A stretch of DNA of 49,758 nt, from positions 1 through 49,758 of the forward strand of contig VHCW01000028.1 in NCBI GenBank assembly GCA_016871575.1. Direction: 5' to 3'. This DNA comes from Verrucomicrobiota bacterium. GTDB lineage: Bacteria > Verrucomicrobiota > Verrucomicrobiia > Palsa-1439. Numbering within the stretch: the stretch's first letter is position 1; every line of letters begins with the position of its first letter. The notes under the pieces are model-generated. The model was not told the DNA's origin. It worked only from the letters and a program-made list of their open reading frames with translations, and ran no database searches. Both the position numbers and the translations under genes were made by a program. Of the stretch, positions 1-49,758 are shown one piece after another.

Positions 1-72
1 CTCGCCGCCTTGTTGGCGGAGCCATTCGAACGTCCACTCGTAGTGGCCGCAGAAATCGTAGCAGCCTAACAT
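1..72 (-). CDS. N-terminal fragment of an unrecognised protein, cut by the window edge
   Basis: Reading leftwards from an ATG at 72, the frame is open to the window edge (24 codons). It begins MLGCYDFCGHYEWTFEWL, rich in aromatic and Cys/His residues, which looks coding rather than random. The ATG overlaps the last seven bases of the upstream gene (stop at 66-68), so the pair is probably translationally coupled. I do not recognise the family from so short a piece. It could also be a frameshifted continuation of its neighbour, although that neighbour ends at a natural family end. Confidence 0.4.
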   Translation of the reverse strand, partial: MLGCYDFCGHYEWTFEWLRQQGGE

Positions 73-530
73 CGTGTAAACCTCTGGCGACACGAGCCGT
101 TGCCGCCCTCGACGCGCACCGTCAACCCCGCGGGAGCGGCCATCGCGTTGCCGATGACGTGACAGTGTTCACAGAAGCACGGTACGATCTCCCGTCCGTT
201 TGCGCGGAGATGTTTAATGGCGGGGCAGACTTTCACGTCGAGCGTGACTTCGTTCGGCGATTGGTGGACTTCGACTTCCGCGCCCGGCTCGGCGGCGAAA
301 AATGCGCGCCAGTATTCGGCGACGGCGGTCAACCCACCCGATTTCCATCGCGCTGTGACCGGGGCAAAGTAGCGCGCGCCGAGGTCGGTCCAGTATTGAC
401 GGAGGCCGTCGGGGCCGAGCTTGTTCAGGACAAAGCGGAAGGTGGCGTTGATCGCGAAATAGAAATCCGCCGCGCCAACCGGTTTCGTGTCAGTGTGCGG
501 AAGAAAGGAAGTTTGTGCGCCGGGCGTCAT
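66..530 (-). CDS. ATC-hydrolase-like protein (L-2-amino-thiazoline-4-carboxylate hydrolase family resemblance)
   Basis: This is a 154-residue soluble protein with no signal peptide. The C-terminal half has a Cys-rich pattern, VPCFCEHCHVIG at about 115-126, and ends with GGNGSCRQRF. That resembles the GGGSCRQ ending I associate with the ATC hydrolase-like family (cleavage of a thiazoline C-S bond in the founding member). The substrate here is unknown; many members sit in unrelated contexts. It lies 46 nt downstream of the MtfA-like gene on the same strand and overlaps the next partial gene by 7 nt. The start is the first in-frame ATG and has no clear Shine-Dalgarno. The family call is from motif memory only. 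Confidence 0.55.
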   Translation of the reverse strand: MTPGAQTSFLPHTDTKPVGAADFYFAINATFRFVLNKLGPDGLRQYWTDLGARYFAPVTARWKSGGLTAVAEYWRAFFAAEPGAEVEVHQSPNEVTLDVKVCPAIKHLRANGREIVPCFCEHCHVIGNAMAAPAGLTVRVEGGNGSCRQRFTRC

Positions 531-576
531 CGACAGCAGGATAACATTTCGCGCGCTGTGATTCCAGTCTGCCCGT

Positions 577-1335
577 TCAATCGGGGGCCGGATCCTGGCG
601 GTAGTAGCGTTTCAGTTCTTCGTACAACTCGGGATGCCGGTCGCGCAGTTGGCGCGGGTTCTCGAAAAAACATTCGGTGACGACGGCGAAAAACTCCGCC
701 GGGGCCGTGGCGCCGTACTTGTTCAGCACGGTGGGACGGTCGGCATCGGCATCCATCCGCAGCGCCTCATACTCCCGGCCAAGGATTCGCGCCCACGTGG
801 CGTACATCGAACTTTTCGGCAACAGCGGCGCGCCGTTGACCGAGCCGTCTTCCTGGTCGAGTTGATGCGCAAACTCGTGGAGCACCACGTTGTGCGCGGC
901 CGGGTCGCCCGGCCGGTGCTGGATGTGCGACCACGACAACACGACGGCCCCCGTGTGCCACGATTCGCCGGCGCGTTCTTCCTGTCCCTCGATCAACATT
1001 TGTCCCGGTCCCAGCCGGGTGGTCGGCACGGAGTAGGAATCGGGATAGACCAGGATGGATTGCAGGCGCGGATAAAAATCGTGCCGGCGGTTCAACAGCA
1101 AAATGCAGGCGTAGGCGGCGATGGTGACCCGTATCTCATCCGTCATCGCCAAGCCGCCACAGCCCTCGAAGTTCTTCTCGGCGATGAAAATCTTGATGTT
1201 GTCCTGCAATTCCTGCTGCTTCAGCGACGGCAGGCGCTCGTAATACGGGACGTTGCGTTGCAGGACGGCCAGCCACTCCCCGGGAAAAGACTGGGAGCGG
1301 ATCCGGTTTCGTCGTCTCGTCTTGAATCCAAACAG
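577..1335 (-). CDS. mtfA: MtfA-type zinc metallopeptidase (M90), apparent CTG start
   Basis: The protein carries HEFAHQLDQEDG, the HExxH-type zinc site of the MtfA (YeeI) peptidases; in E. coli MtfA binds the repressor Mlc and cleaves small peptides. An in-frame TTG at 1209 would give only 210 residues. The same frame stays open upstream and encodes the family N-terminus (basic RRRNRIR, then FPGEWLAVL, VPYYERLP, LKQQELQDNI) up to a CTG at 1333-1335. There is no ATG, GTG or TTG between the upstream in-frame stop (1351-1353) and 1209. A GGGGA stretch lies about 8 nt before the CTG. A CTG start gives 252 residues, the usual family length. It lies 15 nt after the M20 gene, so they are probably co-transcribed. 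Confidence 0.8.
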   Translation of the reverse strand: MFGFKTRRRNRIRSQSFPGEWLAVLQRNVPYYERLPSLKQQELQDNIKIFIAEKNFEGCGGLAMTDEIRVTIAAYACILLLNRRHDFYPRLQSILVYPDSYSVPTTRLGPGQMLIEGQEERAGESWHTGAVVLSWSHIQHRPGDPAAHNVVLHEFAHQLDQEDGSVNGAPLLPKSSMYATWARILGREYEALRMDADADRPTVLNKYGATAPAEFFAVVTECFFENPRQLRDRHPELYEELKRYYRQDPAPD

Positions 1336-1350
1336 AAGACAGTTCCCCGG

Positions 1351-2877
1351 TTATTTGTGATCCAGGTAAAACGCTTCCATCGCCGGGCGGTATTGGTTCA
1401 TGAGCTTGTCGTAAAACTCCAGCGGCGGCTGCGCGTCCGCGGGCAGGAAGGACTTGTACGGATGCGTCTTGGAGTACTCGTTGAACTCCTTGCGAATCGC
1501 CGCCAGAACAGTGGGCCGTGTGAACAGGTCAATCGCCGTGGTGGCCATTGCCTTGGCGCCGGCGTTGGCGCCTTTCCACGCCTGTGAACCGTAACCGGAA
1601 GCGACGGTGGACCAGTGATGGCCGCGCGCCCCCGTGGCAATGCCGGGGAAACGGATGGTCGCCGTCGGGGTGACCAGCGTGACATCACCGTGGTCGGAGG
1701 AAGCGCCGCCCACGAAAACGGTCGCGGGCTTGCCGATCGAGCCGACTTTCGTGGGCATCCCCGTCTCTTTTGCGCCCAGTTCCTTCTGGAGCGCGCGGGC
1801 GAATTCATGGTCTTCCTCGCTCCATTCGGGCATTCCCACGAGGGTGATGTTTTTCATCGCCAATTCCGTGAGCGCCTTGTTGTGGTGCGACTGATGCGCG
1901 GCGGCCAGCACGCGCGTTTCCGCCAGTTCCGTTCCCGTGGCGATGGCGGCGCCCTTGGCGCAATTGACCACGCGCTCGTACACGCTCAACAAATCAGCAT
2001 CAGAACTGCGGACGAAATACCAGACTTGCGCGCGATCCGGCACCACGTTGGGCGCTTCGCCGCCGTCGGGAATCACGTAGTGCATGCGCGTCGAATAATG
2101 CAGGTGTTCACGCAGATAGTTCGCCGCGACGTTCATGATTTCCACGGCGTCCAACGCGCTGCGGCCGCCCCACGGTGAACCGCCGCTATGCGCGGTCTTC
2201 CCGCGAAACGTGAATGTCACGGAGATCATCGCGCTTCCCGCGACGCCGTAGGATGTTTGGAACCCGGATCCTGCATGGTTGTTGATCACCGCGTCCACAC
2301 CTTCAAACAACCCGGCCCTGACCATGTACGGCCGGCTGACGAGGATCTCCTCCGCCGGCGACCCGAACAGCTTGATCGTGCCGGCGAACTTGTGTTTGTC
2401 CATTGCCTCCTTGACGGCGATGGCGGCAGCGGTCGCGGCCGACGCCATGAGATTGTGGCCGCACCCGTGGCCGGGCGCGCCGGCGACGACGGGATCGGCT
2501 TTCGGCACGCGGCCTTTTTGCGAGAGCATCGGAAGCGCATCGTACTCCACGAGAATGCCGATGACCGGTTGGCCCGATCCGTAGGTCGCCACAAAACAGG
2601 TGGGCATCCCGGCCAGCCCTTTTTCCACCTTGAACCCGGCCTCCTCCAGCGTCTGGATCAACAGCGCCGAGGATTTGTGCTCCTGCAACCCCAGTTCCGC
2701 GTACGACCAGACCGCGTCGGAAATTCTGCCAAACTTCGCAACGGTCTCCGGTTGGCTCAGCCAGTCGAGCACCGACTGTTTTTCCGGATAGACATTGGTT
2801 TGCGCCGGGCTGGATATGGGGATCAACAAACCCAGAACGGCAAGGAAACCGCCAACAACGCGCATGGTCGTGTTCAT
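1351..2877 (-). CDS. Secreted M20-family amidohydrolase (AbgB / aminobenzoyl-glutamate hydrolase-like)
   Basis: This is a 508-residue protein with an N-terminal signal peptide (hydrophobic 6-22, SPAQ cleavage-like site), so it acts outside the cytoplasm. The M20 dizinc core is visible: EYDALP at about 111-116, APGHGCGHN at 134-142, an SPAEE acid pair near 172-176, and a late SSDHGDV metal-site motif. Overall it matches the aminobenzoyl-glutamate/indole-acetyl-amino-acid hydrolase branch, which cleaves N-acyl or N-aroyl amino acids. Most AbgB proteins are cytoplasmic, so the signal peptide is notable. It is divergent from the heparinase-like gene at 2972, with back-to-back promoters between them, and probably heads an operon with mtfA. 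Confidence 0.88.
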   Translation of the reverse strand: MNTTMRVVGGFLAVLGLLIPISSPAQTNVYPEKQSVLDWLSQPETVAKFGRISDAVWSYAELGLQEHKSSALLIQTLEEAGFKVEKGLAGMPTCFVATYGSGQPVIGILVEYDALPMLSQKGRVPKADPVVAGAPGHGCGHNLMASAATAAAIAVKEAMDKHKFAGTIKLFGSPAEEILVSRPYMVRAGLFEGVDAVINNHAGSGFQTSYGVAGSAMISVTFTFRGKTAHSGGSPWGGRSALDAVEIMNVAANYLREHLHYSTRMHYVIPDGGEAPNVVPDRAQVWYFVRSSDADLLSVYERVVNCAKGAAIATGTELAETRVLAAAHQSHHNKALTELAMKNITLVGMPEWSEEDHEFARALQKELGAKETGMPTKVGSIGKPATVFVGGASSDHGDVTLVTPTATIRFPGIATGARGHHWSTVASGYGSQAWKGANAGAKAMATTAIDLFTRPTVLAAIRKEFNEYSKTHPYKSFLPADAQPPLEFYDKLMNQYRPAMEAFYLDHK

Positions 2878-2886
2878 GGTGCCCAG

Positions 2887-2916
2887 ATACTACCACCGCG
2901 TCTCGCCGCCGCGCAA
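2887..2916 (-). promoter_or_regulatory. Putative sigma70-type promoter of the M20 gene
   Basis: On the minus strand TTGCGC (2911-2916) and TAGTAT (2887-2892) are 18 nt apart. The -10 box ends 9 nt before the ATG at 2877, so the transcript would have almost no leader. There is no Shine-Dalgarno in the gap. Confidence 0.45.
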
Positions 2917-2933
2917 GCCGCCTTCCATTTGCA

Positions 2934-2963
2934 TTGCACGTTCCCCGTGACGCTCAGTAGGAT
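2934..2963 (+). promoter_or_regulatory. Putative sigma70-type promoter of the polysaccharide lyase operon
   Basis: TTGCAC (2934-2939) and TAGGAT (2958-2963) are 18 nt apart. The -10 box ends 8 nt before the ATG at 2972, predicting a near-leaderless mRNA. It is divergent from the M20 promoter; the two -35 boxes are 17 nt apart. Confidence 0.45.
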
Positions 2964-2971
2964 GGCACCTT

Positions 2972-4987
2972 ATGAACACATTTGCTCGTTTTATAGCTCT
3001 CTTGGCAAACATCGGCTTCGCGGTCTGTCTGGGCGCGGACTGGCAGACAGTTGACGGCACGAAGATTCCCGTTTTACCGCGTGAACATCCGCGCCTTTAC
3101 TTGCGGGCTTCGCACGCCGCGCAGTTGCCGGCGCGGCTCAAAGACCCGGTGCTTCAACCGGTCGTCCAACAACTGCAAAAACTGGTGAAACGCTCACCGC
3201 AATTCAAAGTCGAGTGGGATGCGCTGCAATACCTCGCCACAAAAGACCGTTCGCTGGGCCGCGCGACCATCGAGGCCGCGCTGCCGATGCTCCAGCAATG
3301 CGAGTTGCCGGACCAACAGGACGCCTGTCGTGTCACGGGGCGAATGATGGTCACGGGCGCGATTGTTTATGATTGGTTGTACGGGTTGCTCACTCCAAAC
3401 GAGAAACAGGCGTTCATCAAGGAACTGGTGCGTCTCGCCAAGACGCAAGAATGCGGTTATCCGCCCACGCGCCAAGGCTCGGTGACGGGCCACGCTTCCG
3501 AAGCGCAGATCATGCGCGACATGCTCTCCGCCGGCATCGCCATCCACGATGAATTTCCCGAAATGTACCGGCTCGCCGCGGGACGGTTTTTCCGCGAACA
3601 CCTGCCGGCCCGCAACTGGTTCTACAACGGCCACGCCTATCACCAAGGTGCGTCCTACGGCCCGTATCGGTTCGGTTGGGACACATTCCCGCTTTTCATT
3701 TTCGACCGGCTCGGCTTCGGCAACGTCTATAACCCGGAACAACGGTTCGTGCCGTATCTCTGGGTGTATTCCACCCGGCCCGACGGCCAGCGGCTGCGCG
3801 CCGGCGACACGGGAGCCGAGGGACGGGGCGAACCGTGGAGCGAGAGCGTGGGCACGATTCTCACCGCCAGTTACTACCGCGACGGCGTGTTGTTGAGCCA
3901 GCATCTCAAACAAGGAGGCGCGCGCGAGGGCGACACCATCTTCGAGTTTCTCTGGCGCGATACAACGCTGCAACCGAAACCGATCGAGTCGCTGCCGTTG
4001 ACGCGATACTTCGGTTCGCCGTTCGGCTGGATGATTGCGCGCACAAGTTGGGGAGAGGACGCCGTCATCGCGGAGATGAAGATCAACGAATACAATTTCG
4101 CCAACCACCAGCACATGGACGCCGGCGCATTCCAGATTTACTACAAAGACGGACAGGCGATTGATTCCGGCCGCTACACCGGTTCCTCCGGCAAATACGG
4201 CAGCCCGCATTGCCGCAACTACTTTTGGCGCACCATCGCCCACAATTCACTGCTCATTTATGATCCCGCCGAGAAGTTCGGCGGCGACTACGGCAACGAC
4301 GGCGGCCAGCGACTACCCGGCGGGCGCAAAGAACCGCGCACACTGGAACAATTGCTCGACCCCAAAAACGGCTACCGCACCGGCCAAGTCCTCGCCCACG
4401 CCAGCGGTCCTGACTTTGCGTTCCTGCAAGGCGACATCACTGCCGCCTACAGCAAGAAAGTAAAACAGGTCATCCGCTCGTTTGTGTTCCTGAACCTTCA
4501 GAACTCCCGCACCCCGGCGGCGCTCATCGTTTTTGACCGTGTTGTCAGCGCCAATCCCGCCTTCAAGAAATTCTGGCTTCTCCACACGCTGAAAGAACCG
4601 CAGATCGCCGGGGCCTCGGCCAGCGCCGACCGGCTCACGCTCGACGTGTTGTTGCCGACGGCGGGGAACGCCACGCTCGAAAAAGTCGGCGGCCCGGGCA
4701 AGGAGTTCTGGGTCTTCGGCACGAACTACCCCAACGAGCCTGACAAGAAGGCCTTGAGGCGAACAAAAAGCAGCGAGAACATAGCAGAACGCGACGGATG
4801 GCGCGTGGAAGTTTCACCAAAGACCGCATCGGCGGAGGATTTGTTCCTGACCGTCATGCAGGTTGGTGAACGTCTGCCGGTGAAACTCATCGAAGCCGGT
4901 GACCGTGTCGGTTGCCAGATCGGAAACCGATCCGTGCTGTTCTACCGCGATGGCCGGCCATCCAACCAGCCGGTGGTGTCCCGATGA
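2972..4987 (+). CDS. Secreted heparinase II/III-like polysaccharide lyase
   Basis: This 671-residue protein has a signal peptide (about 1-20, cut near CLGA). After it come an alpha-helical toroid-like region, including YHQGASYGPYRFGWD at about 225-239, and a beta-sandwich half carrying NHQHMDAGAFQIYYKDG from about residue 378. That His-rich motif plus a following RTIAHNSLLIYDP is typical of heparinase II/III-type lyases, which break uronate-containing polysaccharides by beta-elimination. The substrate cannot be read from sequence; the neighbours point to plant cell-wall or algal acidic polysaccharide. The start is the first ATG with a signal peptide. The next gene overlaps its stop by an ATGA, so translation is coupled. 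Confidence 0.85.
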   Translation: MNTFARFIALLANIGFAVCLGADWQTVDGTKIPVLPREHPRLYLRASHAAQLPARLKDPVLQPVVQQLQKLVKRSPQFKVEWDALQYLATKDRSLGRATIEAALPMLQQCELPDQQDACRVTGRMMVTGAIVYDWLYGLLTPNEKQAFIKELVRLAKTQECGYPPTRQGSVTGHASEAQIMRDMLSAGIAIHDEFPEMYRLAAGRFFREHLPARNWFYNGHAYHQGASYGPYRFGWDTFPLFIFDRLGFGNVYNPEQRFVPYLWVYSTRPDGQRLRAGDTGAEGRGEPWSESVGTILTASYYRDGVLLSQHLKQGGAREGDTIFEFLWRDTTLQPKPIESLPLTRYFGSPFGWMIARTSWGEDAVIAEMKINEYNFANHQHMDAGAFQIYYKDGQAIDSGRYTGSSGKYGSPHCRNYFWRTIAHNSLLIYDPAEKFGGDYGNDGGQRLPGGRKEPRTLEQLLDPKNGYRTGQVLAHASGPDFAFLQGDITAAYSKKVKQVIRSFVFLNLQNSRTPAALIVFDRVVSANPAFKKFWLLHTLKEPQIAGASASADRLTLDVLLPTAGNATLEKVGGPGKEFWVFGTNYPNEPDKKALRRTKSSENIAERDGWRVEVSPKTASAEDLFLTVMQVGERLPVKLIEAGDRVGCQIGNRSVLFYRDGRPSNQPVVSR

Positions 4988-7239
4988 AACCGCTGCTTTT
5001 CTCGTGGTGCCTCCTGCTGGCAGCCATCGCGTGTGCCGGCGAGCCGTTGTCCGTCTTCAATGGCGGCTTCGAATGCGGCGCCGGCGCTCAGCCTGAATCG
5101 TGGACTTGGGGCAAATCCACCGACGCGCTGCGTATCGAATGGACGAAAGGAATCGCGCACCAAGGCCAACGGGCTGTCAAGGTGCAGGTGCCCGGTGAAC
5201 TCGGTCCCGGTGCTGCTTGGAGCCTGACTTGCGTGGCGCCGATTCCAGTTGCTCCCGGCAAGAATTGTATTGCATCCTTTTGGTTGAAAGCCGCCTGCGA
5301 CCGGGCTGTGACACTTGTGGTTGATGGCTACGACAAGGGCAGACTGGTGAAATCTCGGTTGATCAGTGTGCTCGGATTCGGGCCTTGTGACTGGACGCGT
5401 TTCGAAAGAGCGTTCGCCGTGCCGGCCGGTGTCTCGGCGTTGCGACTAAGATTTGACGGCAAGCTCGGCTCTGATTTGCTGCTCGATGATGTCGAGGTTC
5501 GTCCCGGTGAACTTTCCTGCCAACCCGTGGGCAAACCCGTCGAAGGTCATGTGCAGAGCCGGGTTGACGAGAAGTTGGATCGCGGGTTGGTTGCAGTGCG
5601 TCGTCCGGAGGGCGTCTATGTCGGCTGGCGTCTTCTGCGCCACGACCCTGAGAACATCGCATTCCATCTCTATCGCGAAACCAAGAGCGGCGAGCCTGTC
5701 CGCGTTGCTCCATCGCCGATTGGCGCTACGACTGATTTCTTTGACACCGCGCCGGAAGCCAAGAAGGCAACCGGCTACCGGCTGTGTGCGATTCAGTTTG
5801 GGCGCGAACAGGAACTGTCGGTTTGTCGCGTGGAGACCTGCGATCCCGGAATGGCCTACCGAGCCATTCCGTTGGCATGGCCCGGCAATCAGCCGGTCAG
5901 CGACGTGGAAAAAGTGGGCATCGGCGACCTTGACGGTGACGGGAGGTACGACTTCGTGCTCAAACACCCCACCGGCAGCGTGTTGTTGTGGGATGATTAC
6001 ACGAAGTGGAAACGATCGCCGGATACCTACAAGATTGACGCCTTCAATGCTGATGGCAAACATCTCTGGCGGCGCGATTTGGGATGGGGCATCGAGCATC
6101 GCAACTGGTTTTCGCCCATCATCGTGCACGACCTCAACGGCGACGGCCGGGCTGAAGTGGCTGCCAAGATCGCTGAGGGTGATCCGCGCAACGAGCGGGG
6201 CCGCGTGGTTGACGGGCCGGAATGGGTTGCGGTCTGGGATGGGCTGACGGGAAAGGAGATTGCCCGCGCGCCATGGCCGAGCCGCGCCGGGTTCGAATCT
6301 TTCAACTTCTGCTCACGCAATCAACTGGCCGTGGCTTATCTGGACGGTCGCACTCCTTGTTTGATTGTCTTGCGGGGCACCTACGGGTTGATGAAGGTCG
6401 AGGCATACGAACTGGTCGGCAACCAGCTTCGACCGCTTTGGAAATTCTGTAACGCCAACGCGCCGGCCAAGTACTGGGGACAAGGAGCGCACTTCACCCA
6501 ATGCGCCGATGTGGATGGCGACGGTCGCGATGAAGTCGTGCTCGGCTCGATGGCGTTGGATGATACCGGGGTTCCGCTCTGGAGCACGGGCAAGGGACAC
6601 CCCGATGGCCTGTTTGTTGGCGACATTGATCCGCTTCGGCCGGGATTGGAAATGTACAACAACGTCGAAACACGCAACACAACCGGCGGCATGATCCTCG
6701 TCGAGGCGGCGACGGGCAAGACATTGTGGGAATTACAGACTCCTACGAGCCATTGCCACGGCGGCTTCTGTGCTGACCTTGATCCGGCAGAACCCGGTCT
6801 GGAGTGCTTCGGCGTGGACAAGAAACTCGTGGGCGATAAGGATCAGATTGTCGGCTCCTGGCTGAAGACCGCAACCGGCAAACCCCTGAAGACTCCAACC
6901 GACTGGGGCTTCGGCAAGGTCACCATTTATTGGGATGCCGATCCGCAAAAGGAACTGATCACCGGCCGGTCAATCCACAAGTACCAAGGCGCCTCGCGGT
7001 GGCCGATTCCGTCTTACCGTTTCGTGCCCGTTGATCTTCTCGGGGATTGGCGCGAGGAACTCCTGGAGTTCACCGACAAGGGCGAACTCCGCATCCATCT
7101 TTCCGCCATTCCGGCCAAAGATCGTCGTGTCTGCCTCATGCAGGATCCCATTTATCGCCGCGATATCGCCATGTGCGCCATGGCCTACCACCGGCCTGCC
7201 ATGCTCTCGTATTGCCCCGCAGCCCGCAATCCACGTTAA
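4984..7239 (+). CDS. Secreted rhamnogalacturonan lyase, PL11-like, with N-terminal carbohydrate-binding-type domain
   Basis: The protein has 751 residues if started at the ATG overlapping the previous stop; earlier in-frame codons lie inside the upstream gene and would spoil the signal peptide MKPLLFSWCLLLAAIACAG. Residues about 22-185 look like a jelly-roll binding module (FNGGFECGAGAQPESW opening). From about 190 the PL11 body begins, with an Fn3-like piece and then repeated calcium-binding blade motifs: GDLDGDGRYDFVLKHP, HDLNGDGRAEVAAK, ADVDGDGRDEVVLG, and the conserved LGWGIEHRNWFSPI. PL11 enzymes cleave the rhamnogalacturonan-I backbone by beta-elimination. It lies between a uronate lyase and a GH140-like enzyme, 13 nt before the latter. 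Confidence 0.88.
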   Translation: MKPLLFSWCLLLAAIACAGEPLSVFNGGFECGAGAQPESWTWGKSTDALRIEWTKGIAHQGQRAVKVQVPGELGPGAAWSLTCVAPIPVAPGKNCIASFWLKAACDRAVTLVVDGYDKGRLVKSRLISVLGFGPCDWTRFERAFAVPAGVSALRLRFDGKLGSDLLLDDVEVRPGELSCQPVGKPVEGHVQSRVDEKLDRGLVAVRRPEGVYVGWRLLRHDPENIAFHLYRETKSGEPVRVAPSPIGATTDFFDTAPEAKKATGYRLCAIQFGREQELSVCRVETCDPGMAYRAIPLAWPGNQPVSDVEKVGIGDLDGDGRYDFVLKHPTGSVLLWDDYTKWKRSPDTYKIDAFNADGKHLWRRDLGWGIEHRNWFSPIIVHDLNGDGRAEVAAKIAEGDPRNERGRVVDGPEWVAVWDGLTGKEIARAPWPSRAGFESFNFCSRNQLAVAYLDGRTPCLIVLRGTYGLMKVEAYELVGNQLRPLWKFCNANAPAKYWGQGAHFTQCADVDGDGRDEVVLGSMALDDTGVPLWSTGKGHPDGLFVGDIDPLRPGLEMYNNVETRNTTGGMILVEAATGKTLWELQTPTSHCHGGFCADLDPAEPGLECFGVDKKLVGDKDQIVGSWLKTATGKPLKTPTDWGFGKVTIYWDADPQKELITGRSIHKYQGASRWPIPSYRFVPVDLLGDWREELLEFTDKGELRIHLSAIPAKDRRVCLMQDPIYRRDIAMCAMAYHRPAMLSYCPAARNPR

Positions 7240-7252
7240 CTGGAAGATCAGC

Positions 7253-8605
7253 ATGAAGACGATACCGTTTGCCCTCGTGATGTTGAGCGCCGTTTGTGTG
7301 ACGATGTGCACCGGCGAACCGGCGACGTTACGCGTCAGCGACAACGGGCGGTTTCTGGTGACAGCCGACGGCAAACCGTTTTTCTGGCTCGGCGACACGG
7401 CGTGGGCGTTGTTTTACCGGCTCAACCGCGAAGAGGCGGAACGTTATCTTGCGGACCGCAAGAGCAAACAGTTCAACGTCATCCAAGCCGTCATTCTTGG
7501 TGGCAGCACAACACAGTCGAACGCCTACGGCCACTGCGCGCTGCTCTCGAAAGACCCGACCAAGCCGAACGAACCGTATTTCAAGCATATGGATTGGATC
7601 GTAAACCGCGCGGCTTTACTCGGCTTTCACGTCGCATTGTTGCCGACATGGGGCAGCAACGTCGTCAGCCCAAAGCCGTTGTTCAATGCCGACAATGCCC
7701 GTCGCTATGGCGAGTTTCTTGGCCGGCGATACCGCGATAAGCCGGTCATCTGGGTTCTCGGCGGCGACCAAAATCCGAAGGGCTTCGAGCCGGTCTGGCG
7801 CGCGATGGCCGATGGACTGATGGCCGGCCACGGCGGCAGACAATTGATGACCTATCATCCGCGCGGTGGGGCGTCCTCTGGCCAATGGCTTCACAATGAA
7901 CCCTGGCTCGCCTTCAACATGATCCAAACCGGCCACACACGCTTCCGTCCGGCGGCGACGGATCGCCTGCTGCTCGTCCGCCGCGAGTATGCGCGACAGC
8001 CCGCCAAGCCGGTACTCGACGCCGAATCGGTTTACGAAAACATCCCGGAAGGTTTGAGCAAAGGCGGCAAGCGCGACCCGTTCGATGCCGTGCCGGCCAG
8101 TGAACGCATTACCGACCACGATGTTCGCGCCGCGGCTTACGGCATGGTGTTCGCCGGCGGATTCGGCTACACCTACGGCGGCAACGGCGTGTTTCAGATG
8201 ACCAAGTCGAACGCGCCCACAAGCTGGCGTTGGACTCCGGGCAAGACATGGGACCAAGCGTTGCAGTTGCTCGGCGCGTCCCAGATGCAACACTTGCGCG
8301 CGTTGATCGAATCGTTTCCGATGCTCTCGCGCGTCCCGGCTCCGGACTTGGTTGACGGCAAAGGCTGTGTGGCAACACGCGACGCCAACAGCAGCTACGC
8401 GATGATCTATTCCCCGAACGGCAAATCGTTTAAGGTGCGGATGAACAAGAAAGTCAAGGCGTCGTGGTTCGACCCGCGCACCGGCAAGACCACCGTCATC
8501 GGCGAGTTCGCCATTACCGGCAGGCACGAGTTCACGCCGCCGACCAACGGCGACGGCAACGATTGGGTGCTGGTGTTGGATGATGCGGAAACGAAGTCCA
8601 AATAG
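7253..8605 (+). CDS. Secreted GH140-like glycosidase (DUF4038; apiosidase family)
   Basis: The start chosen is the ATG giving a signal peptide (MKTIPFALVMLSAVCVTMCTG); longer frames run into the upstream gene. The 450-residue protein opens with the DUF4038 hallmark RFLVTADGKPFFWLGDTAW, then LNREEAERYLADRK and FNVIQAVILGG. It continues as a TIM-barrel-like region (VIWVLGGDQNP, VLDAESVYEN) and a small C-terminal beta domain (SWFDPRTGKTTVIGEF). Characterised GH140 enzymes are endo-apiosidases acting on rhamnogalacturonan-II side chains. With PL11 next door this suggests pectin breakdown; specificity for apiose is inferred from family only. Confidence 0.82.
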   Translation: MKTIPFALVMLSAVCVTMCTGEPATLRVSDNGRFLVTADGKPFFWLGDTAWALFYRLNREEAERYLADRKSKQFNVIQAVILGGSTTQSNAYGHCALLSKDPTKPNEPYFKHMDWIVNRAALLGFHVALLPTWGSNVVSPKPLFNADNARRYGEFLGRRYRDKPVIWVLGGDQNPKGFEPVWRAMADGLMAGHGGRQLMTYHPRGGASSGQWLHNEPWLAFNMIQTGHTRFRPAATDRLLLVRREYARQPAKPVLDAESVYENIPEGLSKGGKRDPFDAVPASERITDHDVRAAAYGMVFAGGFGYTYGGNGVFQMTKSNAPTSWRWTPGKTWDQALQLLGASQMQHLRALIESFPMLSRVPAPDLVDGKGCVATRDANSSYAMIYSPNGKSFKVRMNKKVKASWFDPRTGKTTVIGEFAITGRHEFTPPTNGDGNDWVLVLDDAETKSK

Positions 8606-8703
8606 GGAAGACCCTCGTCGGAGCGCGTCGTCGCAAACGTCAGCGGCAAACCGAAACAAAACCGGAACATTCGCTGATCAGTCGAGAACAAGAAAGACGC
8701 CTC

Positions 8704-8732
8704 TTGACCGTAGGATCGGCGTTTGATCTAAT
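8704..8732 (+). promoter_or_regulatory. Putative promoter of the GIY-YIG gene
   Basis: TTGACC (8704-8709) and TCTAAT (8727-8732) are exactly 17 nt apart. The -10 ends 8 nt before the ATG at 8741, again predicting a leaderless or near-leaderless transcript. Confidence 0.45.
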
Positions 8733-8740
8733 GCAAATGA

Positions 8741-9580
8741 ATGGCTGGCGCAAAAATCACAATCTTTCTTCCAAATGGCGACCCGCAAAGTCTCCGAATC
8801 GCGGAACTGTCAAATTGGACTGGTAAAGCACTCGCTGCACCTCGCAGCGATTTAGATTTTGTTCTTACGCGGAAAGAACTTGAACAAGCTGGAGTCTATT
8901 TGCTCATCGGAACCGACCCTGACGATGGGAAGCTCTCGGCTTACATCGGCGAAGGTGAAGATGTTAGTAAGCGACTTCGCCAACATCGTGACAAAGAGTT
9001 TTGGGTTCAACTTGTGGTCTTTGTGAGTAAAGACGAGAATCTTACCAAAGCACACATTCGGTATCTTGAAGGTCGTCTTATCGAAGAAGCTGGTAAGACT
9101 CATCGCTACAAACTGGCGAACGACCAAACAAGTGGGGCGAAACTACCGGAAGCCGACCGTGAAGATATGGAGGTCTTCTTATCACAAGTGCGGCAACTGC
9201 TGCCAATCCTCGGCTGCGACATTCTTACGCCTCTTGTGAAGACGGAGACGGTATCTTCGCAAAGCCCGCTATTTGGCAGCATCAAGGGTCTAAGCTCACG
9301 CGGTCAACGGACAGCAAAAGGATTCGTCGTATTCGCTGATTCGGAAGCGGTCATTGCCCTGCGACCATCGGCTCCTACCTACATCATCGAAGCGCGAAAC
9401 AAGTTGAAGGCAGACAGAGTTCTCGTTGAAGAAGTTGGTAAGCTTCGCTTCACACGGAATGAGGAGTTCTCCAGTCCAAGCATGGCTGGCGCAATTATTT
9501 GCGGTGGCCACGTCAACGGTCTCACCTTCTGGCGAGACAAACACGGACGCGACCTAAAAGAGATTGAAGCTGGCAGTTAA
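8741..9580 (+). CDS. GIY-YIG nuclease-family protein with C-terminal DUF4357-like domain
   Basis: This 279-residue cytoplasmic protein has GVYLLIG at 51-57 and YIGEGEDVSKRLRQH at 68-82, the two halves of the GIY-YIG endonuclease motif including the catalytic Arg helix. The acidic helix follows (YLEGRLIEEA, about 109-118). The C-terminal third (SSQSPLF... FVVFADSEAV) looks like DUF4357, common behind GIY-YIG domains. Its codon usage is visibly AT-richer than the lyase genes on both sides, and it has its own promoter and a palindromic element just downstream. This suggests an insertion into the polysaccharide cluster. A role in DNA repair or defence is only a guess. Confidence 0.82.
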   Translation: MAGAKITIFLPNGDPQSLRIAELSNWTGKALAAPRSDLDFVLTRKELEQAGVYLLIGTDPDDGKLSAYIGEGEDVSKRLRQHRDKEFWVQLVVFVSKDENLTKAHIRYLEGRLIEEAGKTHRYKLANDQTSGAKLPEADREDMEVFLSQVRQLLPILGCDILTPLVKTETVSSQSPLFGSIKGLSSRGQRTAKGFVVFADSEAVIALRPSAPTYIIEARNKLKADRVLVEEVGKLRFTRNEEFSSPSMAGAIICGGHVNGLTFWRDKHGRDLKEIEAGS

Positions 9581-9598
9581 GAGCCACTAACAAAACTC

Positions 9599-9653
9599 GT
9601 AGTCGCAGGCTTTATGCCTGCGTTTTCCGCGCACCCGTAAAGGGTGCGGCTAC
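9599..9653. repeat. Paired palindromic repeat (REP/BIME-like)
   Basis: Two perfect 7-bp hairpins stand side by side: CGCAGGC/GCCTGCG at 9604-9622 with loop TTTAT, and CGCACCC/GGGTGCG at 9630-9648 with loop GTAAA. The block is bounded by GTAG on the left (9599-9602) and CTAC on the right (9650-9653). It lies between the GIY-YIG gene and the next lyase and could also act as a transcription terminator, although no U-run follows. Confidence 0.7.
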
Positions 9654-9796
9654 AGGAATCGCGGTTTTGTCAGCGCCTCTAAGTCTGCCGCACTCTTCGA
9701 ATCTCCATGCCGCATTGGGCAATACGCGTGGTTTGGAGCCTCACAAATTGCGGCGTGTACATCTGCGGCTTCAAAAACTGGTAGCAAACCAAAACT

Positions 9797-9824
9797 TTGC
9801 CGCGGTGTTGGTTTCTGGTACAAT
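9797..9824 (+). promoter_or_regulatory. Putative promoter of the second lyase gene
   Basis: TTGCCG (9797-9802) is 16 nt from a near-consensus TACAAT (9819-9824). The -10 ends 7 nt before the ATG at 9832, so transcription should begin on or next to the start codon. Confidence 0.5.
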
Positions 9825-9831
9825 TCCAGCC

Positions 9832-11679
9832 ATGAAACGAATTCTGTCATTCCTCTTTCCGTGTCTTCTGTGTGTTCTGTGGTTTTCCTCATTCGTCGCA
9901 TTGTCCGACGCAGCGGAATGGAAGGCGCCGGCGCGGGAACGGGTTCTTGCCACGTTGCGTCCCGATCATCCGCGCGTGATGGCGCGGACGGAGACATTTG
10001 TCAGCCTCAAATCGCAGGTAGCCCAAGGTGGTTTGCCGGCGAGTATCTACGCGGAGGTCAAGAAGTCTGCCGACAAAACGTTGCGCGAGCGGGTGTCGAA
10101 ATACGAGAAGCCGGACGGCAAACGCCTGTTGAGCGTCAGCCGGCGCGTGGTGGATCGGGTGCGCGCGTTGGCGCTCGTGTATCGGCTCGAAGGTGACCGG
10201 CGTTACGCGGAGCGGGCATGGCAGGAACTGGAAGCCGCCGCCCAATTCGAAGACTGGAACCCGAAGCATTTCCTCGACACAGCGGAGATGACGTATGCGT
10301 TCGCGATCGGGTACGATTGGTTGTACGACTGCTGGACCGACGCGCAACGGAAAGTGTTGCGCGAGGCCATCGTCACAAAAGGACTGCGGGAGGGCCTGAA
10401 GGTCTATGACAGCAAGAAGAAAGGCTGGGCGGCAAACGAGAACAACTGGAACCAGGTCTGCAACGGCGGCCTGATCAGCGGCGCGCTGGCCATCGCCGAT
10501 TCAGAACCGCAACTGGCATCCCGCATCGTTCACGAGGCGATGCAGAGCGTGACGTTGGCAATGAAACACTACGCGCCCGATGGCGCCGGCACGGAAGGCG
10601 TCACGTATTGGGCATACGGCACACGGTACAACATCGTGTTGCTGTCATCGCTGGAAACCGCCCTCGGCACCGACTTTGGACTCTCGCAGGTCGGCGCGCT
10701 GGGGTTGAGCGGGTATTATCAGATTTACATGAGCGGCGCGGACCGCCTCTCATTCAACTTTGCCGATTGCGGTCTCTCGCAGGTGTCGGCCCCGGAACAT
10801 TTCTGGCTGGCGCGCAAATACAATGTGCCGGCGTACAGTTGGTTCCGCCTCAGCGGCCTCGAAGGCAAAGGACGCCGTGGTGGCGTGATGGACCTGTTCT
10901 GGCTCGATGAACGCGGGCGCGGGATGAATTTTCAGGCATTGCCGCCCGACCGGTATTTTCGCAAGGCCGAGTGCGCCTCGATGCGCAGTTCATGGGCGCC
11001 CGATGCGATCATCGTCGGCATTCAAGCCGGTGATTCGATGAACCTCGGCGGCCACCGGCACCTTGACCTCGGCAGTTTCATCGTGGACGCGCTCGGCGAA
11101 CGTTGGATCATGGATTCCGGCACGGAAGGCGAAACCTACCAAGCCCACCGCCACAAGAATCCTCGTCACGCCTATTACCGGGTGCGGGCGGAAGGACACA
11201 ACCTGCCGGTGCTCAACCCGGACAAGGGGCCGGACCAGAATCCCAAAGCGGTTGCGAAGTTTGTGAAGTTCGAATCCGCTCCACAACAAGTCATGGCCGT
11301 TGTGGACCTGACCGAAGCGTATCAGCCGCATGTGCGTCGCGCCACGCGCACGTTCACCATGCCGGAACGCAAACGGCTGGTCGTGACCGATGAATTGCAG
11401 GCGGTGAAATCGTCCGAACTCTGGTGGTTCCTCCATACCGAAGCCGAGATCGCCTTGAGCGACAAGGGCCGGACCGCCACGCTCAGCCGCAATGGCAAAA
11501 ACTTCGTCGTCCGATTGCAGGAACCGGCCGGCGCGGCGTTCGAGGTGATGGATTGCAAGCCGCTGCCGACGTCACCAAACCCCGAAAAACAGGCCAGCAA
11601 CCGCGGTCGCAAACTCGCGCTCCACCTCAACAAGGTCCAATCCATCCGCATTCAGGCAGTGTTGGAACCACAACGATAA
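9832..11679 (+). CDS. Second secreted heparinase II/III-like lyase
   Basis: The ATG at 9832 gives a clean signal peptide (MKRILSFLFPCLLCVLWFSS, cleavage near DAAEW) and 615 residues; a longer reading frame upstream has no signal. The N-terminal part is the helical alginate-lyase-like toroid (FAIGYDWLYDCW, ENNWNQVCNGGLISGALA, GTEGVTYWAYGTRY). The C-terminal half carries GGHRHLDLGSF at about 406-416 and a Gly-rich DSGTEGETYQAHRH, the heparinase II/III catalytic-sheet pattern. It is only distantly similar to the lyase at 2972. The substrate is unknown. It has its own promoter and is the last gene of the polysaccharide cluster, convergent with pfp. Confidence 0.83.
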   Translation: MKRILSFLFPCLLCVLWFSSFVALSDAAEWKAPARERVLATLRPDHPRVMARTETFVSLKSQVAQGGLPASIYAEVKKSADKTLRERVSKYEKPDGKRLLSVSRRVVDRVRALALVYRLEGDRRYAERAWQELEAAAQFEDWNPKHFLDTAEMTYAFAIGYDWLYDCWTDAQRKVLREAIVTKGLREGLKVYDSKKKGWAANENNWNQVCNGGLISGALAIADSEPQLASRIVHEAMQSVTLAMKHYAPDGAGTEGVTYWAYGTRYNIVLLSSLETALGTDFGLSQVGALGLSGYYQIYMSGADRLSFNFADCGLSQVSAPEHFWLARKYNVPAYSWFRLSGLEGKGRRGGVMDLFWLDERGRGMNFQALPPDRYFRKAECASMRSSWAPDAIIVGIQAGDSMNLGGHRHLDLGSFIVDALGERWIMDSGTEGETYQAHRHKNPRHAYYRVRAEGHNLPVLNPDKGPDQNPKAVAKFVKFESAPQQVMAVVDLTEAYQPHVRRATRTFTMPERKRLVVTDELQAVKSSELWWFLHTEAEIALSDKGRTATLSRNGKNFVVRLQEPAGAAFEVMDCKPLPTSPNPEKQASNRGRKLALHLNKVQSIRIQAVLEPQR

Positions 11680-11759
11680 ACAGAACAGGCAATCAACCGG
11701 CGGCTCAGGCGGTTCTGTGTCCACCACAATGCAAATTACTTCCGCGCGGAGGTTATCAG

Positions 11760-12977
11760 CTACGCCTTCGCAACCTTGACGGCCTTGAGGCGGCCGATCT
11801 TCGGCAACTCGCCGACAATCGGTTTGGCGTAGGCGATGAACGCGGGGGTCACATCGTTGGCGTCCTTGTTGATGAACGCATCGGGCATGTGACGTGTTTC
11901 CTTGGCGACATTCTTCAATTCGGTGCGCTCAACGTATGTTGCGTATTTCTTGCCGGGTTTGCGCTTGATGGCGGTGCTGCCGCTGGCAAACTTGCCGCCG
12001 GTGGCGAACTTGACGGCCATTTGACCGCACAGCCGGGCTTCCCTGGCGTCCACGGCGCTGACGATGCCGGCAAAGCTGCGCTGGAGATAGCCGAAGGTGT
12101 CGGCGCGAACGCGGGAGGTGATTTCGGCTTTGCGGATGGCGTCGGCGAGCACGTCGCCGAGCGCGCCGGTGCCGCTGAGCTGGACGTTGCCGTGGCTGTC
12201 CACTTCCTTGGTGAACTTGGCGGCGATGGCCACGCCTTTTTCATCGGCAATGCCTTCGCTGACGGCGATGACGCAGCGTTTGAACTTCGTGAAGACGGCT
12301 TTCACGTCCGCGAGGAATTTGTCCATGCTGAACGGACGCTCCGGCAGGTAGATGAGGTGCGGGCCGTCGTCGGGATAGACGCGGGCCAGCGAAGCGGCGG
12401 CGGTGAGGAAGCCGGCATGGCGCCCCATGATGACGTTGATCTTGATGCCGGGCAGCGCGCGGTTGTCGAGGTTGTCGCCCATGAACGCCTGCGCGACGAA
12501 TCTGGCAGCGCTGCCGAAGCCGGGGGTGTGGTCGTTCTCGCGCAGATCGTTGTCAATGGTCTTGCAGATGTGGAAGCACTTCATCACGTAGCCGTGTCGC
12601 CGGGCTTCCTCGTTGATGATGTGGGTGGTCTCCGCCGAATCGTTGCCGCCGATGTAGAAGAAGTAGCGGATGTTGTGTTTCTGGAGGACCTCGAACACCT
12701 TCACGCAATCTTCCGGTGTCGGTTTCTTGCGGACGGAGCCGAGGGCGGACGAAGGCGTCTGGGCGACGAGTTCGAGGTTGGCGCGGGTTTCCTTGCCGAG
12801 GTCGCAGAGGTTTTCCTCGATGATGCCCCTGAGGCCGTGAAGGGAGCCGTAAATCTTTTTGATTTCCTTGTGGTTCTTGGCTTCGAGGACGGCGCCAACG
12901 AGGCTTTGGTTGATGACGGCGGTGGGGCCGCCGCTTTGGGCGATGAGCATGTTTCCGGTGAGTTTGTCAGTGGTCAT
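11760..12977 (-). CDS. pfp: Pyrophosphate-type 6-phosphofructokinase
   Basis: This is a 405-residue PFK. The N-terminal AQSGGPTAVINQSL is the nucleotide/PPi-binding loop; GGNDSAET (110-117) and KTIDND (139-144) are the discriminating sites. ATP enzymes have Gly in place of the Asp in GGND and Gly in place of the Lys in KTIDND; Asp plus Lys is the signature of PPi-dependent enzymes. So the reaction is probably fructose-6-P + PPi to fructose-1,6-bisphosphate + Pi, reversible in the cytosol. MGRHAGFLT is the substrate-binding motif. It starts 15 nt after accC, as the last gene of a long minus-strand unit. Confidence 0.9.
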   Translation of the reverse strand: MTTDKLTGNMLIAQSGGPTAVINQSLVGAVLEAKNHKEIKKIYGSLHGLRGIIEENLCDLGKETRANLELVAQTPSSALGSVRKKPTPEDCVKVFEVLQKHNIRYFFYIGGNDSAETTHIINEEARRHGYVMKCFHICKTIDNDLRENDHTPGFGSAARFVAQAFMGDNLDNRALPGIKINVIMGRHAGFLTAAASLARVYPDDGPHLIYLPERPFSMDKFLADVKAVFTKFKRCVIAVSEGIADEKGVAIAAKFTKEVDSHGNVQLSGTGALGDVLADAIRKAEITSRVRADTFGYLQRSFAGIVSAVDAREARLCGQMAVKFATGGKFASGSTAIKRKPGKKYATYVERTELKNVAKETRHMPDAFINKDANDVTPAFIAYAKPIVGELPKIGRLKAVKVAKA

Positions 12978-12992
12978 GGTGTTTTGTATTGC

Positions 12993-14369
12993 TTATTGTT
13001 CCTTGGGAGGAACGATGGGTTGCGGGGTGGTCAGAAGACGTTCAATGAACGCTGTCGAGTAACGGCCTCGACGGAAATTGGGGTCTTTGAGGATGATCTG
13101 GTGCAACGGAACCGTGGTTTTGATGCCACGAATCACGAATTCGTCCAGCGCGCGCGCCATGCGGTCGAGGGCTTCCCGGCGGTCTTTGCCGTAGCAGATG
13201 AGCTTGCCAATCATGGAATCGTAATCGGGCGGAATCACGTAGCCGCTGTAGGCGTGTTTGTCCACGCGAACACCGAGGCCGCCGGGCACGTGCATGAACT
13301 CGATCTTGCCGGGGCACGGCTGGAAATTGTTGAACGGGTCTTCGGCGTTGATGCGGCACTCGATGGCAGCGCGGTCGAATGTGATGTCCTTCTGGTCGTA
13401 GCCCAGCGGCTCGCCGGCGGCGATGCGAAGCTGTTCCTTCACGAGGTCAATGCCGGTCACTTCCTCGGTGACGGGATGTTCGACCTGAACGCGGGTGTTC
13501 ATCTCGATGAAGTAGAATTCCTTCTTCTCTTCGCTGTAGATGAACTCGACGGTGCCGGCGTTGACGTACTTGACGGCCTCGGCGGCTTTGATGGCGGCTT
13601 TGCCCATCTTCTTGCGGAGGTCGGCGTTCATGACGGGCGAGGGGGATTCCTCGATGAGTTTCTGGTGGCGGCGCTGGATGGAACAATCGCGTTCGCCAAG
13701 GTGGACGATGCGGCCTTTGTTGTCACCGAGAATCTGGAACTCGATGTGTCGCGGGTTCTCGATGTACTTTTCGATGTAGATGTTGGGGTTGTTGAAGGCG
13801 CGTTCGGCTTCGGAGCGGGCGGTGTAAAGTCCCTTGATCAGCGCCGGATCGTTGTGGGCGATGCGCATCCCCCGGCCGCCGCCGCCGCCGGCCGCCTTGA
13901 TGATGACGGGGTAACCGATTTTGCGAACGACCGTAAAGGCTTCCTGTTCGTCGGTGACCGGGCCGTCGCTGCCGGGAACGACGGGAACCCCCGCTTTTCT
14001 CATGGTAGCGCGGGCAGCGACTTTGTCGCCCATGGCACGGATGGCGGAGCTGGGGGGACCGATGAATTTGATTTTGCAGTTTTCGCAGACTTCGGCGAAG
14101 TGGGCGTTCTCGGAAAGGAACCCGTAACCGGGATGGATGGCTTCGACATCGCCGATCTCCGCGGCGCTGATGAGACGGTCAATCTTGAGGTAGCTCTCGG
14201 TGCTGGGACCGGGGCCAATGCAAACTGCCTCGTCAGCCAATTGGATGTGAAGACTGTTGCTGTCGGCTTGGGAATACACGGCCATGGTCCGAATGCCGAG
14301 TTCCTTGCAAGCACGAATGATACGCACCGCAATCTCACCGCGGTTGGCGATTAGAATCTTGTCAAACAT
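12993..14369 (-). CDS. accC: Acetyl-CoA carboxylase, biotin carboxylase subunit
   Basis: This 458-residue protein has the usual AccC length. It opens with [25 protein letters not shown]. The ATP-grasp glycine loop is [12 protein letters not shown], and the catalytic/metal motif [14 protein letters not shown] follows. It carboxylates biotin on AccB using ATP and bicarbonate, the first half-reaction of malonyl-CoA synthesis. accB lies 6 nt upstream; pfp follows 15 nt downstream. AccA and AccD are not in the window. Confidence 0.97.
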
Positions 14370-14375
14370 GGTCTC

Positions 14376-14822
14376 TTATTTGGGTCGGACGGCAAACAAT
14401 TTCTGGCCGAACTCGACGGGCTTGGAGTTTCCGGCGACGATTTCAGCGATGACGCCTTTGCAGTCGGCCTTGATTTCGTTCATGACCTTCATGGCCTCAA
14501 CGATGCAAACGACCGTTTCCTCGTCCACCTCGGTGCCGACTTCGACATAGGGCGGCGAGTCGGGCGATGGCGAGCGGTAGAAGGTGCCGACCATCGGCGA
14601 GGTGACATGCTTGAGGTCCGACGCCGGAACGGCAGGAGCGGGAACCGCAGGAGCCGGCGCGGGCGCCGCCACGGCGGCAGGCGGCGGCAGCGTCACGGCC
14701 TGCTGGACGCCTTCCGGGCCGCGTTTGATGCGGATTTTCAGCCCGTTGGATTCCATCGAGAATTCCGACAGGTCGTTGTCCTTCATCATTTCTACGATTG
14801 CTTTGATTTGATCGAGTTCCAT
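14376..14822 (-). CDS. accB: Acetyl-CoA carboxylase biotin carboxyl carrier protein
   Basis: This 148-residue protein has an N-terminal helical domain (1-38), a Pro/Ala-rich flexible linker (about 46-67) and a C-terminal biotinyl domain. The modified lysine is K112 in VEAMKVMNEI. SPMVGTFYRSPSPDSPPYVEVG is the typical domain opening (split here from the rest). An AAGGACA stretch just before the ATG can serve as ribosome binding site. It follows the O-antigen-ligase-like gene by 23 nt and precedes accC by 6 nt. Confidence 0.96.
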   Translation of the reverse strand: MELDQIKAIVEMMKDNDLSEFSMESNGLKIRIKRGPEGVQQAVTLPPPAAVAAPAPAPAVPAPAVPASDLKHVTSPMVGTFYRSPSPDSPPYVEVGTEVDEETVVCIVEAMKVMNEIKADCKGVIAEIVAGNSKPVEFGQKLFAVRPK

Positions 14823-14845
14823 GCTCGTGTCCTTTTAAGGTTCAA

Positions 14846-16564
14846 CTAGAATGGCGGGGACTGTAGCAAACCGCCCCGGTCTTGTCTAACGCTTTCCTCA
14901 ACCATGTTCAGTTGCTCCCGGCAGCCTTTGTCGGTCGGGTTTAACGCCGCCGCCCACCGCAAAGCCGTCACCGACGGCCCGCGTTTGCCCGCCAACCAGT
15001 AGGCCCGGGCCAGGCGAACGTGATGCGCCGCTCGCATCGGGTCGAGGTCAATCGCCCTTTGGTAACTTCCCACCGCCACTTCGGTCTCGTTCAATTGCAA
15101 GGCCGCGTCACCCAGCGCCGCCCAATAATGCGGGTTGTACGGCGCCCAACGGACCGCCTCCAGCGCCGCCTGCGCACGGGCTTCGTCCGTCGCCGCCTTT
15201 GCCTTGCCAAAGGCGACCGATGCCGCGCACATCCGCCCCTCGAACCAGAATACCGCCAGAACCGCCAACACCGCCAGCGGCAGGCGCACCCGCCGTCGGG
15301 AATCCGTCGTTGCCGGTTGACCGGAACGCGCCAACCCCTGCACGACGCCGAGCAGCGCAAACGCCGGCAACGCGACACCGGGCACGTACAGGTTGGAGTC
15401 AATCAGGCCGTGCACTGTCCAGGCCACCAATGCCGCCACCAGCGCCGCACTTGGCGCATCGCCGCGCCGTCGCGCCAGCCGCGCCGCCTCCCACAAACCA
15501 ACCGCCCACAGCGCCGCAAAGACCACGAAGGCCGCCACGCCTGAATCCGACCACATTTGGAGGAAATTGTTGTGCACAAGCTGCGCCTCCTCCGTCAACG
15601 CCGTCTTGTACTTCGGATAAATCGAGCCGAACGTCCCCGGCCCGGTGCCGAGCCAGGGATAATCTCGGATAATCCGCACGGCGCCGCCCCAATAATCCAG
15701 CCGCGCCTCCAAGCTGCTCCGTCCAAGGTGCAGGAAACCGCCTTTCCACGCCACGCCACCGAGAAGCACAAGCGCCGTCACGATCGCCAATCCCCACCGC
15801 CAACGGCTGGAACCTTTCGACAACACCAGCCAAGCCAGCGCCCCCGCCGCCACCGCCACAAATCCGCCGCGCGACCCCGACAACGCCAGGCACGCCCCCA
15901 TCACGCCGCCGGCCAGCGTGACCGCGGTGATCTTGGTTGTTTTGCCGTCCGCTTTCAACCAGAGCCAGGCCAGCACCGGCGCGAATGCCACCGCCAAGAA
16001 ACCCGCCAGCGCGTTCGGCGAGACGAAAGAACCGAAGACCCGGCGGCTCGTTAGTTTCAAGCGGAGCGCGTCCGAAAGGTCAGCGTGTTCCGCCGCGTAC
16101 CGGCGCGTCGCGTCGAGGCCGCCGAATTGTTGTTCCAGCGCCGTCGCGCACACCAGCAGCGCGGTTGCCGACAACGCGCCGAGCAGCCACGGTTCCCATC
16201 CCGGCTCGCGCGCGCACCGGGCCGCCGCGAAAAACACGGCCGCGCACGCGCCAAAATGCAACAGCGTGTCCAAGGCCGTCTGCCGGCAAATGGCCGCCGG
16301 CACGGCCAGCGCCTGCGTGAGAAGCCACAGCAGCGCCAAGACGCCAAGCAGCCCGGGACGCGCCGCCGGTGCGCGTTCGAACACCAGCAACAAACCGATG
16401 ACCGCCGCGGCCATCACGGCGAACTGGTTCGGCCACGACCAGAACAGCCATTCGCCGGACGACGACGGCAACACGACAAGCGACTGGAGGTTGACCGGCA
16501 CGCTGAACTTCAGCGGCGCCAGCAACAACAGCAGTCCCGTCAAGGCAAGGAGCCAGCGTTTCAT
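14846..16564 (-). CDS. O-antigen ligase/polymerase-like membrane protein with C-terminal TPR
   Basis: This 572-residue protein has about ten hydrophobic segments over the first 400 residues. It includes the Wzy_C/WaaL-type periplasmic loop region GTGPGTFGSIYPKYKTALTE with a conserved VHNNFLQMWSDSG, which is characteristic of O-antigen ligase domain proteins. The last 150 residues contain TPR-like repeats (YWAALGDAALQLNETEVAVG, YQRAIDLDPMRAAHHVRLARAYW). Such proteins transfer or polymerise glycans at the outer face of the inner membrane; the exact acceptor is unknown. Its ATG directly abuts the holB stop (TAAATG), so expression is coupled with DNA-replication genes, an odd pairing. Confidence 0.82.
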   Translation of the reverse strand: MKRWLLALTGLLLLLAPLKFSVPVNLQSLVVLPSSSGEWLFWSWPNQFAVMAAAVIGLLLVFERAPAARPGLLGVLALLWLLTQALAVPAAICRQTALDTLLHFGACAAVFFAAARCAREPGWEPWLLGALSATALLVCATALEQQFGGLDATRRYAAEHADLSDALRLKLTSRRVFGSFVSPNALAGFLAVAFAPVLAWLWLKADGKTTKITAVTLAGGVMGACLALSGSRGGFVAVAAGALAWLVLSKGSSRWRWGLAIVTALVLLGGVAWKGGFLHLGRSSLEARLDYWGGAVRIIRDYPWLGTGPGTFGSIYPKYKTALTEEAQLVHNNFLQMWSDSGVAAFVVFAALWAVGLWEAARLARRRGDAPSAALVAALVAWTVHGLIDSNLYVPGVALPAFALLGVVQGLARSGQPATTDSRRRVRLPLAVLAVLAVFWFEGRMCAASVAFGKAKAATDEARAQAALEAVRWAPYNPHYWAALGDAALQLNETEVAVGSYQRAIDLDPMRAAHHVRLARAYWLAGKRGPSVTALRWAAALNPTDKGCREQLNMVEESVRQDRGGLLQSPPF

Positions 16565-17554
16565 TTAGATCAGTTTCAGCAACCCGACTTCGAGCGCAAA
16601 CGGCTCGCTGATGTGGCGCGCCAGCGCGTCGCGGATTCCCTCGACCGCGTCCAGTTGCGCCGCCGCGCGTTCCCAACTCAGGCCGGCGGTCGCGCGCCGC
16701 AACTCGTCGAGGTGGTCGCCGTGCGCAAGAACCGCCGCCTCCGCGCCGGACACGCACAGCAACGCGTCGGCAAACCACGTGTACAGCTCCTCCAGCACCC
16801 GCTCGCGGCGGCCGCGATATTCACCCTCGATCTGGGCGGCGCGTTCCTTTTCGAGCTTCTCGCGGCCCTCCGCTTCGACATCTTCGTCCAGCGGCGGCAC
16901 GGTTTCCTCAACCGACGCCCGGATCTCGCCGAGCAGTTTCGTCAGCGCCGCGTGAAGCCGGTACACGTGGGCGATGCCGCGCGGTTGGGCGGCGGCGAAC
17001 TCGACGAGCAACGACAACGTCCGTTCCTGTTCCGGTGTGCGTTCCGTGAGGATTGCTCCGAAGGACAAGCGCAGGCAACGCGAGAGAATGGTCGGCAGCA
17101 GCCGTTGCGGTTCGCCGGTCAACAGCAGAATCACCGTGCGCGACGGCGGTTCCTCCAGCGTTTTCAGGAAGGCGTTTTGGGCGGCCTCATTCATGCACTC
17201 GGCATCCGTGATGACCCCGACCTTGACGCGGGCATCCATCGGCTTGAGCGCGATGGCATTGGTGAACTCGCGTATCTGGTCAATCTTGATCTGCCGGCTT
17301 TTCGACTCCGGTTTCACCCAATGCACGTCGGGATGCGATCCCTTTTCAATGTCGAGGCAGGACTTGCACCGGCCGCAGGCGTCGTGTTTGCGCTGGAGGC
17401 AGTTCAATGCCTGCGCCAGCGTGGCCGCCACGGCGCGCTTGCCGCTGCCGCGCGGCCCGGCGAACAAATACGCGTGCGCGAGGCGGTTCTCGCGCAAGCT
17501 GCGCTGAAGCCGCTCGGCAACCGCGCGATCACCGCTGAAATCGTCAAAGGACAT
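16565..17554 (-). CDS. holB: DNA polymerase III delta-prime subunit (clamp loader)
   Basis: This 329-residue AAA+ protein opens with MSFDDFSGDRAVAERLQRSL. Walker A is GPRGSGKR at 33-40, and a zinc module is formed by C52, C60, C63 and C66 (DACGRCKSC). FLKTLEEPPSRTVILLLT is the sensor-1 region typical of the delta-prime/gamma family. The SRC-like arginine finger is present as ILSRCLRL. It is a subunit of the clamp loader that places DnaN on DNA. It overlaps the end of tmk by 11 nt and abuts the downstream membrane protein gene. Confidence 0.93.
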   Translation of the reverse strand: MSFDDFSGDRAVAERLQRSLRENRLAHAYLFAGPRGSGKRAVAATLAQALNCLQRKHDACGRCKSCLDIEKGSHPDVHWVKPESKSRQIKIDQIREFTNAIALKPMDARVKVGVITDAECMNEAAQNAFLKTLEEPPSRTVILLLTGEPQRLLPTILSRCLRLSFGAILTERTPEQERTLSLLVEFAAAQPRGIAHVYRLHAALTKLLGEIRASVEETVPPLDEDVEAEGREKLEKERAAQIEGEYRGRRERVLEELYTWFADALLCVSGAEAAVLAHGDHLDELRRATAGLSWERAAAQLDAVEGIRDALARHISEPFALEVGLLKLI

Positions 17555-18170
17555 GTTTGATCAACCCCCAAATCTGCTCGCCAACCTCCGCAAGACCCCG
17601 GCTGCCGTCCACCAACTTGACGCGCTGCGACTCGCGTCGGGCAAGGTCGAGGTAGCCTTGGCGGACGCGCTGGTGAAAATCGAGCGCCTGGTTTTCCATG
17701 CGGTCGAACTGTTCCCGCCCCTTGGCGCGCTCCAGACCGATGCGCGGGTCGAGATCAATCACAACGGTCAGGTCCGGCACACAATTGCCGATGGCGAACC
17801 GATTGATGGCGGCCACCTTTTCGGAGTCAATCTTCCGGCCAACACCTTGATAGACGGAGGTGGAATCGAAGAACCGGTCCGCCAACACAATCTTGCCGTC
17901 GCCCAGCGCCGGAGCGACAATCTCGCGCACCAGTTGCGCCCGGCTGGCGCAGAACAACAACAGTTCCGTCTCCGGCACCATGCCGACCGATTGTTTGCTG
18001 TACTGGAGCACATGGCGGATTTGTTCGCCCACGTCAGTACCACCCGGCTCGCGCAACGTCACAACCTCCCGCCCCCGCGCGCGCAGGCGCGCGGCCACGC
18101 GCTCAATGTGCGTGGATTTGCCGCAGCCCTCGCCGCCTTCAAACGTGATGAATGTGCCGGTGCGCCTCAT
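17544..18170 (-). CDS. tmk: Thymidylate kinase
   Basis: The start at 18170 gives MRRTGTFITFEGGEGCGKST, the standard P-loop opening, and 208 residues; an extension upstream adds ten unconserved residues. LREPGGTDVGEQIR, DRFFDSTSVYQGVGR (DR[FY] motif) and a late TVIDLDPRIGLERAKGR are typical Tmk blocks. It phosphorylates dTMP to dTDP in the cytosol. It is the first gene of the tmk-holB-ligase-accB-accC-pfp run, with a promoter at 18185-18213 and an 11-nt overlap with holB. Confidence 0.96.
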   Translation of the reverse strand: MRRTGTFITFEGGEGCGKSTHIERVAARLRARGREVVTLREPGGTDVGEQIRHVLQYSKQSVGMVPETELLLFCASRAQLVREIVAPALGDGKIVLADRFFDSTSVYQGVGRKIDSEKVAAINRFAIGNCVPDLTVVIDLDPRIGLERAKGREQFDRMENQALDFHQRVRQGYLDLARRESQRVKLVDGSRGLAEVGEQIWGLIKHVL

Positions 18171-18184
18171 GGAAGTTGGCCGTG

Positions 18185-18213
18185 ATGATAACCAGCCCAC
18201 GCCCCCGGCTCAA
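18185..18213 (-). promoter_or_regulatory. Putative promoter of the tmk-holB-accBC-pfp unit
   Basis: On the minus strand TTGAGC (18208-18213) and TATCAT (18185-18190) are 17 nt apart. The -10 ends 14 nt before the tmk ATG, predicting a leader of only about 7 nt. Confidence 0.5.
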
Positions 18214-18251
18214 GGCGCTTCTTTCGTGAAACTTCGAGTGCTGTGTATCTC

Positions 18252-18320
18252 GGCACTGCCACCATGCCTTCGCTTCCCTGTAGCCGCGAGCAGGCTCGCG
18301 GCCACAGTTGTGGCAGTGCC
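18252..18320. repeat. Nested palindromic element between tmk and zwf
   Basis: An outer 11-bp perfect inverted repeat (GGCACTGCCAC at 18252-18262, its complement at 18310-18320) encloses an inner 9-bp stem GCCGCGAGC/GCTCGCGGC at 18283-18302 with an AG loop, preceded by GTA. The core GCCGCGAGCAGGCTCGC recurs at 38381-38397. This lies in the 333-nt gene-free stretch 18171-18503. Confidence 0.75.
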
Positions 18321-18341
18321 CGAATGCGCCAGTTCAGAGCT

Positions 18342-18432
18342 TTGGGCAGGAATGTGGGGCAGGTTTGCAACCTGCCTGTTTTTCATTGAAAAGCAGGTTG
18401 TAAACCTGCTCCACATTGAGCAGTTGCCCAAA
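18342..18432. repeat. Multi-level inverted repeat (second palindromic element between tmk and zwf)
   Basis: Three levels are nested. TTGGGCA/TGCCCAA (18343-18349 and 18425-18431) enclose AATGTGG/CCACATT (18351-18357 and 18411-18417). These in turn enclose two separate hairpins, GGCAGGTT/AACCTGCC (18358-18376) and AGCAGGTT/AACCTGCT (18392-18410). The two inner hairpins are also near-copies of each other. The whole could fold as a cruciform with two arms. No gene is seen here. Confidence 0.75.
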
Positions 18433-18464
18433 ACTTCCAACGGCACCATTCCCACCCCGGCGCT

Positions 18465-18492
18465 TTGACCGGGGCGCGCGCTGTGGTAGTGT
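18465..18492 (+). promoter_or_regulatory. Putative zwf promoter
   Basis: TTGACC (18465-18470) and TAGTGT (18487-18492) are 16 nt apart. The -10 ends 11 nt before the ATG at 18504, so the predicted leader is about 4 nt. Confidence 0.4.
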
Positions 18493-18503
18493 GCGCGCAC
18501 GGC

Positions 18504-20036
18504 ATGGAAACACGGTTCACCGACAATCCGTTTCGCGAAGGCATCGTGGCGCGGCGCGCGCCGGAGCCTTGCGCGCTGGTCATCTTCGGCGCCACGGGCG
18601 ACCTGACCAAACGCAAACTTGTTCCCGCGCTCTACAATCTCGCGCACGAAGGACAATTGCCCGCCGGGTTTGCGGTCGTCGGGTTCGCGCGCCGGGAAAA
18701 ATCAGACGATGAGTTTCGCGCCGAGATGCGCGCGGCGACCGGACAGTTCTCGCGGTTCAGCCCGCTCAACCCCGGCGTCTGGGACAATTTCGCGCGGGGC
18801 TTGTTCTATCATCGCGCGGATTTCACCGCGCCGGAAGGGTACGCGGCATTGCGGCAGCGGTTGGAACAACTCGACCGCGATCGCGGCACGGCGGGCCGGC
18901 GGTTGTTTTACCTCGCGTGCGCGCCGTCGGAGTTCGCCGCCGTCATCGAGCAGCTTGGCGCGGCGGGTCTCGCGCACCGGCACGGGCCGCAACGGATCAT
19001 CGTCGAGAAACCGTTCGGCGCCGACCTGCCGACCGCGCGCGAGTTGAACCGCGTGCTGACCAACGCGTTCGCGGAGCCGGAGGTGTTTCGCATTGACCAT
19101 TATCTCGGCAAGGAAACGGTCCAGAACATCCTCTCGATGCGGTTTGCCAACGCCATCTTCGAGCCGCTCTGGAACCAGAAATACGTTGACCACGTCCAGA
19201 TCACCGTCGCCGAGTCGCTCGGCGTCGAGACCCGCGGCGCGTTTTACGAGCAGGCCGGGGCGTTGCGCGACATGGTGTCCAACCACATGATGCAATTGCT
19301 GGCGCTCACCGCGATGGAGCCGCCCTCCTCGCTGGCCGCCGAGGACATTCGCGACGAGAAGGTCAAGCTGTTGCGCGCCATTCGTCCCATCCGTCCCAAT
19401 TGCGCCTGCGATTGCAGCGTGCGCGGGCAGTACGCGCGCGGCACGGTCGGCGGCAAACGGGTCGCCGGATACCGCGAGGAACCGAACGTGGCGCCCGATT
19501 CCAACACCGAGACGTACGCGGCATTGAAGCTTCACCTCGACAACTGGCGCTGGAGCGGCGTGCCGTTCTACCTGCGCCACGGCAAACGGCTCCCGAAACA
19601 GGTGGCCGAGATCGCCGTCCAGTTCAAGCCGTCGCCCGCTGTGTTGTTCGCGGCGGCCAGCGCCGTGCCGCTGCAGTCGAACACGCTTGTGTTGCGCATC
19701 CAGCCCGACGAGGGCATCTCCCTCCGCATGAACGCCAAGGTGCCCGGCACGGCGTTGAACATTCAGCCGGTCAAGATGGATTTCCGGTACGGCGGCGCAT
19801 TTGGCGCCAGTTCGCCGGAGGCTTACGAGCGGCTGCTGCACGATGCGGTTGTCGGCGACTCGACGTTGTTCCTGCGCGGCGACGAAGTCGAGTGCGTCTG
19901 GGCGATCACCGACAGCATCCGCGCCGGCTGGGCTGAGAACCCGACGGCCCCGGCGCTGTACGAAGCCGGCAGTTGGGGGCCGCGCGCGGCCGACGAGATG
20001 ATTGGCCGCGATGGGCGCGAGTGGAGACGGCCATGA
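18504..20036 (+). CDS. zwf: Glucose-6-phosphate 1-dehydrogenase
   Basis: This 510-residue protein starts METRFTDNPFREG; a longer reading begins inside the promoter region and is rejected. The NADP-binding loop FGATGDLTKRK is at 28-38 and the catalytic substrate motif IDHYLGKETVQN is at about 197-208. Late motifs RPDEG-like (IQPDEGISLRMNAKVPG) and the YERLLHDAVVGDSTLF block match Zwf. It oxidises glucose-6-P to 6-phosphogluconolactone with NADP in the oxidative pentose phosphate route. It is coupled to opcA by an ATGA overlap; gnd, two steps later in the pathway, is also in the window at 41171. Confidence 0.97.
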   Translation: METRFTDNPFREGIVARRAPEPCALVIFGATGDLTKRKLVPALYNLAHEGQLPAGFAVVGFARREKSDDEFRAEMRAATGQFSRFSPLNPGVWDNFARGLFYHRADFTAPEGYAALRQRLEQLDRDRGTAGRRLFYLACAPSEFAAVIEQLGAAGLAHRHGPQRIIVEKPFGADLPTARELNRVLTNAFAEPEVFRIDHYLGKETVQNILSMRFANAIFEPLWNQKYVDHVQITVAESLGVETRGAFYEQAGALRDMVSNHMMQLLALTAMEPPSSLAAEDIRDEKVKLLRAIRPIRPNCACDCSVRGQYARGTVGGKRVAGYREEPNVAPDSNTETYAALKLHLDNWRWSGVPFYLRHGKRLPKQVAEIAVQFKPSPAVLFAAASAVPLQSNTLVLRIQPDEGISLRMNAKVPGTALNIQPVKMDFRYGGAFGASSPEAYERLLHDAVVGDSTLFLRGDEVECVWAITDSIRAGWAENPTAPALYEAGSWGPRAADEMIGRDGREWRRP

Positions 20037-21082
20037 GTTCGGCGCTGGAGACGTTTACCGGCGGCGGCGCGATGCCGGTGGACGTGGCGCAGATCGAGCG
20101 GCAACTGCGCGCCCTCTGGCAGCAAGGCGGCGAGACCGTCTCGCGCGCCTGCCTGTTCAATCTCGTCGTCTGGTGCGAATCAGAGGACGACGCCGAGCGC
20201 GCGACTGCCATTGTCGGCGAGTTGACCGGGCGTCATCCTTGCCGTGCGATTGTCTTGGTAGCCGAGCCGGGACGCGCCGAGCCGCTGTTGGCCGCGGCGC
20301 TGAACGCCCACTGCCGGCTCGCCGGCGGCGGACGCAAACAAATTTGTTGCGAGCAAATCACCATCCGCGCCGCCGGCGCATCGGTGTCGCAACTGGCACC
20401 GACGGTGCTCTCGCTGCTGGAAGGCGATTTGCCGGCGGTGTTGTGGTGGCGCGGCAATTTCCTTGAGCGCGCCGTTCATTGGGAACGGCTGCGCGCCGTG
20501 GCCGACCGGCTCATTTTCGACACGGCAACGTGGCCGGCGGCGGAACGCTGGCTGCCGGCGCTCGCGTCGGAAATCGCCCGGTCAACGTCGCCCCTGTACG
20601 CGGACCTGAACTGGGCGCGGTTGACGTTGTGGCGGAAACTGACGGCTGATTGTTTTGACAATCCTTCGTTTCACGATGTGCCGGCGCGGATTCGCCGCGT
20701 GAGCGTGGCGCACGGCCACAGCGCGGGCGGGCGGTTGCGGGCGATGTTGTACGCGGGCTGGGTCGCGGCCCGGCTCGGATGGCCGCCCGAGCAGGCCCGG
20801 AAACGCGTCACCGTTCAGGAACGCACCGGCGATGACGTGGCCGAGGTGGGCATCGAGTCGGTCGAACTGGCCGCGGGCGACGCCGTGGCGCGGTTGCACA
20901 AGGATTTTGCCGCGAACACGGCCACGGCGGAAGTGACGATGGCGCACGTGTGCGGGATGCGATGCCAACAGGCGTTTGCGCCGTTGAACGAGGCGGCGCT
21001 GATGTCGCAGGAGCTTGACCACGTCGCGCCGCACGGCGGTTATGAGCGTGCGCTGGCGCTCGCGATCGCGCAAAACGCTTGA
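20033..21082 (+). CDS. opcA: Glucose-6-phosphate dehydrogenase assembly protein OpcA
   Basis: This 349-residue protein begins at the ATG that overlaps the zwf stop. It has an OpcA-like layout: an N-terminal helical part (VAQIERQLRALWQQGG), then an alpha/beta domain (RACLFNLVVWCESEDDAER, HPCRAIVLVAEPG, ICCEQITIRAAG, LPAVLWWRGNF). In cyanobacteria OpcA activates Zwf allosterically and redox-dependently; in other phyla it is known mainly as a zwf neighbour. Cysteines cluster at HPCRA/AHCRLAGGGRKQICCEQ; a redox role is only a possibility. Direct translational coupling supports a 1:1 partner of Zwf. Confidence 0.85.
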   Translation: MSSALETFTGGGAMPVDVAQIERQLRALWQQGGETVSRACLFNLVVWCESEDDAERATAIVGELTGRHPCRAIVLVAEPGRAEPLLAAALNAHCRLAGGGRKQICCEQITIRAAGASVSQLAPTVLSLLEGDLPAVLWWRGNFLERAVHWERLRAVADRLIFDTATWPAAERWLPALASEIARSTSPLYADLNWARLTLWRKLTADCFDNPSFHDVPARIRRVSVAHGHSAGGRLRAMLYAGWVAARLGWPPEQARKRVTVQERTGDDVAEVGIESVELAAGDAVARLHKDFAANTATAEVTMAHVCGMRCQQAFAPLNEAALMSQELDHVAPHGGYERALALAIAQNA

Positions 21083-21117
21083 CGGCAGGCGATTGATTGC
21101 GGACTCTGGGCGGCGTC

Positions 21118-22185
21118 ATGAGAACGCGAATTGGCTTGATCGTTTTGGCGCTGGCGCTGGCAAGTCTCAGCGCCGGCTGCAAGGAGAAACACACCGCGCA
21201 ACCCCAAAAGCTTGTCGTGCGCGTCGCGCCGGCGGCGCCGTTGGGCGAGAGCCAGCGCGACACCTCGCCGTCCTACATCGCGCTGGTCCGCGCCGACAAC
21301 GAACCGGACCTGAGTTTCAAAGTCGGCGGCATCCTCGAATTGATCGGGGCGTCCGCCGACAAGGACTGGGACGAGGGGACGCCGGTGAAGAAGGACGCGC
21401 TGCTGGCGCGGTTGGTCCAGACCGATTTTGTCAATGCCGCCAAGGCGGCGCGGGCGCACGCGGATCTCTGCCGCAAAGACCTTGGGCGATTCAAGCAATT
21501 GCTGGCCGAACGCACGATTTCGCAGCAGCAATACGACATGGCCGTCTCCAACCAGCAGACCGCCGACGCCCAACTCGGGCAGGCCGAGCAGGCGTTGAAA
21601 GACTCGGCGCTGCGCGCGCCGTTCGACGGCGTCATTCTCGCCCGGTTTTATCGCAACGGCGAAACCGCTTCGCCGGGCAAACCGGTGTTGCGAGTGGGCG
21701 ACCTGGGCGTGATGTCCGTCGAGCTGGGCGTGCCCGATACCGTCGTGAGCCGGATCCGGGTCGGGCAGGCCATTCCCGTCACCATTGCCGCGCTGGAAGC
21801 CGAGCCGATCGTCGGGCGGGTGTCCGAAGTCGGCGTCGCGGCCAAGGAAGGCACGCGCCTGTTCAAGGTCACCATCAAGATTCCCAATCCCGACGGCCGG
21901 ATCAAATCGGGCATGACGGCGTCGGTGCCGTTCGACACGGGGCGGCGCGTGGAACCCGGCTCGGTGCTGGCGCCGTTGTCGGCGTTGAGCACCAGCGGCA
22001 GCAGGCTGATCGTCTTCGTCGTCGCCGGCGGCGCGGCGCGCGAGCGGGCGGTGAAGACCGACGACATCGTGGGCAACTCGATCATCATCACCGAGGGGCT
22101 GAAGGCCGGCGAGAGCGTGGTCGTGGCCGGCGCGGCCAATCTCTACGACGGCGCCCCGGTGGAGGCGCGGCCGGTTGATGAATGA
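21118..22185 (+). CDS. RND efflux periplasmic adaptor (membrane fusion) lipoprotein
   Basis: I chose the ATG at 21118 rather than an upstream TTG because it gives a lipoprotein signal: MRTRIGLIVLALALASLSAGC, with Cys after LSAG as lipidation site. The 355-residue protein has the MFP order: a short lipoyl half (LVVRVAPAAP... FKVGGILEL), a coiled-coil hairpin (about 95-150, LCRKDLGRFKQLLAE), a second lipoyl half (LRAPFDGVILARFYRNGE), and a beta-barrel (VTIAALEAEPIVGRVSEVG). It should be anchored in the inner membrane and bridge the permease to an outer-membrane channel not found here. It overlaps the permease gene by 8 nt. Confidence 0.92.
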   Translation: MRTRIGLIVLALALASLSAGCKEKHTAQPQKLVVRVAPAAPLGESQRDTSPSYIALVRADNEPDLSFKVGGILELIGASADKDWDEGTPVKKDALLARLVQTDFVNAAKAARAHADLCRKDLGRFKQLLAERTISQQQYDMAVSNQQTADAQLGQAEQALKDSALRAPFDGVILARFYRNGETASPGKPVLRVGDLGVMSVELGVPDTVVSRIRVGQAIPVTIAALEAEPIVGRVSEVGVAAKEGTRLFKVTIKIPNPDGRIKSGMTASVPFDTGRRVEPGSVLAPLSALSTSGSRLIVFVVAGGAARERAVKTDDIVGNSIIITEGLKAGESVVVAGAANLYDGAPVEARPVDE

Positions 22186-25100
22186 GGCCATCAGCAAACT
22201 GAAAGGCGGCATCAGCGAGTATTTTGTGCAGCACCGCGAAGTGTCGTGGCTGATGCTGGTGGCGTTGCTGGTGTGGGGCGGCGTGTCGTACACCCGGCTC
22301 GCGCAGCAGGAGGACCCGAAGATTCCCGAGCGGCGCGCGCTCATCGTGACCCGTTTCCCCGGCGCGGGCGCCATCAAGATGGAACAGCTCGTGACCAAGA
22401 AGATCGAGCAGAAGGTGGCCGAGCTGCAATCGCTGGACGAGATCTCCTCCGAAACGCGCGACGGCGTCTCGATCATCCACGTGTCGCTGTTGTTTTCGAG
22501 CCAGAGGGGCGTGGACGAGGAATGGAACAAGCTCCGCGCCAAGCTCCGCGAGGTGTCGCTGCCCCAAGGCTGCGGCGAGCCGTGGCTGGACACCGATTTC
22601 GGCAACACGATCACGTTGTTGTACGCGATCACCAGCCCGCCGATCAGCGACGCCGAATGCATCGCGCGCGCGAACCTCGTGCGCCACCGGCTCGCGCAAC
22701 TCCGCAGCCGAACCGGAGCGGAACAACGGGCGGCCGTCGTCGCCTTTTTCCCGCCGGCGATCTCGCGCAGTTACCGGGCGGTCGTGTCGCAAAAATTCGT
22801 CCAGTACCTCCAGCGCGAGGCGGCGGGCTGGGACGCGCAGGTCTGCGCCGGCGATTCGTTCATGCTGGCGGAGTTCGGGACGAAATCGGCGCGCGCAGAG
22901 ATTGAGAAACTGCTGGAGCGGTTTGCCGACGAGCTGGTCGGCGCCGACCGGTCGTTGCACCCGGATTTCCCGTACCCGCTCGTGCTGGTGGGCGACGAGG
23001 ACCCGCTGCCGCAGATCCGGGCGCGGGCGATTCCGCGCTACAGTTACCGGCGGCTGGAGATGCTGGCCGAGGAGCTGCGCGACCAGTTGTACCAGGCGCC
23101 GGGCGCCGGGCGCGTGACCGGGATCGGCGTTGTGCCGGAGGTGGTGTATTTGTTGTTCTCGATTCCGACGGTCGAAGGCTATCAGATCAGCGCGGACACC
23201 GTGATGGGGTCCATTGCCGCCCGCAACGCCGTCATCCCCGGCGGCATCCTGCGGGGCGAGGGGCACAATTTCCTCGTGCAACTGAGCGGCGAGTTCAAGA
23301 ACGAGCAGGAGCTGGAGGGCGCGATTGTCGGCGGCAGCGCGGATGGCGGGGCGGTGTACTTGCGCGACATTTTCGAGGTGCGCCGCTCATACGAGACGCC
23401 GATTTCGTACAACGTGGAGATTCTTTCCCGGGACGGTCCCGGCCGGGAACTGGCGCGGCGGCGCTCGACGCTGGTGGCGGTGGAAATGAAAGACGGCCAG
23501 ATCATCGCCGGCTTCCAGGAGGAATGCCGGCGCGCGCTCGAGCGGTTCCAGGCGCGGCTGCCGGAAGGCGTGGAGATCCTGACGGTCTCCGACCAGCCGA
23601 AATCGGTGCGCCATCGGATTGATCATTTCCTGCGGTGTTTCATTGAGGCGGTGGTGGCGGTGGTGATCGTGGCGGTGTTCCTGATGGATTTGCGTTCGGC
23701 GCTCGTGGTGGCGCTGGCGATTCCGCTGACGGTGTCGTTCACCTTCGGCGGGATGCACCTGCTGGGCGTGCCGCTGCACCAGATTTCCATTGCGGCGCTG
23801 ATCATCGCGCTGGGGATGCTCGTGGACGACCCGGTGGTCGCCTCCGACGCCATCAACCGCGAACTGGCCGCCGGCCAGCCGCGCGCGCGCGCGGCGTGGG
23901 AGGGGCCGTTCAAGCTGCGCCACGCGATTTTGTACGCGACGTTGATCAACATCCTGGCGTTCCTGCCGCTGCGGCTGTTGCCGAGCGACAAGGGCGCGTT
24001 CATCGGCGCGCTGCCGCTGGTGGTGACGCTGGCGCTCATCGGGTCGCGGATCGTTTCGATGACGTTCGTGCCGTTGCTGGGCTACTACGTGTTGCGCGGC
24101 CAGAAGGATTTCTCGGCGGGCGCTGAGGCGCGGACGTTCCCGTTGTTCGCGGTGGTCGACCGGGCGGTGCTGGCCGTGCTGCCGAGATACAAATGGCTGC
24201 TCCAGCACGCGCTCGATCATCCGTTCCGCTTCGTCGCCATCGGGTACGGGCTGCTGGCGTTGGCGCTCCTGTTGACGCCGCTGTTCGGCCGGCAATTCTT
24301 CCCGCCGGCGGAACGCAACCAGTTGTTGATTGACGTGACGCTGCCGGAGACGGCGTCGGTCGTGCAGACCCGCGACGTGTGCCAGCAGATTGTCGCCTGC
24401 CTGCGCGGGCATCCGCAGGTCGAGACCGCCGCGGTGTTCGCCGGCGGCACGGCGCCGCGGTTCTACTACAACGTCGCGCCGGAACCGAACGCCAACCACC
24501 GCGCGCAGGTTCTGGTGAACACCGCGCGCCAGGAGGACGCGCCGGTGCTGGTGCCGCTGTTGCGGGACCAACTGGCGAAAGCGGTCGTGGGCGCGCGCTG
24601 CACGGTGAAACAACTCGAACAAGGCCCCGCCGTCAACGAGCCGATCCAGATCCGCCTCAGCGGCGACGACCTCGATGTGTTGCGCGGCCTGGCCGACCAG
24701 GTGGCCGGCCTGTTGCGGGCCGCCGGCGGCTACAACGTCAGCGACGACCTCGGCCGGCGGGTGCCGACGCTGGAGATTGTGATTGACCAGGAGCGCGCCA
24801 ACACGCTGGGCGTGGACAACACGCTGGTGGGACGGATCAGCCAGGCGGCGTTCGCGGGGCTGCCGGTCACGCAGTTGCGCGAGGGCGACCATCTCGTCCC
24901 CGTCGTCATCCGGTTGCGTCCGGAGGAACGCAACGAGGCGGCCCGGATCAAGCGGCTGTACGTCGAGTCGCGCCGGCAACACCGGTTGATTCCTCTGGAG
25001 AGTTTCGCCGACGTGCGGGTGAAACCGGAATACGCCGCCATCCCGCACTACAGCCAGTTGCGGACGGTGACGGTCAGCTCGTTCTCGCGGTTCGGCGAAC

Positions 25101-25708
25101 TGCCGTCGAAGGTGCTCGAACGCGCGCGCCCGGCGCTGCGGCGGCTTCAGGACGGGTTGCCCGCCGGGTATGCGTTGCGCTATGCCGGCGAAGAGAAGGA
25201 AATCCGCGAGAGCCAGCGCGACATGACGCTGGTGGTGCTGGTGTCGCTGGCGTTGATCACGCTGGCGATGGTGATGCAGTTCAACTCGGTGATGAAATCG
25301 CTGGTGGTGATGTTGACAGTGCCGCTGGGATTGATCGGCGCGTTTGTCGGCATGGCGCTGATGCGCGCCAATTTCGGGTTCATGGCGATGCTGGCGATGG
25401 TCAGCCTGGCCGGCGTGATCGTCAGCCACATCATTGTGCTCAGCGATTTCATCGAGGAAGCGCGCCGCGAGGGAATGGAATTGAAACAGGCGCTGGTGCA
25501 GGCGGGACTGGTGCGGTTGCGCGCCGTGCTGGTGACGGTGCTTTCCACGGTGGCCGGACTGATTCCGCTGGCGTTGACCGGCGGCGCGCTCTGGCATCCG
25601 CTCTGTTCCGTGCACATCTTCGGTCTGCTGTTCGCCACGGTGTTGACGCTGGTGCTGCTGCCGGTGTGGTATTTCCTCTTGTGCGCGAAATTGAAATGGA
25701 TCCAGTAG
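22178..25708 (+). CDS. RND-family efflux permease (AcrB-like) with enlarged porter domain
   Basis: At 1176 residues it is about 130 longer than AcrB (1049). TM1 lies at about 22-38 (EVSWLMLVALLVWGGVSY), and the TM4 proton-relay pair is in LGMLVDDPVVASDA. There are two repeats of porter plus six TM segments (second set from about LRDQ.. to the LVLLPVWYFLLC end). Between the first porter strand region (ends near 155) and the segment YSYRRLEMLAEELRD (about 288-302) there are some 125 residues with no AcrB counterpart that I recognise. It pumps unknown substrates using proton motive force. The ATG at 22178 lies inside the adaptor gene's end. Confidence 0.93.
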   Translation: MNEAISKLKGGISEYFVQHREVSWLMLVALLVWGGVSYTRLAQQEDPKIPERRALIVTRFPGAGAIKMEQLVTKKIEQKVAELQSLDEISSETRDGVSIIHVSLLFSSQRGVDEEWNKLRAKLREVSLPQGCGEPWLDTDFGNTITLLYAITSPPISDAECIARANLVRHRLAQLRSRTGAEQRAAVVAFFPPAISRSYRAVVSQKFVQYLQREAAGWDAQVCAGDSFMLAEFGTKSARAEIEKLLERFADELVGADRSLHPDFPYPLVLVGDEDPLPQIRARAIPRYSYRRLEMLAEELRDQLYQAPGAGRVTGIGVVPEVVYLLFSIPTVEGYQISADTVMGSIAARNAVIPGGILRGEGHNFLVQLSGEFKNEQELEGAIVGGSADGGAVYLRDIFEVRRSYETPISYNVEILSRDGPGRELARRRSTLVAVEMKDGQIIAGFQEECRRALERFQARLPEGVEILTVSDQPKSVRHRIDHFLRCFIEAVVAVVIVAVFLMDLRSALVVALAIPLTVSFTFGGMHLLGVPLHQISIAALIIALGMLVDDPVVASDAINRELAAGQPRARAAWEGPFKLRHAILYATLINILAFLPLRLLPSDKGAFIGALPLVVTLALIGSRIVSMTFVPLLGYYVLRGQKDFSAGAEARTFPLFAVVDRAVLAVLPRYKWLLQHALDHPFRFVAIGYGLLALALLLTPLFGRQFFPPAERNQLLIDVTLPETASVVQTRDVCQQIVACLRGHPQVETAAVFAGGTAPRFYYNVAPEPNANHRAQVLVNTARQEDAPVLVPLLRDQLAKAVVGARCTVKQLEQGPAVNEPIQIRLSGDDLDVLRGLADQVAGLLRAAGGYNVSDDLGRRVPTLEIVIDQERANTLGVDNTLVGRISQAAFAGLPVTQLREGDHLVPVVIRLRPEERNEAARIKRLYVESRRQHRLIPLESFADVRVKPEYAAIPHYSQLRTVTVSSFSRFGELPSKVLERARPALRRLQDGLPAGYALRYAGEEKEIRESQRDMTLVVLVSLALITLAMVMQFNSVMKSLVVMLTVPLGLIGAFVGMALMRANFGFMAMLAMVSLAGVIVSHIIVLSDFIEEARREGMELKQALVQAGLVRLRAVLVTVLSTVAGLIPLALTGGALWHPLCSVHIFGLLFATVLTLVLLPVWYFLLCAKLKWIQ

Positions 25709-25778
25709 CAGGCTTGACGAGCAGGCAGGCCGTGGCGTAAATAACCGCTCCCTTGACAAAGAAAGCAGGAATATCATT

Positions 25779-26081
25779 ATGGCAACAGCACCCAAAGGCA
25801 CCACCCCGGCACGACCGAAAGCAAAGGACGACAAGAAAGGCGGCAAAGACAAAGCCCCGACGTATCCGAGCCAGTTCGGTTCGCACACCAGCATGGTCAA
25901 CGCGGAACTGAACATCGCCGAGTCCAAACAGGACTCAGCCGATCCGTGGCAGATTCTGTCCGACGAGCGCGGCCAGTACGCCACGCGCAAGTCGCGGCTC
26001 GATTCCGGCATGGCCGATCCCCATCGTTTCGCCGATCTGGCGGTCCGCGAGCAATTGGTGAAGGACCTGACAGCGGCGTAA
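25779..26081 (+). CDS. Small basic/charged protein of unknown function
   Basis: This 100-residue protein has no signal or membrane segment. Residues 1-30 are a disordered Lys/Pro-rich tail (TPARPKAKDDKKGGKDK). The rest is mostly helical and hydrophilic (SMVNAELNIAESKQDSADPWQILSDE, RLDSGMADPHRFADLAVREQLVKDL; given in pieces). An AGCAGGA ribosome binding site lies 11 nt before the ATG, and codon usage fits the neighbours, so it is probably a real gene. I do not recognise the family. It stands alone, convergent with pgsA, with a perfect hairpin between them. Confidence 0.6.
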   Translation: MATAPKGTTPARPKAKDDKKGGKDKAPTYPSQFGSHTSMVNAELNIAESKQDSADPWQILSDERGQYATRKSRLDSGMADPHRFADLAVREQLVKDLTAA

Positions 26082-26102
26082 CCGCGCTTGATCATTCCAT
26101 CG

Positions 26103-26123
26103 GGGGCGCACGCTGTGCGCCCC
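26103..26123. repeat. Palindrome between convergent genes; possible bidirectional terminator
   Basis: A perfect 9-bp stem GGGGCGCAC/GTGCGCCCC (26103-26111, 26115-26123) has a 3-nt loop and is followed by TAC on the right, as in the other palindromes of the window. It ends on the first base of the pgsA stop codon region. It could stop transcription of both convergent genes, although T-runs are short (CTTCTTTT on the plus side). Confidence 0.65.
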
Positions 26124-26728
26124 TACTTCTTTTCGGAGGCGTTCAGTTGTTTGACGCCGTCGAAAACGTACCAGACGCCGGAGACCAGCGTAAAGAATCC
26201 CGCCGCGTACAACGCCCAATGGTGCGACGGCGTATCCACCTTCAATAATACCCAGCCGAGCGTGATCATCTGGAAAAATGTCGCGCATTTGCCCACCAGC
26301 CGCGGACGGGCGGTCACTTTGCCGGTCAACATGTGAATCAGCATCGTGCCGGCCAGCAGAATCAGGTCGCGGCTGACCACCAGCACGGGAAACCACAACG
26401 GCAGCGGCGCAAACGGCGAGCCGTCCTCAAACCGGATGCTGAGCAGAATCAACGCGGTCACCAGCAGCGTCTTGTCCGCCAACGGATCGAGGAAGGACCC
26501 CAGTTCGGTCTTCTGTTTGTACCGGCGCGCAATGTACCCGTCCACGGCGTCGGAAATCGTCGCCAGCGCAAAGACGATGCACGCGAGGATGCGTTCCCAT
26601 TCCGCGGCATGACCCCGTTGATAGTCGCGGATGTAATCCAGCGTCAGCCATATGAAAACCGGGATCAACAAGATCCGGCAAATGGTGATCTTATTGGCCA
26701 GCGTCAGTTTGTTGGTGGTGTCGTTCAT
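26123..26728 (-). CDS. pgsA: CDP-diacylglycerol--glycerol-3-phosphate 3-phosphatidyltransferase
   Basis: This 201-residue inner-membrane protein contains the CDP-alcohol phosphotransferase motif DAVDGYIARRY followed by GSFLDPLADK (D-x2-DG-x2-AR-x8-G-x3-D-x3-D). It starts MNDTTNKLTLANKITICR, typical of PgsA, with several TM helices (IPVFIWLTL, ACIVFALATI, WFPVLVVSRDLILLAG). It makes phosphatidylglycerol phosphate. Its ATG overlaps the gltX stop by 4 nt (ATGA). Confidence 0.93.
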   Translation of the reverse strand: MNDTTNKLTLANKITICRILLIPVFIWLTLDYIRDYQRGHAAEWERILACIVFALATISDAVDGYIARRYKQKTELGSFLDPLADKTLLVTALILLSIRFEDGSPFAPLPLWFPVLVVSRDLILLAGTMLIHMLTGKVTARPRLVGKCATFFQMITLGWVLLKVDTPSHHWALYAAGFFTLVSGVWYVFDGVKQLNASEKK

Positions 26729-28044
26729 GCGCGAAGTTGGTCAGCCGCCCGCCGCAGGCGCGCCAGCACACGGTCGCGTCCGAGCACTTCCAGCATGTGA
26801 TACAACGATGGCCCGGCCGATTTGCCGGACACGGCCACGCGGCACGGATGAATCAATTCACCGGTTTTCACGCCGAGTTGCCGCGCCAGTTCCTTCAGCC
26901 CCGCTTCGAGGCCGGCCGCGTCCCACGAGGCGGCCTGCTCGTAAGCCGCAGCGAGCTTCAGCAACCGCTCGCCGGTCTGCGGCGCGCTGCACGACTTGGC
27001 CACGGCGGCAGGATCAAACGGATAGTCGTCGGTGAAAAAGTAGTTCGTCCACTCCGGCAGTTCCTTCAACAGTTTGACCTTCTCCTTGACCAGCGCCAGC
27101 ACGCGGGCATCGTCGTGGGCCACGAACGGCTTCGCCAGCGGCAGAAATTGTTCCAGGGGCATCGCGCGGAGATATTCGCCGTTCATCCACGTCAGTTTCG
27201 TGATGTCGAAGCGGGCGTTGTGCCGGAGAATCTGCGGGAGGTCGAACATCGCGATGAACTCCTCGATGGGCCGGACTTCCTTGCCGTCCTTCGGCGAGAA
27301 TCCGAGCAGGCAAAGATAATTGCGGACGGCCTCGCTGACAAATCCGTCCTCGATGTAGCTGGCGAGCGACGCGAGCCGCGCCTTCGCCGGGTCAGGGTCG
27401 CGTTTGCTCATCTTCGAGCCGTCGAGGTTGAGGATCATCGGAATGTGGGCGTATTTCGGCGGCTCGACGCCGAAGGCGCGGAACAACGCGATGTGTTTCG
27501 GCGTGTTCGACAAATGATCCTCGCCGCGAATGACGTGCGTGATCTTCATTTCCATGTCGTCCACGACATTGACGAAATGAAACACGGGATTGCCGTCGCT
27601 GCGGACGATGACAAAATCGGGGTCGAGCATCTCCGTTTCGTTCAGCGAGCGGACCACGCCGCCGCAGATGACATCCGGGACTTCAATCGGCTGGCGCGTC
27701 ATCCGGAAACGAATGGCGCCGTCGCGTTCGTAGGCCATGTCCTTGGCGATGAGTTCTGCGACGCGCCGTTGGTAGATGTCGGCGCGCTGCGACTGGAAAT
27801 ACAGGCCGACGGAACCCTCTTTGTCCGGGCCTTCGTCCCAGTCGAGGCCAAGCCAGCGCAGGCCGTCGAGAATGGTGCGGAGCGATTGCTCCGTGTTGCG
27901 CGCCGTGTCGGTGTCCTCGACCCGCAAAATGAACGTGCCGCCGGTATGGCGGGCGTACAACCAGTTGAACAGCGCCGTGCGGACGCTGCCAATGTGGAGG
28001 AACCCCGTTGGACTCGGCGCAAATCTGACTCGAACATCACTCAT
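26725..28044 (-). CDS. gltX: Glutamyl-tRNA synthetase
   Basis: The ATG at 28044 gives MSDVRVRFAPSPTGFLHIGS with the HIGH-type motif (HIGS) at residues 17-20. An upstream extension of the frame is unconserved and is rejected. KMSKRD is the second class-I signature (in LDGSKMSKRD). The length, 439 residues, is slightly shorter than the E. coli enzyme (471); the anticodon-binding C-terminal half is present (LRHNARFDITKLTWMNGEYL). It charges tRNA-Glu, and if it is non-discriminating perhaps also tRNA-Gln, which cannot be judged here. It is co-transcribed with pgsA. Confidence 0.96.
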   Translation of the reverse strand: MSDVRVRFAPSPTGFLHIGSVRTALFNWLYARHTGGTFILRVEDTDTARNTEQSLRTILDGLRWLGLDWDEGPDKEGSVGLYFQSQRADIYQRRVAELIAKDMAYERDGAIRFRMTRQPIEVPDVICGGVVRSLNETEMLDPDFVIVRSDGNPVFHFVNVVDDMEMKITHVIRGEDHLSNTPKHIALFRAFGVEPPKYAHIPMILNLDGSKMSKRDPDPAKARLASLASYIEDGFVSEAVRNYLCLLGFSPKDGKEVRPIEEFIAMFDLPQILRHNARFDITKLTWMNGEYLRAMPLEQFLPLAKPFVAHDDARVLALVKEKVKLLKELPEWTNYFFTDDYPFDPAAVAKSCSAPQTGERLLKLAAAYEQAASWDAAGLEAGLKELARQLGVKTGELIHPCRVAVSGKSAGPSLYHMLEVLGRDRVLARLRRAADQLRA

Positions 28045-28054
28045 GATGACGCAC

Positions 28055-28084
28055 ACCGTAGCAAACTTGCGCCCTTCTCCGCAA
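28055..28084 (-). promoter_or_regulatory. Putative gltX-pgsA promoter
   Basis: On the minus strand TTGCGG (28079-28084) and TACGGT (28055-28060) are 18 nt apart. The -10 ends 10 nt before the gltX ATG. The triple repeat at 28086-28118 lies directly upstream of the -35 box. Confidence 0.4.
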
Positions 28085-28085
28085 G

Positions 28086-28118
28086 AGCGGACATTTAGCG
28101 GACATTTAGCGGACATTT
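28086..28118. repeat. Three perfect tandem copies of AGCGGACATTT
   Basis: Copies lie at 28086-28096, 28097-28107 and 28108-28118 with no mismatch. They sit between the divergent gltX and FHA genes and touch the gltX -35 box. They could be repeated operator sites or the residue of a mobile-element end. Confidence 0.75.
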
Positions 28119-28173
28119 TCGGTGGACAGCCCCCATGGAATCCGGTAGATAAACAGGTCGGAATACTGAATTT

Positions 28174-28500
28174 ATGGCGGCAATCATGTACAAACAATCC
28201 GACGGCACCGAGAAACTCCTGGAGGCCGGTGAAAACCCGCTGGTCATCGGACGGCTGAAGGATTCCGATATTCCAGTGCGCGACCCGTTTCTCTCGCGCA
28301 TTCACTGCGGCATCATTTATCACAACCAGCAGTTCCACCTCAAAGACCTCGGTTCCGCCAACGGCACCTACCGCAACGGCTCCCGCGTCTTCGAGTGCAC
28401 ACTCGCCCCCGGCGACCGCATCCAAGTCGGCAACACCACACTGTTCTTCGAAGTCCCCGGCACCGGCCCAATCGTCCTCCGCCAAGGCGTGCGCCCATGA
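28174..28500 (+). CDS. Small stand-alone FHA-domain protein
   Basis: This 108-residue protein is made up almost entirely of one forkhead-associated domain: VIGRLKDSDIPV at about 23-34, LSRIHCGI at 39-46 (the Ser and His of the phosphothreonine pocket), and LGSANGTYRNG at 59-69 (conserved NG). FHA domains bind phosphothreonine peptides, which implies a Ser/Thr kinase partner elsewhere in the genome. No kinase is in the window. Its stop overlaps the next gene's ATG by ATGA. Confidence 0.9.
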   Translation: MAAIMYKQSDGTEKLLEAGENPLVIGRLKDSDIPVRDPFLSRIHCGIIYHNQQFHLKDLGSANGTYRNGSRVFECTLAPGDRIQVGNTTLFFEVPGTGPIVLRQGVRP

Positions 28501-28823
28501 AGGCGTTGTTCGTGACGCTCCTGCTGACCGCGTCCGCGATCGCGCAGACCAACACCACCGCCCCGTTTGTGCGCGGTACCGTCGTCAAACTCGAACCGAA
28601 ATCCGGCGAGTTGCTCCTGAAAACGCCCAAAGGCGAACACACCTATTTCCTCACGCCGCGCACCTACATCTTTCGCGGCGAAGAAAAACTCACCGCCGAC
28701 AAACTCAAACCCGGTGACTACCTCAAGCTCCGCGTCACCGGCACGCAGACCAGCCAGTTCAGCGTTGTCCGCATCAAGGTGGACACCAACACCGTCCCGA
28801 TGCCGCCGCTCACGCCGCCATGA
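28497..28823 (+). CDS. Small secreted beta-rich protein of unknown function
   Basis: The start overlapping the FHA stop gives a signal peptide (MKALFVTLLLTASAIAQ) and a mature part of about 90 residues; longer readings lack a signal. The mature sequence has strands consistent with an OB-like fold (VRGTVVKLEPKSGELLLKTP, YFLTPRTYIFRGEEKL, KPGDYLKLRVTG), resembling DUF5666-type domains, and ends in a Pro-rich tail. Function is unknown. ATGA overlaps on both sides place it firmly in a three-gene FHA/secreted/DJ-1 operon. Confidence 0.75.
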   Translation: MKALFVTLLLTASAIAQTNTTAPFVRGTVVKLEPKSGELLLKTPKGEHTYFLTPRTYIFRGEEKLTADKLKPGDYLKLRVTGTQTSQFSVVRIKVDTNTVPMPPLTPP

Positions 28824-29371
28824 AAGTTCTTGTCCCGCTCGCGCCCGGCTTCGAGGAGATCGAAGCGATCACCGTCATTGACATTCTGCGCCGCGCCGGC
28901 GTCGAGGTTGTCGTCGCGGGCACGCAGTCCGGTCCGATTCCCGCCTCACGTAACACCCGACACCTGCCGGATTGTTTGCTTGATGAGGTGAACGCCGGCG
29001 ACTTCGATATGCTCGTCTTGCCCGGTGGCCAACCCGGCACCAACAATCTCCGCGCTGACCCGCGCGTCCACCGGATCATCGAGAACATCCAGCAGCGCAA
29101 CGGTCGCATCGCGGCGATTTGCGCCGCGCCCGGCATTCTCGCCGCGTATGGCATGCTCGAAGGTCGCGCCGCCACGTCGCATCCGGTCGTGCGCGATGAA
29201 GTCACGGCGCGCGCCAAGCAATACAGCGAAGAACGAGTTGTCGTGGACGGCCCCGTGGTGACGAGTCGCAGCGCCGGCACCGCGATGGAGTTTGCATTCA
29301 AGCTCGTCGAGATCCTGTGCGGCCCGGAGAAAGCCACCGAGGTCAACAAGGGCGTGCTCGCCTGTCTGTGA
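28820..29371 (+). CDS. DJ-1/PfpI (YajL-type) family protein
   Basis: This 183-residue protein has the DJ-1 nucleophile-elbow Cys at 101 in AAICAAPGILA, a conserved acidic residue in GFEEIE (10-15), and LPGGQPGTNNL (67-77). The length and the ending AFKLVEILCG match YajL/DJ-1 proteins, which act as chaperones or glyoxal/oxidative-stress protectors in the cytosol. The exact activity is debated for the family. It is the third gene of the FHA operon. Confidence 0.92.
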   Translation: MKVLVPLAPGFEEIEAITVIDILRRAGVEVVVAGTQSGPIPASRNTRHLPDCLLDEVNAGDFDMLVLPGGQPGTNNLRADPRVHRIIENIQQRNGRIAAICAAPGILAAYGMLEGRAATSHPVVRDEVTARAKQYSEERVVVDGPVVTSRSAGTAMEFAFKLVEILCGPEKATEVNKGVLACL

Positions 29372-29610
29372 GCCAGTAACTGCATTCTCGGCTTACAGAG
29401 TCAGCCTTCTATGCCCGTGCAGTGCGGAACAAAGGTGGCCAAGCCAATGAAGCCGAGGCACCGCCACAGGTTACTCAATTGCTGTTTGCGTTTGCGAGAG
29501 GATGAAACCCTCTTTCCCATCCTATTGCCAATTTCAAGTTTCAAGCTCTGTCTCCGTTCCCAGATATTCAAATTGCCTTCCCCATCTTCTGGTGGTATTT
29601 GTTCCATCAC

Positions 29611-29618
29611 AAGGAGGT
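29611..29618 (+). promoter_or_regulatory. Strong Shine-Dalgarno AAGGAGGT
   Basis: A perfect anti-16S complement lies 6 nt before the ATG at 29625. It fixes the start of the lipoprotein and contrasts with the core genes of the window, most of which lack such a site. The 253-nt stretch before 29625 holds no gene that I can support. Confidence 0.8.
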
Positions 29619-29624
29619 CGTACA

Positions 29625-30644
29625 ATGAAGCGGAGTATTTTCATGGGAGCATTGTGTCTATTGGTCATGGCGTGCAGCACAACCAAGCCAACAGCATCTT
29701 CCACCAACCAACCGAGCAGTACCGAAGTATCCACCAGCGACCCAGCACAAGAGGAGATGAATCAACTGGTCTTGTCAATTATGCAACAAGCACGACAAGC
29801 ACCACCGGAACCGCCAATCGCAGAGATCATGCCGCCGAATTTCCAGTCGGATGGACTTTTGGAGAAAGAAGCCACCTTCCGGGATTACACACTCCGAATC
29901 TACAAAAACACGAACACGTTTGAGAGTTTATTTGAGATTCTTCAGGGCAATAAACGGCTTTATGCCAAAACAGGCAACTCGTTTATGGTCAATGAAACCT
30001 TTGAGGGTTCAGATAACGAAAGGGCATTTCCGATGGGCATGGAAATTACCGGTGACGGCCAACCCAATCTTCTCGTTCTGGAATACACGGGCGGCGCTCA
30101 TTGCTGTTTGCGGTATCACATATTCGAGATTGGCAAACGGTTCAGGGCCATAGCGGTGATTGACGCTGCGGATAGCACGGCGGTTTTCGAAGACTTGGAT
30201 AACGACGGTAAACTGGAGGTTGAAATAGGAGACTGGACCTATGCCTACCAGTTCACGTGTTTTATTGATTCACCTGTCGAGCGTGTGGTGTTGCGTTACA
30301 AGGATGACGGTTATTTCGTGGCACCTGATCTGATGTACAAGCCAGCGCCGACAGAAGACGAGCTACAAAAGAAAGCACGCAAAGCAAAAGCCGTGTATGA
30401 GAAAACGAAAGCTAATCCCGGTACATGGGGTTCGCCGGCTGGTCTTTGGGTTGAGATGCTGAACTTGATCTATACCGGCCATGAACCGCTTGCTTACAAG
30501 TTCTTCGAGATGGCGTGGCCAGCAGAAATCACAGGGAAAGACGCTGCCTTGGCGAAATTCAAGAAAGTATTGCTGCTCAGCCCGTTTTATCGTGAGATGA
30601 AAGGGATTGGGCAATCTCAACAGGAGCCGATTACCGTGCATTGA
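29625..30644 (+). CDS. Lipoprotein with GGAHCC motif, function unknown
   Basis: This 339-residue protein has a lipoprotein signal MKRSIFMGALCLLVMAC (Cys 17), then a Ser/Thr/Pro-rich linker (to about 40). The central domain contains LEYTGGAHCCLRYHIFE with an unusual vicinal Cys pair, followed by FEDLDNDGKLEVEIGDW, a D-x-D-x-DG calcium-type loop. The C-terminal part is helical (DELQKKARKAKAVYEKTKA). GGAHCC proteins occur sporadically, with no assigned role that I know of. It is likely attached to a membrane facing the periplasm or outside. A 371-nt gap with repeats separates it from the next gene, so it may be transcribed alone. Confidence 0.75.
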   Translation: MKRSIFMGALCLLVMACSTTKPTASSTNQPSSTEVSTSDPAQEEMNQLVLSIMQQARQAPPEPPIAEIMPPNFQSDGLLEKEATFRDYTLRIYKNTNTFESLFEILQGNKRLYAKTGNSFMVNETFEGSDNERAFPMGMEITGDGQPNLLVLEYTGGAHCCLRYHIFEIGKRFRAIAVIDAADSTAVFEDLDNDGKLEVEIGDWTYAYQFTCFIDSPVERVVLRYKDDGYFVAPDLMYKPAPTEDELQKKARKAKAVYEKTKANPGTWGSPAGLWVEMLNLIYTGHEPLAYKFFEMAWPAEITGKDAALAKFKKVLLLSPFYREMKGIGQSQQEPITVH

Positions 30645-31015
30645 AGAAGTCACGTGCTGCTTGGGTGAAACGCATTCCGAAGGGGTGGCCTAAAGAGTAG
30701 CTTATTACTTCAGGGGGCACTTTCAGGGGCACTTCAGGGGCACTTCCGGCTTGATTCGTCCGCTCTTGTCGGAGTATTATTCGGGTAACAACTAAATATT
30801 TGCTGCTTCGGCTGCTGTCCACGGTGAAACTGGTAATTTCGATCAAAGGACGGTGCTTGAAAGCACGCCCCACAAGGGCGTGCCGAAAGCGTTCCTTTGA
30901 AGGCATACCAGTGCCTACCGTGGGGCGTGAGTAAGTGCGCCCCATTTTGTTTAGGTACTGGTTGTTACCGAAATTATCGCTCTGGATCTGCTGGGTGTGC
31001 AAGAAATGAGCGTAA
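30645..31015. repeat. 371-nt gene-free stretch with tandem and inverted repeats
   Basis: At 30709-30746 a TCAGGGGCACT unit is repeated three times (the first copy has one extra G). At 30843-30944 there are nested hairpins: outer TCAAAGGA/TCCTTTGA (30843-30850, 30893-30900), inner GCACGCCC/GGGCGTGC (30863-30883), then AGGCA/TGCCT (30901-30916), and TGGGGCG/CGCCCCA (30921-30944). A 123-codon frame on the minus strand runs through all of this but shows no coding character. No clear promoter is visible for the downstream operon. Confidence 0.75.
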
Positions 31016-31771
31016 ATGACGATAACAAGACACGGTCAATCCTCACCCATTCAGGGTTTACAGAGGCACATAGTCTTCTTTTTTGTTGCTGTTCTTTTCA
31101 CTCTCAATAACGTCCGCGCAGACTCCTCGCGAAGGTGCGAACAAACAGCGCTTGATGGCCTACTAGCCATTACTGAAGCACAAACAAGATTTGCAGTTCG
31201 GAATGGACGGTATGCCAAGAGCATCGCGGAATTGGGGTTTCAGTCATCGGTGATGAGTGCGGGGCAAATCACTATGAAGGCGGCGTTTGATGGAGATTAT
31301 GATAACCAAAGGCGAATTGCAGCAGACGGGTACTTCTTCCGTGTCTTGCCGATCAGAAGCGAATCGTCAGGGACGGAGAGCAACTCATTTTGGGCAATCG
31401 CCATTCCGGATAGCAGGCGGAACGACTTGCCCGTCTATGTGACAGCAGGCCACCGGATTCGAAATATCAATTTCCCGTTGGTCAACTGGTGGGCGTTGCG
31501 GCTGCACGATAAAACCCGGCTGCAAATTGCTGGTATGCTTACCACTCAGTCGGCGGTGTCGCCTCAAGAGATCGGCTTGGATCCTGACAGGCCTGATGTG
31601 TATCCGAACGTATTTGTTATCCGTCGCTTTTTACTGGATTCGAATGTGAGCTACCCGTCGTCAGAACAACCCCAACCCCCAGCACAAGATTACCGTATCA
31701 TTCTGATCGTCGGTGGAATCGTAGCTGTCGTGTTTCTGTTACTCCTGAGCCGAAAATCAAAACGTTGCTAG
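31016..31771 (+). CDS. Exported, C-terminally membrane-anchored protein with a pseudopilin-like segment
   Basis: This 251-residue protein has an N-terminal hydrophobic signal (about 20-37, HIVFFFVAVLFTLNNVRA). Next comes ALDGLLAITEAQTRFAVRNG and then RYAKSIAELG (about 45-75), which resembles the helix plus RYA(S)LAEL region just after the N-terminal helix of type IV pseudopilins. A beta-rich domain follows, then a Pro/Gln-rich linker (SSEQPQPPAQ) and a TM helix at about 226-245 followed by RKSKRC. The arrangement suggests an extracytoplasmic domain held by a C-terminal anchor. I do not recognise the family. It lies 12 nt before the next gene, as the first gene of the six-gene unit. Confidence 0.65.
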   Translation: MTITRHGQSSPIQGLQRHIVFFFVAVLFTLNNVRADSSRRCEQTALDGLLAITEAQTRFAVRNGRYAKSIAELGFQSSVMSAGQITMKAAFDGDYDNQRRIAADGYFFRVLPIRSESSGTESNSFWAIAIPDSRRNDLPVYVTAGHRIRNINFPLVNWWALRLHDKTRLQIAGMLTTQSAVSPQEIGLDPDRPDVYPNVFVIRRFLLDSNVSYPSSEQPQPPAQDYRIILIVGGIVAVVFLLLLSRKSKRC

Positions 31772-31783
31772 AAAGGAAATCCT

Positions 31784-33181
31784 ATGAAAGCAAACCGTAT
31801 CAGTGTCGTGATGTTTGCCATTACTCTGCTTTTTGTGCATCTCGTCTTTGCGCAACAAGAGGGTATGGTGAAAGTGCAAAAGCCGCTTTCCGACGTGGAG
31901 CCGGGAGAGTGGTGGCGAACGTCATGGCAGGCTGGTTACCAATATTACCACGCCGCAGAGTTCGAGCTTGTGTGTGAAACCAAGTTTGTGCCGGGAGATA
32001 CGCCACGCTGGATTGATCAAGTCGCAGCGAAACACTTGTTAGCGGGTGCGTCACTGCGCCTTGGTGGTATCGCACATATCAACTCCTTTGCGCTGGAAGG
32101 TTCACCGAACCCTCTATTGGCGCGGTACTACGAATCTGTTCATGTGGATCGAAAGCTCAGCGGGAAGTTCCAATACCTGACAAACACAACTCAGGGGATG
32201 CACCAATGGCTGTTCAGCGGCGGCATCAAGGAAATTGCTAGGCAAGCAGTGAATTGGATTGGAAGTATTGTTTCCAGTTACGTGCTTAAGAAGCCAATTC
32301 CACCAAAGGTCGTGGACGCGACCGGTGCCGGCACGTATTTGGGTAAGAAAGCACAAGAAGGAACGGAGCAGTATCTTCGCGGTCAAGGATTGTCTATCGA
32401 GAAAGACGGTTTTCAGATTAAGACTGATTCGCAGGTTTTTGCGAAGCTGCCCTTCGCAGTCGAGTTAAAGGGCGTGGACAACCTCGCCGTGCAGATGACC
32501 GAAGATTTTCGCAACCGATTCCTTGTGATGCAAACGCAGGGCAATCAACTGAAGGTCCATGACGGCACTGAGTCCGCAGAGAAACTCGCAGCAGTGATGG
32601 ATAAACCTGGCGAGGCCAAGAAGCTGATTGCCTCGCTACCGGAACCATCGAGCGAGCGCGTTGGGGCTGTGCTTCAGCGTGAAACGCTCGCCCTGAATAA
32701 GGCTATCTTCGATGGCAGAACTCGAAGGGTTGGCGATGTTTGGACGATTGATGGTAGTGTTTTGTCGGGGTTTCTGCATCCTGACCTGAAGGGAAACTTT
32801 CAGGGCCGGGTTGTACTCAAGTACGAGAAGGACGATCCAACGCGCAAGAGCGAGCACTACAAGGATGGCGGAGCGACGTACACTGCCCAAGTGCTCCACA
32901 TTGTTCCATCTGCGCAGATCAAACGCGAAGCCGTCCATTCCAATCTGGAGTACGTCGAGCCGAAGTTCAGGGCAAAGATCAACGATCAGACAGAAGCGAC
33001 AATCTACGTGGACGCGAAAACCGCAATGGTTCGCGAGGCGATTCTGGACTTTCAGACCGATGCCTCGCGGGAAGTGCTACCGGACATGGTGATCACAAGC
33101 GGATTGCAGGCGGCCGGTAAAGTGCGGTTGACCATCCATTATCTCGCGACCCGCTCTGAGATTCCGAAATCCCGGCCATAA
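31784..33181 (+). CDS. Secreted protein of unknown family, paralogue of the 35383 gene product
   Basis: This 465-residue protein has a signal peptide (MKANRISVVMFAITLLFVHLVFA, cut near FAQQ; shown only in part elsewhere). The middle contains a possible amphipathic stretch (IARQAVNWIGSIVSSYVLKK, about 150-169). The C-terminal half, about residues 290-440, holds LQRETLALNKAIFDGR, RVGDVWTIDGSVLSGFLHP, DLKGNFQGRVVL and YVDAKTAMVREAIL, which align position by position with the product of the gene at 35383. A GAAAGGA ribosome site precedes the ATG. It is spaced 12 nt from both neighbours. It is probably periplasmic and may work with the ABC transporter encoded next. Confidence 0.7.
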   Translation: MKANRISVVMFAITLLFVHLVFAQQEGMVKVQKPLSDVEPGEWWRTSWQAGYQYYHAAEFELVCETKFVPGDTPRWIDQVAAKHLLAGASLRLGGIAHINSFALEGSPNPLLARYYESVHVDRKLSGKFQYLTNTTQGMHQWLFSGGIKEIARQAVNWIGSIVSSYVLKKPIPPKVVDATGAGTYLGKKAQEGTEQYLRGQGLSIEKDGFQIKTDSQVFAKLPFAVELKGVDNLAVQMTEDFRNRFLVMQTQGNQLKVHDGTESAEKLAAVMDKPGEAKKLIASLPEPSSERVGAVLQRETLALNKAIFDGRTRRVGDVWTIDGSVLSGFLHPDLKGNFQGRVVLKYEKDDPTRKSEHYKDGGATYTAQVLHIVPSAQIKREAVHSNLEYVEPKFRAKINDQTEATIYVDAKTAMVREAILDFQTDASREVLPDMVITSGLQAAGKVRLTIHYLATRSEIPKSRP

Positions 33182-33193
33182 AATGAGAACAGT

Positions 33194-34201
33194 ATGGCTA
33201 CGGCATTCGAAAGCGATGTAGTTCGCCTCACGGATTTCCGAGCAAATCCAGACAGCATGGGTCGTGGGAAGGCCATCGGAATGAGCGTGCGGAGCTTGCG
33301 GCTGCAACGCAACCGCACATACGCATTGGTGAGCGCAAGCGGGCGCGGCAAATCAGTGTTCCTCAGTTTGCTTGCTGGATTCCCACCTTTCGCTTGGCAG
33401 AACGCAATGCGTTGGTCTGCATGGGAAGTCTTTGGTAAGAACATATTGCCGCCAGACGGTAAGCGTAGAAACAGTTTCTCACCGTTGTTTCCCATAGATG
33501 GTCAGAATGCGATCATTTACTTACCGCAAACTTTTCCACAGGACCGGGCGGAGGATTTGCCGGCACTGGAGGCGATGGCCTTTGTGCTATGTGTCGGTGG
33601 ATCTGCCAAAAGTTTGGCCGAAGCCAGAGAGCTGGTCAGAGAAGTGGCCTGTGCAGAACCTTTTGTGCTGTCTGCTAAAAATCTGGATCAGCCACTACAT
33701 CAGTTGTCTGGCGGAGAGCGTCGTCGCTTGGAATTGGCTACTCGTTTGACAGCGATTTATCCGCGCAACAACGCGTCACCGGCGGCGAGTGGAAGACGCG
33801 CTTTAATCCTGCTCGACGAGCCAACGACGGGGTTGGATGTTCTCAGCGAAACAAGGTTCCAACTCTTCTTGTATGAACTGGTCGAGAAGGCTCACTCCAA
33901 CGGGACTGAGATTACAACCGTTGTGGCGACCCACGCATTTGCCCACCTAGTGCCAGACCTCCCGGATTCTGTTGAGGTTTTGGTTCTGGATAGGGATGAG
34001 CAACTTGCCCAACCGCGCCCTCCTCCCAGCATGATCCGCCTAGTGTTTCAAGGGTCAGTCCGAGAAAGTTTCGAGCATTTCGCACAGTTTGCCGAAGGCG
34101 GAAAAGAGATGGACGGTTGGCGGTCGATCATTGAAATCCTTGAACGTAGATCGTCCCCTGAACTGGAGCGCGCTTTTTTCGACGAGTCCAACGATGAATA
34201 G
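33194..34201 (+). CDS. Divergent ABC transporter ATP-binding protein
   Basis: This 335-residue protein has all ABC ATPase landmarks. Walker A is SASGRGKS at 47-54, with the usual first Gly replaced by Ser. The Q-loop is in YLPQTFPQD, the signature LSGGERRRLEL starts at 171, Walker B ALILLDEPTTGLD has D208-E209, and the H-loop is VATHAFAH. A C-terminal extension of about 60 residues after the core (MIRLVFQGSVRESFEHFAQF onward) is unusual. It should energise the permease encoded next, with which it overlaps by 8 nt. The closest families (LolD/MacB/ABC-2 types) are not distinguishable by eye. Confidence 0.85.
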   Translation: MATAFESDVVRLTDFRANPDSMGRGKAIGMSVRSLRLQRNRTYALVSASGRGKSVFLSLLAGFPPFAWQNAMRWSAWEVFGKNILPPDGKRRNSFSPLFPIDGQNAIIYLPQTFPQDRAEDLPALEAMAFVLCVGGSAKSLAEARELVREVACAEPFVLSAKNLDQPLHQLSGGERRRLELATRLTAIYPRNNASPAASGRRALILLDEPTTGLDVLSETRFQLFLYELVEKAHSNGTEITTVVATHAFAHLVPDLPDSVEVLVLDRDEQLAQPRPPPSMIRLVFQGSVRESFEHFAQFAEGGKEMDGWRSIIEILERRSSPELERAFFDESNDE

Positions 34202-35396
34202 TTTCGCGCTCGATCTTCGTCGCCAATTTAGCAGGCGTGTTTGTTCGCCGGCGAGTCTTCGGCGCGAATGGCGTGAACTGCCACAAGCAGCGCAACGCCG
34301 GGAATGCTTGGGTTTCAAGAAGCTCCGGCGCGTGCTACCGGAGACGTGGCGCATCGTGCAGTTGGGAGGGTTGCCCATCTTGGTAGCGATACTGATCATG
34401 CTGGCATTCATGAGTTCCAGCCCGCCGAAAGACGACAAGTTCATCTTCTTTTCAACGCTTTATGCCTTTTGGCTTGGGTTGTTTGGAAGTTGCCAGACGC
34501 TCAATGGTGAAGCGGCCGGTGGAGAATGGAGCTATTGGGTACTCGGCAACCGCTTGAACTTCCGCAGGCACTTGTTGGCTGTTGCATCGGTCAGTCTGGC
34601 CATTTCCTGTCTTCAGGTCGCCTTGTTTGCCGCGACAGTGCTCGCGTTGGACCGGCTAGTGATGCTTGACACTCTGGTTGCGGTTTTTGCCCAAGGCGAC
34701 TTCCAACTGCGTATTCCCGACAGCCAAGGCGCGACCGGCATGCTCTCAGCACAAAGCCAATGGGGGCTTGCCGTTTTCATCTTTGTCACTGCTCTCCTAG
34801 CCGCGGCCACAAGCGGCGTATGCTTGGGAACGATGTTTAGCGCGTCGTTTAAGGAACAAGCTAGTTCCGTGCGTGCCGCGGTCGCTGTCATTGTGCTCCA
34901 AGCGGTAATCTCAGCGACCGTATTGGGGAGAGAGAGCCGATTCCCGTTGCTGGCGGTTTGGTGGAAAGTAACGCCGCGCTCAGCATTCTTCGATGACGTG
35001 CGGCATGGTGGCGATCCGCTGCCAGCACTCGGGTTGCACAAGGGCGAAGCCTTCTTAGAAGACCTTTCTCTGCTCATGCCACAACGGTACTTTCATAACC
35101 TAGGGCGAATACTTAGCAGCAACACATCACACGTTGATCGGCCCGGCGAGCGCGGGAAATTTGCCCTGAATCGCGCTTTCGAGGCCAACCCCAAACTATG
35201 GTCACAAATTCAGCAATGGAGAACACCAGATCCAGAACAGCGACCTACGAACAAACAGTTCCGGCACTTTTTCCGGTTCTTGTTTTGGCGATTGATGCTG
35301 CCGGAGATCGCCGCCTTGGTTGTCCTCAACACCATCTACCTCGTTATTGCCTGCCAGAGAATCCAGAAGGGAGAACATTACCATGTACTTCGCTAA
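34194..35396 (+). CDS. ABC transporter permease-like membrane protein
   Basis: The ATG at 34194 overlaps the ATPase stop, and 400 residues follow. After a basic cytoplasmic N-terminus (about 1-50) six hydrophobic segments can be seen: LGGLPILVAILIMLAFM, FFSTLYAFWLGLFG, VASVSLAISCLQVALFAATV, LAVFIFVTALLAAATSGVCL, AAVAVIVLQAVISATVLG and LPEIAALVVLNTIYLVIAC. A large polar region (about 290-370) lies between TM5 and TM6. This ABC-2-like plan suggests export or release of an unknown substrate. It overlaps the following secreted-protein gene by 14 nt. Confidence 0.78.
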   Translation: MNSFALDLRRQFSRRVCSPASLRREWRELPQAAQRRECLGFKKLRRVLPETWRIVQLGGLPILVAILIMLAFMSSSPPKDDKFIFFSTLYAFWLGLFGSCQTLNGEAAGGEWSYWVLGNRLNFRRHLLAVASVSLAISCLQVALFAATVLALDRLVMLDTLVAVFAQGDFQLRIPDSQGATGMLSAQSQWGLAVFIFVTALLAAATSGVCLGTMFSASFKEQASSVRAAVAVIVLQAVISATVLGRESRFPLLAVWWKVTPRSAFFDDVRHGGDPLPALGLHKGEAFLEDLSLLMPQRYFHNLGRILSSNTSHVDRPGERGKFALNRAFEANPKLWSQIQQWRTPDPEQRPTNKQFRHFFRFLFWRLMLPEIAALVVLNTIYLVIACQRIQKGEHYHVLR

Positions 35397-36648
35397 GCCA
35401 TCGTGGGCCTTCATAACTTTGCTGCTAGTATCCGCGTTGCTAGTCAGCGCTGCCGCCTCAGCTCACCAAAATCGTGGTGTCCGCTTTCAGAGTAAGGTTG
35501 AGGACGTGTCAAAGACAATGCTTCTGTGGCAGCCGAACGTTAAATACGAAAGCACACTAACACTTTCATTTGAGGCAAATAACGTCGAAATCCTCGGCGA
35601 TGCGTCTGGAAAACCAATTTCAGGAGTCGGCAGCAGGCCTCTCTTTTACTCGGGCAAATTGAAGTACACCACCGATATGCATCGAGGAAACCGAGATCAG
35701 GGTAGCGCAATCCGCCGCTATGAAGTTGCCGAAATGAGTAAGGTCGTAGGTGACACGTACGTCACTATCAGCGGATTTCCTCTGCGTGAACGATTGTGGC
35801 ACATCTTCAGGAAATACGCGGGAGAAGGCAGCGATTATGACATGGTACAAAGTCGAATCACGAAGGATTTCATAGTAGTTCGCCCGAAGAAGAATGAATT
35901 TGCCAAGATGGTCGACGAGGTTGCACCGATGTTTGAAACCATTCCCAAACTTAAGGGGCAGACCTTCATTCTCAGTTGGAGCTCCGACACGCAAGCACGC
36001 AACGCAGCTCTGAAAGTCGCAATGGCTGATTCAAATTACGAACCGTCTCAAACCGAACAACCACCCGAAATTGTCAGCGATGTCATTAGGCGAGAAGCCA
36101 GCCTGCTCTATAACGCAGCGCTGGGAGACCGAGACCGGAAAGCCGGAGACACTTGGGTAATGGACGGAACTGTTCTCGGCGGACTGATCTATCCAACACT
36201 GAAAAGCGCTTTCACCGGTCAGGCCGTTGTGCGGGCCGAGGAATTCAAGCAAGCGACACCGCCTTTGGATCGCTACCCCAACAGCGGAACAACGGCTTCC
36301 CCAGATTCATTCGCACACAAGCCATTCAACGGCATTCGCGTTGTGTTCACACCGTCTGGACCAATCGAGGGGCAACGAATCATCTCAAAGCTGCGCTACC
36401 GGACTGAGACTGCTGACGGTGGACAGCGTGAAATCGGTATAGATTTCGGTGATCCATCCAAAGTGGTCGGTGACATGTATGTGGACACAGACCGGCAGAT
36501 GATCCGTCACGCCTATCTGAAGGTAACCGATGCTGAATACACCGGCAGCATTCCGAAATTCGGCAGCGTCACAGTGAACGCAAGGGTCAAAGGCGGCATT
36601 GTGCTGCTGCTGCAATACGACTGCGTTCCGGTCAGCTACCAACCATAG
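35383..36648 (+). CDS. Secreted protein of unknown family, paralogue of the 31784 gene product
   Basis: The ATG at 35383 is preceded by AGAAGGGAGAA and gives a signal peptide (FITLLLVSALLVSAAASA). The 421-residue protein shares with the 31784 product an E-x3-L-x-NAAL core (IRREASLLYNAALGDR), KAGDTWVMDGTVLGGLIYP, TLKSAFTGQAVV and MYVDTDRQMIRHAYL. The N-terminal halves differ (here RGVRFQSKVEDVSKTMLLWQ), so they may be a fold shared in the C-terminal domain with different partners. It lies directly after the permease gene, in the same operon. Function is unknown. Confidence 0.72.
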   Translation: MYFAKPSWAFITLLLVSALLVSAAASAHQNRGVRFQSKVEDVSKTMLLWQPNVKYESTLTLSFEANNVEILGDASGKPISGVGSRPLFYSGKLKYTTDMHRGNRDQGSAIRRYEVAEMSKVVGDTYVTISGFPLRERLWHIFRKYAGEGSDYDMVQSRITKDFIVVRPKKNEFAKMVDEVAPMFETIPKLKGQTFILSWSSDTQARNAALKVAMADSNYEPSQTEQPPEIVSDVIRREASLLYNAALGDRDRKAGDTWVMDGTVLGGLIYPTLKSAFTGQAVVRAEEFKQATPPLDRYPNSGTTASPDSFAHKPFNGIRVVFTPSGPIEGQRIISKLRYRTETADGGQREIGIDFGDPSKVVGDMYVDTDRQMIRHAYLKVTDAEYTGSIPKFGSVTVNARVKGGIVLLLQYDCVPVSYQP

Positions 36649-36657
36649 GGCACTAGC

Positions 36658-37089
36658 GTGAGACTTCTATACTCGTTTTCAGTCTGCACCTGCATGCTTT
36701 GCTTGGCATGCAAGACGGTGTCAGTTTCTAATAAAGATCCGGTGACGACTGCTTCAATCTGTCAGTCTCAAGAGCAAGACTCACCGAGGAACAATCTCGC
36801 ACTCCCAATAGGAAGGTATGCCGACGAAAGCGGCGGACGGGTTCTTTTTGTTACCCGAGAGGATAATGCTAAGTATCGGCTGGAAATTCGTGCGAAAGAC
36901 ACGTCTGACCGGTTTGTTAATCTCGCTGCCATTCCGCAGGTTGTAGGCACGCAGATTTTGCAGATGGAAGGTGTGAATGACATTACCGGTAACAAAGAGA
37001 CCCTACGGGTCACACTCGAGAGTAACCAGTTGCAGGTTGAACGGCTAGGCGTTCCTTTTCTTGAAGTAATTCTTTTTAAGAAACAGTAG
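36658..37089 (+). CDS. Small lipoprotein of unknown function (GTG start)
   Basis: The frame opens with GTG at 36658, 9 nt after the previous stop. It encodes 143 residues with a lipobox LACK (Cys 18) after a short hydrophobic stretch. The mature part is beta-rich and polar (GGRVLFVTREDNAKYRLEIR, RVTLESNQLQVERLGVPFLE). It is the last gene of the six-gene unit, and 102 nt follow before the hydrolase gene. I know no family. Confidence 0.65.
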   Translation: MRLLYSFSVCTCMLCLACKTVSVSNKDPVTTASICQSQEQDSPRNNLALPIGRYADESGGRVLFVTREDNAKYRLEIRAKDTSDRFVNLAAIPQVVGTQILQMEGVNDITGNKETLRVTLESNQLQVERLGVPFLEVILFKKQ

Positions 37090-37179
37090 TTATTCATGCT
37101 TTCTTAAATTCCTCCTTCTATTCTGGCATTATTATTAGTCGGTGTTGGCATCATGTTCTGCATTTCCAAAACAATCCAA

Positions 37180-37186
37180 AGGAGGT
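37180..37186 (+). promoter_or_regulatory. Strong Shine-Dalgarno AGGAGGT
   Basis: It lies 5 nt before the ATG at 37192 and decides the start of the alpha/beta hydrolase gene. Confidence 0.75.
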
Positions 37187-37191
37187 AAATC

Positions 37192-38139
37192 ATGAAGCAA
37201 TCCACACGGCGCATTAAACCCATATTCTTTACATGTCTGACAGTCCTGTTTCTCGGTATCGCTCTGTTCAAAGACTGGTACAAAACTCCCTTGCTCGTTG
37301 TTAGGGTGTTATTCAGTAATGACGTTCGGTTTTCAACAACATGGTTAGAGCGAAAGCTGACAACCCGCACGCAAATCGGTTGGACAAAGCTACGCGCCCA
37401 ACCATTCGACGCGACAGCCAATGACGGGACCTTGCTGAAGTGCTTATTCGTTACCAACAGCCTTCCGAAAGCTAGAGGAACGGTTCTGGTCTTGCATGGA
37501 CTGGGCGGCAACAAAGAAAACGAATTGTGGTTGGCGAGAGATCTTTTCAGCACTAATGGATTCAACACGATCTTCTTTGATTCTCGCGCTCATGGTGAAA
37601 GTGGCGGGCGGTTCTGTACGCTTGGTGTCAAAGAAGCACCGGACATTGGAATCATAATCAAAGCAGCCGAGAAGAAGTTTGGATCACTGGGAAACATCGG
37701 CATCTTTGGACCGTCGTTGGGATCTGCTACTACCATTCAAGCGATACCCATTACACCACGATTGAAGTGCGCAGTTATCTTTTCGCCATTCTCCAAATCA
37801 AGTGAAGTGCTAAACGACTGGAAAATGAAATGGATGAAAGAGCTACAACAGAAACGCATGAGATCCGATGACGCTGATATTGATTCTGTCGATCTTCTGG
37901 AAAAGGCTCCGCTGGTGACAATACCGATTCTTTTGGCGCATGGAGAAAAGGACACGATGATGCCAATAGAACAAGGCCGTATGGTGTTTGCGAAATTGGG
38001 ATCTGTGGACAAGCGATTTCTACCTATTCCACAAGCCGGGCATGAAGATATGTGGAATACAGACGCTCCGGTGCATGATGGAAAGACTCTGCGGGAAATA
38101 GTGGTGCAGTTCTTTGTTGATCATCTTGGCGATAGGTAA
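37192..38139 (+). CDS. Membrane-anchored alpha/beta hydrolase
   Basis: This 315-residue protein has an N-terminal hydrophobic anchor (about 10-25, FFTCLTVLFLGIALF). An alpha/beta-hydrolase domain follows: VLVLHGLGGNKEN (oxyanion region, HG motif), the nucleophile elbow FGPSLGSAT with Ser 175, the acid in LAHGEKDTMMP, and the His in AGHEDMW. It is similar in layout to the YqkD/BAAT-like serine hydrolases. Natural substrate unknown. It is the last gene of the low-GC island, followed by the CATGGGG array; it may belong functionally with the ABC-linked secreted proteins, but it has its own ribosome site and a 102-nt gap. Confidence 0.85.
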   Translation: MKQSTRRIKPIFFTCLTVLFLGIALFKDWYKTPLLVVRVLFSNDVRFSTTWLERKLTTRTQIGWTKLRAQPFDATANDGTLLKCLFVTNSLPKARGTVLVLHGLGGNKENELWLARDLFSTNGFNTIFFDSRAHGESGGRFCTLGVKEAPDIGIIIKAAEKKFGSLGNIGIFGPSLGSATTIQAIPITPRLKCAVIFSPFSKSSEVLNDWKMKWMKELQQKRMRSDDADIDSVDLLEKAPLVTIPILLAHGEKDTMMPIEQGRMVFAKLGSVDKRFLPIPQAGHEDMWNTDAPVHDGKTLREIVVQFFVDHLGDR

Positions 38140-38144
38140 AAATG

Positions 38145-38296
38145 GGGCATGGGGCGGCCATGGGGGGCCATGGGGTCAACCATGGGGGCCATGGGGTCAA
38201 GCCATGGGGTCAGGGGTCAAGCCATGGGGTCAGTCAAGCCATGGGGTCAGCTCCGTAAACTGTCAAGCCATGGGGTCAGCTCCGTAAACTGTAAAT
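38145..38296. repeat. Degenerate tandem array of CATGGGG(TCA) ending in two 29-bp units
   Basis: CATGGGG occurs nine times; six copies are the full CATGGGGTCA, starting at 38169, 38190, 38203, 38223, 38240 and 38269. Spacing is irregular (10-21 nt) at first. Then two exact 29-bp units follow (38236-38264, 38265-38293), each containing CATGGGGTCA followed by GCTCCGTAAACTGT. The sequence between the hydrolase stop and ywiC (38140-38469, 330 nt) holds this array, a palindrome, and no gene. Confidence 0.85.
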
Positions 38297-38380
38297 TCCG
38301 GCTTGCTGACAGGCAGATTCCTCGCCGAAAACTTGCGGCGCGGTCGGAGACCGGCGCCGAACAAGAGCCCGTTTTGCAAG

Positions 38381-38403
38381 GCCGCGAGCAGGCTCGCAGC
38401 TAC
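38381..38403. repeat. Palindromic repeat, second copy of the GCCGCGAGCAGGCTCGC core
   Basis: GCGAGC/GCTCGC stem (38384-38397) with AG loop, flanked by GCTAC on the right. The 17-nt core is identical to the one at 18283-18299, 20 kb away in another context. Confidence 0.75.
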
Positions 38404-38469
38404 AATCAGAGGACATTGAGTTGATGCGCGTCAATTCTTGCGTTACGCAATCGGCGTAACATCTCCGGA

Positions 38470-39177
38470 ATGAATGGAACAGATCGTCCGCCGATGCCGC
38501 GCGAACATGGCGCGTGGGGCATGTTGCTGGTGCCTTTCGCCATCGCCGTTGCCGTCAGCGGCGTGTTCGATTGGAAAATGGCGTTGCTGTTGGTGAGCAC
38601 GCTGTTGTTTTACATCGCGCGCGCCAGTTGGCTCCGGCGAAACTGGAAATGGATGACCGTGTTGTTGATCGCCAGTCTCGCGGCGGCTGCGCCGTTGTTC
38701 TTCGTCTGGAAACTGTGGTGGCTCGCGGCGTTCAGCACCGTGGCAGCCGCGTTCGCGGCCCGCCCCAACCCGCGCGGTCTCGCGATGCAAGTGGCCGCTG
38801 TCGGCGGTCTGACGTTGACCGCGCCGGCGGCGTGGTATGTGGCGACGGGTGCACTGGACGCAGCGGCATTCTGGATCTGGCTGTGGAACACGCTCTACTT
38901 TGCCGGCGGCGTGCTCTACGTCCGGTTGCGCATTGAGCGGTCGGGGCCGCGTTGGCCGGTGCTGGCGTTTTATGGCGCGGTGTTGTTGTTCGTGCTTGCG
39001 TTGGCGCTGGCGAATGTGGTTTCCTATCGCGTGCTGCTGGCGTTTGCGCCGGCGGCAACGCGAGCCGCAATCGGGGTGGGGCGACTCGCGCTGCCGTTGC
39101 GCGTGAAACGCCTTGGCTGGTCGGAAGTGGCGCACTCGCTTGTGTTCGGTGTGCTGCTGACGTTTGCATTGCGATAA
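38470..39177 (+). CDS. YwiC-like integral membrane protein
   Basis: This 235-residue protein opens PPMPREHGAWGMLLVPF, the hallmark of the YwiC-like family (PREHGAW). It has six or seven hydrophobic segments (for example ALLLVSTLLFYIARAS, VAAVGGLTLTAPAAWYVA, PVLAFYGAVLLFVLALALA). In Bacillus subtilis ywiC lies in the nitrate respiration region with fnr and nar genes; the molecular role is unknown. Here its TAA is immediately followed by the nrfH GTG, so the link to nitrite reduction recurs. A TAACAT box (38457-38462) lies 7 nt before the ATG. Confidence 0.85.
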   Translation: MNGTDRPPMPREHGAWGMLLVPFAIAVAVSGVFDWKMALLLVSTLLFYIARASWLRRNWKWMTVLLIASLAAAAPLFFVWKLWWLAAFSTVAAAFAARPNPRGLAMQVAAVGGLTLTAPAAWYVATGALDAAAFWIWLWNTLYFAGGVLYVRLRIERSGPRWPVLAFYGAVLLFVLALALANVVSYRVLLAFAPAATRAAIGVGRLALPLRVKRLGWSEVAHSLVFGVLLTFALR

Positions 39178-39621
39178 GTGAAAATACTCCTGGCAATCTT
39201 GTTCGGCACGTTGGCCGGCGCGGGCGGATATACATTCTACTACGCGCGCGGCCTGTCCTATCTTTCCGACGATCCGCGCGCGTGCGTGAACTGCCACATC
39301 ATGCGCGAACAGTTCGACGGCTGGCAGAAGGCCAGCCATCACGCGCACGCCACGTGCAACGATTGCCATGTGCCGCGCCATTTCACCGGGAAATGGGTCA
39401 CGAAGGCGGAGAACGGCTGGCATCATTCGCGCGGGTTCACGCTTCAGGATTTTCACGAGCCAATCCGCATCAAGCCGGGCAACGCCGCCGTGCTGAATGC
39501 AAATTGCCTGCATTGCCACAAGGATTTCGTGCGCGAAATCACCGCGCACCGCGTGTTGAAGGATGAAGAACTGTACTGCGTCCGTTGCCACGACAGCGTC
39601 GGGCACGGGCCGCGCCGTTGA
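39178..39621 (+). CDS. nrfH: Cytochrome c nitrite reductase small subunit
   Basis: This 147-residue NapC/NrfH-type tetrahaem protein starts with GTG directly after the ywiC stop. It has an N-terminal membrane anchor (about 3-22). The four haem sites are CVNCH (36-40, with M42 as likely axial ligand), CNDCH (60-64), CLHCH and CVRCH. It takes electrons from menaquinol and passes them to NrfA on the periplasmic side. nrfA follows after 12 nt. Confidence 0.95.
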   Translation: MKILLAILFGTLAGAGGYTFYYARGLSYLSDDPRACVNCHIMREQFDGWQKASHHAHATCNDCHVPRHFTGKWVTKAENGWHHSRGFTLQDFHEPIRIKPGNAAVLNANCLHCHKDFVREITAHRVLKDEELYCVRCHDSVGHGPRR

Positions 39622-39633
39622 GAAAGGAATGCG

Positions 39634-41112
39634 ATGATCAAGAAAATTGGATACTTGTTGTTGGCGTTGGTGGTCGCCGCCGCGACCGTTGGCGTGATGT
39701 TGTTGCGCGAGAACATCGCCACGCGAAAAGCCGAAGCCCGTCAGGTCGCGTTTCAGGTCGTGCCGCTCGACGAGACCTCGGACGACCCGGCGCAGTGGGG
39801 CAAGAATTACCCGCGCCAGTACGATTCCTACCGGCGCACCGTGGACATGGAACGCACCCGGCACGGCGGCAGCGATGCCGACCCGTTTGCCGTCGGCGAG
39901 CACGGCGTCCGGAAAACCGTCAGCAAAATCGAACAGGATCCGCGCTTGAAAACGATGTGGAACGGGTACGCTTTCGCCATTGATTTCCGCGAGGAACGCG
40001 GCCACGCCTACATGCTCCACGACCAGAAGGAAACCGACCGCGTCTTGAAACGCCCGCAGGTCGGCGCCTGCCTGCATTGCCATTCTTCGACCACCGTCGC
40101 CTACCGGAAAGCCGGCCGGGAAGCCGGCGCGCCCGGCAAACTCACCGACCCGCTCCTCGGCCCGACTGGCATGGAGCAGTTGATGAAAGGGTTCCCCATC
40201 GTCTCCGCCGAGCCATACAGCAACGCCGTCAAGCGCGTCGAGCATCCCGTCTCCTGCCTCGACTGTCACGACCCGCAAAGCCTCCAGTTGCGCATCACGC
40301 GTCCCGGCCTGATCCACGGGTTGACGGCGCTCGCCGCAAGCGCCGATCCCGTCCCGCACCTGCCATCCATTGAACGCTGGCGCAAAGGCGACCGCCGACA
40401 ACCTTATGATGCCAACCGCGATGCCTCGCGCCAGGAAATGCGTTCGCTCACCTGCGCGCAATGTCACGTGGAATACTACTGCGCGTCGAAGGCCGCGTTG
40501 TTCTTCCCGTGGGCCAAGGGCTTGAAGGCCGAACAGATGGAGGCCGTGTATGACGAATACAAGTTCCCCGACGGCACGCCGTTTGCCGACTGGAAACACG
40601 CCACGACCGGCGCGGACGTCATCAAGGTGCAGCATCCTGAATTTGAGTTGTGGAGCCAGGGCATCCACGCCCGATCCGGCGTGGCCTGCGCCGATTGTCA
40701 CATGCCGTACAAACGCGAAGGCGCCATCAAGATCAGCGATCATCACGTCCGCAGCCCGTTGTTGAACGTCTCCAAGTCCTGCCAAGTCTGCCATCATTTC
40801 AGCGAAGACGAAATCAAGGAGCGCGTACACGCCATTCAGGATCGGACCAAACAGTTGATGGACCGGGCGCTTGATGCCGTTTGCGGCCTCATTGCCGCCA
40901 TCGAACAGGCGAAGACAAACGGCGCGACCGACGACCAGCTCCGCGCGCCACGCCAGTTGCAGCGCAAAGCCCAGTACCGGGTGGATTTTGTCAACGCCGA
41001 AAACTCGATGGGGTTCCACGCCCCGCAGGAAGCCGCCCGCATCCTCGGCGAAGCCATTGACTACGCCCGGCAAGGCCAACTCGCCGTGGCAACCCTCGCG
41101 CAGAAACATTGA
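39634..41112 (+). CDS. nrfA: Ammonia-forming cytochrome c nitrite reductase, five-CXXCH type
   Basis: This 492-residue pentahaem enzyme reduces nitrite to ammonium with six electrons in the periplasm. The N-terminal segment (4-24) is a signal or anchor. Haem motifs are CLHCH (146-150), CLDCH (207-211), CAQCH (273-277, followed by VEYY with the catalytic Tyr), CADCH and CQVCH. The conserved catalytic His lies in VIKVQHPEFELW. Most NrfA bind the active-site haem through CXXCK; here that first site is CXXCH, so no dedicated lyase (NrfEFG/NrfI) would be needed. An AAAGGAA ribosome site precedes the ATG. Confidence 0.95.
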   Translation: MIKKIGYLLLALVVAAATVGVMLLRENIATRKAEARQVAFQVVPLDETSDDPAQWGKNYPRQYDSYRRTVDMERTRHGGSDADPFAVGEHGVRKTVSKIEQDPRLKTMWNGYAFAIDFREERGHAYMLHDQKETDRVLKRPQVGACLHCHSSTTVAYRKAGREAGAPGKLTDPLLGPTGMEQLMKGFPIVSAEPYSNAVKRVEHPVSCLDCHDPQSLQLRITRPGLIHGLTALAASADPVPHLPSIERWRKGDRRQPYDANRDASRQEMRSLTCAQCHVEYYCASKAALFFPWAKGLKAEQMEAVYDEYKFPDGTPFADWKHATTGADVIKVQHPEFELWSQGIHARSGVACADCHMPYKREGAIKISDHHVRSPLLNVSKSCQVCHHFSEDEIKERVHAIQDRTKQLMDRALDAVCGLIAAIEQAKTNGATDDQLRAPRQLQRKAQYRVDFVNAENSMGFHAPQEAARILGEAIDYARQGQLAVATLAQKH

Positions 41113-41170
41113 CTTTCCGCGCAATTCAGGGCAGTTAGAACAACAAGTTTTCAAGAAAGGAAAAGCCACA

Positions 41171-42625
41171 ATGAAAGACAAAGCAGACATCGGACTCATC
41201 GGACTTGCCGTCATGGGTGAAAACCTCATCCTCAACATGGAAAGCAAAGGTTTTACCGTCGCCGCTTTCAACCGCACCACCTCCAAGGTGGACGAATTCA
41301 TGGCCGGCCGCGCCGCCGGCAAGAACATCATCGGCTGCCACAGTATCCAGGAACTCGCCGACAAGCTGGAAAAACCCCGCAAAGTCATGATGCTCGTCAA
41401 GGCCGGCAAAGCGGTGGACGATTTCATCGAACTGCTCATCCCGCACCTCGAAGCCGGCGACATCATCATTGACGGCGGCAACAGCCATTTCCCCGACACC
41501 ATCCGCCGCACTGCCTACGTCGAGAGCAAAGGCCTCCTCTACATCGGCACCGGCGTCAGCGGCGGCGAAGAAGGCGCGCTCAAAGGCCCTTCCATCATGC
41601 CCGGCGGCAGCCCCGCCGCGTGGCCGCACGTCAAACCGATCTTCCAGAAGATTTGCGCCCAGACCGACACCGGCGAACCGTGCTGTGACTGGGTCGGCGA
41701 AAATGGCGCCGGCCATTTCGTGAAGATGGTCCACAACGGCATCGAGTACGGCGACATGCAGTTGATCTGCGAAGTCTATGACCTCATGAAACGCGGCCTC
41801 GGCCTGACCAACGCCGAGATGCACAAGGCGTTCTCCGAGTGGTACGACGGCGAACTCAACAGCTACCTCATCGAGATCACCCGCGACATCCTCGCCGTCA
41901 AGGACGATGAAGGCAAAGAAGTCATTGACCTCATCCTCGACGCCGCCGGCCAAAAAGGCACCGGCAAGTGGACCGTCGTCGCTGCGCTCGACGACGGCAT
42001 GCCGCTCACGTTGATCGGTGAAGCCGTGTTTGCGCGTTGCCTCTCCGCCGTGAAGGAAGAGCGCGTCGCCGCCAGCCAACAGATACCGGCCAAAGTCAGG
42101 CCGTTCACCGGCGACAAGGCGAAGTTCGTCAACGACCTCCGGCAGGCGTTGTATGCCTCGAAGATCGTCAGCTACGCGCAAGGCTACCAACTCATGCGCG
42201 CCGCCGCGAAGACCTACAAGTGGAACCTCAACAACGGCGGCATCGCCCTGATGTGGCGCGGCGGCTGCATCATCCGCAGCGTGTTCCTCGGCGACATCAA
42301 GAAGGCGTTCAAACGCAACCCCGACCTCGTCAACCTGCTGCTCGACAAGTTCTTCAACAAGGCCGTCTCCAAGCGCCAGGCCGCGTGGCGTCGCGTCATC
42401 ATGCAAGCCGTCAAGATGGGCATCCCGGTGCCCTGCCTCAGCAGCGCGTTGGCGTACTTCGACGGCTACCGCAGCGATCGTCTCCCCGCGAACCTGCTTC
42501 AGGCCCAGCGCGACTACTTCGGCGCCCACACCTACGAGCGCGTGGACAAACCGCGCGGCGAGTTCTTCCACACCAACTGGACCGGCCGCGGCGGCACCAC
42601 CACCGCCCGCACCTATACGGTGTAA
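41171..42625 (+). CDS. gnd: 6-phosphogluconate dehydrogenase (decarboxylating)
   Basis: This 484-residue protein starts MKDKADIGLIGLAVMGENLIL, the NADP-binding Rossmann opening; AAGAAAGGAAA precedes the ATG. GVSGGEEGALKGPSIMPGG and FVKMVHNGIEYGDMQ carry the substrate-binding and catalytic Lys residues. It oxidises 6-phosphogluconate to ribulose-5-P and CO2, making NADPH. It lies 58 nt after nrfA, 20 kb from zwf-opcA; a TTGACT 60 nt upstream of the start may be part of its own promoter. Confidence 0.97.
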   Translation: MKDKADIGLIGLAVMGENLILNMESKGFTVAAFNRTTSKVDEFMAGRAAGKNIIGCHSIQELADKLEKPRKVMMLVKAGKAVDDFIELLIPHLEAGDIIIDGGNSHFPDTIRRTAYVESKGLLYIGTGVSGGEEGALKGPSIMPGGSPAAWPHVKPIFQKICAQTDTGEPCCDWVGENGAGHFVKMVHNGIEYGDMQLICEVYDLMKRGLGLTNAEMHKAFSEWYDGELNSYLIEITRDILAVKDDEGKEVIDLILDAAGQKGTGKWTVVAALDDGMPLTLIGEAVFARCLSAVKEERVAASQQIPAKVRPFTGDKAKFVNDLRQALYASKIVSYAQGYQLMRAAAKTYKWNLNNGGIALMWRGGCIIRSVFLGDIKKAFKRNPDLVNLLLDKFFNKAVSKRQAAWRRVIMQAVKMGIPVPCLSSALAYFDGYRSDRLPANLLQAQRDYFGAHTYERVDKPRGEFFHTNWTGRGGTTTARTYTV

Positions 42626-42688
42626 CAGAGACTACACAATCTGTGAGAGCAACAGCTAGGGCAACGTGGCCGTTGCCGTTTTCGAGGC

Positions 42689-42717
42689 TTGCCGAAGCTA
42701 CCGGTGCGTGTTAGCGT
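42689..42717 (+). promoter_or_regulatory. Putative promoter of the VapBC-like pair
   Basis: TTGCCG (42689-42694) and TAGCGT (42712-42717) are 17 nt apart; the -10 ends 7 nt before the antitoxin ATG, predicting a leaderless mRNA. Confidence 0.42.
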
Positions 42718-42724
42718 TTGATTC

Positions 42725-42931
42725 ATGAGCACGCTGACTGAAATCGAAGCCGCCGTGGAATCCTTGCCGCCGGAGGAGAAACAGGAGTTGTTTGCTTTCC
42801 TCGCGGAGCGGGTTCAGGGCAAGGCAGCGCAGTCGCCCGCCAAGCCGGTCGTGCATCTGTTGACGCACCACTTCGGTCTGAATCCATCTGTTGACTTGAA
42901 CAAGCTCGGTCAGTTGGCCGAGGAGTATTGA
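42725..42931 (+). CDS. VapB-like antitoxin
   Basis: This 68-residue acidic helical protein begins MSTLTEIEAAVESLPPEEKQ and then has ELFAFLAERV. The start is nearly the same as that of the second antitoxin-like gene at 44189. The C-terminal half (HHFGLNPSVDLNKLGQLAEE) is a likely toxin-binding tail. It lies 13 nt before a PIN-domain toxin gene, the usual antitoxin-first order. Confidence 0.75.
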   Translation: MSTLTEIEAAVESLPPEEKQELFAFLAERVQGKAAQSPAKPVVHLLTHHFGLNPSVDLNKLGQLAEEY

Positions 42932-42944
42932 GGACGACAGGCCG

Positions 42945-43376
42945 ATGGTACTGGTGGATGTAAACCTGCTGATCCACGCCGTCAACGCCGATTCCCCCGA
43001 CCATACTCGGTCCAGAACATGGCTGTTGGAATTGTTGCGCGGTCAGGAGACGGTCGCCTTGCCGTGGGCGGTGCTGATTGGTTTCGTGCGGATCACCACG
43101 CACCCGCGCATCTTGCCCAACCCGTTGCCATTGGCGGAAGCACTGCGGCAGGTCGAAAACTGGCTGGCATTGCCAAACGTGACCGTGCTCCAACCGACCC
43201 ACGCACATTTGCGGCACTTCGACAGCCTTTGCCGGACAACAAATGCCACCGTAAATCTGATCACCGATGCTCACTTGGCCGCGCTGGCAATCGAGCATAG
43301 CGTGGAACTCGCCTCCTGCGACACGGACTTCAACCGGTTTCCTGGTTTGCGCTGGTTCAACCCCTTGACGAGCTGA
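42945..43376 (+). CDS. vapC: VapC-type PIN-domain ribonuclease toxin
   Basis: This 143-residue protein opens MVLVDVNLLIHAVNADSPDH with the first PIN-domain Asp at 5. The GFVRITTHPRI block is typical of the TIGR00028-type VapC family. The later acidic cluster is NLITDAHLAALAIEHSVEL followed by SCDTDFNRF. These residues bind Mg and cleave RNA. It is held in check by the product of the preceding gene. Its end overlaps the end of the convergent gene at 43357 by 20 nt. Confidence 0.9.
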   Translation: MVLVDVNLLIHAVNADSPDHTRSRTWLLELLRGQETVALPWAVLIGFVRITTHPRILPNPLPLAEALRQVENWLALPNVTVLQPTHAHLRHFDSLCRTTNATVNLITDAHLAALAIEHSVELASCDTDFNRFPGLRWFNPLTS

Positions 43377-44088
43377 TCCGTTGTTTTCGTTTCGTCGCGC
43401 TGCGTTTCATTGGTCGGAAGATCACCACGCCCTGCAAGTGGTCGCGCTTGTCGTATTCGATCATGACGGGGAACTTCTGGAGTTTGCGCTTGGGTAGCTC
43501 GCTGAGAAATGCGCTGTAGGGCATCGGTTTCATCGGCTTGCCTTGCGGCGGCAGTTTCAAGTGGACGCCATACGTGTCCAGCCAGCACTCCATTCCGTCC
43601 TCGAACAGACGTAGGATTCGGTCTCTGGCGATGGTGATGTCGTGTTTACCGCGAAACAGCTTCGATTTGTATTGGTTGTGCACGGACACGCGCAACGTTG
43701 CCCCGTGAAACTGAATGCCGTCCTCCGTGATGGTCGCGGCTTGTTTGCTGGGAAAGACGCGTGAGGAATTGGGGCGTGTCTTGACGCCGATCACCTTCTG
43801 CCCTTTCGCCGGCAGCAAGAGCCAACGCTCTTCCGTCCCCTTGATCTTGCCACAAATCCGGCAGGCAAGTTTGCCGCCGCTCACTTTCCGGTAGCCATCC
43901 CAGTGCCGGCACTGCAAGGCAAGATGCTCCCACGCAGTGCCAAGTTGCTGGTACACCTCGTAAAATGCGGCGGCTAGTTTGGCCGGTGCCCCTTTCCGCG
44001 CCAGATAGCGGTCGCTGATGAAATCCATGGCACGGAACAGCCGGCGCAACTCGCGTTTGAGTGCCGGTTTCGGCGAGTCAGCTTTCAT
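43357..44088 (-). CDS. Unknown protein with a short zinc-ribbon-like segment
   Basis: This 243-residue basic protein has no signal or TM segment. Near the middle it has CRHWDGY, 13 further residues, then ACRICGKIKG, giving C-x15-C-x2-C with nearby His, a possible metal site. The N-terminal part is helical (LKRELRRLFRAMDFISDRYL) and the C-terminus very basic (KRSATKRKQR). I do not recognise the family. It lies between two toxin-antitoxin loci, in opposite orientation, so it may be mobile-element cargo. Confidence 0.7.
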   Translation of the reverse strand: MKADSPKPALKRELRRLFRAMDFISDRYLARKGAPAKLAAAFYEVYQQLGTAWEHLALQCRHWDGYRKVSGGKLACRICGKIKGTEERWLLLPAKGQKVIGVKTRPNSSRVFPSKQAATITEDGIQFHGATLRVSVHNQYKSKLFRGKHDITIARDRILRLFEDGMECWLDTYGVHLKLPPQGKPMKPMPYSAFLSELPKRKLQKFPVMIEYDKRDHLQGVVIFRPMKRSATKRKQRISSSRG

Positions 44089-44153
44089 GCGCGATAGCTT
44101 CCGTCAATCCGCTGTTGTCGTCCACTGAAAAAACATTCGGTTTATCGGCGGTC

Positions 44154-44182
44154 TTGATTGCGAGCGCGGGCGTGGCTAATCT
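44154..44182 (+). promoter_or_regulatory. Putative promoter of the second antitoxin-like gene
   Basis: TTGATT (44154-44159) and TAATCT (44177-44182) are 17 nt apart; the -10 ends 6 nt before the ATG at 44189. Confidence 0.45.
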
Positions 44183-44188
44183 ATTGCC

Positions 44189-44395
44189 ATGAGCACAGTC
44201 ATGGAAATCAAAGAAGCGGTGACCGCCCTTTCCGAAGCCGAGCGGTACGAGTTGATGCGCTGGCTGGAAGCGGAACAAGCGGACTACGGGGACATCCCCG
44301 ACGCGGCGTTCGTCCAAAACGCCGCTGAGATGTTCCAAATGCTCGACCGCGAAGAAGATTCGCAAGGAAAGCATGCCCAAGGCTCATCGCGGTGA
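44189..44395 (+). CDS. Second antitoxin-like protein
   Basis: This 68-residue protein starts MSTVMEIKEAVTALSEAERY, similar in pattern to the VapB-like protein at 42725 (MST-x2-EI-x-EAV-x-L). The C-terminal half differs (QADYGDIPDAAFVQNAAEMF). It overlaps by 23 nt a MazF-like frame that is truncated. It may be an orphan antitoxin that remains after loss of its toxin. Confidence 0.68.
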   Translation: MSTVMEIKEAVTALSEAERYELMRWLEAEQADYGDIPDAAFVQNAAEMFQMLDREEDSQGKHAQGSSR

Positions 44396-44576
44396 AGTCT
44401 GGCAGATTGATCCCGGCATCACCGGCAAAGTCCGGCCGGCTGTGGTTGTCAGCGTCGAGTTTTACCGGGGGCTTACGGGTTATTTGACAGCGATAGCTCT
44501 TGGTGCTAGGGTGGACGCGAGGTTGAATAAAGAAAATCATGGCTGTCACGAAGCGAGATCTATCTGGCGTGTTTGA
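44373..44576 (+). pseudogene. Truncated MazF/PemK-type toxin remnant
   Basis: The first 29 residues, MPKAHRGEVWQIDPG then KVRPAVVVSVEF, match the N-terminal strand region of MazF (RGEVW...KxRPxVVVS). After about residue 30 the similarity stops. The remaining 37 codons run through a promoter-like sequence and into the start of the PilZ gene. A complete MazF has about 110 residues, so this toxin should be inactive. It follows its likely antitoxin gene with a 23-nt overlap. Confidence 0.65.
44484..44512 (+). promoter_or_regulatory. Putative promoter of the PilZ-pilT genes
   Basis: A consensus TTGACA (44484-44489), a 17-nt spacer and TAGGGT (44507-44512) lie inside the mazF remnant frame, 26 nt before the PilZ ATG. 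Confidence 0.45.
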
Positions 44577-44880
44577 CGCGGAACTGCAAGGCAATCCACA
44601 ACGCAAGTCGGCCGTATTGGACAGTGCCTTCTATCTTGACCACAAAGGCATCACGTTCATCTCCGACCGGGCGGTTCCGGAGTGGACAGAAGTTGGGATC
44701 GAACTTCGCATTCCGCAGAAAATCACCTGTCGCGCGGTGGTGGTGGAATGCGCCCGTTGCGCCGTCGAGCACGGCTACAAAATCACGCTGCTGTTTCTGG
44801 ACCTGCCGAAACGCGCGCGTTCCCAACTTGATCTTCCCCTTGCCGGCGCCAGCGCTGCCTGCATTTCCATTCTCCACTGA
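44539..44880 (+). CDS. PilZ-domain-like small protein
   Basis: This 113-residue cytoplasmic protein has a PilZ-like run: STAFYL-like opening (LDSAFYLDHKGITFISD), VGIELRIPQKITCRAVVVEC, and a closing YKITLLFLDLP. The canonical c-di-GMP motif RxxxR-(D/N)xSxxG is not evident, so it may be a non-binding PilZ variant. It lies 3 nt before pilT, which suggests control of pilus retraction. Confidence 0.65.
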   Translation: MAVTKRDLSGVFDAELQGNPQRKSAVLDSAFYLDHKGITFISDRAVPEWTEVGIELRIPQKITCRAVVVECARCAVEHGYKITLLFLDLPKRARSQLDLPLAGASAACISILH

Positions 44881-44883
44881 GGC

Positions 44884-45975
44884 ATGGAATACCTCCACAG
44901 CCTTCTGAAGTTCGCCCTCGACCACAACGCCTCGGACATACACATCAAGCCCGCCCATCACCCGTGCATCCGTGTTTCGGGCGAATTGATCGTGATCCAT
45001 GTGGATCCGCCCACCGGTGATCAGGTGGATGAAATCGTCCATCACATGCTTCCCCGCCATTTGGAAGCGCGGCTCGACCGGGACCGGGAAGTGGATTTTT
45101 CTTATTTTATCCCCTCTCTTGGGCGTTATCGCGTCAATGTTTTTTGCCAGCGTGGCGAGCTTTGCCTCGCCATGCGCTACGTCAAGCCCCACATCCCCTC
45201 GTTTGCTGAACTGAATCTTCCGGAACACCTCGCTTCCATTGTGAACGCCGAGAACGGCATCATTCTGGTCACCGGCGCCACCGGCTGCGGCAAATCCAGT
45301 ACCATGGCCGCCATGCTGGAACACGTCAATCTGACCGAAAAATGCCACATCATCACCTTGGAAGACCCCATCGAGTTCATTTTTGAAGACAAACAATCCG
45401 TGATCGAACAACGGGAAATCGGCCTTGATACGTTGAGCTTTGAGCGGGCGTTGACGCACGTGATGCGCCAGGATCCTGACGTCATCATGATCGGCGAGAT
45501 GCGGGACTGCCAGTCGTTCATGGCTGCGCTGGCCGCCGCCGACACCGGTCATCTGGTGCTGACCACGCTGCACACCACCTCCGCTCATTCTGCCATCGGG
45601 CGGATTCTTGATTTTTTCCCGGCTCAGGAACGCGATCAAATCCGACGCCAGATGGCCCTGAACCTGCGCGCTGTCATTTGCCAGCGTCTTGTGCCCGCCA
45701 TCGCCGGTGGCGCCGTGCCGGCCGTTGAAATCATGATCAACACGCCGATAGTCCGGAAGCTGATCGAAGAGGATTCCCTTGATAAACTGTTTGCGGCCAT
45801 TGAAACCGGCTCTGAAGATGGGATGCAGACGTTCAACCAATCCCTCTACAAACTCGTCAAGACCAAGAAGATCACGGAGGAAAACGCGCTTCTTAAGGCG
45901 TCCAATCCTGATGCGCTCCGGATGAATTTCCGCGGCATTTTCCTTGACGAGTCCCGTCGCATCCTTGCCTCCTGA
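44884..45975 (+). CDS. pilT: Type IV pilus retraction ATPase PilT
   Basis: This 363-residue secretion-superfamily ATPase has an N-terminal domain opening LLKFALDHNASDIHIKPAHH. Walker A is GATGCGKSS at 131-139; the Asp box is in TLEDPIEF, Walker B is DPDVIMIGEMRD and the His box is GHLVLTTLHTTSA. It powers pilus disassembly and twitching at the inner membrane. PilU is an alternative: a late AIRNLIREG-like PilT motif was not located with certainty. No other pilus genes are in the window. A weak AGCC/GGCT hairpin with T-rich tail follows at 45975. Confidence 0.92.
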   Translation: MEYLHSLLKFALDHNASDIHIKPAHHPCIRVSGELIVIHVDPPTGDQVDEIVHHMLPRHLEARLDRDREVDFSYFIPSLGRYRVNVFCQRGELCLAMRYVKPHIPSFAELNLPEHLASIVNAENGIILVTGATGCGKSSTMAAMLEHVNLTEKCHIITLEDPIEFIFEDKQSVIEQREIGLDTLSFERALTHVMRQDPDVIMIGEMRDCQSFMAALAAADTGHLVLTTLHTTSAHSAIGRILDFFPAQERDQIRRQMALNLRAVICQRLVPAIAGGAVPAVEIMINTPIVRKLIEEDSLDKLFAAIETGSEDGMQTFNQSLYKLVKTKKITEENALLKASNPDALRMNFRGIFLDESRRILAS

Positions 45976-46013
45976 GCCAGGGGCTGTGTTTTGGTTTTTT
46001 CTGCTTGCTGTGA

Positions 46014-46397
<384 letters not shown>

Positions 46398-46914
46398 AGA
46401 TCGTCACTCGGCGCGGGGCCAATTGCCGACCATGTTGCCGTCAGCCAATGCAACGGTGGACGAGAGAGAAAAAAATTCCATTGGATAAAAGATTTTTCTT
46501 GTACAGTGCAGCGCCGCCGAATAAGCTGCGCGCGCCAAAGGCGAAGGCGAGACGAAGTGAGGGTTGTGAATAAGCTGTGAATAACTTGGGCCTGAATCCG
46601 GGTAGAACCGGGGATTGGTTGTAATGGTTCAAGAAAGAGATTTGAAAGATCGCATACTCTCCTTGCAGTAATCAGATGGTTGTTTGGAGTATGATGGCAG
46701 TCAGCCTGGTGTAGTGGCTGGGTTAATGCGAGTTTTGTGAGTGCTTCCATCAATATTGTGACCATTTGTGAAGATCGTTGTGGGTCTTGAAGCCCAGCAG
46801 TTTCAGTATCTGAAGATTCTGCATTTCTCTTCTCCCGCGGAAAAATGCGTCGTTTAGTCGCACCAAATAGCCCTAGATGGCCTGTGAATAACTCGGCGCC
46901 AGTGGAGATAAATA
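46398..46914. other. Gene-free region with DnaA boxes, probable origin region
   Basis: This 517-nt stretch between glnB and dnaA holds no supportable gene. Three perfect matches to TGTGAATAA (TTATTCACA on the other strand) lie at 46565-46573, 46576-46584 and 46883-46891, all in the same orientation; the first two are separated by only 2 nt. An A/T-rich run (AAAAAAATTCC...GGATAAAAGATTTTTC, about 46470-46500) could be the unwinding element. A fourth box in opposite orientation lies before dnaN. Confidence 0.65.
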
Positions 46915-48267
46915 ATGCATATTAACTTGTGGAAAGACACATGTGGGATGTTGCGGACAATGCTCAGCGCGGAGCTGTTCAACCGGTGGTTTGCGCCCAT
47001 TCAACCCCTTGAATTGCGCGATGGCGTTCTGGTGTTGGCTGTTGCAAATGAGTTTTCGCGAATTTGGTTGCAGGACAATTTTTTGCCACTGATCCGCGAG
47101 ACTGCTTCGAAGGCCGCGAAAAACCCGGTGCAGGTTAAGTTCCTTGTGGTCGCACACGCATTCAAACGAGAGGAGCCACCTGCTTCCCAATCGTCCGTTG
47201 TTTCTGAACGGGCCAATTCATCCGCGCCTTCTTCGATCAAGCTGAATCCTCGCTATACGTTTGATTCATTCGTCGTTGGCCCCAACAATCACCATGCGCA
47301 CGCTGCTTCTCTTGCCGTTGCCCAAGCTCCTGGTCGCGCGTTTAATCCTTTGTTCCTTTACGGCGGTGTTGGCCTTGGAAAAACACATTTGATGCAAGCC
47401 ATCGGCCATTATGCGGCTAGCCACGGAAAACAACGGCGTGTCTGCTACATTACGACAGAGGATTTTACGAACGATTTTATTCATGCCATCGGCAATGGTT
47501 CCGTCTCGAAGTTTCGCAAGAAATTCAGGCAGCCGGATGTTCTGTTGATTGATGATATCCATTTCCTTGCTGGAAAAGAGCGCATGCAGGAAGAGTTTTT
47601 TAATACCTTCAATTCTCTGTTTGATGCACATAAGCAGATTGTCCTCTCCTGTGATCGTCCTGCCTCTGAAATCGCCAACTTGGAACAACGTCTGGTCTCT
47701 CGGTTTGAGTGGGGTTTGGTGGTGGATTTGCAACCGCCTGCTCTGGAAACGCGTATTGCCATCTTGAAGAAGAAAGCGGCAGCTCTACACGTTCAACCAA
47801 CAGACGAGATCCTGTCATTTTTAGCCGAGAAGATTAAAGCCAATATCCGCCGTCTTGAGGGTGCGTTGATTCGAGTCGCTGCATATTCTTCTTTTTCAGG
47901 CTGCCCTCTGACAATTGAATCTGTGGAATCAGTTTTACGTGATGTGTTTCAAGAAGAGGGGCGCCGATCCCTGTCAATTGAAACGATACAAAAAAAAGTG
48001 GCTGAGCATTTTGACATAAGGCTGGCAGACATGACGAGTCACAGACGCACTAAAAACATATCTTTTCCAAGGCAAATAGCCATGTTTCTGACCAGAGAAC
48101 TTACTGATTTCCCTTTTGTTCATATAGGCGAGTCCTTTGGAGGGAGAGATCATGGAACAGTGTTGCACGCATGCCGAGTAATAAAAAAGAGTTCGGAAAA
48201 AGAAGAAAAAGTAATGCAGACGATTTCATTCCTAACAGAAGCACTCAGGCGTGAACAACATGTGTAA
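46915..48267 (+). CDS. dnaA: Chromosomal replication initiator protein
   Basis: This 450-residue protein has the four DnaA domains: I (LWKDTCGMLRTMLSAELFNRWF, two pieces, to about 85), a short polar linker II (86-110), AAA+ domain III with Walker A GGVGLGKTH (150-158), Walker B DVLLIDDIHFL and sensor RLVSRFEWGL, and domain IV with the DNA-binding signature GGRDHGTVLHAC. It binds TTATNCACA boxes and melts the origin. GTGGAGATAAATA before the ATG can act as ribosome site. One DnaA box lies 24 nt upstream, which suggests autoregulation. The codon usage is less GC-rich than upstream genes. Confidence 0.98.
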   Translation: MHINLWKDTCGMLRTMLSAELFNRWFAPIQPLELRDGVLVLAVANEFSRIWLQDNFLPLIRETASKAAKNPVQVKFLVVAHAFKREEPPASQSSVVSERANSSAPSSIKLNPRYTFDSFVVGPNNHHAHAASLAVAQAPGRAFNPLFLYGGVGLGKTHLMQAIGHYAASHGKQRRVCYITTEDFTNDFIHAIGNGSVSKFRKKFRQPDVLLIDDIHFLAGKERMQEEFFNTFNSLFDAHKQIVLSCDRPASEIANLEQRLVSRFEWGLVVDLQPPALETRIAILKKKAAALHVQPTDEILSFLAEKIKANIRRLEGALIRVAAYSSFSGCPLTIESVESVLRDVFQEEGRRSLSIETIQKKVAEHFDIRLADMTSHRRTKNISFPRQIAMFLTRELTDFPFVHIGESFGGRDHGTVLHACRVIKKSSEKEEKVMQTISFLTEALRREQHV

Positions 48268-48369
48268 AGACTGTGAAAAGAGCAGCAGAAATAAAGAAAG
48301 AGCCGAAAGCAGACGAACAGACAATGAGAAACAGGCAGACTTCCACATTCGTATGTACTTGAGGACTGC

Positions 48370-48400
48370 TTGACAAAAACTTTGATAGCATTTATTCACA
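48370..48400 (+). promoter_or_regulatory. dnaN promoter overlapped by a DnaA box
   Basis: TTGACA (48370-48375), 17-nt spacer and TATTCA (48393-48398) form a good promoter. A perfect DnaA box TTATTCACA spans 48392-48400, covering the whole -10 element. DnaA binding here should block RNA polymerase. The leader to the dnaN ATG is about 45 nt. Confidence 0.6.
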
Positions 48401-48451
48401 CGCTTTAATGGGAGTGCTTCTAAAAGAATAAAGAAATAGAGGAATAAGACG

Positions 48452-49552
48452 ATGCCAATTAAACTCCATGTCACGAAAGAGAAAATTCTGGACGGCCTTC
48501 AGAAAATTCAGAATGTTGTAAGCGTTCGCTCTACACTACCCATTCTTTCAAACACGTTGTTGATCGCTGAAAAGGATGGCCTTTGTTTGACTGCAACTGA
48601 TTTGGATGTGGGAATCCGTTGTCGTATTGCTGCAGAGGTTTTGAAGCAGGGATCCGCTACAGTGCCCTGTCGTAAATTGTTTTCCATTCTTCGTGAGTTA
48701 CCCAGTCAGGATTTTGATCTTGAGGTTGATGAAAAAAATACCATGTCTCTCCGCTCTGGAGGCTCTTTTTTCCGGATTTTGGGCTTGCCTGCTGAGGAGT
48801 TCCCTCGTTTCCCCTCATTTCCCGAAATTAAGGAGATTAAAATTGACCAATCTGTGCTAAGGTCTCTTTTGAAGAGAACGGCCTATGCCGCATCCACGGA
48901 CGATACGAGATTTGTGTTAAATGGAGTTTTTTGGAGTTTCAAAGCGGAAAAACTCACAATGGTTGCAACAGATGGCCGCCGTCTTGCTTTGGCAGAAGCT
49001 GAACTGGCTCATCCAGTTTCCTCAGAAATGGAGTTTATTCTCCCCTCAAAGGCGGTGTCGGAGCTTTCTAGGCTCTTAGCGGATGCCGGAGACGCCTGTA
49101 TTCGTGTCACTGAGAATCAAATTCTGTTCGAACTTGGAGATTCAATTCTGGCCTCAAAGCTGGTCGAGGGTGTATTTCCGAATTTCCGCCAAGTGATTCC
49201 TTCGGACTCTAAGGAGAGGATAAAAATAGAACGTGAGAGCCTCCTTGCAGCACTTCATCGAGTTTCTATTCTTGTAAGTGAAAGACAAAATGCTGTAAAA
49301 CTAAACTTCTCAAAGAATTCCCTCTCCATTTCTGCGTCCGCGCCAGAAGTAGGCGAAGCGAAGGAATCTCTTCCCATCAACTACAAAGGCAAGGACATAA
49401 GCATCGGATTCAACCCTCAATTCCTAATGGATCCCCTGAGAAATCTGGATGCCGATGAAGTAATCATGGAACTAACCGACGAACTGAGTCCTGGAGTTTT
49501 GAAGATAGATGCGCCCTTCCTTTATGTCATTATGCCAATGAGGTTGAACTAA
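48452..49552 (+). CDS. dnaN: DNA polymerase III beta subunit (sliding clamp)
   Basis: This 366-residue protein has the length and three-domain build of DnaN. It opens MPIKLHVTKEKILDGLQKIQ; SVRSTLPILSNTLLIAEKDG, FVLNGVFWSFKAEKLTMVAT and DGRRLALAE are conserved blocks, and it ends DAPFLYVIMPMRLN. It encircles DNA and holds the polymerase; the delta-prime loader is encoded at 16565. It follows dnaA after 184 nt, the usual dnaA-dnaN order. Confidence 0.98.
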   Translation: MPIKLHVTKEKILDGLQKIQNVVSVRSTLPILSNTLLIAEKDGLCLTATDLDVGIRCRIAAEVLKQGSATVPCRKLFSILRELPSQDFDLEVDEKNTMSLRSGGSFFRILGLPAEEFPRFPSFPEIKEIKIDQSVLRSLLKRTAYAASTDDTRFVLNGVFWSFKAEKLTMVATDGRRLALAEAELAHPVSSEMEFILPSKAVSELSRLLADAGDACIRVTENQILFELGDSILASKLVEGVFPNFRQVIPSDSKERIKIERESLLAALHRVSILVSERQNAVKLNFSKNSLSISASAPEVGEAKESLPINYKGKDISIGFNPQFLMDPLRNLDADEVIMELTDELSPGVLKIDAPFLYVIMPMRLN

Positions 49553-49584
49553 TCCTCAAAAGGTTGTAAAAGGACAGATACAAC

Positions 49585-49658
49585 TGCCTCGTGGTGTAAT
49601 GGTAGCACAACTGACTCTGGATCAGTTTGTCTAGGTTCGAGTCCTAGCGAGGCAGCCA
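49585..49658 (+). tRNA. tRNA-Gln (anticodon CUG), CCA encoded
   Basis: The acceptor stem TGCCTCG (49585-49591) pairs with CGAGGCA (49648-49654), followed by G and CCA (49656-49658). The anticodon stem ACTGA/TCAGT (49610-49614, 49622-49626) closes the loop CTCTGGA with anticodon CTG at 49617-49619. The T arm CTAGG-TTCGAGT-CCTAG is perfect. It lies 32 nt after dnaN. Confidence 0.96.
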
Positions 49659-49687
49659 CCTTACTTGCAGCACATTGCGTAAGATTC

Positions 49688-49758
49688 ATGGCGCAGCGAC
49701 GGCACGGTGGATTCAATCTGGATACCATACGAGGATACCACAAGCCTATTCGAGGGGA
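49688..49758 (+). CDS. Possible start of a gene cut by the window end
   Basis: An ATG at 49688 opens a frame that stays open to the edge (23 codons, MAQRRHGGFNLDTIRGYHK). There is no clear ribosome site. Because it lies directly behind a tRNA gene, an integrated element could start here, but the fragment is too short to say. I see no better feature in 49659-49758. Confidence 0.25.
   Translation, partial: MAQRRHGGFNLDTIRGYHKPIRG

Follow-up and report, generated by a model that had tools for sequence, protein, structure and literature searches.

Among described transport systems, the closest to the locus reported here is Rv1747/PknF, in which the ATPase domain (NBD) and the membrane domain (TMD) are fused in one polypeptide that also carries an FHA domain, with a kinase encoded next to it; the transporter is of the ABCG type and probably an exporter (PMC3908365). 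The operon analyzed in this study encodes an ABC transporter together with two related secreted proteins, and we did not find a description of it in the openly licensed literature. It lies in a window of 49,758 nucleotides (contig VHCW01000028.1) from the genome of a Verrucomicrobiota bacterium of the GTDB group Palsa-1439, and the window is the whole stretch of DNA to which the positions in Table 1 refer.

Organization of the locus

Six tightly packed genes occupy positions 31016 to 37089 of the plus strand. A first-pass annotation of the sequence had read six genes on this strand with gaps of 9 to 12 nt or overlaps of 8 to 14 nt, and all of the open reading frames were recovered at the same positions, with junctions of +12, +12, -8, -14, and +9 nt in gene order. 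The composition of the unit had also been said to differ from that of the surrounding chromosome, which proved to be the case (GC of 0.48 to 0.55 versus about 0.60 to 0.62). A Pfam search of the six products returned a family only for the ATPase, and promoter and terminator scans of the unit gave no signal above shuffle level. The unit was not found in the 56 relatives searched with protein A, which included members of the same genus and family; in relatives the two genes flanking the unit lie on separate contigs, and in the congener the contig stops just past the left flank gene.

TABLE 1 Genes of the operon and features of its flanks, with positions in the window
Feature	Position	Strand	Remarks
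Free-standing FHA-domain protein	28174-28500		PF00498, E 4e-19; flanked by gltX and a DJ-1/PfpI gene
Lipoprotein, 339 aa	29625-30644		Weak FG-GAP similarity
Dispersed repeat, ~150 bp	30805-30960		Hairpin-like end (GTGGGGCGTG...GCGCCCCAT)
P1, exported, 251 aa	31016-31771	+	N-terminal hydrophobic stretch and C-terminal TM segment 227-245
A, secreted, 465 aa	31784-33181	+	Sec-type signal peptide; A/B domain is the C-terminal half, about 289-465
Divergent ABC ATPase (NBD), 335 aa	33194-34201	+	PF00005, E 1.2e-7, and motifs
ABC-2/ABCG-like permease (TMD), 400 aa	34194-35396	+	Profile match to class I TMDs
B, secreted, 421 aa	35383-36648	+	Sec-type signal peptide; C-terminal A/B domain about 227-421
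Small exported protein, 143 aa	36658-37089	+	GTG start; possible lipoprotein, non-canonical lipobox CLA|C
Alpha/beta hydrolase, membrane-anchored	37192-38139		PF12146; GC 0.47
Tandem run of ATGGGGTCAAGCC-type units	38145-38290		Run terminates in two identical 29-mers (GTCAAGCCATGGGGTCAGCTCCGTAAACT)
NrfH/NrfA-type cytochrome pair	39178-41112		Nitrite reduction
dnaA- and dnaN-like genes, tRNA-Gln	46915-49658		Right contig end; dnaA- and dnaN-like genes identified by eye

The low-GC block extends beyond the operon on both sides. Upstream it includes the lipoprotein gene, and the dispersed repeat that directly precedes the operon has 13 further copies in the same genome, at 72 to 79% identity, and no match in Rfam. 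Downstream, the hydrolase gene begins 102 nt after the unit; it does not adjoin the operon in the relatives read, and it possibly belongs to the same acquired block. The tandem run, of which one short partial copy alone occurs elsewhere in the genome, stands at the right edge of the block, and the cytochrome pair lies to the right of it. Because dnaA- and dnaN-like genes stand at the right contig end, the window probably ends near a replication origin. The gene of the free-standing FHA protein lies 2.5 kb upstream of the transporter operon. The nearest relatives of this transporter have fused FHA domains, and the proximity may be coincidence.

A divergent ABC transporter of the ABC-2/ABCG type

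The ATPase has a Walker A motif (SASGRGKS) whose first glycine is replaced by serine, an LSGGE signature, an LLDEP Walker B motif, and an H-loop. Its similarity to LolD is weak (E 1e-6), Pfam searches found neither a C39 peptidase domain nor an FHA match, and profile comparison identified it as homologous to the NBDs of two operons in which the ATPase and the permease are fused (L036 and L039). The permease is predicted to be polytopic, with a long loop ahead of the last TM segment and the motifs FFSTLYxFWxGLF, GEWxYWVLG, and PQRYFxN. It has no direct match in Pfam, including FtsX and MacB_PCD, and none of significance in a PDB sequence search, but its profile matches the TMDs of the class I relatives described below (98.1%, E 1e-13), which themselves match PF01061/PF12698. 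An ABC-2/ABCG architecture for the transporter is thus well supported by sequence comparison. Searches of the six products against Pfam and NCBIfam revealed no HlyD-type or MacA adaptor and no kinase, and the host genome encodes separate MacB_PCD proteins and LolD-like ATPases at other loci.

Recurrence of the operon

A search of 388 genomes of the phylum with the A and B profiles found two other Verrucomicrobiia genomes with the gene order of the window, which runs from exported P1 through A, ATPase, permease, and B to a small lipoprotein-like gene. The permease profile added three Kiritimatiellae genomes. When 84,980 species genomes were scanned with the permease motifs, seven loci were found in total, all in Verrucomicrobiota or Kiritimatiellota and all with an operon of exported gene, ATPase, permease, and secreted gene. 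Two of these loci were new (L036 and L039), and in them the ATPase and permease form one polypeptide of 709 to 714 aa, the order being A, P1, fused transporter, B, and a small exported protein; the NBD and TMD are split in the window and in L037, L038, and L040 to L042. The operon is kept in four further Verrucomicrobiota loci and in three Kiritimatiellae loci, the latter with partly unrelated end genes. No viral contig matched the ATPase or the permease profile, nor were there hits among plasmids searched with A or phages searched with the ATPase.

Leave-one-out profiles run against shuffled controls relate the window proteins to those of the Verrucomicrobiia relatives at E values of 3e-45 for A, 1e-33 for the ATPase, 1e-38 for the permease, and 1e-31 for B. 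In the Kiritimatiellae, the ATPase and permease are likewise clear relatives, and A matches moderately (78%, E 1.7e-5). The secreted protein in the fourth position of their operons has no sequence relation to B, and homology of B between Verrucomicrobiia and Kiritimatiellae was not detectable by profile comparison. We considered that this protein might be a B bearing the sixth gene as a C-terminal fusion, and we rejected this because profile comparison showed nothing. Most of the related genomes are metagenome-assembled genomes (MAGs). Diverged genomes share the gene arrangement of the window operon, which rules out chance as its cause. The first-pass annotation had proposed that the six genes work together as an ABC machine of the envelope whose two secreted partners are related to each other, and this is upheld.

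P1 is homologous to the gene of the same operon in the Verrucomicrobiia relatives (profile E 7e-8; score 55.5, with shuffles at 26 or below), and homology between the Verrucomicrobiia and Kiritimatiellae versions was not detectable by profile comparison. The C-terminal anchor first ascribed to P1 is present in the window, but there only; the relatives have an N-terminal anchor, while the globular part, with a core of EAQ, ELG, GYFF, and AxP, is conserved. P1 matches no Pfam family, and a PDB sequence search with its profile gave nothing significant; the pilin matches are not significant either (PilA, E 1.1), and the P1 of L036 matches DUF2950 below cut-off (E 0.16). The last protein, which had been read as a small lipoprotein, is small and exported, but its lipobox is not canonical. 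It shares its position with small exported genes in L036, L038, and L039, and its equivalence to the last genes of the relatives is positional only, homology being not demonstrable.

A partner domain found beside ABC transporters

A and B are significantly similar (BLASTP, 3e-13; profile-profile E 8e-16). The similarity is limited to the C-terminal ~165 residues, and the N-terminal halves score no better against each other than shuffled sequence. The earlier description of A and B as paralogues is borne out by sequence in the C-terminal part. They cannot be called equivalent, as had been suggested, since the C-terminal domain alone is shared by sequence and the two proteins form separate old lineages, always retained as a pair. 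Neither protein matches Pfam or NCBIfam, hence neither matches the LolA or LolB families, and the A profile has no significant match among PDB sequences. The A/B domain is an undescribed protein domain.

A profile of this domain was used to survey the 388 genomes, which make up one phylum-level group, other phyla being covered through the permease motif. It recovered 14 genes in 10 genomes. The first-pass annotation had held that its reading would fall if A and B homologs occurred mostly away from ABC genes, and all 14 were found beside an ABC transporter gene. Six are members of A/B pairs in operons like that of the window (class II), and eight are single proteins (class I). An N-terminal TM anchor or hydrophobic stretch is present in seven of the class I partners, and the eighth begins at a contig end. 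All eight adjoin an ABC transporter in which the ATPase is fused to an ABC-2 membrane domain, and Pfam detects FHA domains in six of these transporters. In class I neighborhoods, taken from simple ORF calls, protein kinase domains are encoded next door at four loci (L019, L057, L058, and L061) and DO-GTPase matches, below the curated cut-off, occur at four (L033, L057, L059, and L061), so that six of the eight relatives read have one or both. One genome (G210) contains both classes.

Profile comparison relates the class I partner both to A, at 97.4% (E 1e-11), and to B, at 91.8% (E 7.5e-7). In the tree of the domain, the class I proteins form one clade (support 100) and the B proteins another (99), with the A proteins outside both, which suggests one duplication before the class II operon spread, although the root is a midpoint root and leaves the direction unproven. 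Because the domain occurs singly beside fused, usually FHA-bearing transporters of the ABCG type, the window system is apparently a derivative of the Rv1747-like class that has no FHA domain and has two partners.

Two of the class I loci contain single proteins of 1,100 to 1,160 aa in which a Ser/Thr kinase domain is fused to a DO-GTPase-like domain (L057, 10029-13520; L061, 9901-13218). In each case the gene immediately follows that of an FHA-ABC transporter whose A/B partner is anchored, and it is possible that these loci represent a membrane signaling system in its own right.

Predicted fold of A and B

The AF2 model of A (pLDDT 61.9, pTM 0.65), in which long strands wrap helices, is of moderate confidence and was built from 8 sequences, and that of B (pLDDT 49.6) is of low confidence and was built from 5 sequences in an alignment independent of that of A. 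The two models are alike in predicted strand order. The top five Foldseek matches of A, with E values from 1e-6 to 1e-4 and a probability of 1.00, were without exception large lipid transfer proteins (LLTPs), namely two chains of MTP, honey-bee vitellogenin, lipovitellin, and ApoB. With VIA-align, A matched the ApoB beta-barrel (Z 9.2, 230 aligned, rmsd 5.8 A) and lipovitellin (Z 9.2, 209 aligned, rmsd 4.8 A), and the LLTPs were closely followed in its structure lists by outer-membrane barrels, FadL included (Z 7.7 and lower), and by LolA-like MucB/RseB (Z 6.8). The first Foldseek match of B was also the ApoB beta-barrel (E 1.6e-4), which by Z ties with outer-membrane barrels. A beta-barrel fold for A and B is therefore weakly supported by the models.

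In lipovitellin the N-terminal barrel, the part matched by A, is not known to be the main lipid cavity, so the fold is no proof of lipid binding. The LLTP barrel also mediates protein contacts, which makes a docking or sensing role for A and B a rival to a carrier role. On the models, A and B are probably periplasmic beta-barrel partners, and we infer that they would accept an amphipathic, lipid-like substrate.

Proposed mechanism and alternatives

We propose, with a probability of roughly 40%, that the operon encodes an ATP-driven exporter of the ABC-2/ABCG type that hands an amphipathic, probably lipid-like substrate to the periplasmic carriers A and B. The system would consist of one inner-membrane ABC exporter and two dedicated periplasmic partners sharing a beta-rich C-terminal domain, together with P1 as a membrane-anchored accessory and a small protein that is exported or lipidated. 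It may have arisen from, or have a common ancestor with, a fused, usually FHA-bearing ABCG-type transporter and a single membrane-anchored A/B protein, a class probably under kinase or GTPase control; in the window version the FHA input would have been lost and the partner gene duplicated and its product secreted. Using ATP, the transporter would extract the molecule from the inner membrane and load it onto the beta-barrel of A, from which that of B would take it over for delivery across the periplasm, much as LolCDE passes its substrate to LolA and LolB. Export is the likeliest direction, given the relation to FHA-ABCG transporters and the domain type. The operon contains no substrate gene.

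The same genes can be read as a signaling or triggered-response machine, descended from the kinase/GTPase-FHA-ABC class, in which A and B, as part of a conflict or envelope-stress system, would gate the transporter or act as its extracytoplasmic sensors, with transport only the output. The kinase and sub-cut-off DO-GTPase matches in six of the eight class I relatives are consistent with this, DO-GTPase systems have been described as biological conflict systems (PMC7159879), and the sporadic distribution and atypical GC would fit mobile accessory genes. However, no FHA, kinase, or GTPase gene lies inside the unit, other genes separate it from the FHA gene to its left, and the DO-GTPase scores are under curated cut-offs. 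The defense or sensing role in the first-pass annotation gains no direct support for the unit from PADLOC, which returned no specific system (no match for A, B, the permease, or the small protein, generic ABC/AAA matches only for the ATPase, and a stray weak one for P1). Since the nearest relatives stand beside kinases and DO-GTPase-like genes, a regulated or triggered role retains some plausibility, and we consider a signaling machine a tangible if doubtful prospect. It is unlikely that the transporter is instead a peptide or protein exporter whose cargo is P1, the small protein encoded last, or some further exported product, with A and B serving as chaperones for secretion or as partners at the surface. 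In favor of this reading, the operon itself encodes two small exported products, P1 and the last one, and the core of P1 recalls pseudopilin-like domains, but the PilA and DUF2950 matches that go with this likeness are weak, the ATPase has no C39 peptidase domain, and every member has a P1 with a Sec signal or anchor, so that P1 would not need an ABC exporter.

Outer-membrane barrels such as FadL, which rank below the LLTPs for A and compete with them for B, raise the idea that A and B are themselves outer-membrane beta-barrels at the exit of a tripartite export path. We regard this as improbable, because in class I an N-terminal TM segment holds this domain at the inner membrane, and because neither A, which ends in EIPKSRP, nor B, which ends in VSYQP, has a C-terminus resembling the outer-membrane beta-signal. 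Least probable of all, and by our estimate barely credible, is a diverged but ordinary LolCDE/LolA/LolB lipoprotein-release or MacAB-type system. Two soluble partners and one ABC transporter do recall LolA and LolB, as does the LolD similarity of the ATPase, but the permease is related to ABC-2 TMDs and has no FtsX-type domain, neither A nor B matches a Lol family, and MacB_PCD proteins and LolD-like ATPases are encoded elsewhere in the genome, all of which argues against Lol; the missing HlyD-type adaptor argues against Mac. The first-pass annotation had named assignment to Lol or Mac as grounds for abandoning its reading, and the unit belongs to neither.

If the carrier reading is true, the operon would represent a further periplasmic relay in the envelopes of the PVC group, where lipid trafficking is poorly known, and A and B would be a class of partner proteins to seek for Rv1747-like transporters. 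A bolder version, which we offer as speculative and rather unlikely, is a bacterial system for lipid export: an ABCG-type pump would load a pair of periplasmic carriers that have the MTP/ApoB/vitellogenin beta-barrel fold, and the system would be a prokaryotic counterpart of LLTPs and a further kind of relay beside Lol and Mla. Were the fold shared with animal lipid transfer proteins, the question of their origin would arise. The A/B domain is tied to ABCG-type transporters in either form of the partnership, kinase/GTPase-linked and membrane-tethered or secreted and duplicated.

Comparison with known systems

The DO-GTPase/GAP1 conflict systems (Kaur et al. 2020; PMC7159879) resemble the class I relatives in their kinase and DO-GTPase-like neighbors; the window unit has no such component, and the GTPase matches of the relatives are under curated cut-offs. 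With LLTPs (vitellogenin, ApoB, and MTP) the likeness is one of predicted structure, A and more weakly B being nearest to their N-terminal beta-barrel by Foldseek and VIA-align. Unlike the LLTPs, A and B are bacterial and exported, have no detectable sequence similarity to them, and are without the helical and lipid-cavity sheet domains. LolCDE-LolA-LolB shares with the unit one inner-membrane ABC transporter, two exported partners, and a possible carrier relay, but the window permease is ABC-2-like rather than FtsX-like and the partners match neither the LolA nor the LolB family, the likeness in fold to the LolA-like class (MucB) being weak. The Rv1747/PknF type of Mycobacterium tuberculosis has in common with the unit an ABC NBD and an ABC-2/ABCG-type TMD and is likewise a presumed exporter, and the class I relatives approach it further through their FHA domains, fused transporter, and neighboring kinase. 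The window version has no FHA domain and no kinase, and its NBD and TMD are split; its pair of secreted A/B proteins, its P1, and its small exported protein are additions that have not been reported for Rv1747. Because the FHA domain and the kinase are missing, the unit is best placed as a relative of the Rv1747 class and not as a member of that class as defined.
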